In this document: positions 1 through 64,000 of the stretch, piece by piece
Position numbering within the stretch: the stretch's first letter is position 1
How the letters are laid out: each line of letters starts with the position of its first letter
NCBI RefSeq assembly: GCF_028688795.1
Contig: NZ_JAQTXM010000023.1
Span: forward strand, 1 to 64,000
Origin: Rhodoferax sp.
GTDB lineage: Bacteria > Pseudomonadota > Gammaproteobacteria > Burkholderiales > Burkholderiaceae_C
Length of the DNA stretch: 64,000 nucleotides
Direction of reading: 5' to 3'
The notes under the pieces: model-generated
Told to the model about the DNA's origin: nothing
Seen by the model: the letters and a program-made list of their open reading frames with translations, nothing else
Databases searched by the model: none
Translations under genes and position numbers: made by a program

Positions 1-525
1 GTGCACGCCGATGAAACGGGCATCCGAGTCATTGGCAAATTGCACTGGCTGCACTGCGCCGTCACGGACACATTGACCTGGCTGGCCCCTCACGCCAAGC
101 GCGGCACAGTGGCGTTTGAGGCGCTGATTGACCGCAGCGAGATGTTTTACGGACAGCTTGACACTGCCCAGCGAGCCTTGGTGCGCAGCAACGTGAAAGC
201 CTCCGGATTCAACGCCGGCCTGATGCAAACCGAGATGCTGCGCCGCCACCAAGATGTCTGGCAAACCGCGCAAACACTGACGCGAGGCGGTTTGAGCGCG
301 CAACGCGCCGAAGATGAAACCAGACAATTGCTGGCGCGCCTGGTGCGCTCACCTGATGCGGCTTCCCGCCAGAACAACGACCGGCTCAATCAGGATAACT
401 GTGAGAATCTTTCCGCCCTGCACAACCGCACCACGCTGGCCCAACGGCAAAAAATGGCAAGCACCTTGAAGGGCTACGAACTGGACGCCCAGGCGCTCAT
501 GCCCGCCCTGAGCGGTAACCGCTGA
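1..525 (+). pseudogene. Chimeric ORF: IS66-type transposase fragment fused in frame to the C-terminal part of a DUF6279-like protein (5' truncated by window)
   Basis: First ~40 aa [29 protein letters not shown] resemble the IS66 DDE region; the remainder ([65 protein letters not shown]) resembles DUF6279 lipoproteins. Confidence 0.6.
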
Positions 526-531
526 ACGCGG

Positions 532-1131
532 TTACACCGGCCAGACCACGCCGTGGTCGTTCAGAATGGCATCCATCGGCAAATCATGGGGCTCGGGCTC
601 GAAGTCAGGCAGAAAATCGGTGCCAAAACCCAGGCCCACGGTGAACGGGCGCGGCGACAGGTCGGCCAGCATGCGGTCATAAAAGCCACCGCCATAACCC
701 AGCCGGTAGCCACCCGGTGCGTAGCCCACACACGCAACAAACAGCAGCGTGGGCACGATCACCTCGGTGTCTTTGGGCTTGGGAATGCCATAGGCGTCGT
801 CTTCCATCGGGCAACCGGGGTACCAGGTGTGAAAGGTCATAGTTTTATGAACTTTATCGACCACCGGCAGTCCAATTTTGCGAAGCTGCGGTTGCTCGAT
901 GAGTTCGCCATCTTCCTTCCAGCGGTGCAGCGCAGGTAGCAGGTCGAATTCGCCCTTGATGGGCCAGTAGGCGCCAATCACGGCATCGGGACGCCCGACC
1001 AACCAGATACGCACCACTTGCTGAAGGTTGGCAATGCGCTGTTCGCGGTCTGGCAAGTGCAAGCGCTGCTGAATCAATTGTTGGCGCAAGGCTTTTTTCT
1101 CAAGCGCCTTTTTTTCTTCAGAGTTATTCAT
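532..1131 (-). CDS. 5-formyltetrahydrofolate cyclo-ligase
   Basis: YAPGGYRLGYGGGFYDR motif and family length (199 aa). Confidence 0.9.
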   Translation of the reverse strand: MNNSEEKKALEKKALRQQLIQQRLHLPDREQRIANLQQVVRIWLVGRPDAVIGAYWPIKGEFDLLPALHRWKEDGELIEQPQLRKIGLPVVDKVHKTMTFHTWYPGCPMEDDAYGIPKPKDTEVIVPTLLFVACVGYAPGGYRLGYGGGFYDRMLADLSPRPFTVGLGFGTDFLPDFEPEPHDLPMDAILNDHGVVWPV

Positions 1132-1140
1132 AATGTCCCT

Positions 1141-3135
1141 ATGCAGTTACTAACTATTTTGACATCGATTGCCCTCATCGGCACCTTGTGCGGGGCATCG
1201 GGCACAGCGCAGGCCGCAGCCAGCACACCCGGCACGGCCGACACCGTGTTTTTGGAGATGAATCAGGCCTATAAAAATGGCCAATCCAAGCGTTTGAGTG
1301 AGCTGTTGCCACAGACCCGCGGCCATTTGCTGGAGCCATGGGCTGCGTACTGGGAACTGCGTGCTCGCCTTGAGACCGCCAGCCCGCAGGAGATCACTGC
1401 TTTTCTCAAGCGTTACCAAGGCACCTATCAAGAAGACCGCCTGCGCAACGACTGGCTGCTGCTGCTCGGTCAAAACCGCGACTGGAACACCTTCATGGTC
1501 GAACACCCCAGCTACCGCATGGGCGATGACCGGTCGGTGAGGTGTTATGCCCTGCTCGCGGATTTCAACGGGCGCCAGCAAGAGGTAGCCGCCCAGATCG
1601 AAACCTTGTGGCTGGCACAACCCAACGCAGATGATGCCTGCGCCGCTGCCGCCGATCAACAGCTCAAGGCCGGCAAACTCAAAGCTCACAGCGCTTGGGT
1701 GCGCGCGCGCCTTGGCATGGAAAACGACCGCCAGCGTGTGGCAACCCAAGCGCTGGGCTTGCTGAACGCCGACTGGGCTGACACTGCCAGCGCCATTTAC
1801 GCCAAGCCCGAGCAGTTTCTGGCGGGACGTGTACTGGCGCTGCGCCCGCGCACCAAGGAGCTGGTCACGCTGGCCCTGATCCGTCTGGCCGTCGTTAACC
1901 CTGAAGCGGCAGCCATTGAGGTCGACAAGCTGCGCTGGAAAACCCAGCTCACCCAGGAAGAGCGCAGCTGGGTTTGGGGCGTGATCGGCAAACGCTCGGC
2001 GCTGCGACTCTCAAGTGGTGCACTGGCCTATTTCATGAATGGGCAAGACCAGTTCATGCACGACGACCATCTCGCCTGGAAAGCCCGGGCCGCTCTGCGG
2101 GCCGGTAATTGGGAACAAGTGGCCAGCGCCACCGCCGCCATGAGCGAGAGCCAAGGCAAAGACAGCACCTGGGTCTATTGGCGTGCGCGCGCACTGATGG
2201 CCGCCGGCAAGACCGAGGCCGACCGTGCGGAGGCCACCCGACTGCTGCAGGATATTGCCGGCGTGCGTGGGTTTTACGAACTGCTGGCGCAAGAAGAATT
2301 GGGACTACCCATCATTCTGCCCACCAACCCTGAGCCACTCACCGCATCCGAAAAAAATGCAGCACGCACCAACCCTGGCCTGCAGCGGGCGCTGGCCGCC
2401 ATTGAGTTGGGCCTGCGCTCCGAGGGTGTGCGTGAATGGAACTACACCACCAACTTGCATCAAAACGGCGGCATGGCCGACCGCGAGCTGCTGGCCGCCG
2501 CCGACCTGGCCTGCCAGCACGAGGTGTGGGACCGCTGCATCAACACCAGCGAACGCACCAGGAGCCTGGTCGACCTGACCCAGCGCTTTCCCATGCCGCA
2601 CAAACAAGCGGTGCTGGCACGCACCCGTGACATCGGGCTGGACCCGGCTTATGTGTATGGCCTGATTCGCCAGGAAAGCCGTTTTGTGACCGATGCCCGC
2701 TCTGGCGTGGGTGCCTCCGGCCTGATGCAGGTGATGCCCGCCACCGCCAGCTGGACGGCCAAAAAAATCGGCATGACTGACTTCAAGGCGTACCAGATCA
2801 CCGAGAGCAAAACCAACATCGCCATTGGCACCGGCTACCTGAAACTGGTGCTGGACGACTTTGCCGGCTCCATGCCCATGGCCGCTGCCGCCTACAACGC
2901 CGGGCCGGGCCGACCACGCGCCTGGCGCGGCCAGAGCGGTGCACCGGTGATGGAAGCCGCCGCCTGGGCAGAAAATATCCCGTTCAACGAAACCCGCGAT
3001 TACGTCAAGAAAGTGCTGGCCAACACCACCATTTACGCCGCAATGATCAGCGGCAAAACGCAGTCACTCAAGGCCAGGCTTGGCATGATTGGCCCGCGCA
3101 ACGACGCAGCTCCCCTCAATCGCGACATTCCCTGA
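1141..3135 (+). CDS. Soluble lytic murein transglycosylase (Slt-type)
   Basis: Signal peptide from ATG 1141; C-terminal SLT domain YGLIRQESRF..ARSGVGASGLMQVMPATA..AAYNAGPGR. Confidence 0.92.
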   Translation: MQLLTILTSIALIGTLCGASGTAQAAASTPGTADTVFLEMNQAYKNGQSKRLSELLPQTRGHLLEPWAAYWELRARLETASPQEITAFLKRYQGTYQEDRLRNDWLLLLGQNRDWNTFMVEHPSYRMGDDRSVRCYALLADFNGRQQEVAAQIETLWLAQPNADDACAAAADQQLKAGKLKAHSAWVRARLGMENDRQRVATQALGLLNADWADTASAIYAKPEQFLAGRVLALRPRTKELVTLALIRLAVVNPEAAAIEVDKLRWKTQLTQEERSWVWGVIGKRSALRLSSGALAYFMNGQDQFMHDDHLAWKARAALRAGNWEQVASATAAMSESQGKDSTWVYWRARALMAAGKTEADRAEATRLLQDIAGVRGFYELLAQEELGLPIILPTNPEPLTASEKNAARTNPGLQRALAAIELGLRSEGVREWNYTTNLHQNGGMADRELLAAADLACQHEVWDRCINTSERTRSLVDLTQRFPMPHKQAVLARTRDIGLDPAYVYGLIRQESRFVTDARSGVGASGLMQVMPATASWTAKKIGMTDFKAYQITESKTNIAIGTGYLKLVLDDFAGSMPMAAAAYNAGPGRPRAWRGQSGAPVMEAAAWAENIPFNETRDYVKKVLANTTIYAAMISGKTQSLKARLGMIGPRNDAAPLNRDIP

Positions 3136-3137
3136 CC

Positions 3138-3818
3138 ATGAAACTCTACATTGGCAACAAAAATTACTCATCCTGGTCAATGCGCCCCTGGGTGCTGTTG
3201 ACACAGGCTGGCATCCCCTTTGAAGAAGTGATGGTGCGCTTTGACGCGTTCACCCCCGAGTCACAGTTCAAGGCCACGATGCACCCGCTGACGCCTACCG
3301 GCAAGGTGCCAGTGCTGGTCGATGGTGAACTGGTGGTGTGGGACACACTGGCCATTGCCGAATACCTGGCCGAGCAGTTTCCCGAAAAACTCCTGTGGCC
3401 CAAGGACAAAGCGGCCCGTGCCCGCGCCCGCAGCCTGTGCGCCGAGATGCACAGCGGCTTTACCGCCCTGCGCGGCGCCTGCCCGATGAACATCGAGGCC
3501 AGTTTGTCCGACACTGGCGCGCTGATCTGGCGTGACCAGGCTGGCGTGCGGGCCGACGTGGCTCGCCTGGTGCACATGTGGCAACAGTGCCTGCAGACCA
3601 GTGGCGGCCCCATGTTGTTTGGCAACTTCAGCGTGGCTGATGCCTACTTTGCCCCGATCTGCACCCGCCTGCTCACCTACGCCTTGCCACTGCCGCATGA
3701 CATGCTGGCTTATGTGCAGCGGGTCTGCGCGTTGCCCGGGGTCAAGGCATGGATCGATGAAGCACGCGCCGAGCACGACTTTCTGGACTTTGAAGAACCT
3801 TACCGACTACGCGCCTGA
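3138..3818 (+). CDS. Glutathione S-transferase family protein
   Basis: MKLYIGNKNYSSWSMRPWVLL..GKVPVLVDGELVVWDTLAIAEYLAE. Confidence 0.93.
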   Translation: MKLYIGNKNYSSWSMRPWVLLTQAGIPFEEVMVRFDAFTPESQFKATMHPLTPTGKVPVLVDGELVVWDTLAIAEYLAEQFPEKLLWPKDKAARARARSLCAEMHSGFTALRGACPMNIEASLSDTGALIWRDQAGVRADVARLVHMWQQCLQTSGGPMLFGNFSVADAYFAPICTRLLTYALPLPHDMLAYVQRVCALPGVKAWIDEARAEHDFLDFEEPYRLRA

Positions 3819-3888
3819 TACCCAGGCGTCGCGAACCTGCGCTGTCAAACCACCTAACCGCAGAGCTGAATGAAGAAAGAAACGCGCC

Positions 3889-5130
3889 ATGTTGCAAGCT
3901 GAATTGCTGGCACTGATTGCCAACGGAGAAAACTCAGGCGTTGAATTCAAACGTGATGACCTGCGACCAGAGCAGCTCGCCAAAGAAATCGTGGCGCTAG
4001 CCAATCTTCAGGGTGGGCGATTGCTGTTGGGCGTGGAAGACGACGGCACGGTCAGCGGCATTGCGCGCCCTGAACTTGAACGCTGGGTGATGGACACCGT
4101 TTTTGGACGCTATGTTCACCCGCTCATCCTGCCGTTTTACGAAGAAGTGGCCATGGACAACGGCCAACGCGTGGCGGTGATCACGCTCACGCAAGGCGTT
4201 GCCAAACCTTATGTGGTGCGCCAGAACGACCGCGAAGACATCTACATCCGCGTGGGCAGCACCTCACGTTTGGCCACCCGCGAGCAGCAGGCGCGCCTGT
4301 TCGAGAGTGGTGGCATGTTGCACGCGGAACTGCTGCCCGTCTCAGGGACCCAACTGGAAGATCTGGACCAGGCACGCCTGACCGACTACCTGGTCAACAT
4401 TGCAGGTGACGAATCTGCCCCCGGTGATCAGGCTGCCTGGGAACAAAGACTGTGCGGTTTAGGCTTGATGACCACGCGCCAGCAAGGGTCAGCCGTGTGC
4501 ACCATCGCCGGCTTAGTACTTTTTGGTCATAGCCCGCGTCGCAGCATGCGGCAAGCGGGTGTGCGCTGGATGTCATTTGCGGGCGACGCCATGGACTACC
4601 AGGCACAAGACGACACTGTACTTGACGCGCCACTGGTCGCGCTCTGGAAAGGCCGCCCAGGCAGCGGCCGCAGCGTGGTGGCCGAAGGCCTGATGGAGCG
4701 CCTGATGGACCGCATGCGGCCTTTTATTTCCGCTGAAGCAGCCAGTATCACGGCCCAATTGCGCCGCGAGACGCACCATCGATACCCAATGGATGCAGTG
4801 CGCGAGGCCTTGCTAAACGCCATGGTGCACCGCGACTGGACACGAGCCACCGAGGTTGAGGTAGTGAACTACGCAAACCGGCTGGAAATCACCAGCCCTG
4901 GCGTCCTCCAAAACTCCATGACGCTTGAAAAAATGCTGGCCGGGCAGCGCTCGCCGCGCAACCCCATCATGGTGGAAATCATGCGCGACTACGGCTACGT
5001 GGAGTCACGCGGCATGGGGGTACGCCGAAAAATTGTGCCCCTGACACGGCAATACTCAGGCAAAGAGGCCATTTTCGAGCTGACCGACGATTACTTGCGA
5101 GTCGTCATTCCTGCCAAGCCATCCGCTTAA
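3889..5130 (+). CDS. AlbA_2 (Schlafen-like) / divergent ATP-binding domain regulator
   Basis: GVEFKRDDLRPEQLAKEIVALANLQGGRLLLGVEDDG and YPMDAVREALLNAMVHRDW motifs. Confidence 0.8.
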   Translation: MLQAELLALIANGENSGVEFKRDDLRPEQLAKEIVALANLQGGRLLLGVEDDGTVSGIARPELERWVMDTVFGRYVHPLILPFYEEVAMDNGQRVAVITLTQGVAKPYVVRQNDREDIYIRVGSTSRLATREQQARLFESGGMLHAELLPVSGTQLEDLDQARLTDYLVNIAGDESAPGDQAAWEQRLCGLGLMTTRQQGSAVCTIAGLVLFGHSPRRSMRQAGVRWMSFAGDAMDYQAQDDTVLDAPLVALWKGRPGSGRSVVAEGLMERLMDRMRPFISAEAASITAQLRRETHHRYPMDAVREALLNAMVHRDWTRATEVEVVNYANRLEITSPGVLQNSMTLEKMLAGQRSPRNPIMVEIMRDYGYVESRGMGVRRKIVPLTRQYSGKEAIFELTDDYLRVVIPAKPSA

Positions 5131-5168
5131 TCAACGGCCTGCGCTGCGCCCGGCTCAAATTTACCCCA

Positions 5169-6464
5169 ATGTCCATGCAAATCTACCTGGTAGGCGGTGC
5201 GGTGCGTGACGCCCTGCTGGGCTTGCCCGTGAAAGACCGCGACTGGGTGGTGGTGGGCGCCAGCCCCGAGCAAATGATCGCTCAGGGCTTTGTGCCCGTG
5301 GGCAAAGACTTTCCGGTGTTTCTGCATCCCAAAACACATGAGGAATACGCGCTGGCCCGCACCGAGCGCAAAACCGCCCCCGGCTACCGCGGTTTTGCCA
5401 TTCATGCTGCGCCTGATGTGACACTGGAAGACGACCTGGCGCGGCGCGACATTACTATAAATTCAATAGCTATTAGAGCAGATTACATAAGGGTTAGAGG
5501 ACAATTTAACGAAAATATCTCAGAAACCCCTACACAATGGCTGAGTGCCGGTATCCTGGTTGACCCCTACAGTGGTGTGCAAGATCTGAAGGCCAAAGTG
5601 TTCCGTCACGTCAGCTCGGCGTTTCGTGAAGACCCTGTGCGCATCTTGCGCGTGGCACGCCTGGCCGCGCGTTTTCACGACTTCACCGTAGCGCCCGAAA
5701 CCCTGCAACTCATGCGTGAGATGGTGGACTGCGGCGAGGTCGACCACCTGGTAAGTGAGCGCGTCTGGCAAGAGCTTTCCCGTGGCCTGATGGAGGCCAA
5801 ACCTTCGCGCATGTTTGACGTGCTGCGCGACTGCGGTGCACTGGCTAGGTTGCTGCCCGAGGTAAACCGCCTGTGGGGCGTGGCACAACGCGCCGACTAC
5901 CATCCCGAGATCGATACCGGCGTGCACGTGATGATGGTGCTGGACATGAGCGCGCAGCTGCAGGCGCCCTTGACGGTGCGCTTTGCCTGCCTGGGCCATG
6001 ACTTGGGCAAGGGCAACACCCCGGCCGACATCCTGCCACGCCACTTGGGACACGAGGGGCGCAGCGCCCAACTCCTCAAAGGCTTGTGCGAGCGCCTGCG
6101 CGTGCCCACCGACTGCCGCGAACTGGCCGATGGGGTGGCGCGCGAGCACAGCAACATTCACCGCTCACTCAGTCTGGACGCCGCCGCCCTGATGCGCCTG
6201 CTGGAACGCTGCGATGCCATCCGCAAACCCGCACGTTTTGCCGACATGCTGCTGGCCTGCGAATGCGATGCACGCGGGCGCCTTGGCTACTCTGACGCGC
6301 CTTACCCGCAACGACCGCATTTGCTGAAGATGCTTGCCGCCGCACATAGCGTTGCTACTAATGAAATAGCTACTAGTGCAATTAATACCGGGGCTACAGG
6401 ATTAAAAATAGGCGAATTGATTCACAAGGCACGGGTCGCTGCGGTGGAGGTGGCCTTGGGCTGA
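5169..6464 (+). CDS. cca: CCA tRNA nucleotidyltransferase (multifunctional)
   Basis: MQIYLVGGAVRDALLGLPVKDRDWVVVGA; HD motif GHDLGKG; contains two copies of the dispersed 29-nt-core element. Confidence 0.95.
   Translation: MSMQIYLVGGAVRDALLGLPVKDRDWVVVGASPEQMIAQGFVPVGKDFPVFLHPKTHEEYALARTERKTAPGYRGFAIHAAPDVTLEDDLARRDITINSIAIRADYIRVRGQFNENISETPTQWLSAGILVDPYSGVQDLKAKVFRHVSSAFREDPVRILRVARLAARFHDFTVAPETLQLMREMVDCGEVDHLVSERVWQELSRGLMEAKPSRMFDVLRDCGALARLLPEVNRLWGVAQRADYHPEIDTGVHVMMVLDMSAQLQAPLTVRFACLGHDLGKGNTPADILPRHLGHEGRSAQLLKGLCERLRVPTDCRELADGVAREHSNIHRSLSLDAAALMRLLERCDAIRKPARFADMLLACECDARGRLGYSDAPYPQRPHLLKMLAAAHSVATNEIATSAINTGATGLKIGELIHKARVAAVEVALG
5461..5507 (+). repeat. 29-nt-core element copy A (core 5468-5496), in cca
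   Basis: AATAGCTATTAGAGCAGATTACATAAGGGTTAGAGGACAATTT. Confidence 0.85.
6361..6410 (+). repeat. 29-nt-core element copy B (core 6368-6396), in cca
   Basis: AAATAGCTACTAGTGCAATTAATACCGGGGCTACAGGATTAAAAAT. Confidence 0.78.
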
Positions 6465-6504
6465 GTTGGCATAGACCCATATTCACCTCGGGTATGCTCA
6501 CCGC

Positions 6505-7209
6505 ATGTCTAGCCTACTCATCATTGAAGACGACGAATTGCTGCGAGACGGTCTGTGCGCGCAGCTGGCCCAAGCCGGTCACACCATCACCTCGGCCGCT
6601 GACGGCGAAGCCGCCCAAGCCCTACTGGAAACCCAACGCTTTGACGGCGTGGTGCTTGACCTGGGCCTGCCAAAAATCAGTGGTATGGACGTGCTGCGCT
6701 GGGTGCGCAAACGTCTGCCGGCCCTGCCGGTGCTGATCCTGACCGCGCGTGACGGCGTCGATGACCGGGTGCAGGGCCTCAACGCCGGGGCGGACGATTA
6801 CCTCACCAAACCCTTTGAGATGCTTGAGCTGCAGGCCCGCTTGGGCTCATTGCTGCGTCGTGCCCGTTTGCCCGCGTTTGGCGGCTCGCTGGAGGTAGCT
6901 GGCAGTCGCACAGCGCGCAACCTGCGGGTTGATGCGCACCTGCCGCAAGCCTGGCTGGGCGACGAAGAGCTGGAACTCACGCAGCGTGAATGGGCGCTGC
7001 TGTCGCTGCTGGTAACCCACGCCGGGCGCGTGGTCAGCCGTGAAGATGTGCTGGAAACCTGGCAAAGCGACCCGATCGAGGCCGGCGGCGTGGCCTCCAA
7101 CGCGCTGGAGGTCTACATCCACCGCCTGCGCCGCAAGCTCACCGATTCCGGCCTGAACATTCGCAACGTGCGCGGCCTGGGCTACATGCTGGAAACCACC
7201 AGCCCATGA
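6505..7209 (+). CDS. OmpR/PhoB-family response regulator
   Basis: IIEDDELLRDGL..VVLDLGLPKISGMDVLR..TKPFE plus winged-helix C-terminus. Confidence 0.92.
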   Translation: MSSLLIIEDDELLRDGLCAQLAQAGHTITSAADGEAAQALLETQRFDGVVLDLGLPKISGMDVLRWVRKRLPALPVLILTARDGVDDRVQGLNAGADDYLTKPFEMLELQARLGSLLRRARLPAFGGSLEVAGSRTARNLRVDAHLPQAWLGDEELELTQREWALLSLLVTHAGRVVSREDVLETWQSDPIEAGGVASNALEVYIHRLRRKLTDSGLNIRNVRGLGYMLETTSP

Positions 7210-8600
7210 ACCCGAAGGCCCACGGCCTGTCCCTGAAACGCCAGTTGCTGCTGTGGCTGCTGCTGCCACAACTGGTGCTGTTTTTGGTGGGTGGTGCACT
7301 GGCCTACCGCGTGGCGCTCAAGTACGCCGAAAAAGCCATTGACCAGTCACTCACCCAATCCGTGCGTTCGCTGGCGCGCCAGGTTAAGCCGATTGGCTCA
7401 GGGCTGCTGGTGGATTTTCCCAGGGCGGCGCAAGACATCATTGAACAGGACCCGCAAGACCGGGTGAGCTACATGGTGTCGAGCCCGCCCGGCAGCTTTT
7501 TGTTGGGCAACGGCAAGCTGCCCAGCCCGTCCACCGACCAGTTGATCGGCACCGGCGAGACCTTGCTTTACAACGCACAAGTTGATGGCAAAGCCATGCG
7601 CGTGGCCTTGCTGGAGGTCGATTACGGCGACAGCAGCGCGCCGCAACGCCTGCGCGTGCAAGTGGCCAAAAGTCTGGCGGTGCAGCAGCGCCTGACCACC
7701 GAGCTGATTGCCGACATGCTGGCCCCGCTGCTGCTGCTGGGCGCCGTGTTGAGTCTGCTGGTGTACGGCGGCATCTCGCGCGGTCTGCAGCCCTTGACGC
7801 GCCTGCAAGCACAGTTGGGCGACCGGCGCAAGCAGGTGTTGTCAGACTTGTCGCCGATTGAGCTCACGCAGGCACCGCAAGAAGTGCACGCCCTGGCCAC
7901 CGCGCTGAACCAGTTGCTGAGCACGGTGCGACGCAGCCTGGGGCAAGAAAAGCGCTTTCTGAACGATGCCGCGCACCAGCTGCGCACGCCGCTGGCAGGC
8001 CTGATCAGCCAAACCGAGATGGCGCTGGCCGAGGCCGACCCGGCGGCCATGCGCGCGCGACTCACCAAGGTGCTCAGTGGCGCCCAGCGCAGCGCCCACC
8101 TGGTGCACCAATTGCTGTCACTGGCGCGCAATGAGGTCGAGGTCAAGCTGCAGCCGCTTGATGTGGCAGCGCTGGCGCGTGATGTGGCCCGAGAGTGGAC
8201 GCCACGCGCGCTCAAGGCCGGTGTTGACCTGGGCTTTGAAGGCGCTGACCACCTGAACGTGGCGGGCGAAGCACTGCTGCTACGCGAAGCCTTGAGCAAC
8301 CTGATTGACAACGCCCTGAGCTACGCCGGCGCGGGCAGCGAAGTGACCTTGAGTGTGCAACGCGATGAACAGCAAGTGGTGCTGGAGGTGGCCGACAACG
8401 GCCCGGGCTTGTCACCAGATGAGCTACCGCATGTGTTTGAGCGCTTTTGGCGTGCCAGCACATTGCCTGGTGGCTGCGGCCTGGGGCTGGCGATTGTGGC
8501 GGAGATCGCCCTGCGCCACGGCGGCGTCGCGTTGGTGCTTGCGGCCCAGCCGCATGGCCTGCGTGTGCAGCTGCGCTTGCCCTCGCCCCGGTGCGGTTGA
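7206..8600 (+). CDS. Sensor histidine kinase (TctE/QseC-like), overlaps the regulator by 4 nt
   Basis: Two TMs; FLNDAAHQLRTPLAGL H-box; N box and GLGLAIVAEI. Confidence 0.92.
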   Translation: MNPKAHGLSLKRQLLLWLLLPQLVLFLVGGALAYRVALKYAEKAIDQSLTQSVRSLARQVKPIGSGLLVDFPRAAQDIIEQDPQDRVSYMVSSPPGSFLLGNGKLPSPSTDQLIGTGETLLYNAQVDGKAMRVALLEVDYGDSSAPQRLRVQVAKSLAVQQRLTTELIADMLAPLLLLGAVLSLLVYGGISRGLQPLTRLQAQLGDRRKQVLSDLSPIELTQAPQEVHALATALNQLLSTVRRSLGQEKRFLNDAAHQLRTPLAGLISQTEMALAEADPAAMRARLTKVLSGAQRSAHLVHQLLSLARNEVEVKLQPLDVAALARDVAREWTPRALKAGVDLGFEGADHLNVAGEALLLREALSNLIDNALSYAGAGSEVTLSVQRDEQQVVLEVADNGPGLSPDELPHVFERFWRASTLPGGCGLGLAIVAEIALRHGGVALVLAAQPHGLRVQLRLPSPRCG

Positions 8601-8651
8601 ACACGGCATTGATCAAGCCGCACCGGCCCTTTTGATGGTAAAAAGCTGCCT

Positions 8652-11135
8652 GTGAGAACACTGCCCGCCCCCTTTGACGTCGCGCCTGCCGTCTACGACC
8701 CGCTGGACATGGTGCTGGAGAGCATCAGCCAAGGCGTCTACTTGCTGGACGCATCAAACCATGTGACGCTCTACAACAACCGCCTATGCGAGTTACTTGA
8801 CCTGCCCCGTGCGTTTTTGGACACCATGCCCACGCTGGAAGAAATAAATGCTTACCAAATGCAGCGGGGCGACTTCGGGCCAGGCGCCAATCTGGTTGAC
8901 CACCATGCCCGCGACTACGTGCTCAGCGGCGGCAAGTTGTCCACGCCCGAGCGGTTTTTGCGCGTGACCCGCGCCGGGCGAACCCTGGAGGTGATCTCAA
9001 GACCGGTGCCCGATGGCGGCATGGTTCGTACCTTTGCCGATGTCACCAACTATGTACAGACCGAAGCTGCCCGTGAAAAAGCCAACAAGCTTTTGTACGT
9101 CACGCAAGAAATTGCCATGGTGGGCGGCTGGGAAATCGACCTGCGCGACGACTTGGTGACCTGGTCTGATCAGGTGTACCAGATTTTTGACACCACACCG
9201 GAGTCGTTCACCCCCACGACGAGCAACACGCGCCAGCTCTTCACGCCAAAATCCTGGGCCATCGTGAGCGCGTCCTACGCCGAGGCCAACCACCAGCCCA
9301 AAGACCATGACTTTGAGATCGAGATGACCACCCTCAAAGGCCGGCACATCTGGGTGCATTCACGTGGCTACACCGAATGGGCCAATGGGCGCCCCGCCAA
9401 GCGCACCGCCATCGTGCAAGACATCACGGAGCGCAAAAAAACCGAATTGGCGCTGTTTGAGAGCGAGGCCCGCTGGAAACTGGCGCTGCAAAGCGTGGGT
9501 GATGGCTTGTGGGATTTGCAGGTGCAAAGCGGCGAAGAATACTTGTCGCCACAACTGCTGCGCATGTACGGCTACAGCGAAACCAATGTCAAGTTTCGCG
9601 TGAATGAGCTCGACGGCCGCACCCACCCCGACGATGTGGCACGCATGCATCATGACCGTCAAGCGCATCTGGATGGACTGACCCCAACCTACAGCAACGA
9701 ACACCGCATACGCTGCAAAGATGGCAGCTGGAAATGGGTGCACAGCCGCGGCATGGTCATCAGCCGCGATATCCGTGGCCTGCCGTTGCGCATGATTGGC
9801 ACACACACCGACATCACCGAGCGCAAGCAGGCTGAGGCCCAGGTCTGGCAACAGGCCCATTTCGACGCCCTCACCGGCCTGCCAAACCGCCGCATGATGC
9901 AGGAGCGGCTGACACAAGAGATCAAAAAATGCCGCCGCGATGGCCTGCAACTGGCGCTGCTGTTCATCGACCTGGACCACTTTAAGGAAGTTAACGACAC
10001 GCTCGGCCACGACCGCGGCGACCTGTTGTTGCTTGAGGCCGGTCGGCGCATCCAGATCTGCCTGCGCGAAGTCGACACCGTGGCCCGCATGGGGGGTGAC
10101 GAATTCACCGTGATCATCTCCGAGCTGGCAGACGCGACACACCTGCAAGGCATCTTGCCCAAGTTGCTGCAAACCCTGAGCGCGTCATTCCAGCTGGGCC
10201 TGGACCAAGTGTTTGTGTCCGCCAGCATTGGCGTCACCGTCTACCCCTACGATGGTCTGGAGATTGAAACCCTGCTGAAAAACGCCGACCAGGCCCTTTA
10301 TGTGGCCAAGGGTGCCGGGCGCAACCGCTACAGCTTCTTCACACCAGCTCTGCAAGAGGCAGCGCGCATGCGTGCCCAGCTCACTCACGACCTGCGCGCC
10401 GCCTTGGCCAGGCAGGAATTTCGGGTGTTTTACCAGCCCATCGTTGAATTGGCCACCGGCGCCATTCACAAGGCTGAGGCACTGGTGCGCTGGCAGCACC
10501 CCACGCGTGGCCTGATCAGCCCGGCCGAGTTCATTCCTGTGGCTGAGAGCAGCGGGCTGATTGTGGACATGGGCGAATGGGTGTTTGTCCAGGCCGCCGC
10601 CCAAGTGCAGGCTTGGCGGGCCAACTTGCACCCGCAATTTCAGATCAGCGTCAACAAATCGCCCGTGCAGTTTGAAAGCCCCAACCCGGCGCATACGCCC
10701 TGGATCGAGCAACTGCAGGCACGCGGCCTGCCAGGCGACTGCATCGTGGTGGAAATCACCGAAGGGCTGTTGCTGTCCACCAGTGGTGGCGTGGTTGAGC
10801 AACTGCTGAAGTTGCGGGATGTGGGCATTAACGTGTCTCTGGACGACTTTGGCACGGGTTACTCATCGCTGTCTTACCTGCAACGCTTTGACATTGATTT
10901 TGTCAAGATCGACCAGTCGTTTGTGCGCAACCTGGTGGCGGGTTCGACCGACCTGGTGCTGTGCCAAGCCATCATCGCCATGGCGCACGCGCTGGGCATG
11001 AAGGTGGTGGCAGAAGGGGTTGAAACCGCTGATCAACGGGATTTGCTGACCGCCGCCGGGTGCGACTTTGCACAGGGGTATTTGTATTCGCGACCCGTGC
11101 CGGCAGGGGAGTTTGAGAAGCTATTCGGGAATTAA
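8652..11135 (+). CDS. PAS-PAS-PAS-GGDEF-EAL cyclic-di-GMP protein
   Basis: Several PAS/PAC segments; MGGDEF; EALVRW..LDDFGTGYSSLSYL..KIDQSFV. Confidence 0.93.
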   Translation: MRTLPAPFDVAPAVYDPLDMVLESISQGVYLLDASNHVTLYNNRLCELLDLPRAFLDTMPTLEEINAYQMQRGDFGPGANLVDHHARDYVLSGGKLSTPERFLRVTRAGRTLEVISRPVPDGGMVRTFADVTNYVQTEAAREKANKLLYVTQEIAMVGGWEIDLRDDLVTWSDQVYQIFDTTPESFTPTTSNTRQLFTPKSWAIVSASYAEANHQPKDHDFEIEMTTLKGRHIWVHSRGYTEWANGRPAKRTAIVQDITERKKTELALFESEARWKLALQSVGDGLWDLQVQSGEEYLSPQLLRMYGYSETNVKFRVNELDGRTHPDDVARMHHDRQAHLDGLTPTYSNEHRIRCKDGSWKWVHSRGMVISRDIRGLPLRMIGTHTDITERKQAEAQVWQQAHFDALTGLPNRRMMQERLTQEIKKCRRDGLQLALLFIDLDHFKEVNDTLGHDRGDLLLLEAGRRIQICLREVDTVARMGGDEFTVIISELADATHLQGILPKLLQTLSASFQLGLDQVFVSASIGVTVYPYDGLEIETLLKNADQALYVAKGAGRNRYSFFTPALQEAARMRAQLTHDLRAALARQEFRVFYQPIVELATGAIHKAEALVRWQHPTRGLISPAEFIPVAESSGLIVDMGEWVFVQAAAQVQAWRANLHPQFQISVNKSPVQFESPNPAHTPWIEQLQARGLPGDCIVVEITEGLLLSTSGGVVEQLLKLRDVGINVSLDDFGTGYSSLSYLQRFDIDFVKIDQSFVRNLVAGSTDLVLCQAIIAMAHALGMKVVAEGVETADQRDLLTAAGCDFAQGYLYSRPVPAGEFEKLFGN

Positions 11136-12202
11136 CCCAACCGCAACCCACTCTGCGCGTCAAACCAGTTGTTGTGGTTACCGCTGACCGTCATCCCAAC
11201 GGTGTCACCCACGGTCACAACTGTGCTCGGCGGTGTGCGCACGGTAATCAGGCCAACAGCAGTTTTCACCACCACATAGGTGTCGGCACCGGTGGGCTCC
11301 ACCAGCGTGACCTGGCCGCGCCATGAGGCATCGTCGCTGAGGTGAATGTGTTCCGGGCGCTGGCCTAGCGTCACCTTGCCAGTGGCCGGGCATGGCAACG
11401 CCAAGCTGCCACCTTCAAAATTAAATTGGCTTGTAGCCCCCGTCCTACCTGCGCTACCAGCTATAAAATTCATAGTTGGCGAACCAATGAAACCGGCCAC
11501 ATAAGTGTTCGCGGGGCGACGGTAAATGTCGTCCGGTGTGCCAATTTGTTGCAGGATGCCGTCCTTCATCACCGCAATGCGGCTACCCAGCGTCATGGCC
11601 TCGATCTGGTCATGCGTCACATACACCGTGGTGATACCCGACAGCAGATGTAGACGCTTGATTTCGGCGCGCATTTCCACCCGCAATTTGGCGTCCAGGT
11701 TGCTTAAGGGCTCGTCAAACAAAAACAGTTTCGGGTCACGCGCCAGCGCACGGCCCATGGCCACGCGTTGACGCTGGCCACCCGAGAGCTGCGCCGGGCG
11801 GCGGTCCAGCAGGTGCTCAATCTGCAGCATGGCGGCCACTTCGTGGATGCGCTTGGTGCGCACGTCAAGCGGTACCTTGCGCATTTCCAGCGCAAAGCCA
11901 ATGTTGTCCGCCACGGTCATGGTGGGGTACAGCGCATAGCTCTGGAACACCATGGCAATGTCACGCTGGGCCGGGGCCACACCAATGACGTTTTTGCCGG
12001 CTATTTTGAGTTCGCCTTCAGTGGGCTCTTCCAAGCCGGCAATGATGTTGAGCAGTGTGGACTTGCCGCAGCCAGAAGGCCCGACCAAAATCAGAAACTC
12101 GCCGGGAGCAACCTCGATGTCGATTTTCTTGAGAACCTCGACGGCTTTGTCGCCCTTGCCAAAAACCTTGCGAATACCTGCGATGTGAAGTGAAGCTGCC
12201 AT
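11132..12202 (-). CDS. Sugar ABC transporter ATP-binding protein (UgpC/MalK-like)
   Basis: GPSGCGKSTLLNIIAGLE; LSGGQRQRVAMGRAL; TOBE-type C-terminus. Confidence 0.93.
   Translation of the reverse strand: MAASLHIAGIRKVFGKGDKAVEVLKKIDIEVAPGEFLILVGPSGCGKSTLLNIIAGLEEPTEGELKIAGKNVIGVAPAQRDIAMVFQSYALYPTMTVADNIGFALEMRKVPLDVRTKRIHEVAAMLQIEHLLDRRPAQLSGGQRQRVAMGRALARDPKLFLFDEPLSNLDAKLRVEMRAEIKRLHLLSGITTVYVTHDQIEAMTLGSRIAVMKDGILQQIGTPDDIYRRPANTYVAGFIGSPTMNFIAGSAGRTGATSQFNFEGGSLALPCPATGKVTLGQRPEHIHLSDDASWRGQVTLVEPTGADTYVVVKTAVGLITVRTPPSTVVTVGDTVGMTVSGNHNNWFDAQSGLRLG
11417..11475 (-). repeat. 29-nt-core element copy C (core 11434-11462), in ugpC-like gene
   Basis: Reverse complement: ATAGCTGGTAGCGCAGGTAGGACGGGGGCTACAAGCCAATTT. 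Confidence 0.87.
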
Positions 12203-12207
12203 GAGTT

Positions 12208-13080
12208 TTATCCTTTCACAGCGCCAGCTGTGAGACCTTTGACGAAATATTGACCGGCCAGCACATAAACCAGCATGGTCGGCAAGCCGGCAATGATGGC
12301 TGCGGCCATGTCAACGTTGTAGTTTTTGACGCTGCTGGTGGTGTTGGCCATGTTGTTCAAGCCGACCGTGATGGGCTTGCTGTCGGCACCGCTGAAGGCC
12401 ACACCAAACAGGAAATCGTTCCAGATGTTGGTGAACTGCCAGATCAGCGTGACCATCAAAATCGGTGTCGACATGGGAATCACGATGCGGTAAAAAATAC
12501 GCCAGAAGCCCGCGCCGTCAATCCGCGCCGCGTTCACCAATTCACGCGGAATGGCGGTGTAGTAGTTTCTGAAAAACAGCGTGGTACTGGCCATACCGGC
12601 CAGGCAGTGCACCATGATCAAGCCACCAATCGAGCTCGACAAACCCAGAAACCCCAGCACCTGGCTCATCGGCAGCAGCACCACCTGATATGGCATGAAC
12701 ACACCAAACAAGATAAAGCCAAACAGCAAGTCACTGCCCTTGAACTTCCACATGGAAAGCACATAGCCGTTGATGGCGCCCCAAGCGGTGGAGATCAGCA
12801 CCGCTGGCACGGCCATCATCACGGAGTTCCAGAAGTAGGGCTTGAGCCCCCGGCAGTCGACCCCGGTGCAGGCTGTGGACCAAGCCAACTTCCAGGACTC
12901 TAGGTTGAGCGAGGTGGGCAGGCTCAGCAGGTTGCCAGCGCGTATCTGCGCGCCATCCTTGAGCGAAGTCACCAGCATCACATACAGCGGTGCCAAAAAG
13001 AAGAAAGCGGCCACGCCCAATACGGCGTACACGGCAAAACGGGATATGTTTTTAGCGTTCATCAGTAGTTCCCGGCTCAA
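12208..13080 (-). CDS. Carbohydrate ABC transporter permease
   Basis: Multi-TM; EAA-like loop NAARIDGAGFWRIFYRIVIPMSTP. Confidence 0.9.
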   Translation of the reverse strand: MSRELLMNAKNISRFAVYAVLGVAAFFFLAPLYVMLVTSLKDGAQIRAGNLLSLPTSLNLESWKLAWSTACTGVDCRGLKPYFWNSVMMAVPAVLISTAWGAINGYVLSMWKFKGSDLLFGFILFGVFMPYQVVLLPMSQVLGFLGLSSSIGGLIMVHCLAGMASTTLFFRNYYTAIPRELVNAARIDGAGFWRIFYRIVIPMSTPILMVTLIWQFTNIWNDFLFGVAFSGADSKPITVGLNNMANTTSSVKNYNVDMAAAIIAGLPTMLVYVLAGQYFVKGLTAGAVKG

Positions 13081-13961
13081 CGCTCGTGCGGTTTGGACCG
13101 CAACTCGCTGTAAAGGTAAGGCACCACAAGGGCTGCCACCATGGCCAGCATCATGGTGGCGCTGGCGGCGCCCAGGCCAATCTGGCCACGGGTGAAGCTC
13201 ATGGTGAACATGAAGGTGGCTGGCACATCAGACGCGTAGCCTGGCCCACCGTTGGTGAGTGCCATCACCAAATCAAACGCCTTGATGGACAGGTGCGAGA
13301 GCACCAGAATGGTCGAGAACACCACCGGACGCAAGATAGGCAGGATGATGCGCCAGTAAATTCTTGGCAGCGAAGCACCGTCGATTTGCGCCGCCTTGAT
13401 GATGCTGTCGTCAATGCCACGCAAGCCGGCCAAAAACAGCGCCATGGCAAAGCCGGCCGACTGCCAGATGCCGGCAATCACCACGCAGTAAATGGCGGTG
13501 TCACTTTGCACCAGCCAGTCAAAGCTGAAGCTGGCCCAACCCATGTCGTGCATAAGTTTCTCAAGGCCCAGACTTGGGTTCAAAATCCATTTCCATGCGG
13601 TGCCGGTGACGATGAACGATAGCGCCATGGGGTACAAATAAATGGTTCGAATGACGCCTTCAAAGCGGATTTTCTGGTCCAGAAAAATCGCCAGCACCAT
13701 GCCCAGCAGCATCGAGCCGCCCACATACAACACGCTGAAAATGCCGAGGTTTTTCAGGGCCACGTACCAGCGGTCCATTTCCCACAGCTTGCCGTATTGC
13801 TCAAGCCCGACAAACTCGTCGTAGTTGGGCAGCATGCGCGAGTTGGTCACGGACAACACGCCGTTCCAGATCATGAAGCCGTAGATGAAGGCAAAGCCGA
13901 GCACAAAGGCCGGAGCGATCACCAGTTTGGGCAACACGTTTTCAAAAGATTTCATAAACAC
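13077..13961 (-). CDS. Carbohydrate ABC transporter permease
   Basis: Multi-TM; AAQIDGASLPRIYWRIILPILRPV. Confidence 0.9.
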   Translation of the reverse strand: MFMKSFENVLPKLVIAPAFVLGFAFIYGFMIWNGVLSVTNSRMLPNYDEFVGLEQYGKLWEMDRWYVALKNLGIFSVLYVGGSMLLGMVLAIFLDQKIRFEGVIRTIYLYPMALSFIVTGTAWKWILNPSLGLEKLMHDMGWASFSFDWLVQSDTAIYCVVIAGIWQSAGFAMALFLAGLRGIDDSIIKAAQIDGASLPRIYWRIILPILRPVVFSTILVLSHLSIKAFDLVMALTNGGPGYASDVPATFMFTMSFTRGQIGLGAASATMMLAMVAALVVPYLYSELRSKPHER

Positions 13962-13989
13962 TTTGCCTTTGGTTTATTTCATGGCCCTT

Positions 13990-14365
13990 GCGGGAATGCC
14001 TGCGCCACTTGTGCGCAAGCGTTACGTTCAGTTTCTGCACAAGGACCTGACGGGCCGGGCATTTCACTACGTTCGTGTCCCCCGCCAGAAAGCTTTCGGA
14101 CTCCTCCTTGACCTCACTGCGCGGAACAACCAACCCATCAGGTCCCGCCAAGGTTTTCGGACTCCAAGTAAGCCACCCTCAGATATCCAGCAGTGGGGCT
14201 GGGGTGCGTGTCAGATCGAAATCAAGGAGGAGCCGCAGGCGGGGGACATTCGCTCTGGCACGCACCCCAGCCCTGCTGCGGGTTCAAACAACAAACGCCA
14301 CTCTTGAGAAGCCGCATCCTGCATCCCGAATCAAATCCGGAATGACAGGCTACGGCAATCAACCC
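13990..14365. repeat. Intergenic mosaic of inverted repeats between sugar-ABC permease and binding-protein genes
   Basis: GGGCTGGGGTGCGTG (14196-14210) / CACGCACCCCAGCCC (14259-14273); GTCCCCCGCC..CTCCTCCTTGA (from ~14077) inverted against TCAAGGAGGAG..GGCGGGGGAC (14223-14247); GGACCTGACGGG / CCCATCAGGTCC. Confidence 0.75.
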
Positions 14366-14368
14366 AAC

Positions 14369-15619
14369 TTACTTCGTCGCAGCCGCCTTGGCGATGCTCT
14401 TCACACCGTCAGCCACACTCATCTTGTCGTCGTTCCAGAACTGGCTGACCGCGTCCTTGATGGCGCCTTCAGCCGCAGGCTTCACAGCCATACCGTGCGC
14501 AATGGAAGGCATCAGCCCGCCAGATTTGGCAGTGGCCACGAAGTCTTTGGTCGACAGCTTGGCGCAGTCGTCAAACTTGGCCATATCCATATTCAGCCGC
14601 ACCGGAATCGAGCCCTTGTTCAGGTTGAACACTTCCTGGAATTCGGTGCCCATGATGGCGGCAGCCAAGTCAGCCTGCGCCTTTTGAGCAGCAGCATCTT
14701 TCAGCTTGAACATGGCAAACGAATCGACATTGAAGGTGTAGGCGTTGGCCGTACCAGGCGCAGCGGCACAGGTGTAATCTTTGCCCGGCACTTTGCCAGC
14801 CGCAGTGAACTCACCCTTGGCCCAGTCACCCATGAACTGGAAAGCTGCCTTCTCTTGAATCACCATGGCCGTGGCCAGGTTCCAGTCGCGACCAGGGGAA
14901 GCTGGGTCGGTGTAGCTCTTGATCTTGCGGAAGGTTTCAAGCGACTTGGTCATGGTCGGGCTAGTCAGAGCCTTCTGGTCGAGTTTGACCAGTGCATCCT
15001 GATAGAACTTGGTGCCACCTACACCCAGCACCACATCTTCAAAAGTTGTGAAATCTTGCCAGTTTTGGCCACCGTGGGCCACAGGAATCAAGCCGGCCTT
15101 TTTGACTTTTTCAGCAGCGGCAAAAAATTCGTCCCAAGTTTTTGGTGCACCGGTGACCCCGGCTTTTTTCAGCACGGCATTGTTGGCCCACATCCAGTTG
15201 ACGCGGTGCACATTCACCGGTGCTGCCACAAAGTTGCCTTTGTACTTCATGACATCAGCCACCACGGCGGGCAACAGACTGTCCCACTTTTCGGCCTTGG
15301 CGGTGGCGTCCAGATTGGCCAGCACGCCCTCAGATGCCCATTCCTGAATGGCAGGACCCTTGATCTGCGCCGCGGCAGGCGGGTTGCCGGCAACCACGCG
15401 GCTTTTCAGCACGGTCATGGCGTTGTCACCGCCGCCACCGGCCACGGCAAAATCTTTCCAGGTGTGGCCCTTGCTCTGCATGATTTTTTTCAGCTCGCCG
15501 ACCGATTTGGCTTCGCCACCCGAGGTCCACCAATGCAGCACTTCAACTTCACCAGCCAACACGGTTGAGCCAGCCACTACCAATGCCACGGCCGTGGCCA
15601 ATTTGGAAAGTTTGATCAT
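14369..15619 (-). CDS. Sugar ABC transporter substrate-binding protein
   Basis: Signal peptide MIKLSKLATAVALVVAGSTVLA; EVLHWWTSGGEAKSV..GGQNWQDFTTFEDV. Confidence 0.92.
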   Translation of the reverse strand: MIKLSKLATAVALVVAGSTVLAGEVEVLHWWTSGGEAKSVGELKKIMQSKGHTWKDFAVAGGGGDNAMTVLKSRVVAGNPPAAAQIKGPAIQEWASEGVLANLDATAKAEKWDSLLPAVVADVMKYKGNFVAAPVNVHRVNWMWANNAVLKKAGVTGAPKTWDEFFAAAEKVKKAGLIPVAHGGQNWQDFTTFEDVVLGVGGTKFYQDALVKLDQKALTSPTMTKSLETFRKIKSYTDPASPGRDWNLATAMVIQEKAAFQFMGDWAKGEFTAAGKVPGKDYTCAAAPGTANAYTFNVDSFAMFKLKDAAAQKAQADLAAAIMGTEFQEVFNLNKGSIPVRLNMDMAKFDDCAKLSTKDFVATAKSGGLMPSIAHGMAVKPAAEGAIKDAVSQFWNDDKMSVADGVKSIAKAAATK

Positions 15620-15713
15620 GTGATCCTCCTGTTTGTCCGCCGGGTAAGCCACATTAGGCACCGGGGGCGCGGGTTGCTTCGTGCAGACACCACGTCACAC
15701 GAATTAATTAATT

Positions 15714-15727
15714 GTTAATTAATTAAC
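15714..15727. promoter_or_regulatory. Perfect 14-bp palindrome GTTAATTAATTAAC upstream of sugar-binding protein gene
   Basis: Direct reading; ~95 nt upstream of the 15619 start. Confidence 0.45.
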
Positions 15728-15790
15728 TGGGTCTGACAATGAGGACAAACCCTGATCTTTGACCAAACGCAAGCTAAGTGCGTTTAAATT

Positions 15791-16783
15791 TCAAGCCACC
15801 AACGCCAGCGCACCAAAATCCCCCACCCGCTCACCCAAGCCAGCGCTGACCAACTCGCAGCCGTCTGTGAGCGCCGGCAACTTGCCTTGCACGTAGGCGC
15901 GCAGGCGCGGCAGCAAGTGGTCACGGTGGTGCCAATAGACGCTGCCACCGATGCTGATGCGTTGTACATCCAGTGTGGCGATCAGGTCATAGAGCATGCG
16001 GCCCATGACCTCACATAATTCATCAATTAAGGCTGTAGCCCTTTTATCACCAGCGTAAGAAGCTACAAAAAGCGCAGCAGCATCCGCATACCCAAGTGCA
16101 GCAAAACGCCGGGCAATGGCGTTGCCGGCGACCAAGCCCTCCACATCACCGATGTTGCCGCAGCCGCACAGCGCGTCCGCGTTGCTGCTGACAAACAGGT
16201 GCCCGGCGTGTCCTGCGTTGCCATTTTTGCCGCGCAGCACATGACCGTCCACACACAGCCCGGTGCCGATGCCGGTGCTCCAAGTGACGTAAGCGCAATT
16301 GGCCATAGGTACCCCGTTGGTTTGCAAGGCACCCCAGCGGCGTTCGGCCTCCAGCGCGCCAATGCCGTCGTTTTCTACCCGCACGTGTTTGAAAGCGGCA
16401 CGCAGCGGCGCTTCAAGCAGCGCGGTTTGCCAGTCGTTGGGCAGGCCACGGGCCTTGCCGGCCAAACCACCACAAATGTTGGGGGCGGCCAGCTCAACCA
16501 ACCCTTGCTTGAGCACAAACGGCCCGCACGATGACACACCGACGCGCGCAATATCTTCGGTTTGCACACCCGCCATCGTGCAGCTTTGCGCAATCAGTCG
16601 GATGATCTGCTGTGCCAGCGCATCGTTATTCCCAATGGTGGCAGTAGGCTCGGTTACCTTGCCCCGGCTGCCTTGCGCGTCAACGATATTGACAGCCACC
16701 TTGGTGCCGCCAATGTCCACGCAGGCCACCGGTGCGGAGCCCGCAGGCAGCCGAAAACCGTCAATCAGAATGTTGGAAGTCAT
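15791..16783 (-). CDS. ROK-family sugar kinase
   Basis: CVDIGGTKVAVNIVD; VENDGIGALEAE; GHLFVSSNADALCGCGNIGDVEGLV zinc motif. Confidence 0.9.
   Translation of the reverse strand: MTSNILIDGFRLPAGSAPVACVDIGGTKVAVNIVDAQGSRGKVTEPTATIGNNDALAQQIIRLIAQSCTMAGVQTEDIARVGVSSCGPFVLKQGLVELAAPNICGGLAGKARGLPNDWQTALLEAPLRAAFKHVRVENDGIGALEAERRWGALQTNGVPMANCAYVTWSTGIGTGLCVDGHVLRGKNGNAGHAGHLFVSSNADALCGCGNIGDVEGLVAGNAIARRFAALGYADAAALFVASYAGDKRATALIDELCEVMGRMLYDLIATLDVQRISIGGSVYWHHRDHLLPRLRAYVQGKLPALTDGCELVSAGLGERVGDFGALALVA
16024..16070 (-). repeat. 29-nt-core element copy D (core 16036-16064), in ROK kinase
   Basis: Reverse complement: TGTAGCTTCTTACGCTGGTGATAAAAGGGCTACAGCCTTAATT. Confidence 0.8.
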
Positions 16784-16812
16784 GGGGAAAGTCTCGTTGG
16801 TTGGTCTTGTTG

Positions 16813-17184
16813 TCATGCTCGGCCATAGTCGTCACCCAAACGCGTGATGTCGTCTTCGCCCAGGTAAGTGCCAAACTGTACTTCAACAATTTCAACCGGT
16901 TGCGTGGTGACATTGGTGAGCCGGTGCACTTGCCCCAAGGCAATGTCGCAGTGTTGCCCCACCGTCAAGTCGATACTTTGCTCACCCAGCGTGACACTGG
17001 CGGTGCCGCGCACCACCACCCAATGTTCTGCGCGTTGGGCGTGTTTTTGCAGGCTGATGCGTTGCCCCGGCAGCACACCAATGCGTTTGATTTTGTGGCC
17101 AGGGGCTTCTGAGACGGTTTCATACCAGCCCCAGGGACGCTCGGTGCGTTCGATGCGCACAATGGTTTGCGGGGCGGTTTGCAT
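16813..17184 (-). CDS. Cupin, mannose-6-phosphate isomerase type II-like
   Basis: RPWGWYETVSEAPGHKIKRIGVLPGQRISLQKHAQRAEHWVVVRGTA. Confidence 0.88.
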   Translation of the reverse strand: MQTAPQTIVRIERTERPWGWYETVSEAPGHKIKRIGVLPGQRISLQKHAQRAEHWVVVRGTASVTLGEQSIDLTVGQHCDIALGQVHRLTNVTTQPVEIVEVQFGTYLGEDDITRLGDDYGRA

Positions 17185-17312
17185 AAGGCTTGTGACTGAG
17201 TGGTGATGCCAGCATACTATCCCTTTGTGCAGGCACAGATTACCAATGGATTACCCGCTGCAAACCTGAGGCCCTGCCCATGCGGACGTGGCCACCACGT
17301 CAAGCGACGACG

Positions 17313-17753
17313 TCAGCGCGGTAAATGCTGCTGCGTCCAGCGCACGATGTCGGCCAAACCCATGGCCCCCGCCTGGCGCGCTACCTCACGGCCACCAACA
17401 AACAATGCCAGGGTGGGAATGCTGCGAATGTTATAGCGCGCACCCAGGTTTTGCTCGGCTTCGGTGTCGACCTTGGCCAGGCGCACCAGCGGCTCAAGCT
17501 GGGCGGCTGCCTGCTCAAACGCCGGCGCCATCTGGCGGCAAGGGCCACACCACGGCGCCCAGAAGTCAACCAGCACGGCAATCTGGTTGCGACTGACGTG
17601 GCGGTCAAAATTGGCTTCATTGAGCATCACCGGGTGGGCATCAAACAGCGGTTTGTGGCAACTGCCGCAATTGGGCGCGTTGCTTAAATTGGTGCGGCTG
17701 ACGCGGTTGGTGGTGTGGCAATGCGGGCAAACAATGTGCAGGGAATCGGTCAT
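17313..17753 (-). CDS. trxC: Thioredoxin 2
   Basis: N-terminal zinc CPHC..CGSC; WAPWCGPCRQMAP. Confidence 0.93.
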   Translation of the reverse strand: MTDSLHIVCPHCHTTNRVSRTNLSNAPNCGSCHKPLFDAHPVMLNEANFDRHVSRNQIAVLVDFWAPWCGPCRQMAPAFEQAAAQLEPLVRLAKVDTEAEQNLGARYNIRSIPTLALFVGGREVARQAGAMGLADIVRWTQQHLPR

Positions 17754-17810
17754 AAGTGATCCTTTCTTTGCCGTAGATGGCAGCAGACACGATCAATTCA
17801 AGCACGGACC

Positions 17811-18005
17811 TTAAAGGAATTTGGCAATGGCTGCCGCCACCATGCTCAGGATGAGGGTGGTGGTGATCGGAATAAAAAACTCGCGGCCAAAAAGCTTGAA
17901 GCGAAAGTCACCCGGCAGGCGGCCAAAACCAATTTTTTGCAGCCACGGCGTGAACCCGTTGATCAGCACCAGCGCCAGGAAAACAACAATCAGCCAGCGG
18001 AACAT
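17811..18005 (-). CDS. DUF2905-family small membrane protein
   Basis: 64 aa; GFGRLPGDFRFKLFGREFFIPITTTLILSM. Confidence 0.85.
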   Translation of the reverse strand: MFRWLIVVFLALVLINGFTPWLQKIGFGRLPGDFRFKLFGREFFIPITTTLILSMVAAAIAKFL

Positions 18006-18020
18006 GGGCGTGCCTTTAAA

Positions 18021-19166
18021 TTAGAGTGTGTGGGTTTTGTCACCAAGATCAAAGCCCACCGCCTGCCAGGGCTCACCCTTGTAAAAACCGATCACCTTGA
18101 AGAGTTCACCCATTTCGTGCTCCATGATCAGTTTTTGCGCCATGACACGTGTGGGTAAATCAGCCGCTTCCATGTGCGTCAGCAGGCCGCAATTCATCAA
18201 AAACCGCGCCTGATTGCAGTAGCCCAGCACGCCCAATCCAGCCTCGATGCCAGCCAGCGCCACACTGGTGAAGTTGACGTGCGCGGTGATGTCTTTTTGG
18301 CCGACCCGTGCCAGCGGATCGTCGTCCACCTGGTGCGCCTGGTGGCACATCACCGTGCCCATGTGGCGCTGCGGGTGGTAGTACTCGGCTTCTGGAAAGC
18401 CATAGTCAATCAAAAACACCGCACCGGCTGTGAGCTTGGCCGCCAGCGTGCGCACAAAAGATTCGCCCTGCGGGTGGATTTCAGTCAGGTAATCGTGGTC
18501 ACCTTGCACCTCAATCGGGGGCCGCAGATTGGTGACGCGGTCTTGCCAGGCAAAACGGGGGGCCTCCCCAGCGGCGGGCTCAGAATCCAGCACCACACCA
18601 CGCTCATACCAGACACCCCCCACGCGCGCCAGCAATTTCACCGGCATGGCGTCCAGCACCTCGTTGCCCAGCACCACGCCACGCATGTCATCAGGCAGCG
18701 CATCGACCCAACGCACCTGTTCAGAAAAAGCGGCCAACGTGGCCTGCTGACGGGCGCGCAAACTGCTTGAAATATCCACAATGGTGTAGCGCGGCAAAGG
18801 CACACCCTGCGCTTGCAAGGCTTGCAAAATTTGCAGCGCCAGCGCGCCAGAACCTGCACCAAATTCCCACACTTCCCCAGTGCCCGTCACTTCCAGCGCC
18901 TGCACCACTTGGCGCGCCAGCGTCCAGCCAAACAGCGGCGTGATCTCTGGCGAGGTCACAAAATCGCTGCCCGCCACGCGCACGCCGCCGTCCACGGTGT
19001 AAGGCAACACGCCAAATTTGGCGCTGCCGTGGGCGTAATAACCCAGGCCGGGGGTGTACAGGGCCTGGTCCATGAAGGTGTCAAAGCCAATCCAGCCACC
19101 GGCATCACGAATGGTCTGTGCAATGTGGTGGAAAAGCTCGCTCGTTAAACTGGGTGGTGTTGTCAT
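18021..19166 (-). CDS. SAM-dependent methyltransferase (NDUFAF7/DUF185-like)
   Basis: MDQALYTPGLGYYAHGSAKFG..DFVTSPEITPLFG..EFGAGSGALA. Confidence 0.9.
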   Translation of the reverse strand: MTTPPSLTSELFHHIAQTIRDAGGWIGFDTFMDQALYTPGLGYYAHGSAKFGVLPYTVDGGVRVAGSDFVTSPEITPLFGWTLARQVVQALEVTGTGEVWEFGAGSGALALQILQALQAQGVPLPRYTIVDISSSLRARQQATLAAFSEQVRWVDALPDDMRGVVLGNEVLDAMPVKLLARVGGVWYERGVVLDSEPAAGEAPRFAWQDRVTNLRPPIEVQGDHDYLTEIHPQGESFVRTLAAKLTAGAVFLIDYGFPEAEYYHPQRHMGTVMCHQAHQVDDDPLARVGQKDITAHVNFTSVALAGIEAGLGVLGYCNQARFLMNCGLLTHMEAADLPTRVMAQKLIMEHEMGELFKVIGFYKGEPWQAVGFDLGDKTHTL

Positions 19167-19185
19167 AGCCTGGAATTGTCCCCGA

Positions 19186-19980
19186 ATGTCCTCCCACCCT
19201 ACGCTACCCGCTGCATCACCCCCGTACCAACGCACCGTGCTGGTCACCGGCGCGGCCAAACGACTCGGTCGCGAGATCGCCCTGACCTTGGCCACAGCCG
19301 GTTGGCGGGTGGCGGTGCATTACCGCGACTCGGTCGAAGATGCTCGCAAAACTGTAGCTGACTGCGCAAGGCTATCGGGGTCTAGCGCCTCATTTCGTGC
19401 AAACTTGTCAAATGAGACAGCGGTGCGCAACCTGTTGCCCAGTGTGATCGAAGAGTTTGGCCCGGTGGATGCCATCGTCAACAGCGCGTCCACCTTTGAG
19501 CATGACACGCCCGAAACCTTCAGCTTTGCCGCCATGGAAAAACACATGCGCGCCAACGCCGGGGCGGCAATTTTGCTCAGCCAGGCCTTGCATGCGCACT
19601 TGGAAACGCGCGGTTATGCGTTGGGCGCGGTGGTCAACCTGCTGGATCAAAAACTGTGGAACCCCAACCCCGACTTTGTCAGCTACACCCTGTCCAAAGC
19701 GGCGCTGGAAGCGGCCAACACCATGCTGGCGTTGGCGCTGGCCCCGCGCGTGCGGGTAGTGGGTGTGGCGCCTGGCCTGACACTCACCAGCCACATGCTG
19801 TCCCCAGAAAAGTTTGAGGCGCTGCACAAGTTGTCGCCCTTGGGCCATTCATCCACCGCGGCCGATGTGGCTGCCACCGTGGCGTTTGCCTTGTCAAACC
19901 AGTCCATCACCGGCACCACGCTGCTGGTGGACGGTGGCCAGCACCTGATGAAGTTCGAGCGCGACTTCTCGCTGCTTTAA
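19186..19980 (+). CDS. SDR-family oxidoreductase (pteridine reductase/FolM-like)
   Basis: VLVTGAAKRLGREIALTLA; next to folB. Confidence 0.85.
   Translation: MSSHPTLPAASPPYQRTVLVTGAAKRLGREIALTLATAGWRVAVHYRDSVEDARKTVADCARLSGSSASFRANLSNETAVRNLLPSVIEEFGPVDAIVNSASTFEHDTPETFSFAAMEKHMRANAGAAILLSQALHAHLETRGYALGAVVNLLDQKLWNPNPDFVSYTLSKAALEAANTMLALALAPRVRVVGVAPGLTLTSHMLSPEKFEALHKLSPLGHSSTAADVAATVAFALSNQSITGTTLLVDGGQHLMKFERDFSLL
19349..19396 (+). repeat. 29-nt-core element copy E (core 19356-19384), in SDR gene
   Basis: CTGTAGCTGACTGCGCAAGGCTATCGGGGTCTAGCGCCTCATTT. Confidence 0.68.
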
Positions 19981-20056
19981 GCCCTAGCTACAGACGCCCT
20001 TCCTTCCATGACGGTTGACAGCTGTTGCCAGCGCCCGACCACACCCCGGAAAACTC

Positions 20057-20452
20057 ATGATCACATACTCCAGCAGCCACACCATCGGCCAGCAAACCTT
20101 GACCCTCACCGGCTTGCGTTTTGACGCCAACCTGGGCATTCTCGACACCGAAAAAACCGCCCCGCAACCGATCCAGGTCGATGCCGAACTGAGCTTGGGC
20201 CACCAGCCCCTGCTGCCCGCCGATGACGACATCATGCATGTGCTGGACTACCGCAAGGTGCGCACCATCATCATTGACGAATGCACGTCTGAACACGTCA
20301 ACCTGCTTGAAACCCTGATCGGCAAGCTGGCCAATCGGCTGATGCAGTTGCCTGGTGTGAAGGGTGTGCGCGTGAAGATTGCCAAGCTTGAGATTTTTGT
20401 CGACTGCGAAGTGGCGATACGAATTGAAACCGGCCAATGGAACAAGGATTAA
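20057..20452 (+). CDS. folB: Dihydroneopterin aldolase family
   Basis: [30 protein letters not shown]; position after the SDR. Confidence 0.82.
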
Positions 20453-20456
20453 ACCC

Positions 20457-21437
20457 ATGAATGCAACCTGGACAGACACCGATCGCGGTACCGACGTGTT
20501 GGACGCGCCCTCCGCCACAGAGGCTGGCACCGCCACCAAAAACCCCAAAGCCGAGCGCGACGCGGCGCAACGTGTCGCGTACGAGATCAACAAGCTCGAA
20601 AAACGCCTGTGCCGCCAAGTGGGCCAGGCCATCATCGACTTCAACATGATCGAGGAAGGTGACCGCGTGATGGTGTGCGTGAGCGGTGGCAAGGACAGCT
20701 ACGGGTTGCTCGACATTCTGCTGAAGCTACAAAAGCGCGCGCCGATCAACTTTGAGGTCATCGCCGTCAACCTGGACCAGAAACAACCCGGTTTTCCGGC
20801 GCACATCTTGCCCGAGTACCTGAGCAAACTGGGCATCGAATACCACATCGAAACCCAGGACACCTACAGCATTGTCAAAAAAGTGGTGGCTGAGGGCAAG
20901 ACCATGTGCAGCCTGTGCAGCCGGCTGCGCCGGGGTATTTTGTACCGCGTCGCCGATGAACTCAAAATCACCAAAATCGCGCTGGGTCACCACCGTGACG
21001 ACATGTTGGCCACCTTCTTTCTGAACATGTTTTTTGGCGGCAAGCTCAAGGGCATGCCACCCAAACTGGTGAGCGACGACGGCGGCCACATGGTGATTCG
21101 CCCGCTGGCCAACGTGGCTGAAAAAGACCTGATCCGCTGGGCCGCACACCGTGAATTCCCTATCATTCCGTGCAGCCTGTGCGGCAGCCAGGAAAACCTG
21201 CAGCGCCAGCTGATCGGCCAGATGCTGCGTGACTGGGAAAAACAATACCCCGGCCGCACCGAGACCATGTTCACCGCACTGCAAAACGTGGTGCCTTCAC
21301 ATTTGATGGATGTCAATCGCTACGACTTCAAAGGCCTGAAAATCACCGGCGTGGAAGATGCGGACGGCGACAAAGTGTTTGACCCCGAAGAATTCCCGCT
21401 GCCCCGCGTGGCGGGCCTGCCTTTGGTGCAAATTTAG
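20457..21437 (+). CDS. ttcA: tRNA 2-thiocytidine synthetase
   Basis: [18 protein letters not shown]-loop; [17 protein letters not shown]. Confidence 0.95.
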
Positions 21438-21447
21438 TTTTATATAC

Positions 21448-21502
21448 AAAATAGGCTTCTAGCCCTTATGAATAGAGCGATATCAGCTATTTATTTTATA
21501 GC
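21448..21502 (-). repeat. 29-nt-core element copy F (core 21460-21488), over lipoprotein start codon
   Basis: Reverse complement: AATAGCTGATATCGCTCTATTCATAAGGGCTAGAAGCCTATTTT. Confidence 0.88.
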
Positions 21503-22067
21503 ATTAAATATCTTGATGGCCTTGCTGTCAGGCTGCGCCAGCACACGACTTGTCGACACGCAGGTCAACAGCTTTGCGCCACAAGTGGTAGCCGCGGGTG
21601 CCAGCTACCAGTTTGAGCGCTTGCCGTCGCAATTGGTCGACCCCGTGGGCCAGGCCAAACTTGAAAAACTGGCCGAGCAAGCCCTGGCCAAGGTCGGCCT
21701 GAAGCGCCAAAACGGCGCCACTTTAAGCGTGCAGGTGAACGCCGTGCAGCGCCAGGAATACAGCTACAACCCAAGCGGGGTGAACATTGGCTGGGGCCTG
21801 GGCTGGGCCGTTGGCCATGGCTCGATTGGCATCAGCAACCGTGGCCCGCTGTTTCCGGGGCTGGGCGAACGACCCATCTACTGGCGCCAGGTCAGCCTGA
21901 TCATTCGCAATGCCGCAGGTAGCGTGGTGTTTGAGAGCCACGCCAGCCACGAGGGCGTCTGGGCTGACAGCGACGCCATTCTGGCCGCCATGCTGGATGC
22001 TGCGCTCAAAAGCTTCCCCACCCCGCCCAGCGGTGTGCGCCGCGTCAACATTGAAATCCCTCGCTAA
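21468..22067 (+). CDS. DUF4136-like lipoprotein
   Basis: Lipobox LLSGC; start codon and N-region fall inside a dispersed-repeat copy. Confidence 0.82.
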   Translation: MNRAISAIYFIALNILMALLSGCASTRLVDTQVNSFAPQVVAAGASYQFERLPSQLVDPVGQAKLEKLAEQALAKVGLKRQNGATLSVQVNAVQRQEYSYNPSGVNIGWGLGWAVGHGSIGISNRGPLFPGLGERPIYWRQVSLIIRNAAGSVVFESHASHEGVWADSDAILAAMLDAALKSFPTPPSGVRRVNIEIPR

Positions 22068-22083
22068 TCAGTTGCGGACATTC

Positions 22084-22722
22084 ATGCAAGCCACACGAAT
22101 CATTGCCATCCGCCACGGCGAAACCGCCTGGAACGTCGACACCCGGCTACAAGGCCACCTGGACATTGCGCTCAACCACAACGGCATCTGGCAAGCTGGG
22201 CAAGTCGCCCGCGCGTTGGCTGACGAGCCAATTGACGCCGTCTATGCCAGTGACCTGCTGCGTGCCTGGCAAACGGCCAATGCCATCGCCCATGCCACCG
22301 ACGCGCCGCTGCTGCCCAGCCAGGGCTTGCGCGAGCGTGGTTTTGGAAAGTTCGAAGGCAAGACCTACGCCGAAATTGAGGCGCAATGGCCAGAGGAATC
22401 TGTGATGTGGCGCAAACGGGTGCCTGACTGGGCCCCGCCGGGCGGTGAATCTCTGCTCACCTTGCGAGAACGCATCGCCCGCACCGTGAACAACTTGGCA
22501 CAACAACACATCGGTGGCCAAATTGTGCTGGTGGCGCACGGCGGCGTGATGGACATCCTTTACCGGCTGGCCACCGGCCAGGAGCTGCACGCGCCGCGCA
22601 GCTGGCAACTGGGCAACGCCGCTATCAACCGCCTGCTCTGGACACCCGAGGGCATGACCCTGGTCGGCTGGGCCGATACGCGCCACCTGGAAGGCGCCGT
22701 GCTGGATGAAGGCAGCGCTTAA
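22084..22722 (+). CDS. Histidine phosphatase family protein
   Basis: IIAIRHGETAWNVDTRLQGHLD..YASDLLRAWQTA. Confidence 0.93.
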   Translation: MQATRIIAIRHGETAWNVDTRLQGHLDIALNHNGIWQAGQVARALADEPIDAVYASDLLRAWQTANAIAHATDAPLLPSQGLRERGFGKFEGKTYAEIEAQWPEESVMWRKRVPDWAPPGGESLLTLRERIARTVNNLAQQHIGGQIVLVAHGGVMDILYRLATGQELHAPRSWQLGNAAINRLLWTPEGMTLVGWADTRHLEGAVLDEGSA

Positions 22723-22840
22723 TTGAAGGTGCCACCGAAGGCCTGGTGCCCTGATTGCCTCGGTGAAAGTGCCTGGGCAGTCAGCCCGCCAAATCGCGGA
22801 AAATCAGCACAGATTCACATTCATTCAACACTAGATACCC

Positions 22841-23089
22841 ATGACTGACACCATCCAACGCCCCGCCCTGCCCGACCACCTGTCTGCCGACGCGCGCAGT
22901 CCCCACCACGTGGCCGCCGTGTTTGAACACGACATCGGCATCCGCTTCAATGACAAGGAGCGCGGCGATGTCGAGGAATATTGCATCAGCGAAGGCTGGG
23001 TCAAGGTGCCTGCCGGCAAAGCGCGTGACCGCAAGGGCCAGCCGCTGCTGATCAAGCTCAAGGGCAAGGTCGAAGCCTTTTACAAGTAG
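22841..23089 (+). CDS. DUF3297-family protein
   Basis: DHLSADARSPHHVAAVFEHDIGIRFNDKERGDVEEYCISEGWVKVPAGKARDRKG. Confidence 0.85.
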   Translation: MTDTIQRPALPDHLSADARSPHHVAAVFEHDIGIRFNDKERGDVEEYCISEGWVKVPAGKARDRKGQPLLIKLKGKVEAFYK

Positions 23090-23493
23090 ACCAGCAGCAA
23101 CAACAGCAGCAGCGCCGCATAGGGCCAGGCCACCGTAGGCCGAAGCGCGCTGCGCGCATAGTCAGCCAGCAGGCCCATCAGACCGGGCCGCGTTGCCAGC
23201 CACTGCGAATGCAGCTGAAACGGCTCGTCGCCGCCTTGTGCCCCCCGCCTGAACATCGCCTCGATGTCGACCAGGCGCGTAACCAGCCGGTTTTGCCAGG
23301 TCTTCAACACCGCTTCCTGAGCCCACAGAATCAGCACCAGCGCGCCAAGCGCCAGTGGGTCCAGCCCATACACCCAGGCAGCCGCCGTCAGCAGCGTGGC
23401 CACCAGCTTGAGAGCCAAGGCGCTGCGCTCATAAGCCTCGTGGTTGTTCTGCAGGGTGGTCCACTCCTGCGCGAGTTGTGCCTTGATATCCAT
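23080..23493 (-). CDS. Small membrane protein of unknown function
   Basis: Hydrophobic segments; convergent 10-nt overlap with DUF3297 gene. Confidence 0.7.
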   Translation of the reverse strand: MDIKAQLAQEWTTLQNNHEAYERSALALKLVATLLTAAAWVYGLDPLALGALVLILWAQEAVLKTWQNRLVTRLVDIEAMFRRGAQGGDEPFQLHSQWLATRPGLMGLLADYARSALRPTVAWPYAALLLLLLLVYL

Positions 23494-23707
23494 GGGTAAA
23501 AGCTCCGACTAAGCATCACGCAGACCGACATGGCTGCCCGCGCATTGTCCCTTGGCGCCCCGCCGCCGGCCTTTTGTGGCCTCACATGCGAAAAATCAAC
23601 GGCTGCAGCCCTGAACTGCCTACATTCATTTTTGCTGCTCGTCGGTGGAATTTTTTCAAGCCCATTGGCGTTGATGCAGTGTTTTTTGACTCAGCAGGAG
23701 ACCCAAC

Positions 23708-24136
23708 ATGAAGCATTCAGAAACCCAAAAGTTTGCGCTGGCCGCGATCGCGCTGGCGTTGGTCAGCGGCGTGGCCTACGCCCAAACCACAAAACTTGAC
23801 CTCGGCAAACAAGAGTACCTGGAAAATTGTGCGGTGTGCCACGCTCCAAGCGGCAAAGGCGGCGGGCCCTATGTGGACTTTCTTCGTAAAAGCCCGCCCG
23901 ACCTGACCCAGTTGACCAAGACCAATGGCGGGGTGTTTCCGGTGAACCGGGTGTACGAGACCATCGAGGGTGCCAACGTGCCTAGCCATGGCTCGCGCGA
24001 CATGCCCATCTGGGGGCAGGATTACCGCATCAAGGCAGCTGAATACTATGTGGATGTGCCCTACGACCCAGAGCCGTATGTGCGCGCGCGCATCCTGACG
24101 CTCCTTGAGTACATCAACCGACTACAAGAGCGCTGA
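23708..24136 (+). CDS. c-type cytochrome
   Basis: Signal peptide; CAVCH heme motif. Confidence 0.92.
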   Translation: MKHSETQKFALAAIALALVSGVAYAQTTKLDLGKQEYLENCAVCHAPSGKGGGPYVDFLRKSPPDLTQLTKTNGGVFPVNRVYETIEGANVPSHGSRDMPIWGQDYRIKAAEYYVDVPYDPEPYVRARILTLLEYINRLQER

Positions 24137-24199
24137 CCCCACTTGTGGGGATGTGTAACGGGTGCGCCTGAGGTGTGCCGGCGGGCCTAAACTCCCGCC

Positions 24200-26254
24200 A
24201 TGATCCATAGCCGTCAAAGCGCACGCACCTTCCTCATCAGCCAATTCCACCGCTTAAAGGCGCTGGCCAGGCAATATCCCTGGCGGGCAGCGTTGCTGCT
24301 TCCTGCGCTGATGCTGTTTTATGTGCTGCTGTTGATTCCATTTACACCCGGCATTGGTGATTTGCGCCGTGCCAAATCCGAAGCGCCGTCAATGCTGCTG
24401 GCCTCTGATGGCACCGTGTTGGCCGAGTACAAACGCATCAACCGCCAGTGGGTGCCACTCGAAAAAATAGCACCCAATGTGGTGAATGCGTTGATCGCCA
24501 CCGAAGACCGGCGCTTTTACCAACACCACGGCATAGATTTTCATCGTCTGGCAGGTGCTGCTCTGCGCACCTTAGGCGGCGATTTGCAGGGTGGCTCCAC
24601 CATCACGCAGCAGCTGGCGCGCAACCTCTTCCCCAAAGACATTGGCAGCGCCACCAGCATCACGCGTAAGATCAAGGAGGCCATCACGGCGCTGAAAATC
24701 GAGGTGGTGTATTCCAAGCGCGAGATTCTTGAGACCTACCTCAACACGGTGCCTTTTCTGTACAACGCCTTCGGCATCGAAATGGCAGCGCGCACCTATT
24801 TCGACAAATCAGCCGACCAGCTTGACGTGCTGGAAAGCGCCACGCTGATCGGCATGCTCAAGGGCACCAGCTACTACAACCCAGTGCAAAACCCGGAACG
24901 CGCCGTGCAACGCCGCAACCTGGTGCTGGCGCAAATGGCCAAAAACGGCAACCTGGACCCAACCCGCCTGGCGACACTGTCGAAGCGGCCTTTAAGACTT
25001 GATTTTGAGCGACAAGTCGAGCCGCTGGGGCTGGCACCGCACGTGGCGCAATACCTGCGCCCCTGGCTGATCGCCTGGGCCGACCGCCATGACCACGACC
25101 TTCAAGCCGACGGCCTGCGGGTGTACACCACGCTGGACGCCAAGCTGCAGAAAGCGGCCAACCAGGCGGTGACGCGCCAACTCGGCCAACTGCAACAACT
25201 GGCCAACGGCCGACGCAAGACTGACCCGGAGCGGGCCGTGCTGCAAGCCGGTTTTTTGGCGCTGGAGCCGCGCACTGGCGCCGTGCGCGCCTGGGTCGGC
25301 AGCCGCGACTTTGCCCAGGAGCAGTTTGACCATGTGAGCCAGGCGCGGCGCCAACCCGGCTCCACCTTCAAGCCTTTTGTGTATGGCGCGGCCTTCATGC
25401 AAGGGTTTGATCCGTCCTACACCTTGATAGACCAGCCGGTGTCCATCAAGATGCCGGGCGGCGAGCCTTGGACGCCCAGCGACGACACATCGCCCAGCTA
25501 CGAGCCCATGACCCTGAGCAACGGGCTGGCCTATTCCAAAAACACCATCACCGCCCAACTGATGGAGAAGGTCGGCGCGCAACGCGTCGGGCAACTGGCG
25601 AAAGCCATGGGCGTGCGCCAGAGCAAGCTCGACCTAGTGCCTTCACTGGCCCTGGGCACCAGCCCCGTCACTTTGATTGAGATGGTCAGCGCCTACGGCA
25701 CCATCGCCAATGGTGGCAATTACATGCAGCCTTACATGGTGTTGCGCGTGGAAGACCGCAACGGCCAAGTGCTGGAAAAGTTCGAGCCCGTGACCGAGCT
25801 TGAGCCCGCCATGCCACGCGCAGCCAGCCTGACCCTGGTGAACGCCATGCGCGGTGTGATCGACCGGGGCACGGGCGCCGCTATTCGCTACCGCTATGGC
25901 ATACAGGCCGACGTGGCCGGCAAAACCGGCACCACCCAGGACAACACCGATGGCTGGTTCATCATGATGAATCCGCAGCTGGTGGCAGGCGCCAGGGTGG
26001 GCTTTAACGACAGCAGCGTGAAGATGGGATCGTGGGGCCAAGGCGCCCGCAGTGCACTGCCCATGGTGGGCGATGTGTTCCAGCAGGCGTTTCGCAACCG
26101 CTGGCTTGATCCGAAGGTCGAATTCGACATACCGCGCCCAAGGCCACCACCGCCACCCGAGCCAGAGTCCACACCCTCGGATCAAGCCGACCCGCTGTCA
26201 GATCTCGTCAATGATGTGATGGGCAAAATCCTGCGGCAGTTCCAGCAGAACTGA
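24200..26254 (+). CDS. Class A penicillin-binding protein
   Basis: ATEDRRFYQHHGID; GGSTITQQLARNLF; SRDFAQEQFDHVSQARRQPGSTFKPF; AGKTGTTQ. Confidence 0.93.
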   Translation: MIHSRQSARTFLISQFHRLKALARQYPWRAALLLPALMLFYVLLLIPFTPGIGDLRRAKSEAPSMLLASDGTVLAEYKRINRQWVPLEKIAPNVVNALIATEDRRFYQHHGIDFHRLAGAALRTLGGDLQGGSTITQQLARNLFPKDIGSATSITRKIKEAITALKIEVVYSKREILETYLNTVPFLYNAFGIEMAARTYFDKSADQLDVLESATLIGMLKGTSYYNPVQNPERAVQRRNLVLAQMAKNGNLDPTRLATLSKRPLRLDFERQVEPLGLAPHVAQYLRPWLIAWADRHDHDLQADGLRVYTTLDAKLQKAANQAVTRQLGQLQQLANGRRKTDPERAVLQAGFLALEPRTGAVRAWVGSRDFAQEQFDHVSQARRQPGSTFKPFVYGAAFMQGFDPSYTLIDQPVSIKMPGGEPWTPSDDTSPSYEPMTLSNGLAYSKNTITAQLMEKVGAQRVGQLAKAMGVRQSKLDLVPSLALGTSPVTLIEMVSAYGTIANGGNYMQPYMVLRVEDRNGQVLEKFEPVTELEPAMPRAASLTLVNAMRGVIDRGTGAAIRYRYGIQADVAGKTGTTQDNTDGWFIMMNPQLVAGARVGFNDSSVKMGSWGQGARSALPMVGDVFQQAFRNRWLDPKVEFDIPRPRPPPPPEPESTPSDQADPLSDLVNDVMGKILRQFQQN

Positions 26255-26262
26255 CGCTCAGT

Positions 26263-27387
26263 TCACACGCCAAACATGTCCAGCCCACCCTGCCCGCTTT
26301 GGTTAGCGGGCGGTGTCACACCCAAATGTTTGTACGCCGCCAGCGTGGCAATGCGGCCGCGCGGCGTGCGCTGCAGGTAGCCCTGTTGAATCAAATAGGG
26401 TTCAATCACATCCTCGATGGTTTCGCGTTCCTCACCAATGCTGGCGGCAATGTTGTCCAGGCCCACCGGGCCGCCGTCAAAGCGGTGAATCACGGCTTCC
26501 AGCAGCTTGCGGTCCATCAAATCAAAACCTTGCGGGTCGACATCGAGCATGACCAGAGCGCGGTTGGCAATGTCGAGCGTGATTTCACCCGCGCCTTTCA
26601 CGTCGGCATAGTCGCGCACGCGGCGCAGCAAGCGGTTGGCTATGCGCGGTGTGCCGCGTGAGCGCCGGGCAATCTCAAAACCGCCTTGTTCATCAGTGGG
26701 CACCTTGAGCAGACCGGCACTGCGCTTGACGATGCGCGCCAGCTCCTCGGAGGTGTAAAACTCCAGCCGCGCCACGATGCCAAAGCGGTCACGCAGCGGG
26801 TTGGTCAGCATGCCCGCGCGGGTGGTGGCACCCACCAGGGTAAAGGGCTGCAAATCGAGCTTGATGGAGCGCGCCGCCGGGCCTTCGCCAATCATGATGT
26901 CGATCTTGTAGTCTTCCAGCGCGGGGTACAAAATCTCTTCCACCACCGGGCTCAAGCGGTGAATTTCGTCGATGAACAACACATCGTTTTTTTCCAGATT
27001 GGTCAGCAGCGCCGCCAAATCTTTCGGTTTTTCCAGCACCGGCCCGCTGGTCTGACGCAAGTTCACGCCCAGTTCAGCGGCAATGATGTGGCTTAGCGTG
27101 GTTTTGCCTAAGCCCGGCGGGCCAAACAGCAGCACGTGGTCTAGCGCCTCGTCGCGCATTTTGGCGGCACTGATGAAAATCTCAAGCTGTTCCCGCGCCT
27201 TGACCTGGCCCACGTACTCATCCAGCAGCTTGGGCCGCAGAGCGCGCTCAATCGCCTCCTCAAAGGGCGAGGCAGGGGCGTTGGACACCACACGTTTCGG
27301 CGGCGCTGGGGCAAAGTCATCAGTTTGGATACTCAAGGCAAGCTCAGTTTCAAGGCAAAGTGGCACTATAGCGCCCTGCATGCCCAC
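26263..27387 (-). CDS. ruvB: Holliday junction branch migration helicase RuvB
   Basis: [41 protein letters not shown]. Confidence 0.97.
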
Positions 27388-27471
27388 CCCACGCGCTCAA
27401 GCCCCAGGCCACATCTGCCGATAACATGACAAGAGACCACTTACGGGCCACAACCTGACCCCAGCCCTGCC

Positions 27472-28740
27472 ATGAAAACCACCCTATACGCCTTGAATCC
27501 ACCCAGCTCTGCCATGGCGAGCGTGATGCGGCCTGCTCCCGGCTGGCAACAAGTTGCCACGTCTGCCCTGTTGACTGGCCTGTTTGGATTGGCATTGGTG
27601 ACCCTGGCCATACCTGCCAGCCATGCAGCAGACGCGGCGGCCGACCACGGGGCCGCGCACACCCCGGCAGTTGCTAAAACTGCCGTAAAAAAACCAGTTG
27701 AGGCCACCTCTGCCCCGGAAGGCAAAGACATCGCGGTGGACATCAAGGCCGCACTGCGCGACAAACTCATCGACAGGAAGAGCCTAACCTTGGTCATCAA
27801 GGACAAGCCTGCACCCAGGCAAGCCGCGGCAGAACACGCAGCCGCACCGGCTGCCGCGCATGAACCTGCACCAGCGCGTGCACCCTCCCGTGCGCCGGTA
27901 GCCGTTGCCCATCGCACCGCCGCAGCACATGCACCGGTCGTGGCCAACCCACGCGCCAGCCGCGACTACATCAAGGCCAAGGCAGCCGCCCTCACCGGCC
28001 ATGAAGCCCCCGCAGCGGGTGCGGACGCCCACGGTGGTGATGCCCACGGCGGTGATGTGCATTGGGCCTACGACGGTGAAAACGGCCCCCAAAATTGGGG
28101 CAAGCTCAAACCCGATTTCAATGTGTGCGCGATTGGCAAGCGCCAGTCACCCATCAACATTGAAGAGTCCGCCACCTTGCAAGGCCCGGCAGAACCCTTG
28201 CAGTTCAACTACACAGCCTCCAGCGGCTCGGTGGTCAACAATGGCCACACCATTCAGGTTGACCTGTATGGCGACAACACACTCACCGTGCGCGGCTCGG
28301 TTTACAAGCTGGTGCAGTTTCACTTTCATACCCCGTCTGAAGAGCAGGTGAATTTCCGCAACTTCGCCATGGTGGCGCATCTGGTGCATAAAAATAACGA
28401 GGGGCAATTGGCCGTGGTCGCGGTACTTTTGGACCCCGGTGTGGCCAACACCTTGATCAACAAGGTCTGGACCTACATGCCCCTGGACACGAGCGACCGC
28501 GTGCGCCTGCCAGGCGGCATCATCGACATGAACGAGCTTCTACCCAAAGACCAACGCTACTACCAGTTCATCGGCTCTCTCACCACCCCGCCCTGCACCG
28601 AAGGCGTGCTGTGGATGGTGATGAAACAGCCAACCCAACTCAGCCGCGAACAAATCCGTTTGTTCCAGCAACTGTTCCCCAGCAATAATGCGCGGCCGGT
28701 GCAGCCGGTCAACGGCCGGGCCGTGCGCAATGCCCAGTGA
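27472..28740 (+). CDS. Alpha-type carbonic anhydrase with long Ala/His/Pro-rich N-terminal region
   Basis: HWAYDGENGPQNWGKL..RQSPINIEES..LVQFHFHTPSEEQ..LTTPPCTEGVLW. Confidence 0.92.
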   Translation: MKTTLYALNPPSSAMASVMRPAPGWQQVATSALLTGLFGLALVTLAIPASHAADAAADHGAAHTPAVAKTAVKKPVEATSAPEGKDIAVDIKAALRDKLIDRKSLTLVIKDKPAPRQAAAEHAAAPAAAHEPAPARAPSRAPVAVAHRTAAAHAPVVANPRASRDYIKAKAAALTGHEAPAAGADAHGGDAHGGDVHWAYDGENGPQNWGKLKPDFNVCAIGKRQSPINIEESATLQGPAEPLQFNYTASSGSVVNNGHTIQVDLYGDNTLTVRGSVYKLVQFHFHTPSEEQVNFRNFAMVAHLVHKNNEGQLAVVAVLLDPGVANTLINKVWTYMPLDTSDRVRLPGGIIDMNELLPKDQRYYQFIGSLTTPPCTEGVLWMVMKQPTQLSREQIRLFQQLFPSNNARPVQPVNGRAVRNAQ

Positions 28741-28782
28741 TGGGGTAAACCGCAGGGCTGCACGCTTCATAAGTTGTGTGCA

Positions 28783-29652
28783 TCAGGCCCCCAACCGACT
28801 TGCCAGCCATTGGCAAAGTGAGCTCCGCGAATTCTCAAAACCATGAATGCCCCGGTAGTGATCCGCGTCGGGTAACGCGCTCAACTCGCCCTGGTTGCCT
28901 GCCTCTTGCCATGCGGCATAAAAGCTGCTGGCTTGGCGGGCAAATTCTGGCGTTTCTTCGTCGCCCCAATTCACCCAAATCGGGATGTGGCAAGCACGCA
29001 CTGAAAACAACGGCGAATTGCGACGAATCACACCCTCGTCAAGTTGGATCATGGGTTGCAAATAGCTGTAGCGCAGCGGTGAGATATCGTAAATGCCGCT
29101 TACCAGCACCGCCGCCGCCAAGGGGGCTCGCGGCAAACCGTAGTCTTCTTCCCAAGGCGTTTGCAGGCACATGGCCGTTAAATGCGCACCCGCAGAATGC
29201 CCGCCCAGCGCCACACGCGCCGGGTCGCCCCCATGCTTTGCAATGTTGCGCAAGGTCCAGGCGACAGCAGCGCGCACTTGCCGCGTGATTTCATCAAGGG
29301 TCACGCGCGGGCACAAGGCGTAATTCACCACCACCGTGGTGATGCCCAGCGGCTGCAGACCCAGTGCGATGCAACTGAAGTCTTTGCTTGACAGGGCCCG
29401 CCAATAACCACCGTGCAAATACACAAACACCGGCGCGTTGGGGGTGTCTGCCGGGAATATGTCCAGCGTTTCAGTCCGCGTTGGGCCATAGGGCACGTCC
29501 AGCAGGCAGCGCAATTGATTGCGGGCCTGCGCAGATTGCGCTGCGTAATATTTGCCGGGGGCGCTTGGGTCAACGAGCTTGATAGCCGGGTTGTACTGCG
29601 CGTCAATCTGCGCTTGGGCGTCAAATTCACGGTAAAGGTTTGCCATGGTCAC
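28783..29652 (-). CDS. Alpha/beta hydrolase (arylformamidase-like)
   Basis: VFVYLHGGYWRALSSKDFSCIA; GHSAGAHL. Confidence 0.88.
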   Translation of the reverse strand: MTMANLYREFDAQAQIDAQYNPAIKLVDPSAPGKYYAAQSAQARNQLRCLLDVPYGPTRTETLDIFPADTPNAPVFVYLHGGYWRALSSKDFSCIALGLQPLGITTVVVNYALCPRVTLDEITRQVRAAVAWTLRNIAKHGGDPARVALGGHSAGAHLTAMCLQTPWEEDYGLPRAPLAAAVLVSGIYDISPLRYSYLQPMIQLDEGVIRRNSPLFSVRACHIPIWVNWGDEETPEFARQASSFYAAWQEAGNQGELSALPDADHYRGIHGFENSRSSLCQWLASRLGA

Positions 29653-29670
29653 TTTCCAAAAGTAAAAGAC

Positions 29671-30381
29671 TTAGACCCCGATGTAGCGCTGCCAAATCGC
29701 TGGATCAGCCGCCAACTGGGTTGAATCCCCCTGCCATACCACCTGCCCACGCTCAATGATGGTGTGCTGATTTGCCAGCCTGATCAGCCGCTGCACATAC
29801 TTATCGATCACCAAAATGGTCTGCCCTCGTGCGCGTAACTTGTCCAGACAGTGCCAGATGTCTTCACGCACCAAGGGCGCCAAACCCTCGGTGGCCTCGT
29901 CCAGAATCAGCAAATGCGGGTTGGTCATCAGCGCGCGGCCAATCGCCAGCATTTGCTGCTCACCACCTGACAACTGGTTGCCCATGTGGCGCGTGCGCTC
30001 GGCCAGGCGGGGAAACAACTCAAACACACCGTCAAGGCACCACGGGTTGGCCGTGCCGCTGCGGTTGGCGGCAAATGCCACCAGGTTCTCTTTGACCGAC
30101 AGGTTGGGGAAAATCTGCCGACCCTCGGGCACCAGTGCCAGCCCCATGCGGGCAATGCGATCAGGTGAGCAATGGTCAATGCGTTCGCCCCGAAAACGCA
30201 CCGTGCCACGCAGGGCGGGTGTCAAGCCCAGTATGGCGCGCAGCGTGGTGGTCTTGCCCATGCCGTTGCGCCCAAGCAGCGTGGCAACTTCACCCGCCTT
30301 GACACAGAAGCTCAGACCAAACAGCACTTGACTGGCCCCGTACGCGACTTCCAGTTCGTCAACTTCAAGCAGCGCACTCAT
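29671..30381 (-). CDS. Branched-chain amino acid-type ABC transporter ATP-binding protein (LivF)
   Basis: LLGRNGMGKTTTLRAILGLTP; LSGGEQQMLAIGRAL. Confidence 0.92.
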   Translation of the reverse strand: MSALLEVDELEVAYGASQVLFGLSFCVKAGEVATLLGRNGMGKTTTLRAILGLTPALRGTVRFRGERIDHCSPDRIARMGLALVPEGRQIFPNLSVKENLVAFAANRSGTANPWCLDGVFELFPRLAERTRHMGNQLSGGEQQMLAIGRALMTNPHLLILDEATEGLAPLVREDIWHCLDKLRARGQTILVIDKYVQRLIRLANQHTIIERGQVVWQGDSTQLAADPAIWQRYIGV

Positions 30382-31142
30382 ACGGTGGCCGCCTCATCGT
30401 CGCCCAAATACGCCAGCCGAACTTCGGGGTGGTTCCGAATCTCGTCAGGCGTACCGCAGGCAATCACCCGGCCATACACCAGCACTGAAATGCGATCAGC
30501 CAGCCGAAACACCGCGTTCATGTCGTGCTCCACCAGCAAAATCGTAGCTTCGCCACGCAGGCTTTGCAACAGGCTGACCATGCGCTCGGACTCATCCGGC
30601 CCCATACCGGCCATGGGTTCGTCCAGCAGCAAAAGCTTGGGCCGAGTGGCCAAGGCCAAGCCCACCTCAAGCTGGCGCTGCTCGCCATGCGACAAGGCAC
30701 CCGCCAGTCGCTGCATCTTTGGCACCAACCCCACCCGCTCAACCACCTCGGTGGCATAGGCATAGCGCTCGGTATCGCGCCGCGCAGGCTTCCAAAAATT
30801 CAAGCTGTGGCCCGCGTGTGCCTGCACTGCCAAGGCGACGTTGTCGAGCACCGAAAGCCGCTCGAAAATACTGGTGATCTGGTACGAGCGGGCCAAACCA
30901 TGGCCCACGCGGGCGTGCATGGGCATGCGGGTCACGTCCATGCCGTCAAAATTGATTCGCCCGGCACTGGGAGCCAGCGCGCCAGAAATCAGATGAAGCA
31001 AAGTGGTTTTGCCCGCGCCATTGGGGCCAATCAGCGCGTGAATTTCTCCCGCCACCACATTCAGCTGCACATGGTCAGTGGCCAGCAAGCCGCCAAATCG
31101 TTTGACCAACCCGTCCACATGCAACAAAGTGCTGTGCGTCAT
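30378..31142 (-). CDS. Branched-chain amino acid-type ABC transporter ATP-binding protein (LivG)
   Basis: IGPNGAGKTTLLHLISG; LSHGEQRQLEVGLAL; start at MTHSTLLHVDGLVKRFGG. Confidence 0.92.
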   Translation of the reverse strand: MTHSTLLHVDGLVKRFGGLLATDHVQLNVVAGEIHALIGPNGAGKTTLLHLISGALAPSAGRINFDGMDVTRMPMHARVGHGLARSYQITSIFERLSVLDNVALAVQAHAGHSLNFWKPARRDTERYAYATEVVERVGLVPKMQRLAGALSHGEQRQLEVGLALATRPKLLLLDEPMAGMGPDESERMVSLLQSLRGEATILLVEHDMNAVFRLADRISVLVYGRVIACGTPDEIRNHPEVRLAYLGDDEAATV

Positions 31143-32266
31143 GGCGTTGGCCTGGTGGGTGCGTCGCCCACAGGCAAGCGGGCATCGCGTGGTTTTTTTC
31201 TGCTCAAACTCAGCAGCCCGTTGGGTGCCAGTAACACCACCCCCAGCAAGGCCGCACCCAGGCCAAACTGCCAGTGAATCGTTGACGCACTTAAAACTTC
31301 TTCCAGCACCAAAAACACCACGGCCCCGACAAAACCACCGTAAAGGTGCCCGACACCGCCCAAAATTACCATCACCATCAACATGCCGGACTCGCTCCAC
31401 TGCATCATGGACGGGCTGACAAAACCGCCCTGCTGCGCCAACAAGGCACCCGCCAGCCCAGCGCAAGCACCCGCCAACACGAAGGCCATGAGTTTGAAAC
31501 GGTACACCGCAAAGCCGATAGCCACCATGCGTGTCTCGTTCTCACGAATGGCTTGCAGCGCATGACCAAAAGGCGAATTCAGCAGCCGGTGCAAGGCCAG
31601 AAACACCAGCACCAGAAGCGCCAGCACCAGGTGGTAAAAGCTCGCGTCCTGGCTCAGATCCAGGCCAAATCCGACCTCAAAACGACCCGATAACGACAGC
31701 CCGTCGTCACCCCCGAAGGTCTTGAGTGACACCATCAGGTAGTACAACATTTGCGCAAAGGCCAGCGTGATCATGATGAAGTACACACCCTTGGTGCGCA
31801 GGCTGATGGCCCCGATGAGCAAGGCAAACAAGCCACCCGCAACAAACGCCAGCGGCAATGCCAGCCAGGCCGAGGTGAAGCCGCTTTGCATCAAAATGCC
31901 CGCGGCATAAGCCCCCACGCCAACAAACGCAGCATGCCCAAAACTGACCATGCCGCCAAAACCCAGAATCAAGTTAAGGCTGGTGGCCGCCAGCGCAAAA
32001 ATCAAGATGCGGCTGGCGACGCCGATATAAAACGTTTGCCCCACAGCCTGGGCCAGCAGCGGCAACAGCACCAGGCCAATCAGCAAAACCAAACCGGTGC
32101 GCCAGCGCAAAGGCTGGTCCAGCAGACCTGGCGGCAAGCGCATGGGCGCAACGGCTGCCACTGGCACGGGCGCAAGTGCCCGGGCTGCGTCCAGCTGCTT
32201 GCCAGGTGTGGCGTCCAACTCAGCCACGGGCCGGAAACAGCCCTTGGGGCTTGAAAAATAGCACAC
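31139..32266 (-). CDS. Branched-chain ABC transporter permease (LivM); start uncertain (alternative 32143)
   Basis: NLILGFGGMVSFGHAAFVGVGAYAAG. Confidence 0.9.
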   Translation of the reverse strand: MCYFSSPKGCFRPVAELDATPGKQLDAARALAPVPVAAVAPMRLPPGLLDQPLRWRTGLVLLIGLVLLPLLAQAVGQTFYIGVASRILIFALAATSLNLILGFGGMVSFGHAAFVGVGAYAAGILMQSGFTSAWLALPLAFVAGGLFALLIGAISLRTKGVYFIMITLAFAQMLYYLMVSLKTFGGDDGLSLSGRFEVGFGLDLSQDASFYHLVLALLVLVFLALHRLLNSPFGHALQAIRENETRMVAIGFAVYRFKLMAFVLAGACAGLAGALLAQQGGFVSPSMMQWSESGMLMVMVILGGVGHLYGGFVGAVVFLVLEEVLSASTIHWQFGLGAALLGVVLLAPNGLLSLSRKKPRDARLPVGDAPTRPTP

Positions 32267-33140
32267 CGGCCATCAGCACATAAATCAGGATCGACGCCAC
32301 CGCGGGCCCTGCGTTGGCTGCCACTTCTGGCCCAAAGCTGCGCTCAAACGCATAAGGAATCAGGGCGCGCCCGGCCGTGTCCACCACGCCCACCAGCAGC
32401 GCACCCAGCAGTGCGCCGCGCACAGAACCAATGCCGCCGATGACGATGACAACAAACGCCAAAATCAAAATGCTCTCACCCATGCCCACCTGCACCGCCA
32501 GCAGCGGCCCGAGCATGCCCCCGGCCAGCGCGCACAAACCCGCGCCAAAGGCAAACACCAGGGTGAACAAGCGCTGCACATCAACGCCCATGGCCAACGC
32601 CATCTCTCGGTTAGAAGCCCCCGCCCGCACCTGCATGCCCACACGAGTGCGCGTCACCAGCACATACAAAAGCGCTGCTGCCGCCAGCCCCACGGCGATG
32701 ATGAACAGTCGGTAGGCCGGGTAACTGAACCCCGGCAACAGTTCCACCGGGCCAGCCAGTGCAGCAGGTGGATTGAGTTCGATCGGCTGCGAGCCCCACA
32801 CCATGCGCACCGCCTCGTTGCTCATCAAAAGGATAGCAAAGGTGCCCAGCACCTGCGACAAATGGTCTCGCTGGTAAAGGCGGCGCAGCACCGACACCTC
32901 AAGCAGGGCACCGAGTGCAGCCGTGGCAGCAATGCCGCCTGCCAGCCCCAGCCAGAAGGAGCCGCTGGCCAGGCTGATGCTGGCAATCAGGTAAGCACCC
33001 ACCATGTAGATGGAGCCGTGTGCCAGGTTAATCATGTCCATGATGCCAAACACCAGCGTCAGCCCCGCGGCCAGCAAAAACAGCATCAAACCGAATTGCA
33101 GACCGTTGAGCGACTGCTCCAGAACCAAAATACCCGTCAT
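32220..33140 (-). CDS. Branched-chain ABC transporter permease (LivH)
   Basis: LAAGLTLVFGIMDMINLAHGSIYMVGAYL. Confidence 0.92.
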   Translation of the reverse strand: MTGILVLEQSLNGLQFGLMLFLLAAGLTLVFGIMDMINLAHGSIYMVGAYLIASISLASGSFWLGLAGGIAATAALGALLEVSVLRRLYQRDHLSQVLGTFAILLMSNEAVRMVWGSQPIELNPPAALAGPVELLPGFSYPAYRLFIIAVGLAAAALLYVLVTRTRVGMQVRAGASNREMALAMGVDVQRLFTLVFAFGAGLCALAGGMLGPLLAVQVGMGESILILAFVVIVIGGIGSVRGALLGALLVGVVDTAGRALIPYAFERSFGPEVAANAGPAVASILIYVLMAGVLFFKPQGLFPARG

Positions 33141-33155
33141 CAGACCTGCGTGCCT

Positions 33156-34352
33156 TTACAGGGCTGGCATCTTGCACTCACCCACATAGGCATCCGCATG
33201 GTTTTTGAACACCGTGCCCAGCGTGCGGTTGGTGATGCGGCCTTGTGCGTCTTTGGTGATCACGCGCAGGTAATAGTCCTGAATCGGGAACTGGTTGCTG
33301 TTGAACTTGAAAGCACCACGCACCGAGTTAAACTTGGCCGCTTTCAGCGCCTTATGCACCGCGTCCTTGTCGTCGAGCTTGCCTTTGACATCACGCACCG
33401 CCGCATCCATCAGCCTGGCAGCGTCATAACCTTGTGCCGCATACAAGGTGGGCAGGCGGCCATAGTCCTTTTGAAAATCGGCCACAAAGCGCTTGTTGGC
33501 GGCGTTGTCCATGTCATGCGCCCACTGTGAGCTGTTGAACATGCCCAGCATGGGCTCGCCTACGGCACGAATCACATCTTCATCGGCCGAGAAACCCGGG
33601 CCAAACAACGTCATGTCTTTGGACAAACCCGCACCCACAAACTGCTTGATGAAGTTGATGCCCAAGCCGCCTGGCAAAAAGATGTACACCGCGTCGGCAC
33701 CCGAGGCGCGCATTTTGGACAGCTCTGAGCCGTAATCCAGCTGACTCAAAGGGGTGTAGGTTTCAGAGGCAATTTGTCCTTTGAAATAACGTTTGAAGCC
33801 GGCCAGCGCATCCTTGCCTGCGGGGTAGTTGGGCGCCAGCAGCGCCACTTTCTTGAAACCCTTGTCTTGCACGGTCTTGCCGACGGCTTCATGCAGGTTG
33901 TCGTTCTGGTAAGAGGCGCTGAAAAAATACGGGTTGCACTGCGCACCAGCGTACTGCGAAGGGCCTGCGTTGGCGCTGATATAAAAGGTTTTGGCGTCGA
34001 ATATTGGCTTGCCCACAGCCAGCATCACATTGGAAAACACCACACCGGTCATGAAATCGACCTGGTCTTGCTTAACCAGGCGGTCAGCCGTTTGTCGGGC
34101 GGCATCAGGCTTGCCCTGGTCGTCGGCCACGATCACCTCCACCGGCAAGCCACCGAACTTGCCGCCCGAATGCTTCAAAGCCAGGTTAAAACCATCACGA
34201 ATGTCAACACCCAAGCCCGCGCCAGGGCCGGACAAGGTGCTGAGCATGCCAACCTTAACCTTGTCAGCGGCCAGGGCGGGCCCTGCCAATAAAGTGCATG
34301 CAGCCGCTGCGGCCAGAGTCAAACGAAGCGCATTGAGACCAGATGTTTTCAT
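33156..34352 (-). CDS. ABC transporter substrate-binding protein (LivK-like)
   Basis: KVGMLSTLSGPGAGLGVDIRDGFNLALKHSGGKFGG. Confidence 0.92.
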   Translation of the reverse strand: MKTSGLNALRLTLAAAAACTLLAGPALAADKVKVGMLSTLSGPGAGLGVDIRDGFNLALKHSGGKFGGLPVEVIVADDQGKPDAARQTADRLVKQDQVDFMTGVVFSNVMLAVGKPIFDAKTFYISANAGPSQYAGAQCNPYFFSASYQNDNLHEAVGKTVQDKGFKKVALLAPNYPAGKDALAGFKRYFKGQIASETYTPLSQLDYGSELSKMRASGADAVYIFLPGGLGINFIKQFVGAGLSKDMTLFGPGFSADEDVIRAVGEPMLGMFNSSQWAHDMDNAANKRFVADFQKDYGRLPTLYAAQGYDAARLMDAAVRDVKGKLDDKDAVHKALKAAKFNSVRGAFKFNSNQFPIQDYYLRVITKDAQGRITNRTLGTVFKNHADAYVGECKMPAL

Positions 34353-34429
34353 CAAAATGTCCTGTCGGGGGTTGAAAATAAATTGCACCAAATGGTAATT
34401 CAGGTGGGCATTGTCGCGTCACACCAGAG

Positions 34430-35002
34430 CTACTTCCCCAGCGCCCGCAAAGCCAGCTTGATGCCGTCGCTCACACCCACTTCTTTGGGCAGCGCTTTCA
34501 GGGCGGCAGCGGCTTCCTTGTCGTTGTAGCCCAGCGCCAGCAAGGCCTGCAAAATGTCAGACTGCGCATCATTGGCCACGGTGGCCACCACACCAATGTC
34601 TGGCCCGAGCTTGCCCTTGAGCTCTAGCAACAGGCGCTCGGCGGTTTTTTTGCCAATGCCGGGCACCTTGATGAGCCGGCCGCCCTCCTGCAGCGTGATT
34701 GCCTGGGACAACTCGGCCACACTCATGCCAGACAAAATTGAGAGCGCCGTACGCGGCCCCACACCAGAGATTTTGATGAGTTCGCGAAACGCCTCACGCT
34801 CCTGCGCGGTGGCAAAGCCGTACAAAATTTGCGCGTCTTCACGCACCACAAAATGCGTCAGCAGGCTCACTTTGCCACCCAGCTCGGGCAGGTTGTAAAA
34901 CGTGCTCATGGGCACAAACACCTCATAACCCACACCGTGGCAATCCACAATGACCTGCGGCGGGTTTTTGGTGTCGAGTGTGCCGGTTAATTTACCAATC
35001 AT
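34430..35002 (-). CDS. ruvA: Holliday junction branch migration protein RuvA
   Basis: [34 protein letters not shown]; HhH motifs. Confidence 0.97.
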
Positions 35003-35042
35003 TTTTTGCCTATCATGGGTAACTTAATCAGGAATTATCAAC

Positions 35043-36041
35043 GTGATCCTTCGCCACATTTTCTCCCCACCCAACAACACCCGCCTGGGCCACCTGTGCG
35101 GCCCGATGGACGCCCATTTGCGCACCATCGAGACCGCCTTGCAGGTCAAAATTGCGCATCGGCATGAGCAGTTCAAGGTGGATGGCCTCAAGGCCAACGC
35201 CAAACGCGGCATGGAAATGTTGCAGGCCTTGTACGAGATGGCGGGGCGCCCAATTGAGCCGCGTACCGTGCAGCTGATGCTCTCAGGCGATGGTGACGTG
35301 AATGGCACCGAGGGCCCGTCGCTAAAAACCAAACGCGCCGACCTGAAGCCACGCTCCATCAACCAGGCCAACTACCTGGACCACATTGCCAGCCACGACA
35401 TCACCTTTGGCATTGGCCCAGCCGGCACCGGCAAAACCTATCTGGCGGTGGCCATGGCCGTAGACGCTTTGCAGCGCAGCAGCGTGCAGCGCATTGTGCT
35501 GACCCGCCCGGCCGTAGAAGCCGGCGAGCGCCTGGGCTATTTGCCGGGTGACCTGGCGCAAAAGATAGACCCTTATTTGCGCCCCCTTTACGACGCGCTG
35601 TATGACCTGATGGGTTTTGAGCAAGTGCAAAAAGCCTTTGAGCGCCAAACCATTGAGATCGCGCCGCTGGCTTTCATGCGCGGGCGCACCCTGAACACTG
35701 CATTTGTGATTCTGGACGAAGCGCAAAACACCACGCCCGAGCAAATGAAGATGTTTTTGACGCGCATTGGTTTTGGCTCCAAGGCCGTGATTACTGGTGA
35801 CGTGAGCCAGATCGACCTGCCCGCCACCCAGCTCAGCGGCCTGATTGATGCTGAACGTGTACTCAGAGGTGTTGAAGGCATTGCCATGTGCCGCCTGACC
35901 AGCGCTGATGTGGTGCGGCACCCGCTGGTGGCGCGCATTGTGGACGCCTATGACGCACCCGGGCGCTACAACCCGCATCCAAGGGACGACGCCACAGAGC
36001 CAGTCGCCCCCCGTAGCCGCGCTCGCAAGCTTTCTCAATGA
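35043..36041 (+). CDS. PhoH family protein
   Basis: TFGIGPAGTGKTYLAVAMAV; RPAVEAGERLGYLPGDL; ILDEAQNTTPEQMKMFLTR. Confidence 0.95.
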   Translation: MILRHIFSPPNNTRLGHLCGPMDAHLRTIETALQVKIAHRHEQFKVDGLKANAKRGMEMLQALYEMAGRPIEPRTVQLMLSGDGDVNGTEGPSLKTKRADLKPRSINQANYLDHIASHDITFGIGPAGTGKTYLAVAMAVDALQRSSVQRIVLTRPAVEAGERLGYLPGDLAQKIDPYLRPLYDALYDLMGFEQVQKAFERQTIEIAPLAFMRGRTLNTAFVILDEAQNTTPEQMKMFLTRIGFGSKAVITGDVSQIDLPATQLSGLIDAERVLRGVEGIAMCRLTSADVVRHPLVARIVDAYDAPGRYNPHPRDDATEPVAPRSRARKLSQ

Positions 36042-36056
36042 TTCAATTATGCTATA

Positions 36057-36108
36057 TATTAAATAGCTTATAGCGCATATAAATAAAGGGCTAGAAGCCA
36101 TTTTCTTA
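36057..36108 (+). repeat. 29-nt-core element copy G (core 36065-36093), intergenic phoH-ybeY
   Basis: AATAGCTTATAGCGCATATAAATAAAGGGCTAGAAGCCATTTT. Confidence 0.9.
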
Positions 36109-36129
36109 TATATTTACCGACCAACGACC

Positions 36130-36573
36130 ATGAACCAACTTACCCTATCCTTGCAATTTGGCAAGATCGCTGATGCACCGCTGCACCGCGCCGCCCTGCC
36201 CCGCCACAAAGTCACCCGCTGGCTGCGCGCCGCCCTGCAAGACGACGCCGAGATCACCGTGCGCATCGTCGATACAGAAGAGGGCCAGACGCTGAACCGT
36301 GATTACCGCCAGAAAGACTACGCAACCAACGTGCTAACCTTTGACTACACCCAAGAGCCAGTGGTAACCGCCGACCTGGTGCTGTGCGCGCCCGTGGTGG
36401 CCGCCGAAGCCAAAGAGCAAAACAAAACCCTGGAAGAACATTACGCCCACCTACTGGTGCATGGCGCCTTGCACGCCCAGGGCTGGGACCACGATGAAGA
36501 CGAAGACGCACAAGTGATGGAGCTGCGCGAAAGCGAAATCATGGCCCGCCTGGGGTTTGAGAACCCCTACTGA
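36130..36573 (+). CDS. ybeY: Endoribonuclease/rRNA maturation factor YbeY
   Basis: [37 protein letters not shown]. Confidence 0.95.
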
Positions 36574-37332
36574 TTGATCCAGCCAAGAACTACCATGTCA
36601 AAAATAGTGAGCGCCGCACCGCCCAACCCCAAGCTCAATCAAATCCTTGCGCGGCTTCCAGCTGCGGAATACGAGCGCCTGCTGCCTGACTTGGAACTGG
36701 TGCCCATGCCCCGCAAATGGACCATGTCGGAATCTGGCGACCACGTGAATTTTTTGCACTTTCCCACCTCGGGCATCGTCTCGCTGATTTACGACCTGGA
36801 AGACGGGTCTTCTAGCGAAGTGGCGCTGGTGGGTAACGAGGGCATGGTCGGCATCTCCATCTACATGGGCGGCGACAGCTTACCCAGCAGCACCGAAGTG
36901 CAAAGCGCCGGCAGCGCCTACCGGCTCAGCCGCAAGGTCATGAAGCATGAATTTTCATTGGGCGGCAAACTGCAAAGTCTGGCGCTGCTTTACAGCCAGG
37001 CACTGATCTGCCAGACCTCACAAACTGCCGTGTGCAACCAGCACCATTCCGTGGAGCAACGCTTTTGCAGGTGGCTGCTGATGAGCATCGACCGCCTGCA
37101 AAACAACAAAATGGCCATCACCCAGGAACAGATTTCGCACCTGCTGGGCATTCGCCGAGAGAGCGTCACACAAACCGCCGGCAAACTGCAAAAAGACGGC
37201 CTGATTGCCGTGGCGCGCGGCTGCATCACCGTGGTGGACCGACCGAAACTTGAGGCGCGGGTCTGCGAGTGTTATGCCGCTGTGACGAAGGAATGCGAAC
37301 GCTTGCTGCCCGCACCGAAGGCGCCTAAATAG
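36574..37332 (+). CDS. Crp/Fnr-family transcriptional regulator
   Basis: cNMP-like domain and C-terminal HTH QEQISHLLGIRRESVTQTAGKLQKDGLI. Confidence 0.9.
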   Translation: MIQPRTTMSKIVSAAPPNPKLNQILARLPAAEYERLLPDLELVPMPRKWTMSESGDHVNFLHFPTSGIVSLIYDLEDGSSSEVALVGNEGMVGISIYMGGDSLPSSTEVQSAGSAYRLSRKVMKHEFSLGGKLQSLALLYSQALICQTSQTAVCNQHHSVEQRFCRWLLMSIDRLQNNKMAITQEQISHLLGIRRESVTQTAGKLQKDGLIAVARGCITVVDRPKLEARVCECYAAVTKECERLLPAPKAPK

Positions 37333-37392
37333 GCGACAAAAAGACAACCAAACCAAAATCTCTGTCTGCGCAGGGTTGCCGTTTTTATCGAT

Positions 37393-37782
37393 TCAAGCAC
37401 CAAACAGCACCACATCGTCCATTGGGTAATGCTTGCGGTTATGGGTCCACAGTGGACATTGATGCACACGTGCCGTTGCTGCCAGCAGAAAATCTTCTAG
37501 CGATATGCCTTGGAACGTCTTACTGAAACGTTTGGCATAAAGCCCTGCTGTGCGTCCGGTCTCAGCATCCAAATCTATCTGCTGGCACAGTTTAAAAAAA
37601 GCTTCGATGGACTTGTGCTCGCGCTCAAACGCACCAGCGTAAATTTCGGCAACGACCACAGGGCTGATCAAGAACATGGTTTTTGAGGCGACCAATGTCA
37701 AAAACTGAGCAACTACATCTGGCTTCTTCTTCAAAAGATCAATGACCACATCGGTATCAAGCACCATCCTTTGCGTCGTCAT
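37393..37782 (-). CDS. PIN-domain toxin (VapC-like)
   Basis: MVLDTDVVIDLLKKKPDV..SPVVVAEIYAGAF; overlaps antitoxin by 4 nt. Confidence 0.88.
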   Translation of the reverse strand: MTTQRMVLDTDVVIDLLKKKPDVVAQFLTLVASKTMFLISPVVVAEIYAGAFEREHKSIEAFFKLCQQIDLDAETGRTAGLYAKRFSKTFQGISLEDFLLAATARVHQCPLWTHNRKHYPMDDVVLFGA

Positions 37783-38036
37783 GATGCGTCGCTTGGGCGC
37801 AAGATGCGGCTTTTGCTGCGAATGTTGCTGACATAGGTCTGCGCATCTGTGGTGGCAAAACTCTCCAGCGGCTTGAGTCGCTCAAAATACGCTTGTGCAT
37901 CTGCAACGGGGTCTTTGTGAATGTCGCTTTCAAGCGTGCGGCGAATCAGCTCTGAAATGCTGACTCGCATGCTCGCTGCGCGCAGCTTCAGGTGGTCATA
38001 AAGATCGTTTTGCAGGTAGATTTGGGTACGGTGCAT
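37779..38036 (-). CDS. Ribbon-helix-helix (CopG-like) antitoxin
   Basis: RTQIYLQNDLYDHLKLRAASMRVSISELIRRTLE. Confidence 0.86.
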   Translation of the reverse strand: MHRTQIYLQNDLYDHLKLRAASMRVSISELIRRTLESDIHKDPVADAQAYFERLKPLESFATTDAQTYVSNIRSKSRILRPSDAS

Positions 38037-38057
38037 GGTAGATACCTGATCAATTTA

Positions 38058-38075
38058 ATGTATAAAAGTGTACAT
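38058..38075. promoter_or_regulatory. Candidate TA autoregulatory operator
   Basis: ATGTA-taaaagtg-TACAT inverted repeat 22 nt upstream of the antitoxin start. Confidence 0.4.
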
Positions 38076-38178
38076 CACTGATGGTAAATTTTCAGAAAAT
38101 CCATTTCGTTCGAACCTGGCCCCGCCATTAGGGTTCTTCTATGGCAAAAAACACGCAGTAAAAAGCCCCGCCGTTTAA

Positions 38179-38952
38179 CTAAAAAGAATCCAAAGGCATG
38201 AATGCCACGACTTCGGCCGTGGCCGGGTCAAGAAATACCGTCCAAAACGATTTGCGCCCAACCATTGGCGTGTAAACCATTGATTCTGGCGCGTGGCCTG
38301 CCTTGGCGATGACAGCATCAATTGCAGTTGCCTGAAGCGGGAACTTGGCCTTCAGTTCAACGATCGATTTGGCCGCTTGCCGAATTTCACTTTTTGCTGC
38401 GGCATAAGGCTGCCAAAGGTCGGGGCGTGCGCTCAATGAAAGACCCTCTAGCGCAGCCAGGGTGGCCGCCATTTTTTCGTTGCCATCGCGGAACGGGCGC
38501 AGTGACAGCAGCGTCGGGCCAGTGAGCGGCAAGGCCACCACATCACGCGGTGCCAGGTGAAGCAATTCAACCGGAATGTCAACCGCGTGCACCACCCGAA
38601 AACGGTCGTATTCAAACACCATGTGCACCGGGCGCGCCGCAAACACAGTCCACAGGCCGTAGCCCAAGGCAGCCAATTGGATCACCACAACGATCACCAG
38701 ATCGCGCCGCAGTTCTGCCCACGGTTTAGCACGGTTAAACACGGCGAGCGTAATCAAGGGGCCAAGAATGACATCCACCACCACCAAGAGCAAGAACAGT
38801 TCACGTCCACCTGAAATATCCCGGTAGGGGTAGGGATACCAAAGTCCGAACACCAACAGTGCAGCCAGTAGCGCAACAACAAGGCTGAGCCCCAAGTGAA
38901 TGCCACTGGCTTGAAGGCGGTCTTTCCATAAAAGTGAAGTTACGGTTTGCAT
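38179..38952 (-). CDS. TfpX/TfpZ-family type IV pilin accessory protein
   Basis: LWYPYPYRDISGGRELFLLLVVVDVILGPLITLAVFN; next to pilin and ligase genes. Confidence 0.88.
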   Translation of the reverse strand: MQTVTSLLWKDRLQASGIHLGLSLVVALLAALLVFGLWYPYPYRDISGGRELFLLLVVVDVILGPLITLAVFNRAKPWAELRRDLVIVVVIQLAALGYGLWTVFAARPVHMVFEYDRFRVVHAVDIPVELLHLAPRDVVALPLTGPTLLSLRPFRDGNEKMAATLAALEGLSLSARPDLWQPYAAAKSEIRQAAKSIVELKAKFPLQATAIDAVIAKAGHAPESMVYTPMVGRKSFWTVFLDPATAEVVAFMPLDSF

Positions 38953-38998
38953 GATCGTTTAGTCTTGATGAAATGTAGGGAAGTTGTATCAACAGCTA

Positions 38999-40684
38999 TC
39001 AATCCGCACCAACAACGGCGGCAAGTTGAGGATACTTTTCTTTCATTAAACGCCGCAATTCCCTTTGACAGGCTAAGTAATATGCATTGCCATACATACC
39101 ACGAATAATGGCCAGTTGATGGTTTGCCTTTGCAGGATCGTCATTAAGAGCCAAAGCCAACGCATATCGGAAATGCGGCACATTGTCGGCAAATCGCTGC
39201 GACACAACGCGTAGCGTTTCCAAATCTGTTTTTTGCATATTAGGCTCAATGACCAGCCGTCTAGATTTGAGCATCGTACCCATTTGCGACAGCATCCACA
39301 CGTCAGGAATTTCATAGGTCTCTGACGTTTTTCCAATACGTAGATTTTCGAACCTTACCACCCTAAAGTCTTCTTCGATCAAAAAGTACTCATAGGTCAG
39401 ACAACTGCCTATTGGCAACCATAAAGCCAGCAAGCCCCACGCCCAACGCACATTCAGTGTGATCATCCTGACTGGAACCTGAGACGCTTCCACCACACCC
39501 ACCATCAACCCGGCAGTGATTAAAAAGTAAGCATAAGCAAACGGATACTCCAGCATGCTGTGCACAGCAAGAGGCAATAGGCAAGTCATGGCGTAAACGG
39601 CATCTAGGCGCTTGCTGGCAATAATGCGAGTAACAAACCAGTAAGCGACAGCACCGGTCAGCAAAAGCCCTAATGGCAGGCCGTTCCAAGCCAACATGTC
39701 CAACACAAAATTGTGCGCGTAGGTGTACGGGAGCGATCCTGGGTAGGCGATTGCCCCCACTGCACTGGCTGTTGCTGTCTGGTTCCAGCCATAACCGACC
39801 CAAGGGGATTGCATCACGGCGTAGCCAATCTGTTGCCAAATGCGAAATCGCTCGCTAATGGCCTCTGGCGACCGGATGCTGCGTACGTCACTCAGCAGCA
39901 GAAGCTCATTGAGATACGGCAAAGCCAGTGTGCCAATGAGAAAGCATGCTGCCCAACAAGCCACTGCCTTGCCGGACAGGCGCGACTTGATGGCACCTTT
40001 GCGCCACATGAGATAAGCAGCCACGATCAACACGCTGAGCATGCCCGTGCGAGATTGCGTCAGGATCAACACCCCGGTCATGAAACCAATACAAAGCGCA
40101 AAAGCGAGGCGGCCAATTGCGCCACGTTCAAACACATAAGTACAAGCCGACATGCCCATCAACAATAGTGTTGCCAATTGATTGGGTTGCCCCAGGTTTC
40201 CCATGGCACGGTCACCAGCATCGGCATGGATAACGTACATACCCAAGGGGTTATCGACATTCAGCCATTGCGCCAGGCCAATGACCGATGAGACCATAGC
40301 TGCGATCCAGAGGCAATACATCAGCCAGGTCAAATCATCGTCGGTTTTGCGCGTGTCCACGTTGGTCAAGTGGTAGCCAACATAAACTGCAGCCAAAAGG
40401 CCCGAAAGATACAGTGATGACATCAATGCATCACCCGCAAAAGAACTGACACTGCCAGCATATTGAAACCACGGTACCAGCACCACAACCGCAATCCATG
40501 CGCAAGCCCGTGGCAACGAAACAAAGTTTGATTGACACGGAATGGCGCTAGCAAGAAGGAAACCAAGTCCTATTAGCGCCATCAACTCAGCGTGGAAATT
40601 TACCCATGGCCGATAGTGGTCATAGGCCAGCCACGACAGCGTGAAAAACAGTAACCCGAAAGCGTAGGGGCGTGAAATGCGCAT
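38999..40684 (-). CDS. O-antigen ligase-like pilin O-oligosaccharyltransferase (PglL/TfpO-type)
   Basis: Wzy_C-type polytopic protein; GNLGQPNQLATLLLMG; SPWVGYGWNQ; AHNFVLDMLAWNGLPLG. Confidence 0.87.
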   Translation of the reverse strand: MRISRPYAFGLLFFTLSWLAYDHYRPWVNFHAELMALIGLGFLLASAIPCQSNFVSLPRACAWIAVVVLVPWFQYAGSVSSFAGDALMSSLYLSGLLAAVYVGYHLTNVDTRKTDDDLTWLMYCLWIAAMVSSVIGLAQWLNVDNPLGMYVIHADAGDRAMGNLGQPNQLATLLLMGMSACTYVFERGAIGRLAFALCIGFMTGVLILTQSRTGMLSVLIVAAYLMWRKGAIKSRLSGKAVACWAACFLIGTLALPYLNELLLLSDVRSIRSPEAISERFRIWQQIGYAVMQSPWVGYGWNQTATASAVGAIAYPGSLPYTYAHNFVLDMLAWNGLPLGLLLTGAVAYWFVTRIIASKRLDAVYAMTCLLPLAVHSMLEYPFAYAYFLITAGLMVGVVEASQVPVRMITLNVRWAWGLLALWLPIGSCLTYEYFLIEEDFRVVRFENLRIGKTSETYEIPDVWMLSQMGTMLKSRRLVIEPNMQKTDLETLRVVSQRFADNVPHFRYALALALNDDPAKANHQLAIIRGMYGNAYYLACQRELRRLMKEKYPQLAAVVGAD

Positions 40685-40707
40685 AAAAAAAGCGGCCGAA
40701 GCCGCTT
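40685..40707 (-). terminator. Intrinsic terminator downstream of pilA
   Basis: AAGCGGC-CGAA-GCCGCTT hairpin, on the minus strand followed by a T7 run. Confidence 0.85.
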
Positions 40708-40724
40708 GTTTTGTGTATCTAAAT

Positions 40725-41222
40725 TTAAAGCGCCTTGCATGAGCCAGGTAGGTACTTGGCATTCATTGTTCCTGGGCCGCAGATCCAAGAGTTAACTGGC
40801 AGTCCCATCGCTGGTTGTGCGCACGCGGCGAAAGTGGTTTGTGTTGAAGCCGAACACGGAGCCATCTTGATGGTGCCATCGATACCGGTTCCCAAAGCTT
40901 GAGACGTCACAGTAATCAAGCCACCGCCAACCCCGCCTGCAGTTATGCCGTCAGCGGTTGTCACCGTCGAGACATATTTAGTGCCAGAGCCCGAGGCAAT
41001 TTCACAGCCCCATTTACCAGCCAAAGGCGCAACTGTTCCTGTCTGAATGGCTTCGGTCATTCCCGTACGACAAGCCGAAGCCGCCAAAATCACTTCAGAA
41101 ACCTTAGCCTTTACCGTGTAATCCTGATAAGCCGGCAAAGCCACCGCAGCCAAAATACCGATGATCGCGACAACGATCATCAACTCGATCAGGGTAAAAC
41201 CCTTTTGCATAGAACGCTTCAT
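40725..41222 (-). CDS. pilA: Type IV major pilin
   Basis: [39 protein letters not shown] class III signal. Confidence 0.94.
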
Positions 41223-41425
41223 GTTGAGCTCCAAAAGTTAAGAATAAGAACACTGAGAACGAAGACATATCAGCAGATTCCGTGCCACACCCCAAAAACC
41301 ATCAAAGATCGTAGGAATTCGCCTCTTCAGCAACGTTTCAGTCCAATTCAGCCTTCAAAAAGCATTTCCAGCATGAAATGACACGGTTTTTTGCGTGCCA
41401 CTGACCAAATGACACAAACCCAAGG

Positions 41426-41947
41426 GTGTCACAGCACCAGAGGGTGATTAACATGCAGCTCATGGAAGCAAACACACTCACCGTCAGCATTGAAACCGCC
41501 GTGGCGGTCACCGACCGTAGCCGCAGCACTTGGTGGCGGCACTTGTCCGAGGGCAAGGTGACCCGTGTGACGGATGACGCCCGGGGGCGCGCCATGCTGG
41601 CTTGGGCGGATGTGGCGCCAGAAATCTCAGTCCCCATGGACGCCGACGAGCTGGCTTTGGTGTTGCGCGCTGACGCCGGTGAGTCAGAGGCTCAAAACGA
41701 GCTTGGCCAGATTTTTCTACACGCTGACAAATTCAAATTGGCGCTTTATTGGCTTCGGCTAGCCGCCGGCAAAAACAACGCCGATGCGATGCAATGGCTG
41801 GCTCACTGCTATGTCAGTGGCAAGGGTGTGCCCAAAGACGATTATTTGGGCGTGATGTGGCTGGCCAAGGCCGCAGCGCTCGGCCATGTGCTTGCGCAAG
41901 GGCAGATGCGTGGGTTACTAAGGCAGAGCTGTTCCATGACGGATTAA
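41426..41947 (+). CDS. Sel1-repeat-containing protein (start may be 41453)
   Basis: NADAMQWLAHCYVSGKGVPKDDYLGVMWLAKAAALGH. Confidence 0.78.
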   Translation: MSQHQRVINMQLMEANTLTVSIETAVAVTDRSRSTWWRHLSEGKVTRVTDDARGRAMLAWADVAPEISVPMDADELALVLRADAGESEAQNELGQIFLHADKFKLALYWLRLAAGKNNADAMQWLAHCYVSGKGVPKDDYLGVMWLAKAAALGHVLAQGQMRGLLRQSCSMTD

Positions 41948-42109
41948 TGACCCGGTAAGCTGAGCTGGCGCACAAAACGCCACTAGAAACTTGCGGGCTG
42001 CAGCGTTTTATTCAGCGAGGACATGAATATTGATGAAACCTTGGAGGGAGCGCGCATCGTGAGCCCGCTCGCTTGATGCGGGCATAAACATGGCCCAAGC
42101 TCAATCCAA

Positions 42110-42301
42110 TCAATGCGGCTCGCGCGGTTGCGTTGGCTCAAGCGGTTCTGGCTCGGCTGGTTTTTCGGTTTTTGGCTCGGGGGCTGATGCCAAGTCTGGG
42201 TGGCACATTTTTTCGCCATCCCATTGCTGTCCGCACCAGCAATGGCCGTTTGCGTCAATGATGCAGGTGCCGGTTCCGCAGCAGCGGTCGTCGTCATTCA
42301 T
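42110..42301 (-). CDS. Small Cys-rich protein, unknown function
   Basis: DRCCGTGTCIIDANGHCWCGQQWDGEKMC followed by P/E-rich tail. Confidence 0.65.
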   Translation of the reverse strand: MNDDDRCCGTGTCIIDANGHCWCGQQWDGEKMCHPDLASAPEPKTEKPAEPEPLEPTQPREPH

Positions 42302-42415
42302 GGTGGGTCCTCGGTAAGTGGGGTTTCCAGTTTATTTCCAAATCATTGCGGTCCAGGCGCGATGAGGGTTTACTGCCCCTTTCACGCTTTTTTAAGTACG
42401 AGACCGCACTTGGAC

Positions 42416-44368
42416 TCAGTCAATCAGCCAGCAACAAACAAGCGGAGGGATCGTGACCGCGTCGTTTTCAACCTTGAGGCGCTCGCCAGAACATAACTCT
42501 CGCATGGCATCCTGCTGAAACAAGCCATAGGGGCGCAAGGCACCAAGTGCGAGCTTTTGTGCACTGTTGTTGAAGTTGCTGGCCACCAACACCCGGTTGC
42601 GCGGGTTGTGCAGGTCGGTGCGCAAAAACACCAGCAGGTTGGGGTTATCCACGGTCAGTAACTGTCGATTGTCAAAATCTGCAAACGCACTCAACTCCTT
42701 GCGCATGGTGATCATTTTTTTCAGCGCACTGAAGATGCGTTGCTCTACCGTGCCACTCTCGTGGCGCATGGCAGCCTTTTGCCAGTCGAAATAAGAGCGA
42801 TTCACCCAGCGGTTGTCATCCCGCTCAGCGGGGTCGGCCAGATAGGCCAGGCTGTTAAGCGTGCCAATGGCATCGCCGTAGTAAAACAATGGAATGCCAC
42901 CAAAGGCAAGAATCAGGCTGTGCAGCATCAAAATGGTTTTGATGGCGGCCTCAATGGCTGCCGGGTCTTCACTGGCCAGCGCTGCTTCAAGACCAGCCAG
43001 CGAGGCCAGCGAGCCCGATATGCGGGCATCGCCGGTTTTGGGATTCTCACCAAACGGCAACCCCCGCGCGACCGAGGTGGGAAACCGTCCTGTGAAGTAG
43101 TCAAGCAGAAAGCGCCGGTGCTGCACCGGGTCATAGCCTGACAGACGCACGTCCTTGTCGTCAAAGCCCAGGCCAATGTCGTCGTGGCAGCGCACATAGT
43201 TAAGCCAAGTGGCCCGCTCCAGCTTGGCAGGCAAATGCTTGATGCCCTGGTTCAGCAGCACGGCATTTTTGGTCGCCACCCCGTCCCATAGCAAAGACAT
43301 GAGCGTGGCGTTGTAGGCTATCTCGCACTCCTTGGCATTAATGGCATCTTCGCCAAAATACTTGGCCACCTCACTGGGCGCCACAATGGCCTCGGCAATA
43401 AACAACACGCCCGGCGCAGTGACCTGGCAACAGTCCTTCATCAACTGCAACAGCAGATGCGCCTCGCGCTCGTTCTGGCAAGTGCTGCCAATCTTTTTCC
43501 ACAAGAAGGCCACCGCATCAAGACGCAAAATGTCGGCTCCCTGGTTGGCCCAGAACAAAATGATGTCAATCATCTCGATCAACACTGCCGGGTTGCGGTA
43601 GTTCAGGTCCCACTGGTATTGGTTGAACACCGTCATGACCCACTTGCCCATGGCGACATCCCAGGTGAAGTTGCCGGGGGCAGTGTCGGGAAAGACCTCG
43701 GGCATGGTTTCTTCAAAGGTGTCAGGCATCTCGCGATCGTCAAACACGTAGTAATAATCTTGGAATTTTTTGTCACCCTGGCGTGCTTTTTGGGCCCACT
43801 CATGCTCATTGGAGGTGTGGTTGACGACCACATCCAGCACCAGCAGCATGTCGCGCTTCTTTAATGTGGCGGCCAGCGCTTCAACGTCGTGCGTGGTGCC
43901 GTAGCGGGCGTCCACCTTGAAATAGTCCCTGACCGCATAACCACCATCGGCATGGTCTGGCGGGCAATCCAGAATGGGCATGATGTGTAGCATGTTGATG
44001 CCCAGGTCTTGCAGGTAGGGCAACTTGGTGCGCAAGCCTTTCAGGTCGTTGGCAAAGCGATCGCAGTAGAGCGCCATGCCAACCCACTTCTGGCTCAGAA
44101 ACCAGTTGTAGTCCCGCTCCCGGGCCAGGTCTGACTTGCGCAGATGCGGGCTGCGCTCCATATAGCGCAGCGCAAGCGTTTCCACCAGGCTGACCATTTG
44201 TGTCTTGAAGTCGGGCCGATCACCGTAGAGCAAGTGAAGCAAGGAATGGATGGCGTAAAAGTTGGCCCCAAGGCGGGTGTAGAAGTGGCGCAGCCGAAAG
44301 TTGCCAATCTCGGGCTTGAGCTCCATTAGGATCTCGTTGAGCATGGCGTGGGATGCTTGTTCGTACAT
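42416..44368 (-). CDS. ams: Amylosucrase (GH13)
   Basis: LPYLQDLGINMLHIMPILDCPPDHADGGYAVRDYFKVDARYGT; LDVVVNHTSNEHEWA; ILRLDAVAFLWK. Confidence 0.9.
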   Translation of the reverse strand: MYEQASHAMLNEILMELKPEIGNFRLRHFYTRLGANFYAIHSLLHLLYGDRPDFKTQMVSLVETLALRYMERSPHLRKSDLARERDYNWFLSQKWVGMALYCDRFANDLKGLRTKLPYLQDLGINMLHIMPILDCPPDHADGGYAVRDYFKVDARYGTTHDVEALAATLKKRDMLLVLDVVVNHTSNEHEWAQKARQGDKKFQDYYYVFDDREMPDTFEETMPEVFPDTAPGNFTWDVAMGKWVMTVFNQYQWDLNYRNPAVLIEMIDIILFWANQGADILRLDAVAFLWKKIGSTCQNEREAHLLLQLMKDCCQVTAPGVLFIAEAIVAPSEVAKYFGEDAINAKECEIAYNATLMSLLWDGVATKNAVLLNQGIKHLPAKLERATWLNYVRCHDDIGLGFDDKDVRLSGYDPVQHRRFLLDYFTGRFPTSVARGLPFGENPKTGDARISGSLASLAGLEAALASEDPAAIEAAIKTILMLHSLILAFGGIPLFYYGDAIGTLNSLAYLADPAERDDNRWVNRSYFDWQKAAMRHESGTVEQRIFSALKKMITMRKELSAFADFDNRQLLTVDNPNLLVFLRTDLHNPRNRVLVASNFNNSAQKLALGALRPYGLFQQDAMRELCSGERLKVENDAVTIPPLVCCWLID

Positions 44369-44387
44369 CAGTGATCTCCAAAAGGGT

Positions 44388-45218
44388 TCAGTTTTGCGCG
44401 CACAGCCAGGCACCCAGGTCCGGGTGGTAATGGGCCACTCCTTCAAGAATGCCGGCGCTGTAATTGCCATTCATGCCCAAGTAGCCGCCCTGCGCAACAT
44501 ACAGGGTGTCAGGGTTGGCAGCGGCCACCCAACTTTTCACTTGCGCGTCGGCATTGGCCACCAGCACGGCTGGAATGCCGCTGAGCAGCACATCCAGGTC
44601 ATTGCCGCTGTCGCCCGCAAACAGGGTCTGGTGGTCGGTGTAACCGGTTTGTTTCATCAAAAATCGAATGGCGTGTAGCTTGTTTGCGCTGGCGGGCAGG
44701 ACATCGAGCAAGCCGAGCTGGGCGGGCTCATCAATGCTCCAGATCAGATTAGCTTTGATGTGCACCTGTTTCAGGCGGGCATCAACCTCACGGATCAAGC
44801 TTTGAAAATCTTCTGCCAGCGCCACGTGGTAGCTGAGCTTGTGAAGATTCTGCTTTTCCAGTGGCTGCAGGTGTAACGCCGGAAAGACGCCCAGCACGCG
44901 GCACAGATCGTCATGCGTCAGGTCCTGCCAATCCGGGGCGATGTGCGCACGCCAAGCATCATTGGGCTCCCATCCAGCTGGCGTGACCCGGTAAATCGTC
45001 GACCCCACATCAGCGATGGCGAAATCGGGCGTGGGCAAATCGAACTCGACCATGGCCTGCTCAATGAGTGCACGATGCCGGCCGCTCACATAGGCCAGCG
45101 CCACATCATCGCGGCGTACCAGTTGCCGAAACAGCGCCAGCGCCCCGTGGGAGGCGGGCTGCGCGCCATTGGGGATCAGCGTTCGGTCCAGGTCGGTGCA
45201 GACCAGCAAGCGCCTCAT
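44388..45218 (-). CDS. HAD-IIB sucrose-6-phosphate phosphatase-like protein
   Basis: LLVCTDLDRTLIPNG..AYVSGRHRALI..LFAGDSGNDLDVL. Confidence 0.85.
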   Translation of the reverse strand: MRRLLVCTDLDRTLIPNGAQPASHGALALFRQLVRRDDVALAYVSGRHRALIEQAMVEFDLPTPDFAIADVGSTIYRVTPAGWEPNDAWRAHIAPDWQDLTHDDLCRVLGVFPALHLQPLEKQNLHKLSYHVALAEDFQSLIREVDARLKQVHIKANLIWSIDEPAQLGLLDVLPASANKLHAIRFLMKQTGYTDHQTLFAGDSGNDLDVLLSGIPAVLVANADAQVKSWVAAANPDTLYVAQGGYLGMNGNYSAGILEGVAHYHPDLGAWLCAQN

Positions 45219-47377
45219 ACAGCTGACCCCGCGTTGTCGTCGGCGAAAAATTGGTAATGTGCCATGGCCTCCAGAATGCCTGCGGCACATGGCTGCTTTG
45301 AGAAATAGATTTTCTCGATGTTGGCGAGATCGGACAGCTCAGCAAGGTGGCGGTTGTCTACCACTACCCCCAGCGTGTTGCCGCGCAGCATGTCACTGTC
45401 TGCGCCAGTGACACCAGCGACCAGTGTTTTCTCCAGCGAAAAGCCAAATTGCTCGGCACACCAGCGCAGGGCGAGGCCCTTGGACGCGCGCATCGGGAGC
45501 ACATCCAGAAATTGACCAAAAGAAAAAATAACGTTCACTGCCTGTTCATTGCGCAGCAGAAGTTGCCGGATCTCGTTGGCATTGGTCAGCGCAGGATTAA
45601 TGTAGTAGCTCAGCTTGAATGCGCTTTGGTTGCTCTTGGCTTGCATTGTCAGGCCCGGCACCTCGTGAAGAATCTCGCGTACGGCCTGCCGATTCCACAA
45701 GTGGTCGATGTGGCGCGCCCAAACGGCATCCTCGGTCAAGTTGGGTGCGTAATGAATTTGCGTGCCCTGCCCGGTGATCAGCACGTCGGGTTGAGGAATC
45801 TGATGACGTTTTAACGCAATCAGCGCATCGTCCAGGCTGCGCCCGGTGGCAATGCCAAAAATGATGGACTTGCGGTGCGTGTGCATGGTCTGCAAAAACG
45901 GTGCCACCGACACTGTGTCCCCGATCAGATTCAGGTCCAGGCTGGTGAAAATTGCCCGGTCACGGAACATACCCGCGCGCCGACGCAACGTCATGCGGGT
46001 AAGGGGCTCGGTTTTTTCCACCAGCGGTCGGATCACCGAGAGGTAGCTTTCAACATGCGCCGACCACGAGTAAAAGTGCCGCACCCCCTCAACACCATTC
46101 CTGGCCAGGCGCCGCCAAGCGGTCTGGTCTGAGAGGGTTTGCAGCAGCGTGGCCGTCATCGCCTCCTTGTCCAGCGGGTTGATCAGATGGCCGTTGTGGC
46201 AATTGCCAATGATGTCGATCGGGCCACCATCCTCGGTGGCCACAATCGGCAGACCACAGGCTGCCGCCTCAATCAGCGTCAGTCCAAACGGCTCGGTCAG
46301 CGCCGGGTTGCAAAACACCCCACGCGAGACGGCCGCCAGGCGGTACAACACGGCCACCTCTTCTTGCTTGTGGTGTTTTGGGTAGGCCACCTTGCCGTAC
46401 AGGTCGTATTTATCGATGGCCAGCAAAATTTCAGTGAGCACTGTTTTGGCGACGTTTTCCATCTCTTGAATGTCGTCGCGGTTGCCCGCCACAATGACCA
46501 GGTTAGCAGCCTCCTGCAGGGCCGGGGACGCACCGTAGGCTTCAATCAGCGCCACAATGTTTTTCTTTGGGTCGGGGCGTGACAGCGCCAAAATCATCGG
46601 CTTGTTGGGCTGACTCAGATAGCGTTTGAGCTCCAGGGCAATCGGACTCTTCTTTTCATCGCCCACGGGCGGAAAAAATTGGGTGAGGTCTGTGCCCGGT
46701 GGCACTACACGCATGCGCTCAGGCTGGTAAAAATCGTACAGACCGTATTGCTGCTCAATCTCCTGTTGGGTGCTGGTAATGACACGCACGGCAGTGCCCA
46801 ACGTGGTTTCTTCGGCCTCAATACGGCGTGAGATATGGTAAGTTGACTCGATCTCGCTGCGCTTGATGCCGCTGGCCAGCAACTGCTGGCGCTTGTTTCG
46901 GCCCAATGAGTGACCTGTGTGCACCAGGGGAATACCCAACTGGTGCGACAGGCGCGACCCGACATAACCGGCATCGGCGTAATGGCTGTGAATCACATCA
47001 GGCATGCGCGGCTGGCTCTTGAGGTAAGCCAACACGTTGTCCGAAAAATTCTCCAGCGAGTCCCACAACATTTCCTTGCGCAGGTACTTTTCTTCGCCGC
47101 ATTCAATGCGCACGATGCTGGCTTTGCCAGACAGCGGCTCCAGCACTTCGGCGTAATCCGCGCTAACCTGACTGTCGACCACGCGCCGCGTCAGCAGCAC
47201 CACTTGTTCGACATCCGCACGCTCGCCCAAAGCACGGGCCAGTTCCACCACATACTTGGTTTGGCCACCGGTGTCGGCATCGCGCCCAAGCTCCAGGTCA
47301 TGGCCACGAATCAGGCCATGCACACTGATCAGGACAATGTACAAAGGCTTTTTACCAATGACTGCTTGCTTTTTCAT
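45215..47377 (-). CDS. sps: Sucrose-phosphate synthase (GT-B plus C-terminal HAD-like domain)
   Basis: ISVHGLIRGHDLELGRDADTGGQTKYVVELARAL; HSHYADAGYVGSRLSHQLGIPLVHTGHSLGRNKR; TEPFGLTLIEAAACGLP. Confidence 0.92.
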   Translation of the reverse strand: MKKQAVIGKKPLYIVLISVHGLIRGHDLELGRDADTGGQTKYVVELARALGERADVEQVVLLTRRVVDSQVSADYAEVLEPLSGKASIVRIECGEEKYLRKEMLWDSLENFSDNVLAYLKSQPRMPDVIHSHYADAGYVGSRLSHQLGIPLVHTGHSLGRNKRQQLLASGIKRSEIESTYHISRRIEAEETTLGTAVRVITSTQQEIEQQYGLYDFYQPERMRVVPPGTDLTQFFPPVGDEKKSPIALELKRYLSQPNKPMILALSRPDPKKNIVALIEAYGASPALQEAANLVIVAGNRDDIQEMENVAKTVLTEILLAIDKYDLYGKVAYPKHHKQEEVAVLYRLAAVSRGVFCNPALTEPFGLTLIEAAACGLPIVATEDGGPIDIIGNCHNGHLINPLDKEAMTATLLQTLSDQTAWRRLARNGVEGVRHFYSWSAHVESYLSVIRPLVEKTEPLTRMTLRRRAGMFRDRAIFTSLDLNLIGDTVSVAPFLQTMHTHRKSIIFGIATGRSLDDALIALKRHQIPQPDVLITGQGTQIHYAPNLTEDAVWARHIDHLWNRQAVREILHEVPGLTMQAKSNQSAFKLSYYINPALTNANEIRQLLLRNEQAVNVIFSFGQFLDVLPMRASKGLALRWCAEQFGFSLEKTLVAGVTGADSDMLRGNTLGVVVDNRHLAELSDLANIEKIYFSKQPCAAGILEAMAHYQFFADDNAGSAV

Positions 47378-47535
47378 AAAACCCTCCTAGGGGTAAGTGG
47401 ATGCGATTGGTCAGGCGTGGCCATGATGCGCCCGTCTTGCGCGGTGCGCCCTTTTCACGTCTTGGATGCCCGGACAAAAACCGCCGGACACGGGGTCTGG
47501 GCCTCGACACCAGCCAGCCATGGGACAATTCCGAA

Positions 47536-49599
47536 ATGTACTTATTATTTGAAGAAACCGGCAAGTTCCTGGCCGGGCGCATCCTCTCTGAAGCCGACAC
47601 CTCTGCGCAGGTAGAACTTGACTCGGGCAAACGCGTCAAGGTCAAGGCCACCAATATGTTGCTCAAGTTCGAAAAGCCCACCCCGGCAGAACTCATGGCC
47701 AACGCGCAAGCCGTGGCCGCTGGCATGGAACTGGACATGGCCTGGGAATTTGCGCCCGAAGGCGACTTTGCCTTTGCCGAACTGGCGCGCGACTATTTCT
47801 CTGAGCACGCCACGCTAGAGCAACAAGCCGGCACCTTGATGGCGCTGTACGACGCGCCGCATTACTTTCGCCGGGCAGGCAAGGGGCGCTTCAAAAAAGC
47901 GTCTGCTGACATCCTGGCGCAGGCGCTGGCCGCGATTGAGAAAAAGAAGCAAATCGTCCTGCAAATTGAATCCTGGGTGAAAGACTTGAGCTCTGGGTCA
48001 TGCCCGCAGCCGATTCGAGACCAGCTTTACAAGATTCTCTTCAAGCCCGACAAAAATGCGCCTGAATACAAGGCGGTGGTGGAAGCCTCGCGCGCCACGC
48101 ACCTGGGCCCGCTGGACCTGCTGATCAAGGCCGGCGCGATTGACTCGCCCTACCAGTTTCACTGGAAACGCTTTCTGCTGGAAAACTTCCCCAAGGGCAC
48201 TGGCTTTCCGAAGCTGGACGCACCACTCATCATTGACGAGCTGCCGCTGTCGAGCGCCCGGGCGTTTTCCATTGACGATTCGGCCACCACCGAGATTGAC
48301 GATGCGCTCTCGGTGCAAGGCCTGGGCAGCGGCACCGTGTTAGTGGGCATTCACATCGCCGCGCCAGCATTGGCCATTGCCACTGGCAGCCCGGTTGATG
48401 CGGTGGGCCGCATGCGGCTGTCTACGGTTTACATGCCAGGCTACAAGCTCACCATGTTGCCCGATGACGTGGTGCAAAACTACACCTTACAAGAGGGGCG
48501 TGACTGCCCGGCGGTGTCTTTGTATGTGACGCTGGATGAAGCCACGCTGGAGATCAAGGCATCTGAGACCAAGCTGGAACGTGTGCACATTGGTGCCAAC
48601 TTGCGCCACGACCAGTTGGACGCCGTGGTCACGCTCGACTGGTTGCAAGACCCAATTTTTGAGCATGATATTGACCCCAAGCCCTTACAGCATAAGCGCG
48701 AGAAGCTCTCATTTTTATACAAATTGGCACAAGACCTGAAAGCCAAGCGCGAGGTGGTTCGCGGCAAGCCAGAGAACTTCAACCGGCCCGACTACAACTT
48801 CAAGCTAGTTGGCAACGAAGGCCGCGAGCCAGACGGCACCGAGCAGGTGCAGATCAGCGTGCGCCAGCGCGGCGCGCCGCTGGACTTGATCGTCTCTGAG
48901 GCCATGATTCTGGCCAACAGCACCTGGGGCAGTTGGATGGCTGAGCTGGGCGTGCCCGGCATCTACCGCAGCCAAGCATCCATGTTGCCCGGTGTCAAAG
49001 TGCGCATGGGCACCAAAGCGCTGCCGCACGCCGGCATTGGCGTCAAAAGTTACGCATGGAGCAGCTCACCGCTGCGCCGCTACGTGGATTTGGTCAACCA
49101 GTGGCAAATCATTGCCTGCGCGCGGCACGGCAAAACTGCCGCCCTGGCGGCACCTTTCAAGCCCAAAGATGCTGAGCTGTTTTCCGTGATCTCCAGCTTT
49201 GATGCCGCTTACTTTGCCTACAACGGCTACCAGAACGCCATTGAGCGCTTTTGGACGCTCAAGTATGTGCAACAAAACGCCATCACCGAGATTGAAGCCA
49301 GCCTGTTCAAGGACAACCTGGTGCGTGCCGACCACCTGCCCTTGGTGCTGCCGGTGATGGGCGCCCAGGGCTTGCCGCGCGGCGCCCGCGTGCGGGTCAA
49401 ATTAGGCGACATCGACCTGGTGTCGCTGGACATTCACGGCACCGTCATTGAACGCCTGGACGCCGAACCCGAAGCGCTGGACGCCGACGAAGACCTGGAC
49501 GACGACACCGTGGCTGGCCCCATCGCCATTGCCATGGACACCACGGAGGCTGAAGCTACCGACACCGTTGCGCCTCAAGAGGCAACCGCCGCACCGTGA
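47536..49599 (+). CDS. RNase II/VacB family (RNB-domain) ribonuclease
   Basis: FSIDDSATTEIDDALSV; SPLRRYVDLVNQWQ. Confidence 0.9.
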   Translation: MYLLFEETGKFLAGRILSEADTSAQVELDSGKRVKVKATNMLLKFEKPTPAELMANAQAVAAGMELDMAWEFAPEGDFAFAELARDYFSEHATLEQQAGTLMALYDAPHYFRRAGKGRFKKASADILAQALAAIEKKKQIVLQIESWVKDLSSGSCPQPIRDQLYKILFKPDKNAPEYKAVVEASRATHLGPLDLLIKAGAIDSPYQFHWKRFLLENFPKGTGFPKLDAPLIIDELPLSSARAFSIDDSATTEIDDALSVQGLGSGTVLVGIHIAAPALAIATGSPVDAVGRMRLSTVYMPGYKLTMLPDDVVQNYTLQEGRDCPAVSLYVTLDEATLEIKASETKLERVHIGANLRHDQLDAVVTLDWLQDPIFEHDIDPKPLQHKREKLSFLYKLAQDLKAKREVVRGKPENFNRPDYNFKLVGNEGREPDGTEQVQISVRQRGAPLDLIVSEAMILANSTWGSWMAELGVPGIYRSQASMLPGVKVRMGTKALPHAGIGVKSYAWSSSPLRRYVDLVNQWQIIACARHGKTAALAAPFKPKDAELFSVISSFDAAYFAYNGYQNAIERFWTLKYVQQNAITEIEASLFKDNLVRADHLPLVLPVMGAQGLPRGARVRVKLGDIDLVSLDIHGTVIERLDAEPEALDADEDLDDDTVAGPIAIAMDTTEAEATDTVAPQEATAAP
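48671..48718 (-). repeat. Diverged 29-nt-core element copy L (core 48679-48707), in RNase II-like gene
   Basis: Reverse complement: AGAGCTTCTCGCGCTTATGCTGTAAGGGCTTGGGGTCAATAT; spacing kept, GGCTT instead of GGCTA. Confidence 0.5.
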
Positions 49600-50453
49600 A
49601 CCTGCGCCGCTTCAGTACCCTTCAGATCGCCTTGGGCGCATCCCTTGTGGTGCATGCGGCCCTGCTGACAGTGCGTTTTGTTGACCCAGAGGCGTTTAAC
49701 CGGGTGTTTCAGGACACCCCGCTGGAAGTGATTCTGGTCAACGCCAAAACCGACGAGGCGCCACCTAAGGCCCAGGCCATTGCCCAAGCCAACATGGCCG
49801 GTGGCGGGGAAGCCGAGCGTGGCCGCGCCACCAGCCCGCTACCTCCCGCGCTGGTAAACATGAGCGGGGACGACACCACGCCCGACCAGGAGCGCCAGTT
49901 GCACGACATGCAAGCCCAGCAGGCGCTGATCCTCAGCCAGGTCAAGAACATGTTGGCCAGCCTGCCGCCGACCGACCCGCAGCAGGCCGACACCACGCCC
50001 GAGCAGGCGCAACGCGAGCAAAAGCGGCGCCAGTTGGTCAAGCTGCTGGCCGAAATTGAGCGGCGTATCAACCTTGAAAACGCCCGGCCCAAAAAGCGCT
50101 ACATCAGCCCGGCCACGCGCGAAGCTGCCTATGCCGTGTATTACGACAAACTGCGCCGCGCCATTGAAGACAAAGGCACCGAGAACTTCCCGCAGCAAGG
50201 TGGCAAAAAACTGTATGGCGAACTCACCATGATCGTCAACATCAACCACGACGGGCGCGTGCTGGGCACGGAAATTGTTCAAAGCTCGGGCATTGCCGCG
50301 CTGGACCGCCGCGCCCAGGCCATTGCCCGCAGCGCCGGTCCGTTTGGCAAATTTGATGCCGCCATGCGCCGCCAAGCTGACCAGATTGCCGTGGTGTCAC
50401 GCTTCAAGTTCACCCGCGACGACACCCTGCAAACCAAACTTAGCACCAACTGA
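49596..50453 (+). CDS. TonB C-terminal-domain energy transducer-like protein
   Basis: N-terminal TM, Pro/Gln-rich middle, YGELTMIVNINHDGRVLGTEIVQSSGIAALDRRAQAIARSAGPFG. Confidence 0.87.
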   Translation: MNLRRFSTLQIALGASLVVHAALLTVRFVDPEAFNRVFQDTPLEVILVNAKTDEAPPKAQAIAQANMAGGGEAERGRATSPLPPALVNMSGDDTTPDQERQLHDMQAQQALILSQVKNMLASLPPTDPQQADTTPEQAQREQKRRQLVKLLAEIERRINLENARPKKRYISPATREAAYAVYYDKLRRAIEDKGTENFPQQGGKKLYGELTMIVNINHDGRVLGTEIVQSSGIAALDRRAQAIARSAGPFGKFDAAMRRQADQIAVVSRFKFTRDDTLQTKLSTN

Positions 50454-50464
50454 ACCCACGCCAC

Positions 50465-51298
50465 ATGACACTTGACCACTACTGCGTGATGGGCAACCCC
50501 ATCAGCCACAGCCGCTCACCCTGGATTCACACGCGCTTTGCCGAACTCACTGGCCAGACCATGCTGTACGACAAGCGCGAAATCCCGCTGGACCACTTTG
50601 ACCGCAGCATTCACGCCTTCATTGCCGAGGGCGGACGCGGTTGCAACATCACCGTGCCCTTCAAGTTTGAAGCCGCCGCGATGGCCACCCACACCAGCGA
50701 GCGCGGCTTGCTGGCACAAGCCTGCAATGTGCTGACCTTCAAAGACGGCCAGATTCTTGGCGACAACACCGACGGCATTGGCCTGGTTGATGACATCGAA
50801 CGCAACGCAGGCTTGCCCCTGAAGGGCCTGCGCCTGCTGCTGATTGGCGCCGGTGGTGCCGCAGCGGGTGTGCTCGGGCCGCTGCTGAACGCGCAGCCGG
50901 CCCACATCAGCGTGGCCAACCGCACGCTGAGCAAAGCTACCGAACTGGTAGCGCGCCACCATGCTTTGGCAATGCTACAAAATACAGAGCTGCTTGCGCA
51001 TGATTTACAAGGGCTAGAGGGTGATTTTGATGTCATTATCAATGGCACAGCCAGCAGCCTCGGTGGCCACGGCGTGCCCGTGAGTGAGCACGTTTTGAAG
51101 CCTGGCGCATTGGCCTACGACATGATGTATGGCCCCGGCGCACAAGGATTCATGGACTGGGCAAGTTCCCACGGTGCCGTGCCGCGCGATGGCCTGGGTA
51201 TGCTGGTGGAGCAAGCCGCTGAAGCCTTTTTGATCTGGCGTGGCGTGCGGCCACCGTCTGGCCAGGTGCTGGCTGAACTGCGCAAACTCTTGGGCTAA
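50465..51298 (+). CDS. aroE: Shikimate dehydrogenase
   Basis: YCVMGNPISHSRSPWIHTRFAELTGQ; GGRGCNITVPFK; IGAGGAAAGVLGPLL. Confidence 0.95.
   Translation: MTLDHYCVMGNPISHSRSPWIHTRFAELTGQTMLYDKREIPLDHFDRSIHAFIAEGGRGCNITVPFKFEAAAMATHTSERGLLAQACNVLTFKDGQILGDNTDGIGLVDDIERNAGLPLKGLRLLLIGAGGAAAGVLGPLLNAQPAHISVANRTLSKATELVARHHALAMLQNTELLAHDLQGLEGDFDVIINGTASSLGGHGVPVSEHVLKPGALAYDMMYGPGAQGFMDWASSHGAVPRDGLGMLVEQAAEAFLIWRGVRPPSGQVLAELRKLLG
50978..51028 (+). repeat. 29-nt-core element copy H (core 50988-51016), in aroE
   Basis: CAGAGCTGCTTGCGCATGATTTACAAGGGCTAGAGGGTGATTTT. Confidence 0.83.
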
Positions 51299-51302
51299 GC
51301 CG

Positions 51303-52130
51303 ATGAAGCCTGTGCTGCGCTGGCTCGCACTGGTGGCCATTGGCTTGGTGCTGCTGCAGCTGTTTTTTGTGGCGCGCATTGCCACCATGCTGGTGATTGA
51401 CCCGCAGTCCACCGCCTTTGAGCGTTCTGAAGCCTGGCGCGTGCTCACAGAAACTGGCAGCTTGCGCTGGCGCCAGCAGTGGACGCCTTACGACAAAATC
51501 TCCAACAACCTCAAGCGCGCCGTGATTGCCAGCGAGGACGACGGTTTTGCCAACCACGACGGTGTGGACTGGAATGCACTTGAAAAAGCCTGGCAGAAAA
51601 ATGCCAAGGCCGAAGAATCGGTAGCCAAAGCACAAGCCAGGGCTGAAGCCGCTGCACAAGCCCAGCAAGCCCGGGAAGACAGAAGAAACGCCACCAGAAA
51701 AACGCCCGCGTCACCACCCAAACCGGCGCCCACCGTGGTGGCCAAACCCGTCAAGGGACCCAAGGTGATCGGTGGCTCCACCATCACCCAGCAACTGGCA
51801 AAGAACCTGTTTTTGTCGGGCGAGCGCACCTTGCTGCGCAAGGGTCAGGAGTTTGTGCTGACGCTGTTGCTGGAAGCCATTCTTGACAAGCAGCGCATTT
51901 TTGAGATTTACCTCAACAGCGTGGAATGGGGTGAAGGCGTGTTTGGTGCCGAAGCCGCCGCGCAGCACTACTTTCGCAAGCCCGCCGCACAGCTCAGCGC
52001 CTATGAAGCCGCCCGGCTGGCGGTGATGTTGCCCCGGCCCAAGTATTTCGAGAAACTGCCCAATTCAAGCTATGTGGCAGGCCGCGCCGGCGTGATCGCC
52101 CGCCGTCTGGAAAGCGCCGAGCTGCCCTGA
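51303..52130 (+). CDS. mtgA: Monofunctional peptidoglycan transglycosylase with low-complexity insert
   Basis: AVIASEDDGFANHDGVDW..GGSTITQQLAKNLFLSGERTLLRKGQE. Confidence 0.93.
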   Translation: MKPVLRWLALVAIGLVLLQLFFVARIATMLVIDPQSTAFERSEAWRVLTETGSLRWRQQWTPYDKISNNLKRAVIASEDDGFANHDGVDWNALEKAWQKNAKAEESVAKAQARAEAAAQAQQAREDRRNATRKTPASPPKPAPTVVAKPVKGPKVIGGSTITQQLAKNLFLSGERTLLRKGQEFVLTLLLEAILDKQRIFEIYLNSVEWGEGVFGAEAAAQHYFRKPAAQLSAYEAARLAVMLPRPKYFEKLPNSSYVAGRAGVIARRLESAELP

Positions 52131-52265
52131 AGGCACCTGCCTAAGTTTGGCACTACATGCGGCCCGCGTCTGTCGGGCACTGCACAGACTTTGAGAGACA
52201 CGAGAAACTACCCTGATCGTGTTTCTCAGCAGTGCTGGAAACCGTTGACTCGATTGTTTCAGTGG

Positions 52266-53309
52266 CGGCCCAGCAACACGGCACGGGGCGGGGGCATCAT
52301 GCACCCGATCATACGCTCCATCGCTGGCAGCTTCAATTCATCGCCCGAGGAAGGCACCTCGGGCAAGATCGGGCGCTACTTGGCGTTGGTCAACTACCAT
52401 GCCAACCCCATCACGTCGGCTATGTTCATTACGGCCACTGCACCCAACCCGCTGATCGTCAAGTTTGTGGCGGAAGCCACGGGCGCACAGATTTCTTTGA
52501 CATGGAGCACCTGGGCGCTCGCCATGTTGCTGCCAGGCTTGGCGGCCATGGCGTTGATGCCCTTGGTGATTTATTGGATATCACCGCCCGAAATCAAGGA
52601 CACGCCAGACGCAAGCACATTCGCCGAGGGCAAGCTCAAAGAGCTTGGCGCCGTCAAGACGAACGAGAAAATATTGCTCGCAGTGTTTGCGTTGTTGCTG
52701 GTGATGTGGGCCGGCATTCCCGCCATGCTGATGGGTAAGGGATACGAGGTAGACGCAACCACCGCAGCGGCATTGCGGCCTGGCGCTGCTGCTGATCACT
52801 CGTGTGCTTGAATGGGACGATGTGCTCAAGGAAAAGGGCGCTTGGGACACCATCGTCTGGTTTGCCGCGCTGGTGATGATGGCGTCTTTTCTGAACAAGA
52901 TGGGCTTAATTTCCTGGTTTTCCAAATCGGTCCAAACCGGGATCCTGGGACTGGGCTTGGGCTGGCTCGGGGGCGTGACTTTGCTGACTCTGATCTACAT
53001 GTATGCGCACTATTTCTTTGCCAGTACCACCGCGCACATCACAGCCATGTTCGGCGCATTTTTTGCTGCCGGCATTGCGCTCGGCGCGCCGGCCATGCCG
53101 TTTGCGCTGCTGCTGGCTGCCATCTCGTCAATCATGATGACGCTGACCCACTATGCCACGGGCACCTCGCCCATCATTTTCGGCTCGGGCTACGTGACAC
53201 TGGGGCACTGGGGCACTGGTGGACGGTGGGTCTGGTGATGAGTGTTGTCAATACGCTGGTCTGGGTACTGGTGGGTGGCGCGTGGTGGAAGGTTCTAGGG
53301 TACTGGTGA
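52266..53309 (+). pseudogene. DASS-family (CitT-like) dicarboxylate/anion transporter remnant, 5'-truncated with two frameshifts
   Basis: Homology starts abruptly at PSNTARGGGIMHPIIRSIAG; frame change near 52770; second at ~53205-53225 with gggcactg duplication. Confidence 0.85.
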
Positions 53310-53378
53310 TTTTTCACCAGCCGGGGTCGGGCCTTGCCGCAGTAACAGTGGTCACAACATCCCTTTATCATCCTGGCC

Positions 53379-53990
53379 ATGCGTGCCAAACTGATGGGGT
53401 ATTTTTTGCTGGGGTTGATCCGGGTGCTGACCGGTGCGCAAGCACGCTGGTGGGGCTGTCCGCCCAAGGCCGAGCAGCGTATTTACTTTGCCAACCACCA
53501 AAGCCATGCTGATCTGGTGATGATCTGGGCAGCCCTACCCAAAGAGCTGCGCCACGGCACCCGCGCCGTGGCCGCGCGTGATTACTGGACCAAAACGCCG
53601 TTCAAGCACTGGATCACCTCGGCCGTGTTCAACGTGATTTATGTGTCACGCGCTCGCCTCGCCGATGAAGACCCGCTGGAGCCTTTGATAGACGCCCTGG
53701 AAGCAGGCGACTCGCTGATTTTGTTCCCCGAAGGCACACGCGGCCACGCGGACGAACCGCAAGCCTTCAAAGCCGGGCTGTACAACCTGGCGCTCAAGTT
53801 TCCGCAAATCGAACTGATTCCGGCCTGGATTGCCAACGTGCAGCGACTCATGCCAAAAGGCGAAGTGGTGCCGGTGCCGGTGCTGTGCTCGGTGACGTTT
53901 GGCGCGCCCATGAAACTGCAACCCGACGAAGATCGTCAGGCTTTTTTGCAACGCGCCCGCAGCGCCGTGATTGCCCTGCGCGACATCTAG
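53379..53990 (+). CDS. 1-acyl-sn-glycerol-3-phosphate acyltransferase family (PlsC)
   Basis: YFANHQSHADLVMIWAAL; LFPEGTRGHADE. Confidence 0.92.
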   Translation: MRAKLMGYFLLGLIRVLTGAQARWWGCPPKAEQRIYFANHQSHADLVMIWAALPKELRHGTRAVAARDYWTKTPFKHWITSAVFNVIYVSRARLADEDPLEPLIDALEAGDSLILFPEGTRGHADEPQAFKAGLYNLALKFPQIELIPAWIANVQRLMPKGEVVPVPVLCSVTFGAPMKLQPDEDRQAFLQRARSAVIALRDI

Positions 53991-53996
53991 CCCAGC

Positions 53997-54986
53997 ATGT
54001 ACCAAACCCTTAAAAGCCTCAGCGCCACCCAGCAAGTGGGCGCCTTGTTTGTGCTGGTGTTCGGCTTGTTGCTGCTGGCCGGGGTGGTGATCTTCATGCT
54101 GTCCATGCGTGAGCACGAGGATGGGCAAATGGCGCAAGCCCACAGCGATGCCATCCGCAACCTGAGCCAGTTGCTTAAAACCAGCTGGCTGTTGATTTTT
54201 GTCTTCTGGGTGGCCTGGCTGGCGGGTGACGTGGCGCGGTTGGTGCTTTTTGGTGTGGGTTCGTTTTTTGCCCTGCGCGAGTTTCTGACCCTGTCACCCA
54301 CGCGCCAGGGCGACCACCGCGGCCTGGTGTTGGCGTTTTTTGGTGTGCTGCCGTTTCAATACTGGCTGGTGGGCACCGAGCACTTTGAGTTGTTCACGGT
54401 GTTCATCCCGGTCTATGTGTTTCTGGCGTTGCCCGTGGCCAGTGCCTTGGCGAATGACCCGCAGCGTTTTCTGGAGCGCAACGCCAAGCTGCAATGGGGC
54501 ATCATGGTGTGCATCTACGGCATGAGCCATGTGCCCGCGCTGTTGTTGCTGGACTTCCCTAACTACGACAAGAAAAACGCGTTTTTGGTGTTTTTTCTGG
54601 TGCTGGTGGTGCAAACCTGCATGGTCACGCAGCACTTGGTGGCGCGCAAAAAACAATGGACGCCAGCCGCACCTCAGATCAGCCAGAGCTTCACTTGGCG
54701 CGCTTGGGCCTGCGGCATGGCGGCGGGCAGCCTGCTGGGCGCGTTGCTGGCAGGCATCACCCCGTTTGTGCCGGGGCAAGCGTTTGCCATGGCCTTTGTG
54801 GCCTGCGCCGCCGGCTCACTCGGGCACCTGGTGATGAAAGCCCTGAAGCGCGACCGCGGCATACCGATCTGGCGCGGCGAGGGCAAAGCGGTGACCGGTG
54901 CTGGCGGCATGCTCGACCGCATCGACTCGCTGTGTTTTGCCGCCCCCGTATTCTTTCACTCAGTTAGGTGGTATTTTGGCCTGTAG
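53997..54986 (+). CDS. Phosphatidate cytidylyltransferase
   Basis: SLGHLVMKALKRDRG..GGMLDRIDSLCFAAPVFFH. Confidence 0.93.
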   Translation: MYQTLKSLSATQQVGALFVLVFGLLLLAGVVIFMLSMREHEDGQMAQAHSDAIRNLSQLLKTSWLLIFVFWVAWLAGDVARLVLFGVGSFFALREFLTLSPTRQGDHRGLVLAFFGVLPFQYWLVGTEHFELFTVFIPVYVFLALPVASALANDPQRFLERNAKLQWGIMVCIYGMSHVPALLLLDFPNYDKKNAFLVFFLVLVVQTCMVTQHLVARKKQWTPAAPQISQSFTWRAWACGMAAGSLLGALLAGITPFVPGQAFAMAFVACAAGSLGHLVMKALKRDRGIPIWRGEGKAVTGAGGMLDRIDSLCFAAPVFFHSVRWYFGL

Positions 54987-55027
54987 CCCCTATCAAACAT
55001 GCGCTAACAGCTATATTAAAAATAGCA
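54971..55027 (-). repeat. 29-nt-core element copy I (core 54984-55012), over cdsA stop codon
   Basis: Reverse complement: ATAGCTGTTAGCGCATGTTTGATAGGGGCTACAGGCCAAAATA. Confidence 0.9.
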
Positions 55028-55046
55028 AAATAAATTTCCATAAAGC

Positions 55047-55607
55047 ATGAGAATCCTCGGTATTGACCCTGGCTTGCGCACCACTGGCTTTGGTCTGGTG
55101 GATGTGGCTGGCTCTGAACTGACGTATGTGGCCAGCGGCACCATCAGCACCACCAAGATTGAAAAAGACCAGTTGCCCGCGCGCCTGAAAGTGCTGTTTG
55201 ATGGCATTCGCGAGGTGATGGCGCGTTATGAGCCCGATTGCGCGTCGGTGGAGATTGTGTTTGTCAACGTCAACCCGCAGTCCACACTGCTGTTGGGACA
55301 GGCACGCGGTGCCGCCATCACGGCGTTGGTGGCCAGTGACCTGCCGGTGGCCGAATACACCGCGCTGCAAATGAAACAGGCGGTGGTCGGTTATGGCCGT
55401 GCCGACAAAACCCAGATTCAGGAAATGGTGCGCCGCCTGCTCGCCCTGCCCGGCTTGCCCGGGCCAGATGCGGCCGATGCGCTGGGGCTGGCCATCACCC
55501 ACGCCCATGCGGCCAATTCAATTGCCCGCTTGAACCAGGCCAAAGGCATTGGCGGGGCACAAAACCAGACGCAAAAAGCCGCTTACAAAGCGGGACGCAG
55601 CCGATAG
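55047..55607 (+). CDS. ruvC: Holliday junction resolvase RuvC
   Basis: [49 protein letters not shown]. Confidence 0.96.
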
Positions 55608-55611
55608 ATGG

Positions 55612-55788
55612 CTAAACCACACGCTCCAAAATCAGGATCGCAAAAAAACCGAAGGCTGACAGCAGCGCCCACTTCAAGACAACCCAGCCGTAACGTTTGA
55701 AGCGCGGGTCGCCGGTGCCAGCGTAAAAGCCAAACGACACCAAAGCCGCCAACAGCATCAACAAAACCAGCCAGCGAAACAGCAGCAT
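55612..55788 (-). CDS. 58-aa predicted membrane protein (absent from supplied ORF track)
   Basis: Manual translation MLLFRWLVLLMLLAALVSFGFYAGTGDPRFKRYGWVVLKWALLSAFGFFAILILERVV*; two hydrophobic segments. Confidence 0.72.
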   Translation of the reverse strand: MLLFRWLVLLMLLAALVSFGFYAGTGDPRFKRYGWVVLKWALLSAFGFFAILILERVV

Positions 55789-55799
55789 GGTGCCCTGTC

Positions 55800-56723
55800 C
55801 TACCAGGCTCGCGCCAGTTGTGCAAACCCCTTGGGGGCGAGCTTTTCGTTGTCAAACGTGACCACGTCCCAAGCCTCGGGGTGGTTCAGCAGCTCGCGCA
55901 GCAGCAAGTTGTTGAGCGCATGGCCGGAGCGAAACGCGCTGTAACTGGCCAGCAGTGGTTTACCCACCAGGTACAGGTCGCCCATGGCGTCCAGAATTTT
56001 GTGTTTGACGAACTCGTCGTCATAACGCAGGCCACCCGCGTTAAGCACTTTGTAGTCGTCCATCACGATGGCGTTGTCGAGCCCGCCGCCGAGCGCCAGG
56101 CCATTGGCACGCATCATTTCCACGTCTTTGGTAAAGCCAAAGGTGCGGGCACGTGCAATGTCTTTTGAATACGAATCCACACTCATGTCAAACAGCACGC
56201 GCTGGCCGGTGGCATCCACCGCCGGGTGGCTGAAGTCAATCTCGAAGCTCAGCTGGTAGCCGTGGTAAGGCGCCAGCCGCGCCCATTTCACGTTGTCACC
56301 CTCGCCCTGACGCACTTCCACGGGTTTAAGCAAACGAATGAAGCGGCGCGGTGCCTCCTGAAACACGATGCCAGCGCTTTGCAGCAAGAAGACAAAGGAT
56401 GAGGCTGAGCCGTCCAGAATGGGCACTTCTTCGGCCGTGATGTCGACATACAGGTTGTCCACACCCAGACCGGCGCAGGCCGACATCAGGTGTTCCACCG
56501 TGTGCACCTTGGCGTTGCCGCTGGAAATGGTGGAGGCCATGCGGGTGTCGGTGACGGCCAGAGTGGACACCGGGATGTCCACCGGCTCAGGCAAGTCCAC
56601 GCGGCGAAACACAATGCCGGTGTCGGGCTGCGCCGGGCGCAAGGTGATTTCCACACGCTGGCCGCTGTGAAGGCCCACGCCGACAGCGCGGGTTAAAGTT
56701 TTGAGGGTTCGTTGTTTAAGCAC
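55800..56723 (-). CDS. lpxC: UDP-3-O-acyl-N-acetylglucosamine deacetylase
   Basis: [61 protein letters not shown]. Confidence 0.97.
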
Positions 56724-56850
56724 CGCTGGATTTTACTTTTTATAGGTATATCCGTGCGGCTCAAATCTGGCCGCTCCCGCGCTCAACTGAGGGCACAGGT
56801 GGCGATGAAGGCTGACGCGTGTACGAAAGATCGCTCTTTCAACAACGCGT

Positions 56851-57201
56851 TTACTTGTCTGGCAATTCAAAAAACCTGGAGTCAGCCGATATTTCTCTCT
56901 CCTGCCTGTCGCGCAGGCCAGCTGGCATGCTCAGCGTCTGGCGATCCCACTGCTCAAGTTCGAGAACTTCATCGAGGCAGTCTTGAAGTTGGGCATGCGC
57001 CAGCACGCTGTTGCGCGCAATTGCCTCATGAACCCGAAGGTCGTTGTTTGGATTGACCAGGCAGTTCAACTGGTAGCGGCGTAATTCGCGAAATTTCCGA
57101 AGGGTGTCAGCCACCTGCGCGGGGCAGGCACACATGTAAATAAGGCCTTCCTCGATGATCTTTTCGAGCTCGACATCAGTGAAGCGTTCTATGTAATCCA
57201 T
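56851..57201 (-). CDS. Hypothetical protein
   Basis: 116-aa ORF with plausible composition; no family recognised. Confidence 0.55.
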   Translation of the reverse strand: MDYIERFTDVELEKIIEEGLIYMCACPAQVADTLRKFRELRRYQLNCLVNPNNDLRVHEAIARNSVLAHAQLQDCLDEVLELEQWDRQTLSMPAGLRDRQEREISADSRFFELPDK

Positions 57202-57292
57202 GGGTACTTTTGTTTCAAAAGTACCACCATACTGCCGATACAGTTGCCAATCTGTGCTCTATCGAACGCTCGCGATGACTGCACCTGAATCC

Positions 57293-57313
57293 GGGGTGCG
57301 GGGTGCGGGGTGC
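57293..57313. repeat. Three perfect tandem copies of GGGGTGC
   Basis: Direct reading: ggggtgcggggtgcggggtgc. Confidence 0.9.
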
Positions 57314-57399
57314 GACTTTGATGCGGCGCAGCTCGTTTGGCACATCCGCTTGGTCCTGATAACCGCCTGCAACGAGCATTTGCAGGCGGCTGTTACCCA

Positions 57400-58644
57400 T
57401 TAATCCGCTTGTTTGCGCAAAAAAGCGGGAATTTCAAAGTCATCCATGCCACCGCTTGACAGGGCATCGACCTTGGCGGCTGCGGTGGTGCGGTCACGGG
57501 TGCGCCAGACGCTTGGTGTGCTCATGGCGCCGTAGTCGGGCTGGCTGCGACCTATCGACGAGCCGGCCATCATGCCGGTGGTTTGGTTGACGCTTGCCAC
57601 GGTGTCTTGCGAGGGCAGGTTAAATGGCACATCGTGCGTGCCGGTGCGCTGCTGAATGCTCGGCATGACTTGCAGTTTGGGGCGGGCGCGGCTTAAGCCC
57701 GTGGCCACCACGGTGACACGAATCTGGTCGCCCAGGTTGTCGTCGTAGGCGGTGCCGTAAATCACATGGGCATCGGGCGAGGCATAGGCACGGATGGTGT
57801 TCATGGCCAGCTTGGACTCGCTCAACTTCAGGGAACCTTTGGCCGCTGTGATCAGCACCAGCACGCCCTTGGCGCCAGACAGGTCAATGCCTTCGAGCAA
57901 CGGGCAAGCCACGGCCTGCTCGGCAGCGATGCGGGCACGGTCCGGGCCAGCGGACACTGCTGTACCCATCATGGCTTTGCCAGGCTCGCCCATGACGGTG
58001 CGCACGTCTTCAAAGTCGACGTTCACATGGCCGGGCACATTGATGATTTCGGCAATGCCGCCCACAGCGTTTTTCAGCACGTCGTTGGCGTGGGCGAAGG
58101 CTTCGTCTTGAGTGGCGTCGTCGCCCAGCACTTCAAGCAGCTTTTCGTTCAACACCACGATGAGTGAGTCCACATTGGCTTCAAGCTCGGCCAGGCCGCC
58201 GTCGGCGTTGTCCATACGGCGCTTGCCTTCAAATTCAAACGGCTTGGTGACCACACCCACCGTCAGGATGCCCATTTCACGGGCCACACGGGCAATCACT
58301 GGCGCAGCGCCAGTGCCAGTGCCGCCACCCATGCCAGCGGTGATGAAGAGCATGTGCGCGCCATCAATGGCGGCGCGAATGTCGTCAATTGCCAGTTCGG
58401 CGGCTTCGCGGGCTTTGTCAGGCTTGCTGCCTGCGCCCAGGCCGGTGGTGCCAAGCTGGATGATGCGGTGCGCGTCGCTGTTGCTCAGGGCTTGGGCATC
58501 GGTGTTGGCACAAATGAACTCCACGCCTTGAACGGCGCTGGCAATCATGTGACCAACCGCGTTGCCGCCGCCGCCGCCAACGCCGATGACCTTGATTTGT
58601 GTGCCTTGGTTAAAGGCTTCTTCGTCGATGAGTTCAATTGACAT
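57400..58644 (-). CDS. ftsZ: Cell division protein FtsZ
   Basis: IKVIGVGGGGGNAVGHMI; GMGGGTGTGAAPVIA; C-terminal DDFEIPAFLRKQAD. Confidence 0.98.
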   Translation of the reverse strand: MSIELIDEEAFNQGTQIKVIGVGGGGGNAVGHMIASAVQGVEFICANTDAQALSNSDAHRIIQLGTTGLGAGSKPDKAREAAELAIDDIRAAIDGAHMLFITAGMGGGTGTGAAPVIARVAREMGILTVGVVTKPFEFEGKRRMDNADGGLAELEANVDSLIVVLNEKLLEVLGDDATQDEAFAHANDVLKNAVGGIAEIINVPGHVNVDFEDVRTVMGEPGKAMMGTAVSAGPDRARIAAEQAVACPLLEGIDLSGAKGVLVLITAAKGSLKLSESKLAMNTIRAYASPDAHVIYGTAYDDNLGDQIRVTVVATGLSRARPKLQVMPSIQQRTGTHDVPFNLPSQDTVASVNQTTGMMAGSSIGRSQPDYGAMSTPSVWRTRDRTTAAAKVDALSSGGMDDFEIPAFLRKQAD

Positions 58645-58785
58645 GGTGTGCTCCTTGGGGTGTGATACGTGAGAAATAATTTAAAAAAATGGCGGTATTG
58701 GTTTTGTGTGGGTTTGGCGGTGGGTCAACACATCGCCATCGCTCTCCGGGGCCTGCGCGGCCCGTTATAAGTCGTTTGGTCATGG

Positions 58786-60015
58786 TTAAAAATTCCCCAC
58801 AAACCAGTCTTTGATGCCGCTGAACGCAGTTTTCATGGAGCCGTTTTTTTGCGACACCTTGAAACCGCGCAAACGCGCAATGCGGGCTTCTTCCAGCAAA
58901 CCCATCACGGTGGCGGCACGCGGCTGCGCCACCATGTCTGACAACGCACCGGTGTATTTGGGAATGCCACGGCGCACTGGCTTCAAAAAGATGTCTTCGC
59001 CCAGCTCCACCATGCCGGGCATGATGCAGCTGCCACCGGTGAGCACGATGCCGCTGGAGAGCATTTCTTCAAACCCGGACTCACGCATCACCTGATGCAC
59101 CAGGCTGAAAATTTCTTCCACACGCGGCTCAATCACGCCAGCCAGCGCCTGGCGGCTCAGCATGCGCGGGCCGCGGTCACCCAGGCCGGGCACTTCCACC
59201 TGAGCTTCGGGATCGGCCAGCAACTGCTTGGCGTAACCGTTTTCAACCTTGATTTCTTCGGCATCTTTGGTGGGGGTGCGCAAGGCCATGGCGATGTCGC
59301 TGGTGATCAAATCTCCGGCAATCGGGATCACGGCGGTGTGACGAATGGCGCCGTTGGTGAAAATCGCCAGGTCGGTGGTGCCCGCGCCAATATCGACCAG
59401 CGCCACGCCCAACTCACGCTCGTCTTCGGTCAGCACCGACAGGCTGCTGGCCAGCGGGTTCAGCATGAGCTGCTCCACTTCCAAGCCACAACGGCGCACA
59501 CATTTGATGATGTTCTCCGCCGCGCTTTGTGCACCGGTCACGATGTGCACCTTGGCTTCCAGGCGGATGCCGCTCATGCCAATGGGTTCTTTCACATCTT
59601 GCCCGTCGATGATGAATTCTTGCGGTTCCACCAGCAACAGGCGCTGGTCGGTACTGATGTTGATGGCCTTGGCGGTTTCCACCACGCGGGCCACATCGGC
59701 GGCGCTCACCTCGCGGTCTTTGATGGCCACCATGCCGTGCGAGTTGATGCCGCGGATGTGGCTACCAGTGATGCCCGTGTAGACGCGTGTGATCTTGCAA
59801 TCGGCCATCAGCTCGGCTTCTTTCAGCGCTTGCTGGATGCTTTGCACGGTGGCGTCGATGTTGACCACCACACCACGCTTCAAGCCGTTGCTGGGCGCCA
59901 CGCCCAAGCCGGCCAGCTTGAGGTGGCCGTCGGGCATGACCTCAGCTACCACCACCATCACCTTGGCGGTGCCGATGTCCAGCCCTACCACCAGATCTTT
60001 GTATTCTTTAGCCAT
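58786..60015 (-). CDS. ftsA: Cell division protein FtsA
   Basis: LVVGLDIGTAKVMVVVAEV; VDIGAGTTDLAIF; C-terminal amphipathic IKDWFVGNF. Confidence 0.97.
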   Translation of the reverse strand: MAKEYKDLVVGLDIGTAKVMVVVAEVMPDGHLKLAGLGVAPSNGLKRGVVVNIDATVQSIQQALKEAELMADCKITRVYTGITGSHIRGINSHGMVAIKDREVSAADVARVVETAKAINISTDQRLLLVEPQEFIIDGQDVKEPIGMSGIRLEAKVHIVTGAQSAAENIIKCVRRCGLEVEQLMLNPLASSLSVLTEDERELGVALVDIGAGTTDLAIFTNGAIRHTAVIPIAGDLITSDIAMALRTPTKDAEEIKVENGYAKQLLADPEAQVEVPGLGDRGPRMLSRQALAGVIEPRVEEIFSLVHQVMRESGFEEMLSSGIVLTGGSCIMPGMVELGEDIFLKPVRRGIPKYTGALSDMVAQPRAATVMGLLEEARIARLRGFKVSQKNGSMKTAFSGIKDWFVGNF

Positions 60016-60036
60016 AGCATCACCTGTTAACTTGCA

Positions 60037-60828
60037 TTACTGTTTTTTCTTCACATCATCACCACTGACCGTACTGACCCCGTTGAGGCGCATCGCGTAG
60101 CCGTCGGTATGGCGCAAATCGGCTGAGGCGAGTTGCTCCACGGTGCGGCTGTAGCGCGAGGTGGCCTGCGTCACGGTCTTGACGAAGCGCTCAAGGCGCG
60201 CCACCAATTCATCGGTGCTGCCACTGCCAAGCTCCAGCATGGTGCCAGTGTCAAGCTGGGCCCGCCAGCCGCCGCGCGGCGTCAGGTCAAGCTGGTCCAG
60301 CGTCAAATCCATGGGGGTCAAAAGCGGCTGCAGCGCGCGGTGCATGGCAAGCACTTGCGCGCTTAGGCCCTCGGGACCACTCAAGCGCGGCAGGTCGTCT
60401 TGCTCCAGCTCACCCACGTTGGCCTCAAACACCTCGCCAAAACTGTTGACCAAGCGCGAGTCGCCATCCACGCCCCAATACGCCACGGCCTGGTGCTCTT
60501 GCAACTGCACTTTGAGCCGGTTCGGAAAATCCCGCCGCACGATCGCCTGGCGCACCCAAGGCATGGTCTCAAAGACCTTGCGCGCGGCGTTCACATCCAG
60601 AGTGAAAAAATTGCCGGTCAGGCGCGGCATCACGTTGGCGCGCAGCGTGATGGCGTTGTAGTGCGACACATCACCCACCACACTCACCCCCCGAATGGCA
60701 AACATCGGCAAACGCACCGCCCAGGCCAAGGCAACGCCCAGCAGCATCAACAGCAAGGCCGCGAACAGGCCGGTGGCTACGGCGTTCATCAGCTTGATGT
60801 CAAGGGGCAGGGGCGCTCTGGCGTTCAT
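60037..60828 (-). CDS. ftsQ: Cell division protein FtsQ
   Basis: Single TM then POTRA-like [50 protein letters not shown]. Confidence 0.95.
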
Positions 60829-61775
60829 ACAGCGGCGTAGTCCCGGGTGGCAAGCTTAAGCACCTGCAGGCAAAGCTCTGGGTAGCTGATACCCGCCGCC
60901 CTGGCCGACATGGGCACCAGCGAATGGCTGGTCATGCCGGGGCTGGTGTTGATTTCAAGCAGGTAGGGCTGACGGGTGGTGGCGTCAATCATCACGTCGG
61001 CGCGTGCCCAGCCGCGGCAGCCCAGGCTTTTGAAGGCTTGCAGCACCAGTTGCTGGATGTGGGCTTCTTCGCCTTCGGGCAGACCACAGGGCACCAGGTA
61101 CTCGGTGGTATCGGTGAAGTATTTGTTCTGGTAGTCGTAATTGCCGTCAGGTGCCTTGATGCGAATCACTGGCAAGGCCCGTGCGTCGGCACCACTGCCG
61201 AGCACCGGCACGGTGACTTCGTCGCCCGTAATGAACTGCTCACACAGCACCTCGTCATGTGTGCCGGCAGCCACGGCAAACGCGGCGTCACATTGGTCCA
61301 GCGCGGTGACCTTGGTCAGCCCGATGGTGGAGCCTTCGCGCGCAGGCTTGACGATCATCGGGCTGCCCAACGCGGCAAAAGCCGCGCGTGTGGCGGCTGC
61401 GCTGTCAACCTTTTGCCAGGCCGGTGTGGGTAGGCCATCTGCCAGCCACAAGCGCTTGGTCATGAATTTGTCAATGGCAATGCTGGAGGCCATCACGCCC
61501 GGGCCGGTGTAGGGAATGCCCATCAGTTCCAGCGCACCCTGCACTGTGCCGTCTTCGCCAAAACGACCATGCAGGGCAATGAAACAACGGGTGAAGCCCT
61601 CGCGTTTGAGTTCACCCAAATCACGCTCGGCCGGGTCAAAGGCGTGTGCGTTCACGCCCAAGCTTTGCAGCGCCTGCAGCACACCGTGGCCCGACATCAG
61701 CGACACCTCGCGCTCGGCAGAGGCGCCGCCCATGAGCACCGCCACTTTTTCAGAATTTATATCAAATTGACCCAT
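60825..61775 (-). CDS. ddl: D-alanine--D-alanine ligase
   Basis: [64 protein letters not shown]. Confidence 0.96.
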
Positions 61776-61812
61776 AGCCCTTGTCCTTATTGCGTAAGTA
61801 GCTCTGAATTTG
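61757..61812 (-). repeat. 29-nt-core element copy J (core 61775-61803), murC-ddl junction
   Basis: Reverse complement: TCAGAGCTACTTACGCAATAAGGACAAGGGCTATGGGTCAATTTGATA. Confidence 0.8.
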
Positions 61813-63223
61813 GATGCATTTCCAGCATCTCTTCAACCTTGGTGCTGACCGCGCCAATGGAGCCTGCGCCCATGCACAACACCACATCACCGTCGCGGGC
61901 GGTGTCCACAATGGCTTGCGGCAGGTCGGCGATGTTGTCGACAAACACCGGCTCAACGCGCCCGGCCACGCGCAACGCACGCGCCAGGCTTCGACCATCG
62001 GCGGCGACGATCGGGGCTTCGCCAGCGGCATAGACCTCGGTCAGCAACACGGCATCAAACTGGCCGATGACCTTCACAAAATCCTCAAAACAGTCGCGCG
62101 TGCGGCTGTAGCGGTGCGGTTGAAACGCCAGCATCAAGCGCCTGCCTGGGAACGCACCACGTGCAGCGTCCAGCGTGGCCGCCATCTCTACGGGGTGGTG
62201 ACCGTAGTCTTCCACCAAAGTGAAACTACCCCCGCCATTGGCGCTGCTGACCGGTTGCTCGCCATGGCTCTGAAAGCGTCGGCCAACGCCCTTGAAACTG
62301 GCTAAGGCACGCAGCACGGCGGCATCGTCGATGCTCAGTTCGACCGCCAACGCAATGGCAGACAGCGCATTGAGCACGTTGTGGCGGCCTGGCAAATTCA
62401 GCACCACAGCCAGATCAGGCAGCACCACGCCGTTGCGCCGCTGCACCGTGAAGTGCATCTGACCACCGACGGCGTGCACATCCACCGCGCGCACTTCAGC
62501 GCCTTCTTCAAAGCCGTAGCTGGTGACCGGGCAAGTGACCTGCGACACGATCGAGCGCACAGCGGCATCGTCGGTGCACAAAATGGCCACGCCATAAAAC
62601 GGCATGCGGTGCAAAAAGTCGACAAAGGCTTTTTTCAGGTTCTCAAAGCTATGACCATAGGTTTCCATATGGTCAGCGTCGATGTTGGTCACCACCGCCA
62701 TGATCGGCAGCAGGTTCAAAAACGAGGCGTCTGACTCATCGGCTTCCACCACAATGTGCTCGCCCTTGCCCAGCCGCGCATTGGCACCGGCACTGTTCAG
62801 GCGGCCACCAATCACAAAGGTCGGGTCCAGCCCGGCTTCAGCCAGCACGCTGGCCACCAGGCTGGTGGTGGTGGTTTTGCCGTGCGTGCCAGCTATGGCA
62901 ATGCCGGTTTTCAGGCGCATCAGTTCGGCCAGCATGAGGGCGCGCGGCACCACGGGAATGTGGGCGGCGCGGGCAGCGATCACCTCGGGGTTATCAGCTT
63001 GCACGGCAGTGGACGTGACCACGGCGTCTGCGCCAGCGATGTTGCTGGTGGCGTGGCCGATTTGCGTCTGAATGCCCAGGGTTTTGAGGCGCTGCAAGGT
63101 GGCGCTGTCAGACTGGTCCGAGCCAGAGATGACGTAGCCCAGGTTGAACAGCACCTCGGCAATGCCAGACATGCCGACGCCGCCGATGCCGACGAAGTGG
63201 ATGTGTTTGATGGCGTGTTTCAT
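61787..63223 (-). CDS. murC: UDP-N-acetylmuramate--L-alanine ligase
   Basis: [39 protein letters not shown]. Confidence 0.97.
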
Positions 63224-63263
63224 GGTGCGGGCCTTGCAGTCATTGGGGTCAAATTAAGGGGGG

Positions 63264-63998
63264 TCATTTGCACACCGCCTCGCACGCTGCCACGATATTT
63301 TGGGTGGCTTCAAGTTTTTGCATGTTTTTAGCCTCTAGCCCTTTATTAACAAGCGTAGCACGCTCCATATTCAATAGCATATCAGCCAGCCAGGCAGGCG
63401 TCAGCTGCTTTTGCTGCACCAGCCAAGCCGCCCCAGCATCTGCCAGAAACCGTGCATTGGTGGTCTGGTGGTCATCTACGGCAAACGGGAAAGGCACAAA
63501 CAGCGCTGCCGCCCCCACTGCGGCAATCTCGGTGACAGTGCTAGCACCCGCGCGGCAGATCACCAAGTCAGCATCGGCAAAAGCCTGCGCGGTGTCGTCA
63601 ATGAAGGGGGTCAACGTGGCATGCACACCGGCTGCGGCGTAGTTGGCGCGCAGGGCGTCAATTTGTTTGGCGCCACTTTGGTGAACGACCTCGGGGCGTT
63701 TTTCAGCAGGCATCAGCGCCAGCGCTTGCGGCACGATGTCGTTCAGGGCTTTGGCGCCCAAGCTACCACCCACCACCAGCAATTTCAATGGCCCGCTGCG
63801 GCCAGCAAAACGCTGCGCTGGGTCGGGCTGGTTCAAAAATGCTGTGCGCAAGGGGTTGCCAACCCACTTGGCACCTTTGATCACATTAGGGAAGGCGGTG
63901 AACACCCGGTCTGCCACACCGGCCAACACCTTATTTGCCAGACCTGCCACCGAGTTTTGCTCATGCAAGATGAGCGGCTTGCCCAGCAACACACTCAT
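63264..63998 (-). CDS. murG: MurG N-acetylglucosaminyltransferase (5' end outside window)
   Basis: HEQNSVAGLANKVLA; GGSLGAKALNDIVPQAL; ICRAGASTVTEIAAVG. Confidence 0.93.
   Translation of the reverse strand: MSVLLGKPLILHEQNSVAGLANKVLAGVADRVFTAFPNVIKGAKWVGNPLRTAFLNQPDPAQRFAGRSGPLKLLVVGGSLGAKALNDIVPQALALMPAEKRPEVVHQSGAKQIDALRANYAAAGVHATLTPFIDDTAQAFADADLVICRAGASTVTEIAAVGAAALFVPFPFAVDDHQTTNARFLADAGAAWLVQQKQLTPAWLADMLLNMERATLVNKGLEAKNMQKLEATQNIVAACEAVCK
63321..63380 (-). repeat. 29-nt-core element copy K (core 63336-63364), in murG
   Basis: Reverse complement: GGAGCGTGCTACGCTTGTTAATAAAGGGCTAGAGGCTAAAAA. Confidence 0.8.
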
Positions 63999-64000
63999 CA

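Follow-up and report, generated by a model that had tools for sequence, protein, structure and literature searches.

The window analysed here, a 64,000-nt stretch of a Rhodoferax sp. contig, contains on its plus strand the ttcA gene for tRNA 2-thiocytidine(32) synthetase (20457..21437; NCBIfam equivalog NF007972, E 9.4e-144), followed by a gene for a DUF4136-like lipoprotein of 199 aa (21468..22067; Pfam PF13590, E 1.4e-7; at 32.5 bits the match lies just below the Pfam gathering cut-off of 32.8). A histidine phosphatase gene (22084..22722; PF00300, E 4e-62), recognised also by synteny as the conserved downstream neighbour in most orthologous loci, comes next. The lipoprotein ORF is a real gene, as judged by its length, its orthologues, and its conserved synteny. 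At the junction with ttcA lies element F, which is a single copy of an AT-rich interspersed repeat of ~70 bp (21438..21507, plus strand; 27% GC) and is delimited by a covariance model and copy alignment. The model (R1), for which 39 further copies in this genome served as the training set and the window copy was left out, scores it at 82.1 bits (E 2.2e-16). The element reported in a first-pass annotation of this DNA is thus real, with its boundaries moved from 21448-21520 to 21438-21507, and its left end adjoins the ttcA stop codon TAG (21435-21437).

The predicted start codon of the lipoprotein gene (ATG, 21468..21470) is the first ATG, GTG or TTG of the ORF and falls at position 31 of the element, where 24 of the 121 other genome copies also have an ATG. 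The only other standard in-frame starts upstream of the lipobox are TTG 21513 and ATG 21516, which would leave MMALLSGC and MALLSGC, respectively; the earlier statements that the start lies inside the element and that initiation at 21516 would spare just MALLSGC both hold. Because no good Shine-Dalgarno sequence precedes ATG 21468, this start codon stays a prediction; some relatives with upstream starts do have one. Read from 21468, the element supplies residues 1-13 (MNRAISAIYFIAL, 21468..21506), one codon more than the ~12 first proposed for an element-encoded N-terminus that is otherwise borne out. By inspection, the N-terminus MNRAISAIYFIALNILMALLSGC has a basic n-region, a hydrophobic stretch, and a lipobox ending in Cys, and this pattern is kept in the orthologues. 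Direct reading of the sequence, together with the alignment of orthologues at the lipobox, predicts a lipoprotein signal peptide of residues 1-22 (21468..21533) ahead of Cys23 (lipobox LSGC), and the protein would be exported and lipidated.

Element F belongs to an abundant family. Its own genome (4.99 Mb) holds at least 150 copies by model search, the weakest among the matches listed having an E value of 3.7e-9, and at least 40 copies by BLAST. The repeat was found in 30 of 101 genera of the host family, each sampled by one genome, and 55 other families of the host class gave no match. The consensus is approximately nTTTnTATAAnAAATAGGCCTCTAGCCCTTATnAATAAAGCGCAAGCAGCTATTTATTAAATAGCA; the element is weakly similar to its own reverse complement, and the consensus ends, nTTTnTATAA and ATAGCAnnTn, do not form inverted repeats, such that MITE terminal inverted repeats are absent. 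A short 3' hairpin typical of the element, GCTAT...ATAGC (21486..21502, from pairing across copies), has outer 5 pairs that form in 88-97% of the 121 other copies. Covariation of the named hairpins did not exceed that of shuffled controls, and an RNAalifold consensus of the copies had an energy near zero and almost no structure beyond short hairpins. Positions 21000-22000 had no Rfam match at E values up to 1, and plasmid and phage collections had no element match at E 1e-5. We found no description of the element in the openly accessible literature searched, and a paper on GTAG/CGTC REP sequences names none of the genera that carry it. The copies are common in non-coding DNA, and several frames on both strands are in use; their dispersal suggests a mobile element, and no clean recent empty site was found.

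To place the window copy in its evolutionary context, we compared orthologous loci. Orthologues of the lipoprotein occur in 26 of 61 sampled congeners, the named orthologous records come from Rhodoferax and other Comamonadaceae, and the gene order ttcA, lipoprotein, phosphatase is kept in most of these loci. In a tree built from concatenated TtcA, lipoprotein, and phosphatase proteins, the main Rhodoferax clade comprises 28 rows, 17 of which carry the element at the same site and in the same frame, with matches up to E 1e-15. Cultured carriers include Rhodoferax antarcticus (locus L083) and Rhodoferax sp. BLA1 (L078). Carriers occupy all basal branches of this clade, and the non-carriers consist of one nested clade of 10 rows, next to the window genome, and one single row. 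N-termini of the nested clade, such as MPLVSVKIARSALVLLVFLV, align with the element frame from an upstream ATG, and the carriers MPLALINIARIAIFLAAIGL and MHLALIKYAQAATIFIAFAL also read the element frame from an upstream ATG. We ranked the element register among 21 in-frame offsets using a position matrix. It came first for 8 of the 10 nested-clade rows and for 6 of the 8 that form a second Rhodoferax clade, compared with 3 of 27 rows among the outgroups; part of the similarity among the N-termini may come from signal-peptide composition. An initial reading, in which the nested clade simply had no element, was dropped given that this test shows decayed traces in place. One locus (L081) is intermediate, keeping MYKALSALLLTVFLL with no model match to the repeat.

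Since the register test supports decayed forms in the non-carriers, the peptide derived from the element is apparently an ancestral feature that has since eroded at its original site. The comparison also supports an insertion that was not recent and that was ancestral to the Rhodoferax clade. The proposal that the repeat supplied the start, the n-region, and half of the hydrophobic region is therefore supported with a different timing and manner, as orthologues carry the element in frame and the event is not particular to the window genome. Orthologues sharing the N-terminus in the absence of the repeat had been named as a possible objection, and when these were sought most showed the repeat or a decayed form of it in the same register. 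The signal peptides of more distant orthologues are unrelated, making it more likely that an older signal peptide was replaced than that one was newly created. Seven Polaromonas orthologues have weaker element matches (E 3e-5 to 0.05) in a different register (14 versus 5), and these may represent an independent insertion.

Some features of the window copy would be consistent with a more complicated history. For an old insertion its preservation is unusually good, with 82 bits retained while the sister clade decayed, and in it, as in one other locus (L009 and L011, respectively), the distance from element to lipobox is 15 nt longer than in the remaining Rhodoferax rows (20 versus 5), even though the tree separates the two; joining them gives an AU p value of 0.06. 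Two element subfamilies, AATAAAGCG and AAATATGCG, are moreover both present at the locus. The extra 15 nt and the good preservation could reflect a second insertion or gene conversion, and on a broader version of this explanation the gap between ttcA and the lipobox would be a hot spot at which the repeat landed or was refreshed several times, leaving the shared N-termini partly convergent. We consider this broader version rather unlikely, as all carriers have the element in the same reading frame, the non-carriers have decayed in the same register, and the same pattern of ancestral presence followed by decay is seen at DprA, RlmD, and MoeA.

We then asked whether the element codons bear signs of use as coding sequence. 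All 17 orthologues have an open frame between the ATG position and the end of the element, compared with 40 of 121 other genome copies. Codon position 2 varies less than in those other copies (ratio 0.75), whereas positions 1 and 3 vary more (1.20 and 1.23), a modest effect that was matched in 72 of 5000 resamples (about 0.014) with phylogeny ignored. Hairpin pair 4 is formed in 35% of orthologues at the lipoprotein locus and in 89% of other copies, a loss that would be expected if the peptide rather than the hairpin were under selection. As phylogeny is not in the model, these tests are supporting rather than decisive, and selection on the peptide is the probable cause of retention. An alternative is that the element acts only as 5' leader or regulatory DNA. 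In that case translation would begin elsewhere, from a distant or non-standard site, and the likeness between the peptides would be incidental; the missing Shine-Dalgarno sequence at 21468, the conserved short hairpin, and the many copies in non-coding DNA would fit such a role. Without the element codons, however, just MMALLSGC remains, the open frame is universal among these 17 orthologues, relatives that have lost the hairpin retain the peptide, and FlgH, a known lipoprotein family, takes its signal peptide from this element frame. We therefore regard a leader-only function as highly improbable.

The use of the repeat as coding sequence extends to other proteins. In a survey of 122 copies in the same genome, with gene calls based on codon scores and Pfam, about 20 copies add codons to recognisable genes by codon-usage scoring. 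The signal peptide of FlgH (Pfam E 2.5e-54) is element-derived, 9 of the 30 FlgH loci of the genus have the element in this register, and an ABC auxiliary lipoprotein, MNNIATCAYLTRVRGLFLVYLLALTGC (G000:C29:123784-123853, locus L195), takes its signal peptide from the opposite strand of the element. The starts or N-termini of PanC, HisH, and a pterin dehydratase also lie in the element, and in-frame internal copies occur in DprA, RlmD, CobU, and MoeA. The copy in MoeA sits in an insert of ~51 residues that is missing from E. coli MoeA. Those in DprA, RlmD, and MoeA are common to most Rhodoferax examined and are eroded or deleted in some. In the nested Rhodoferax clade, MoeA at two loci (L291 and L292) has no element insert, apparently by deletion. 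Elsewhere in the genome, one ORF (locus L226) contains two copies 105 nt apart in the same frame (G000:C95:58597-58666 and 58702-58771).

Further copies lie within the window itself. One of 50 bits (5449-5518, minus strand) is read in frame from the opposite strand in the tRNA nucleotidyltransferase (Cca) gene at 5169-6464, and another (50969-51038, minus strand) is in frame within the shikimate dehydrogenase (AroE) gene at 50465-51298. When Cca is aligned to a solved relative, 1vfg, two gaps (11 and 7 residues) fall at the copy. Weaker plus-strand copies with intact frames are found in an ABC transporter ATPase (11412-11481), a ROK kinase (16014-16083), and an RNB-domain protein (48657-48726). 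A plus-strand copy at 61753-61822, between the end of a minus-strand gene and the N-terminus of a D-alanine ligase-like protein, may supply the start codon of the latter, and one at 63314-63383 (plus strand) covers C-terminal codons of a MurG-like gene on the minus strand (63264-63998).

Several known repeat families offer points of comparison. Rickettsia palindromic elements (RPE; Ogata et al.) are present in many interspersed copies, both in non-coding DNA and in frame within unrelated conserved genes, where they are read as an extra peptide that leaves the host protein undestroyed (PMC2229807, PMC10969869). The element F family is likewise interspersed and in frame inside several conserved genes (DprA, RlmD, MoeA, CobU, and others), and by analogy it seems to work as RPE do, the likeness being one of use. 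Unlike RPE, which are ~150 bp with a long hairpin, element F is ~70 bp with short hairpins only, occurs in free-living Betaproteobacteria, and is used for starts and signal peptides besides internal inserts. For a signal peptide built from a repeat, the closest precedent lies with the enterobacterial repeat units RU-1 (ERIC) and RU-2: RU-2 (the Yersinia palindromic sequence) makes up part of the signal peptide predicted for Yersinia YPO1552, whereas other genera have unrelated ones (Delihas 2007, PMC2759123). That case concerns a single putative protein in very close species, whereas in the present genome the element is found in three lipoproteins, with retention across the genus and decay at the original site. 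We also considered BRE, a short interspersed repeat of Betaproteobacteria including Comamonadaceae that sometimes overlaps ORF ends or lies inside coding sequence; it measures ~90 bp, has a GC content of about 69%, and is often tandem (PMC3110155). Identity with BRE was set aside given that element F is ~70 bp and AT-rich, with a GC fraction of 0.27 in the window copy.

Taken together, these results lead us to propose that the repeat inserted in a Rhodoferax ancestor, was read as a start and signal peptide, and was retained as coding sequence, and we place the probability of this account as a whole at roughly 0.8. A short interspersed repeat would have landed between ttcA and the DUF4136 lipoprotein gene in that ancestor. 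The forward frame of the element, approximately xxxNRPLAL(M/I)NKAxAAIxxIA, would have brought a basic n-region and, after it, a hydrophobic stretch, and because these were in frame with the old lipobox they would have provided a working start and signal peptide. The element codons would then have been retained through selection on the peptide, with lineages losing the DNA identity and hairpin of the repeat while keeping its register and open frame, and with the start codon shifting upstream within the element in some of them. The reverse direction, in which the repeat family was born from a duplicated signal-peptide region like this one, would suit the signal-peptide-like element frame and the old age of the locus copy, but it is scarcely credible given that copies are used in several frames on both strands, members of the family occur in 30 genera, stops interrupt the frame in two thirds of the other copies, and outgroup genera with unrelated signal peptides have copies elsewhere in the locus.

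The best-known small protein-coding repeats are those of Rickettsia and Wolbachia, whose intracellular genomes make relaxed selection a ready explanation. Element F is abundant in a genus that has a ~5 Mb genome and includes free-living species, and it occurs in core genes. On balance we lean towards the view that this Comamonadaceae-wide repeat is a standing supply of ready-made coding sequence, in which the forward frame provides a start and signal peptide, both strands are readable, and copies in core genes are kept over genus-level time while their DNA decays. The series from fresh to decayed copies would make the origin of new signal peptides and protein inserts directly testable, and annotated N-termini in these genomes may be repeat-derived. 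If this view is correct, the N-termini and loops of conserved proteins would turn over through a repeat found throughout the Comamonadaceae.
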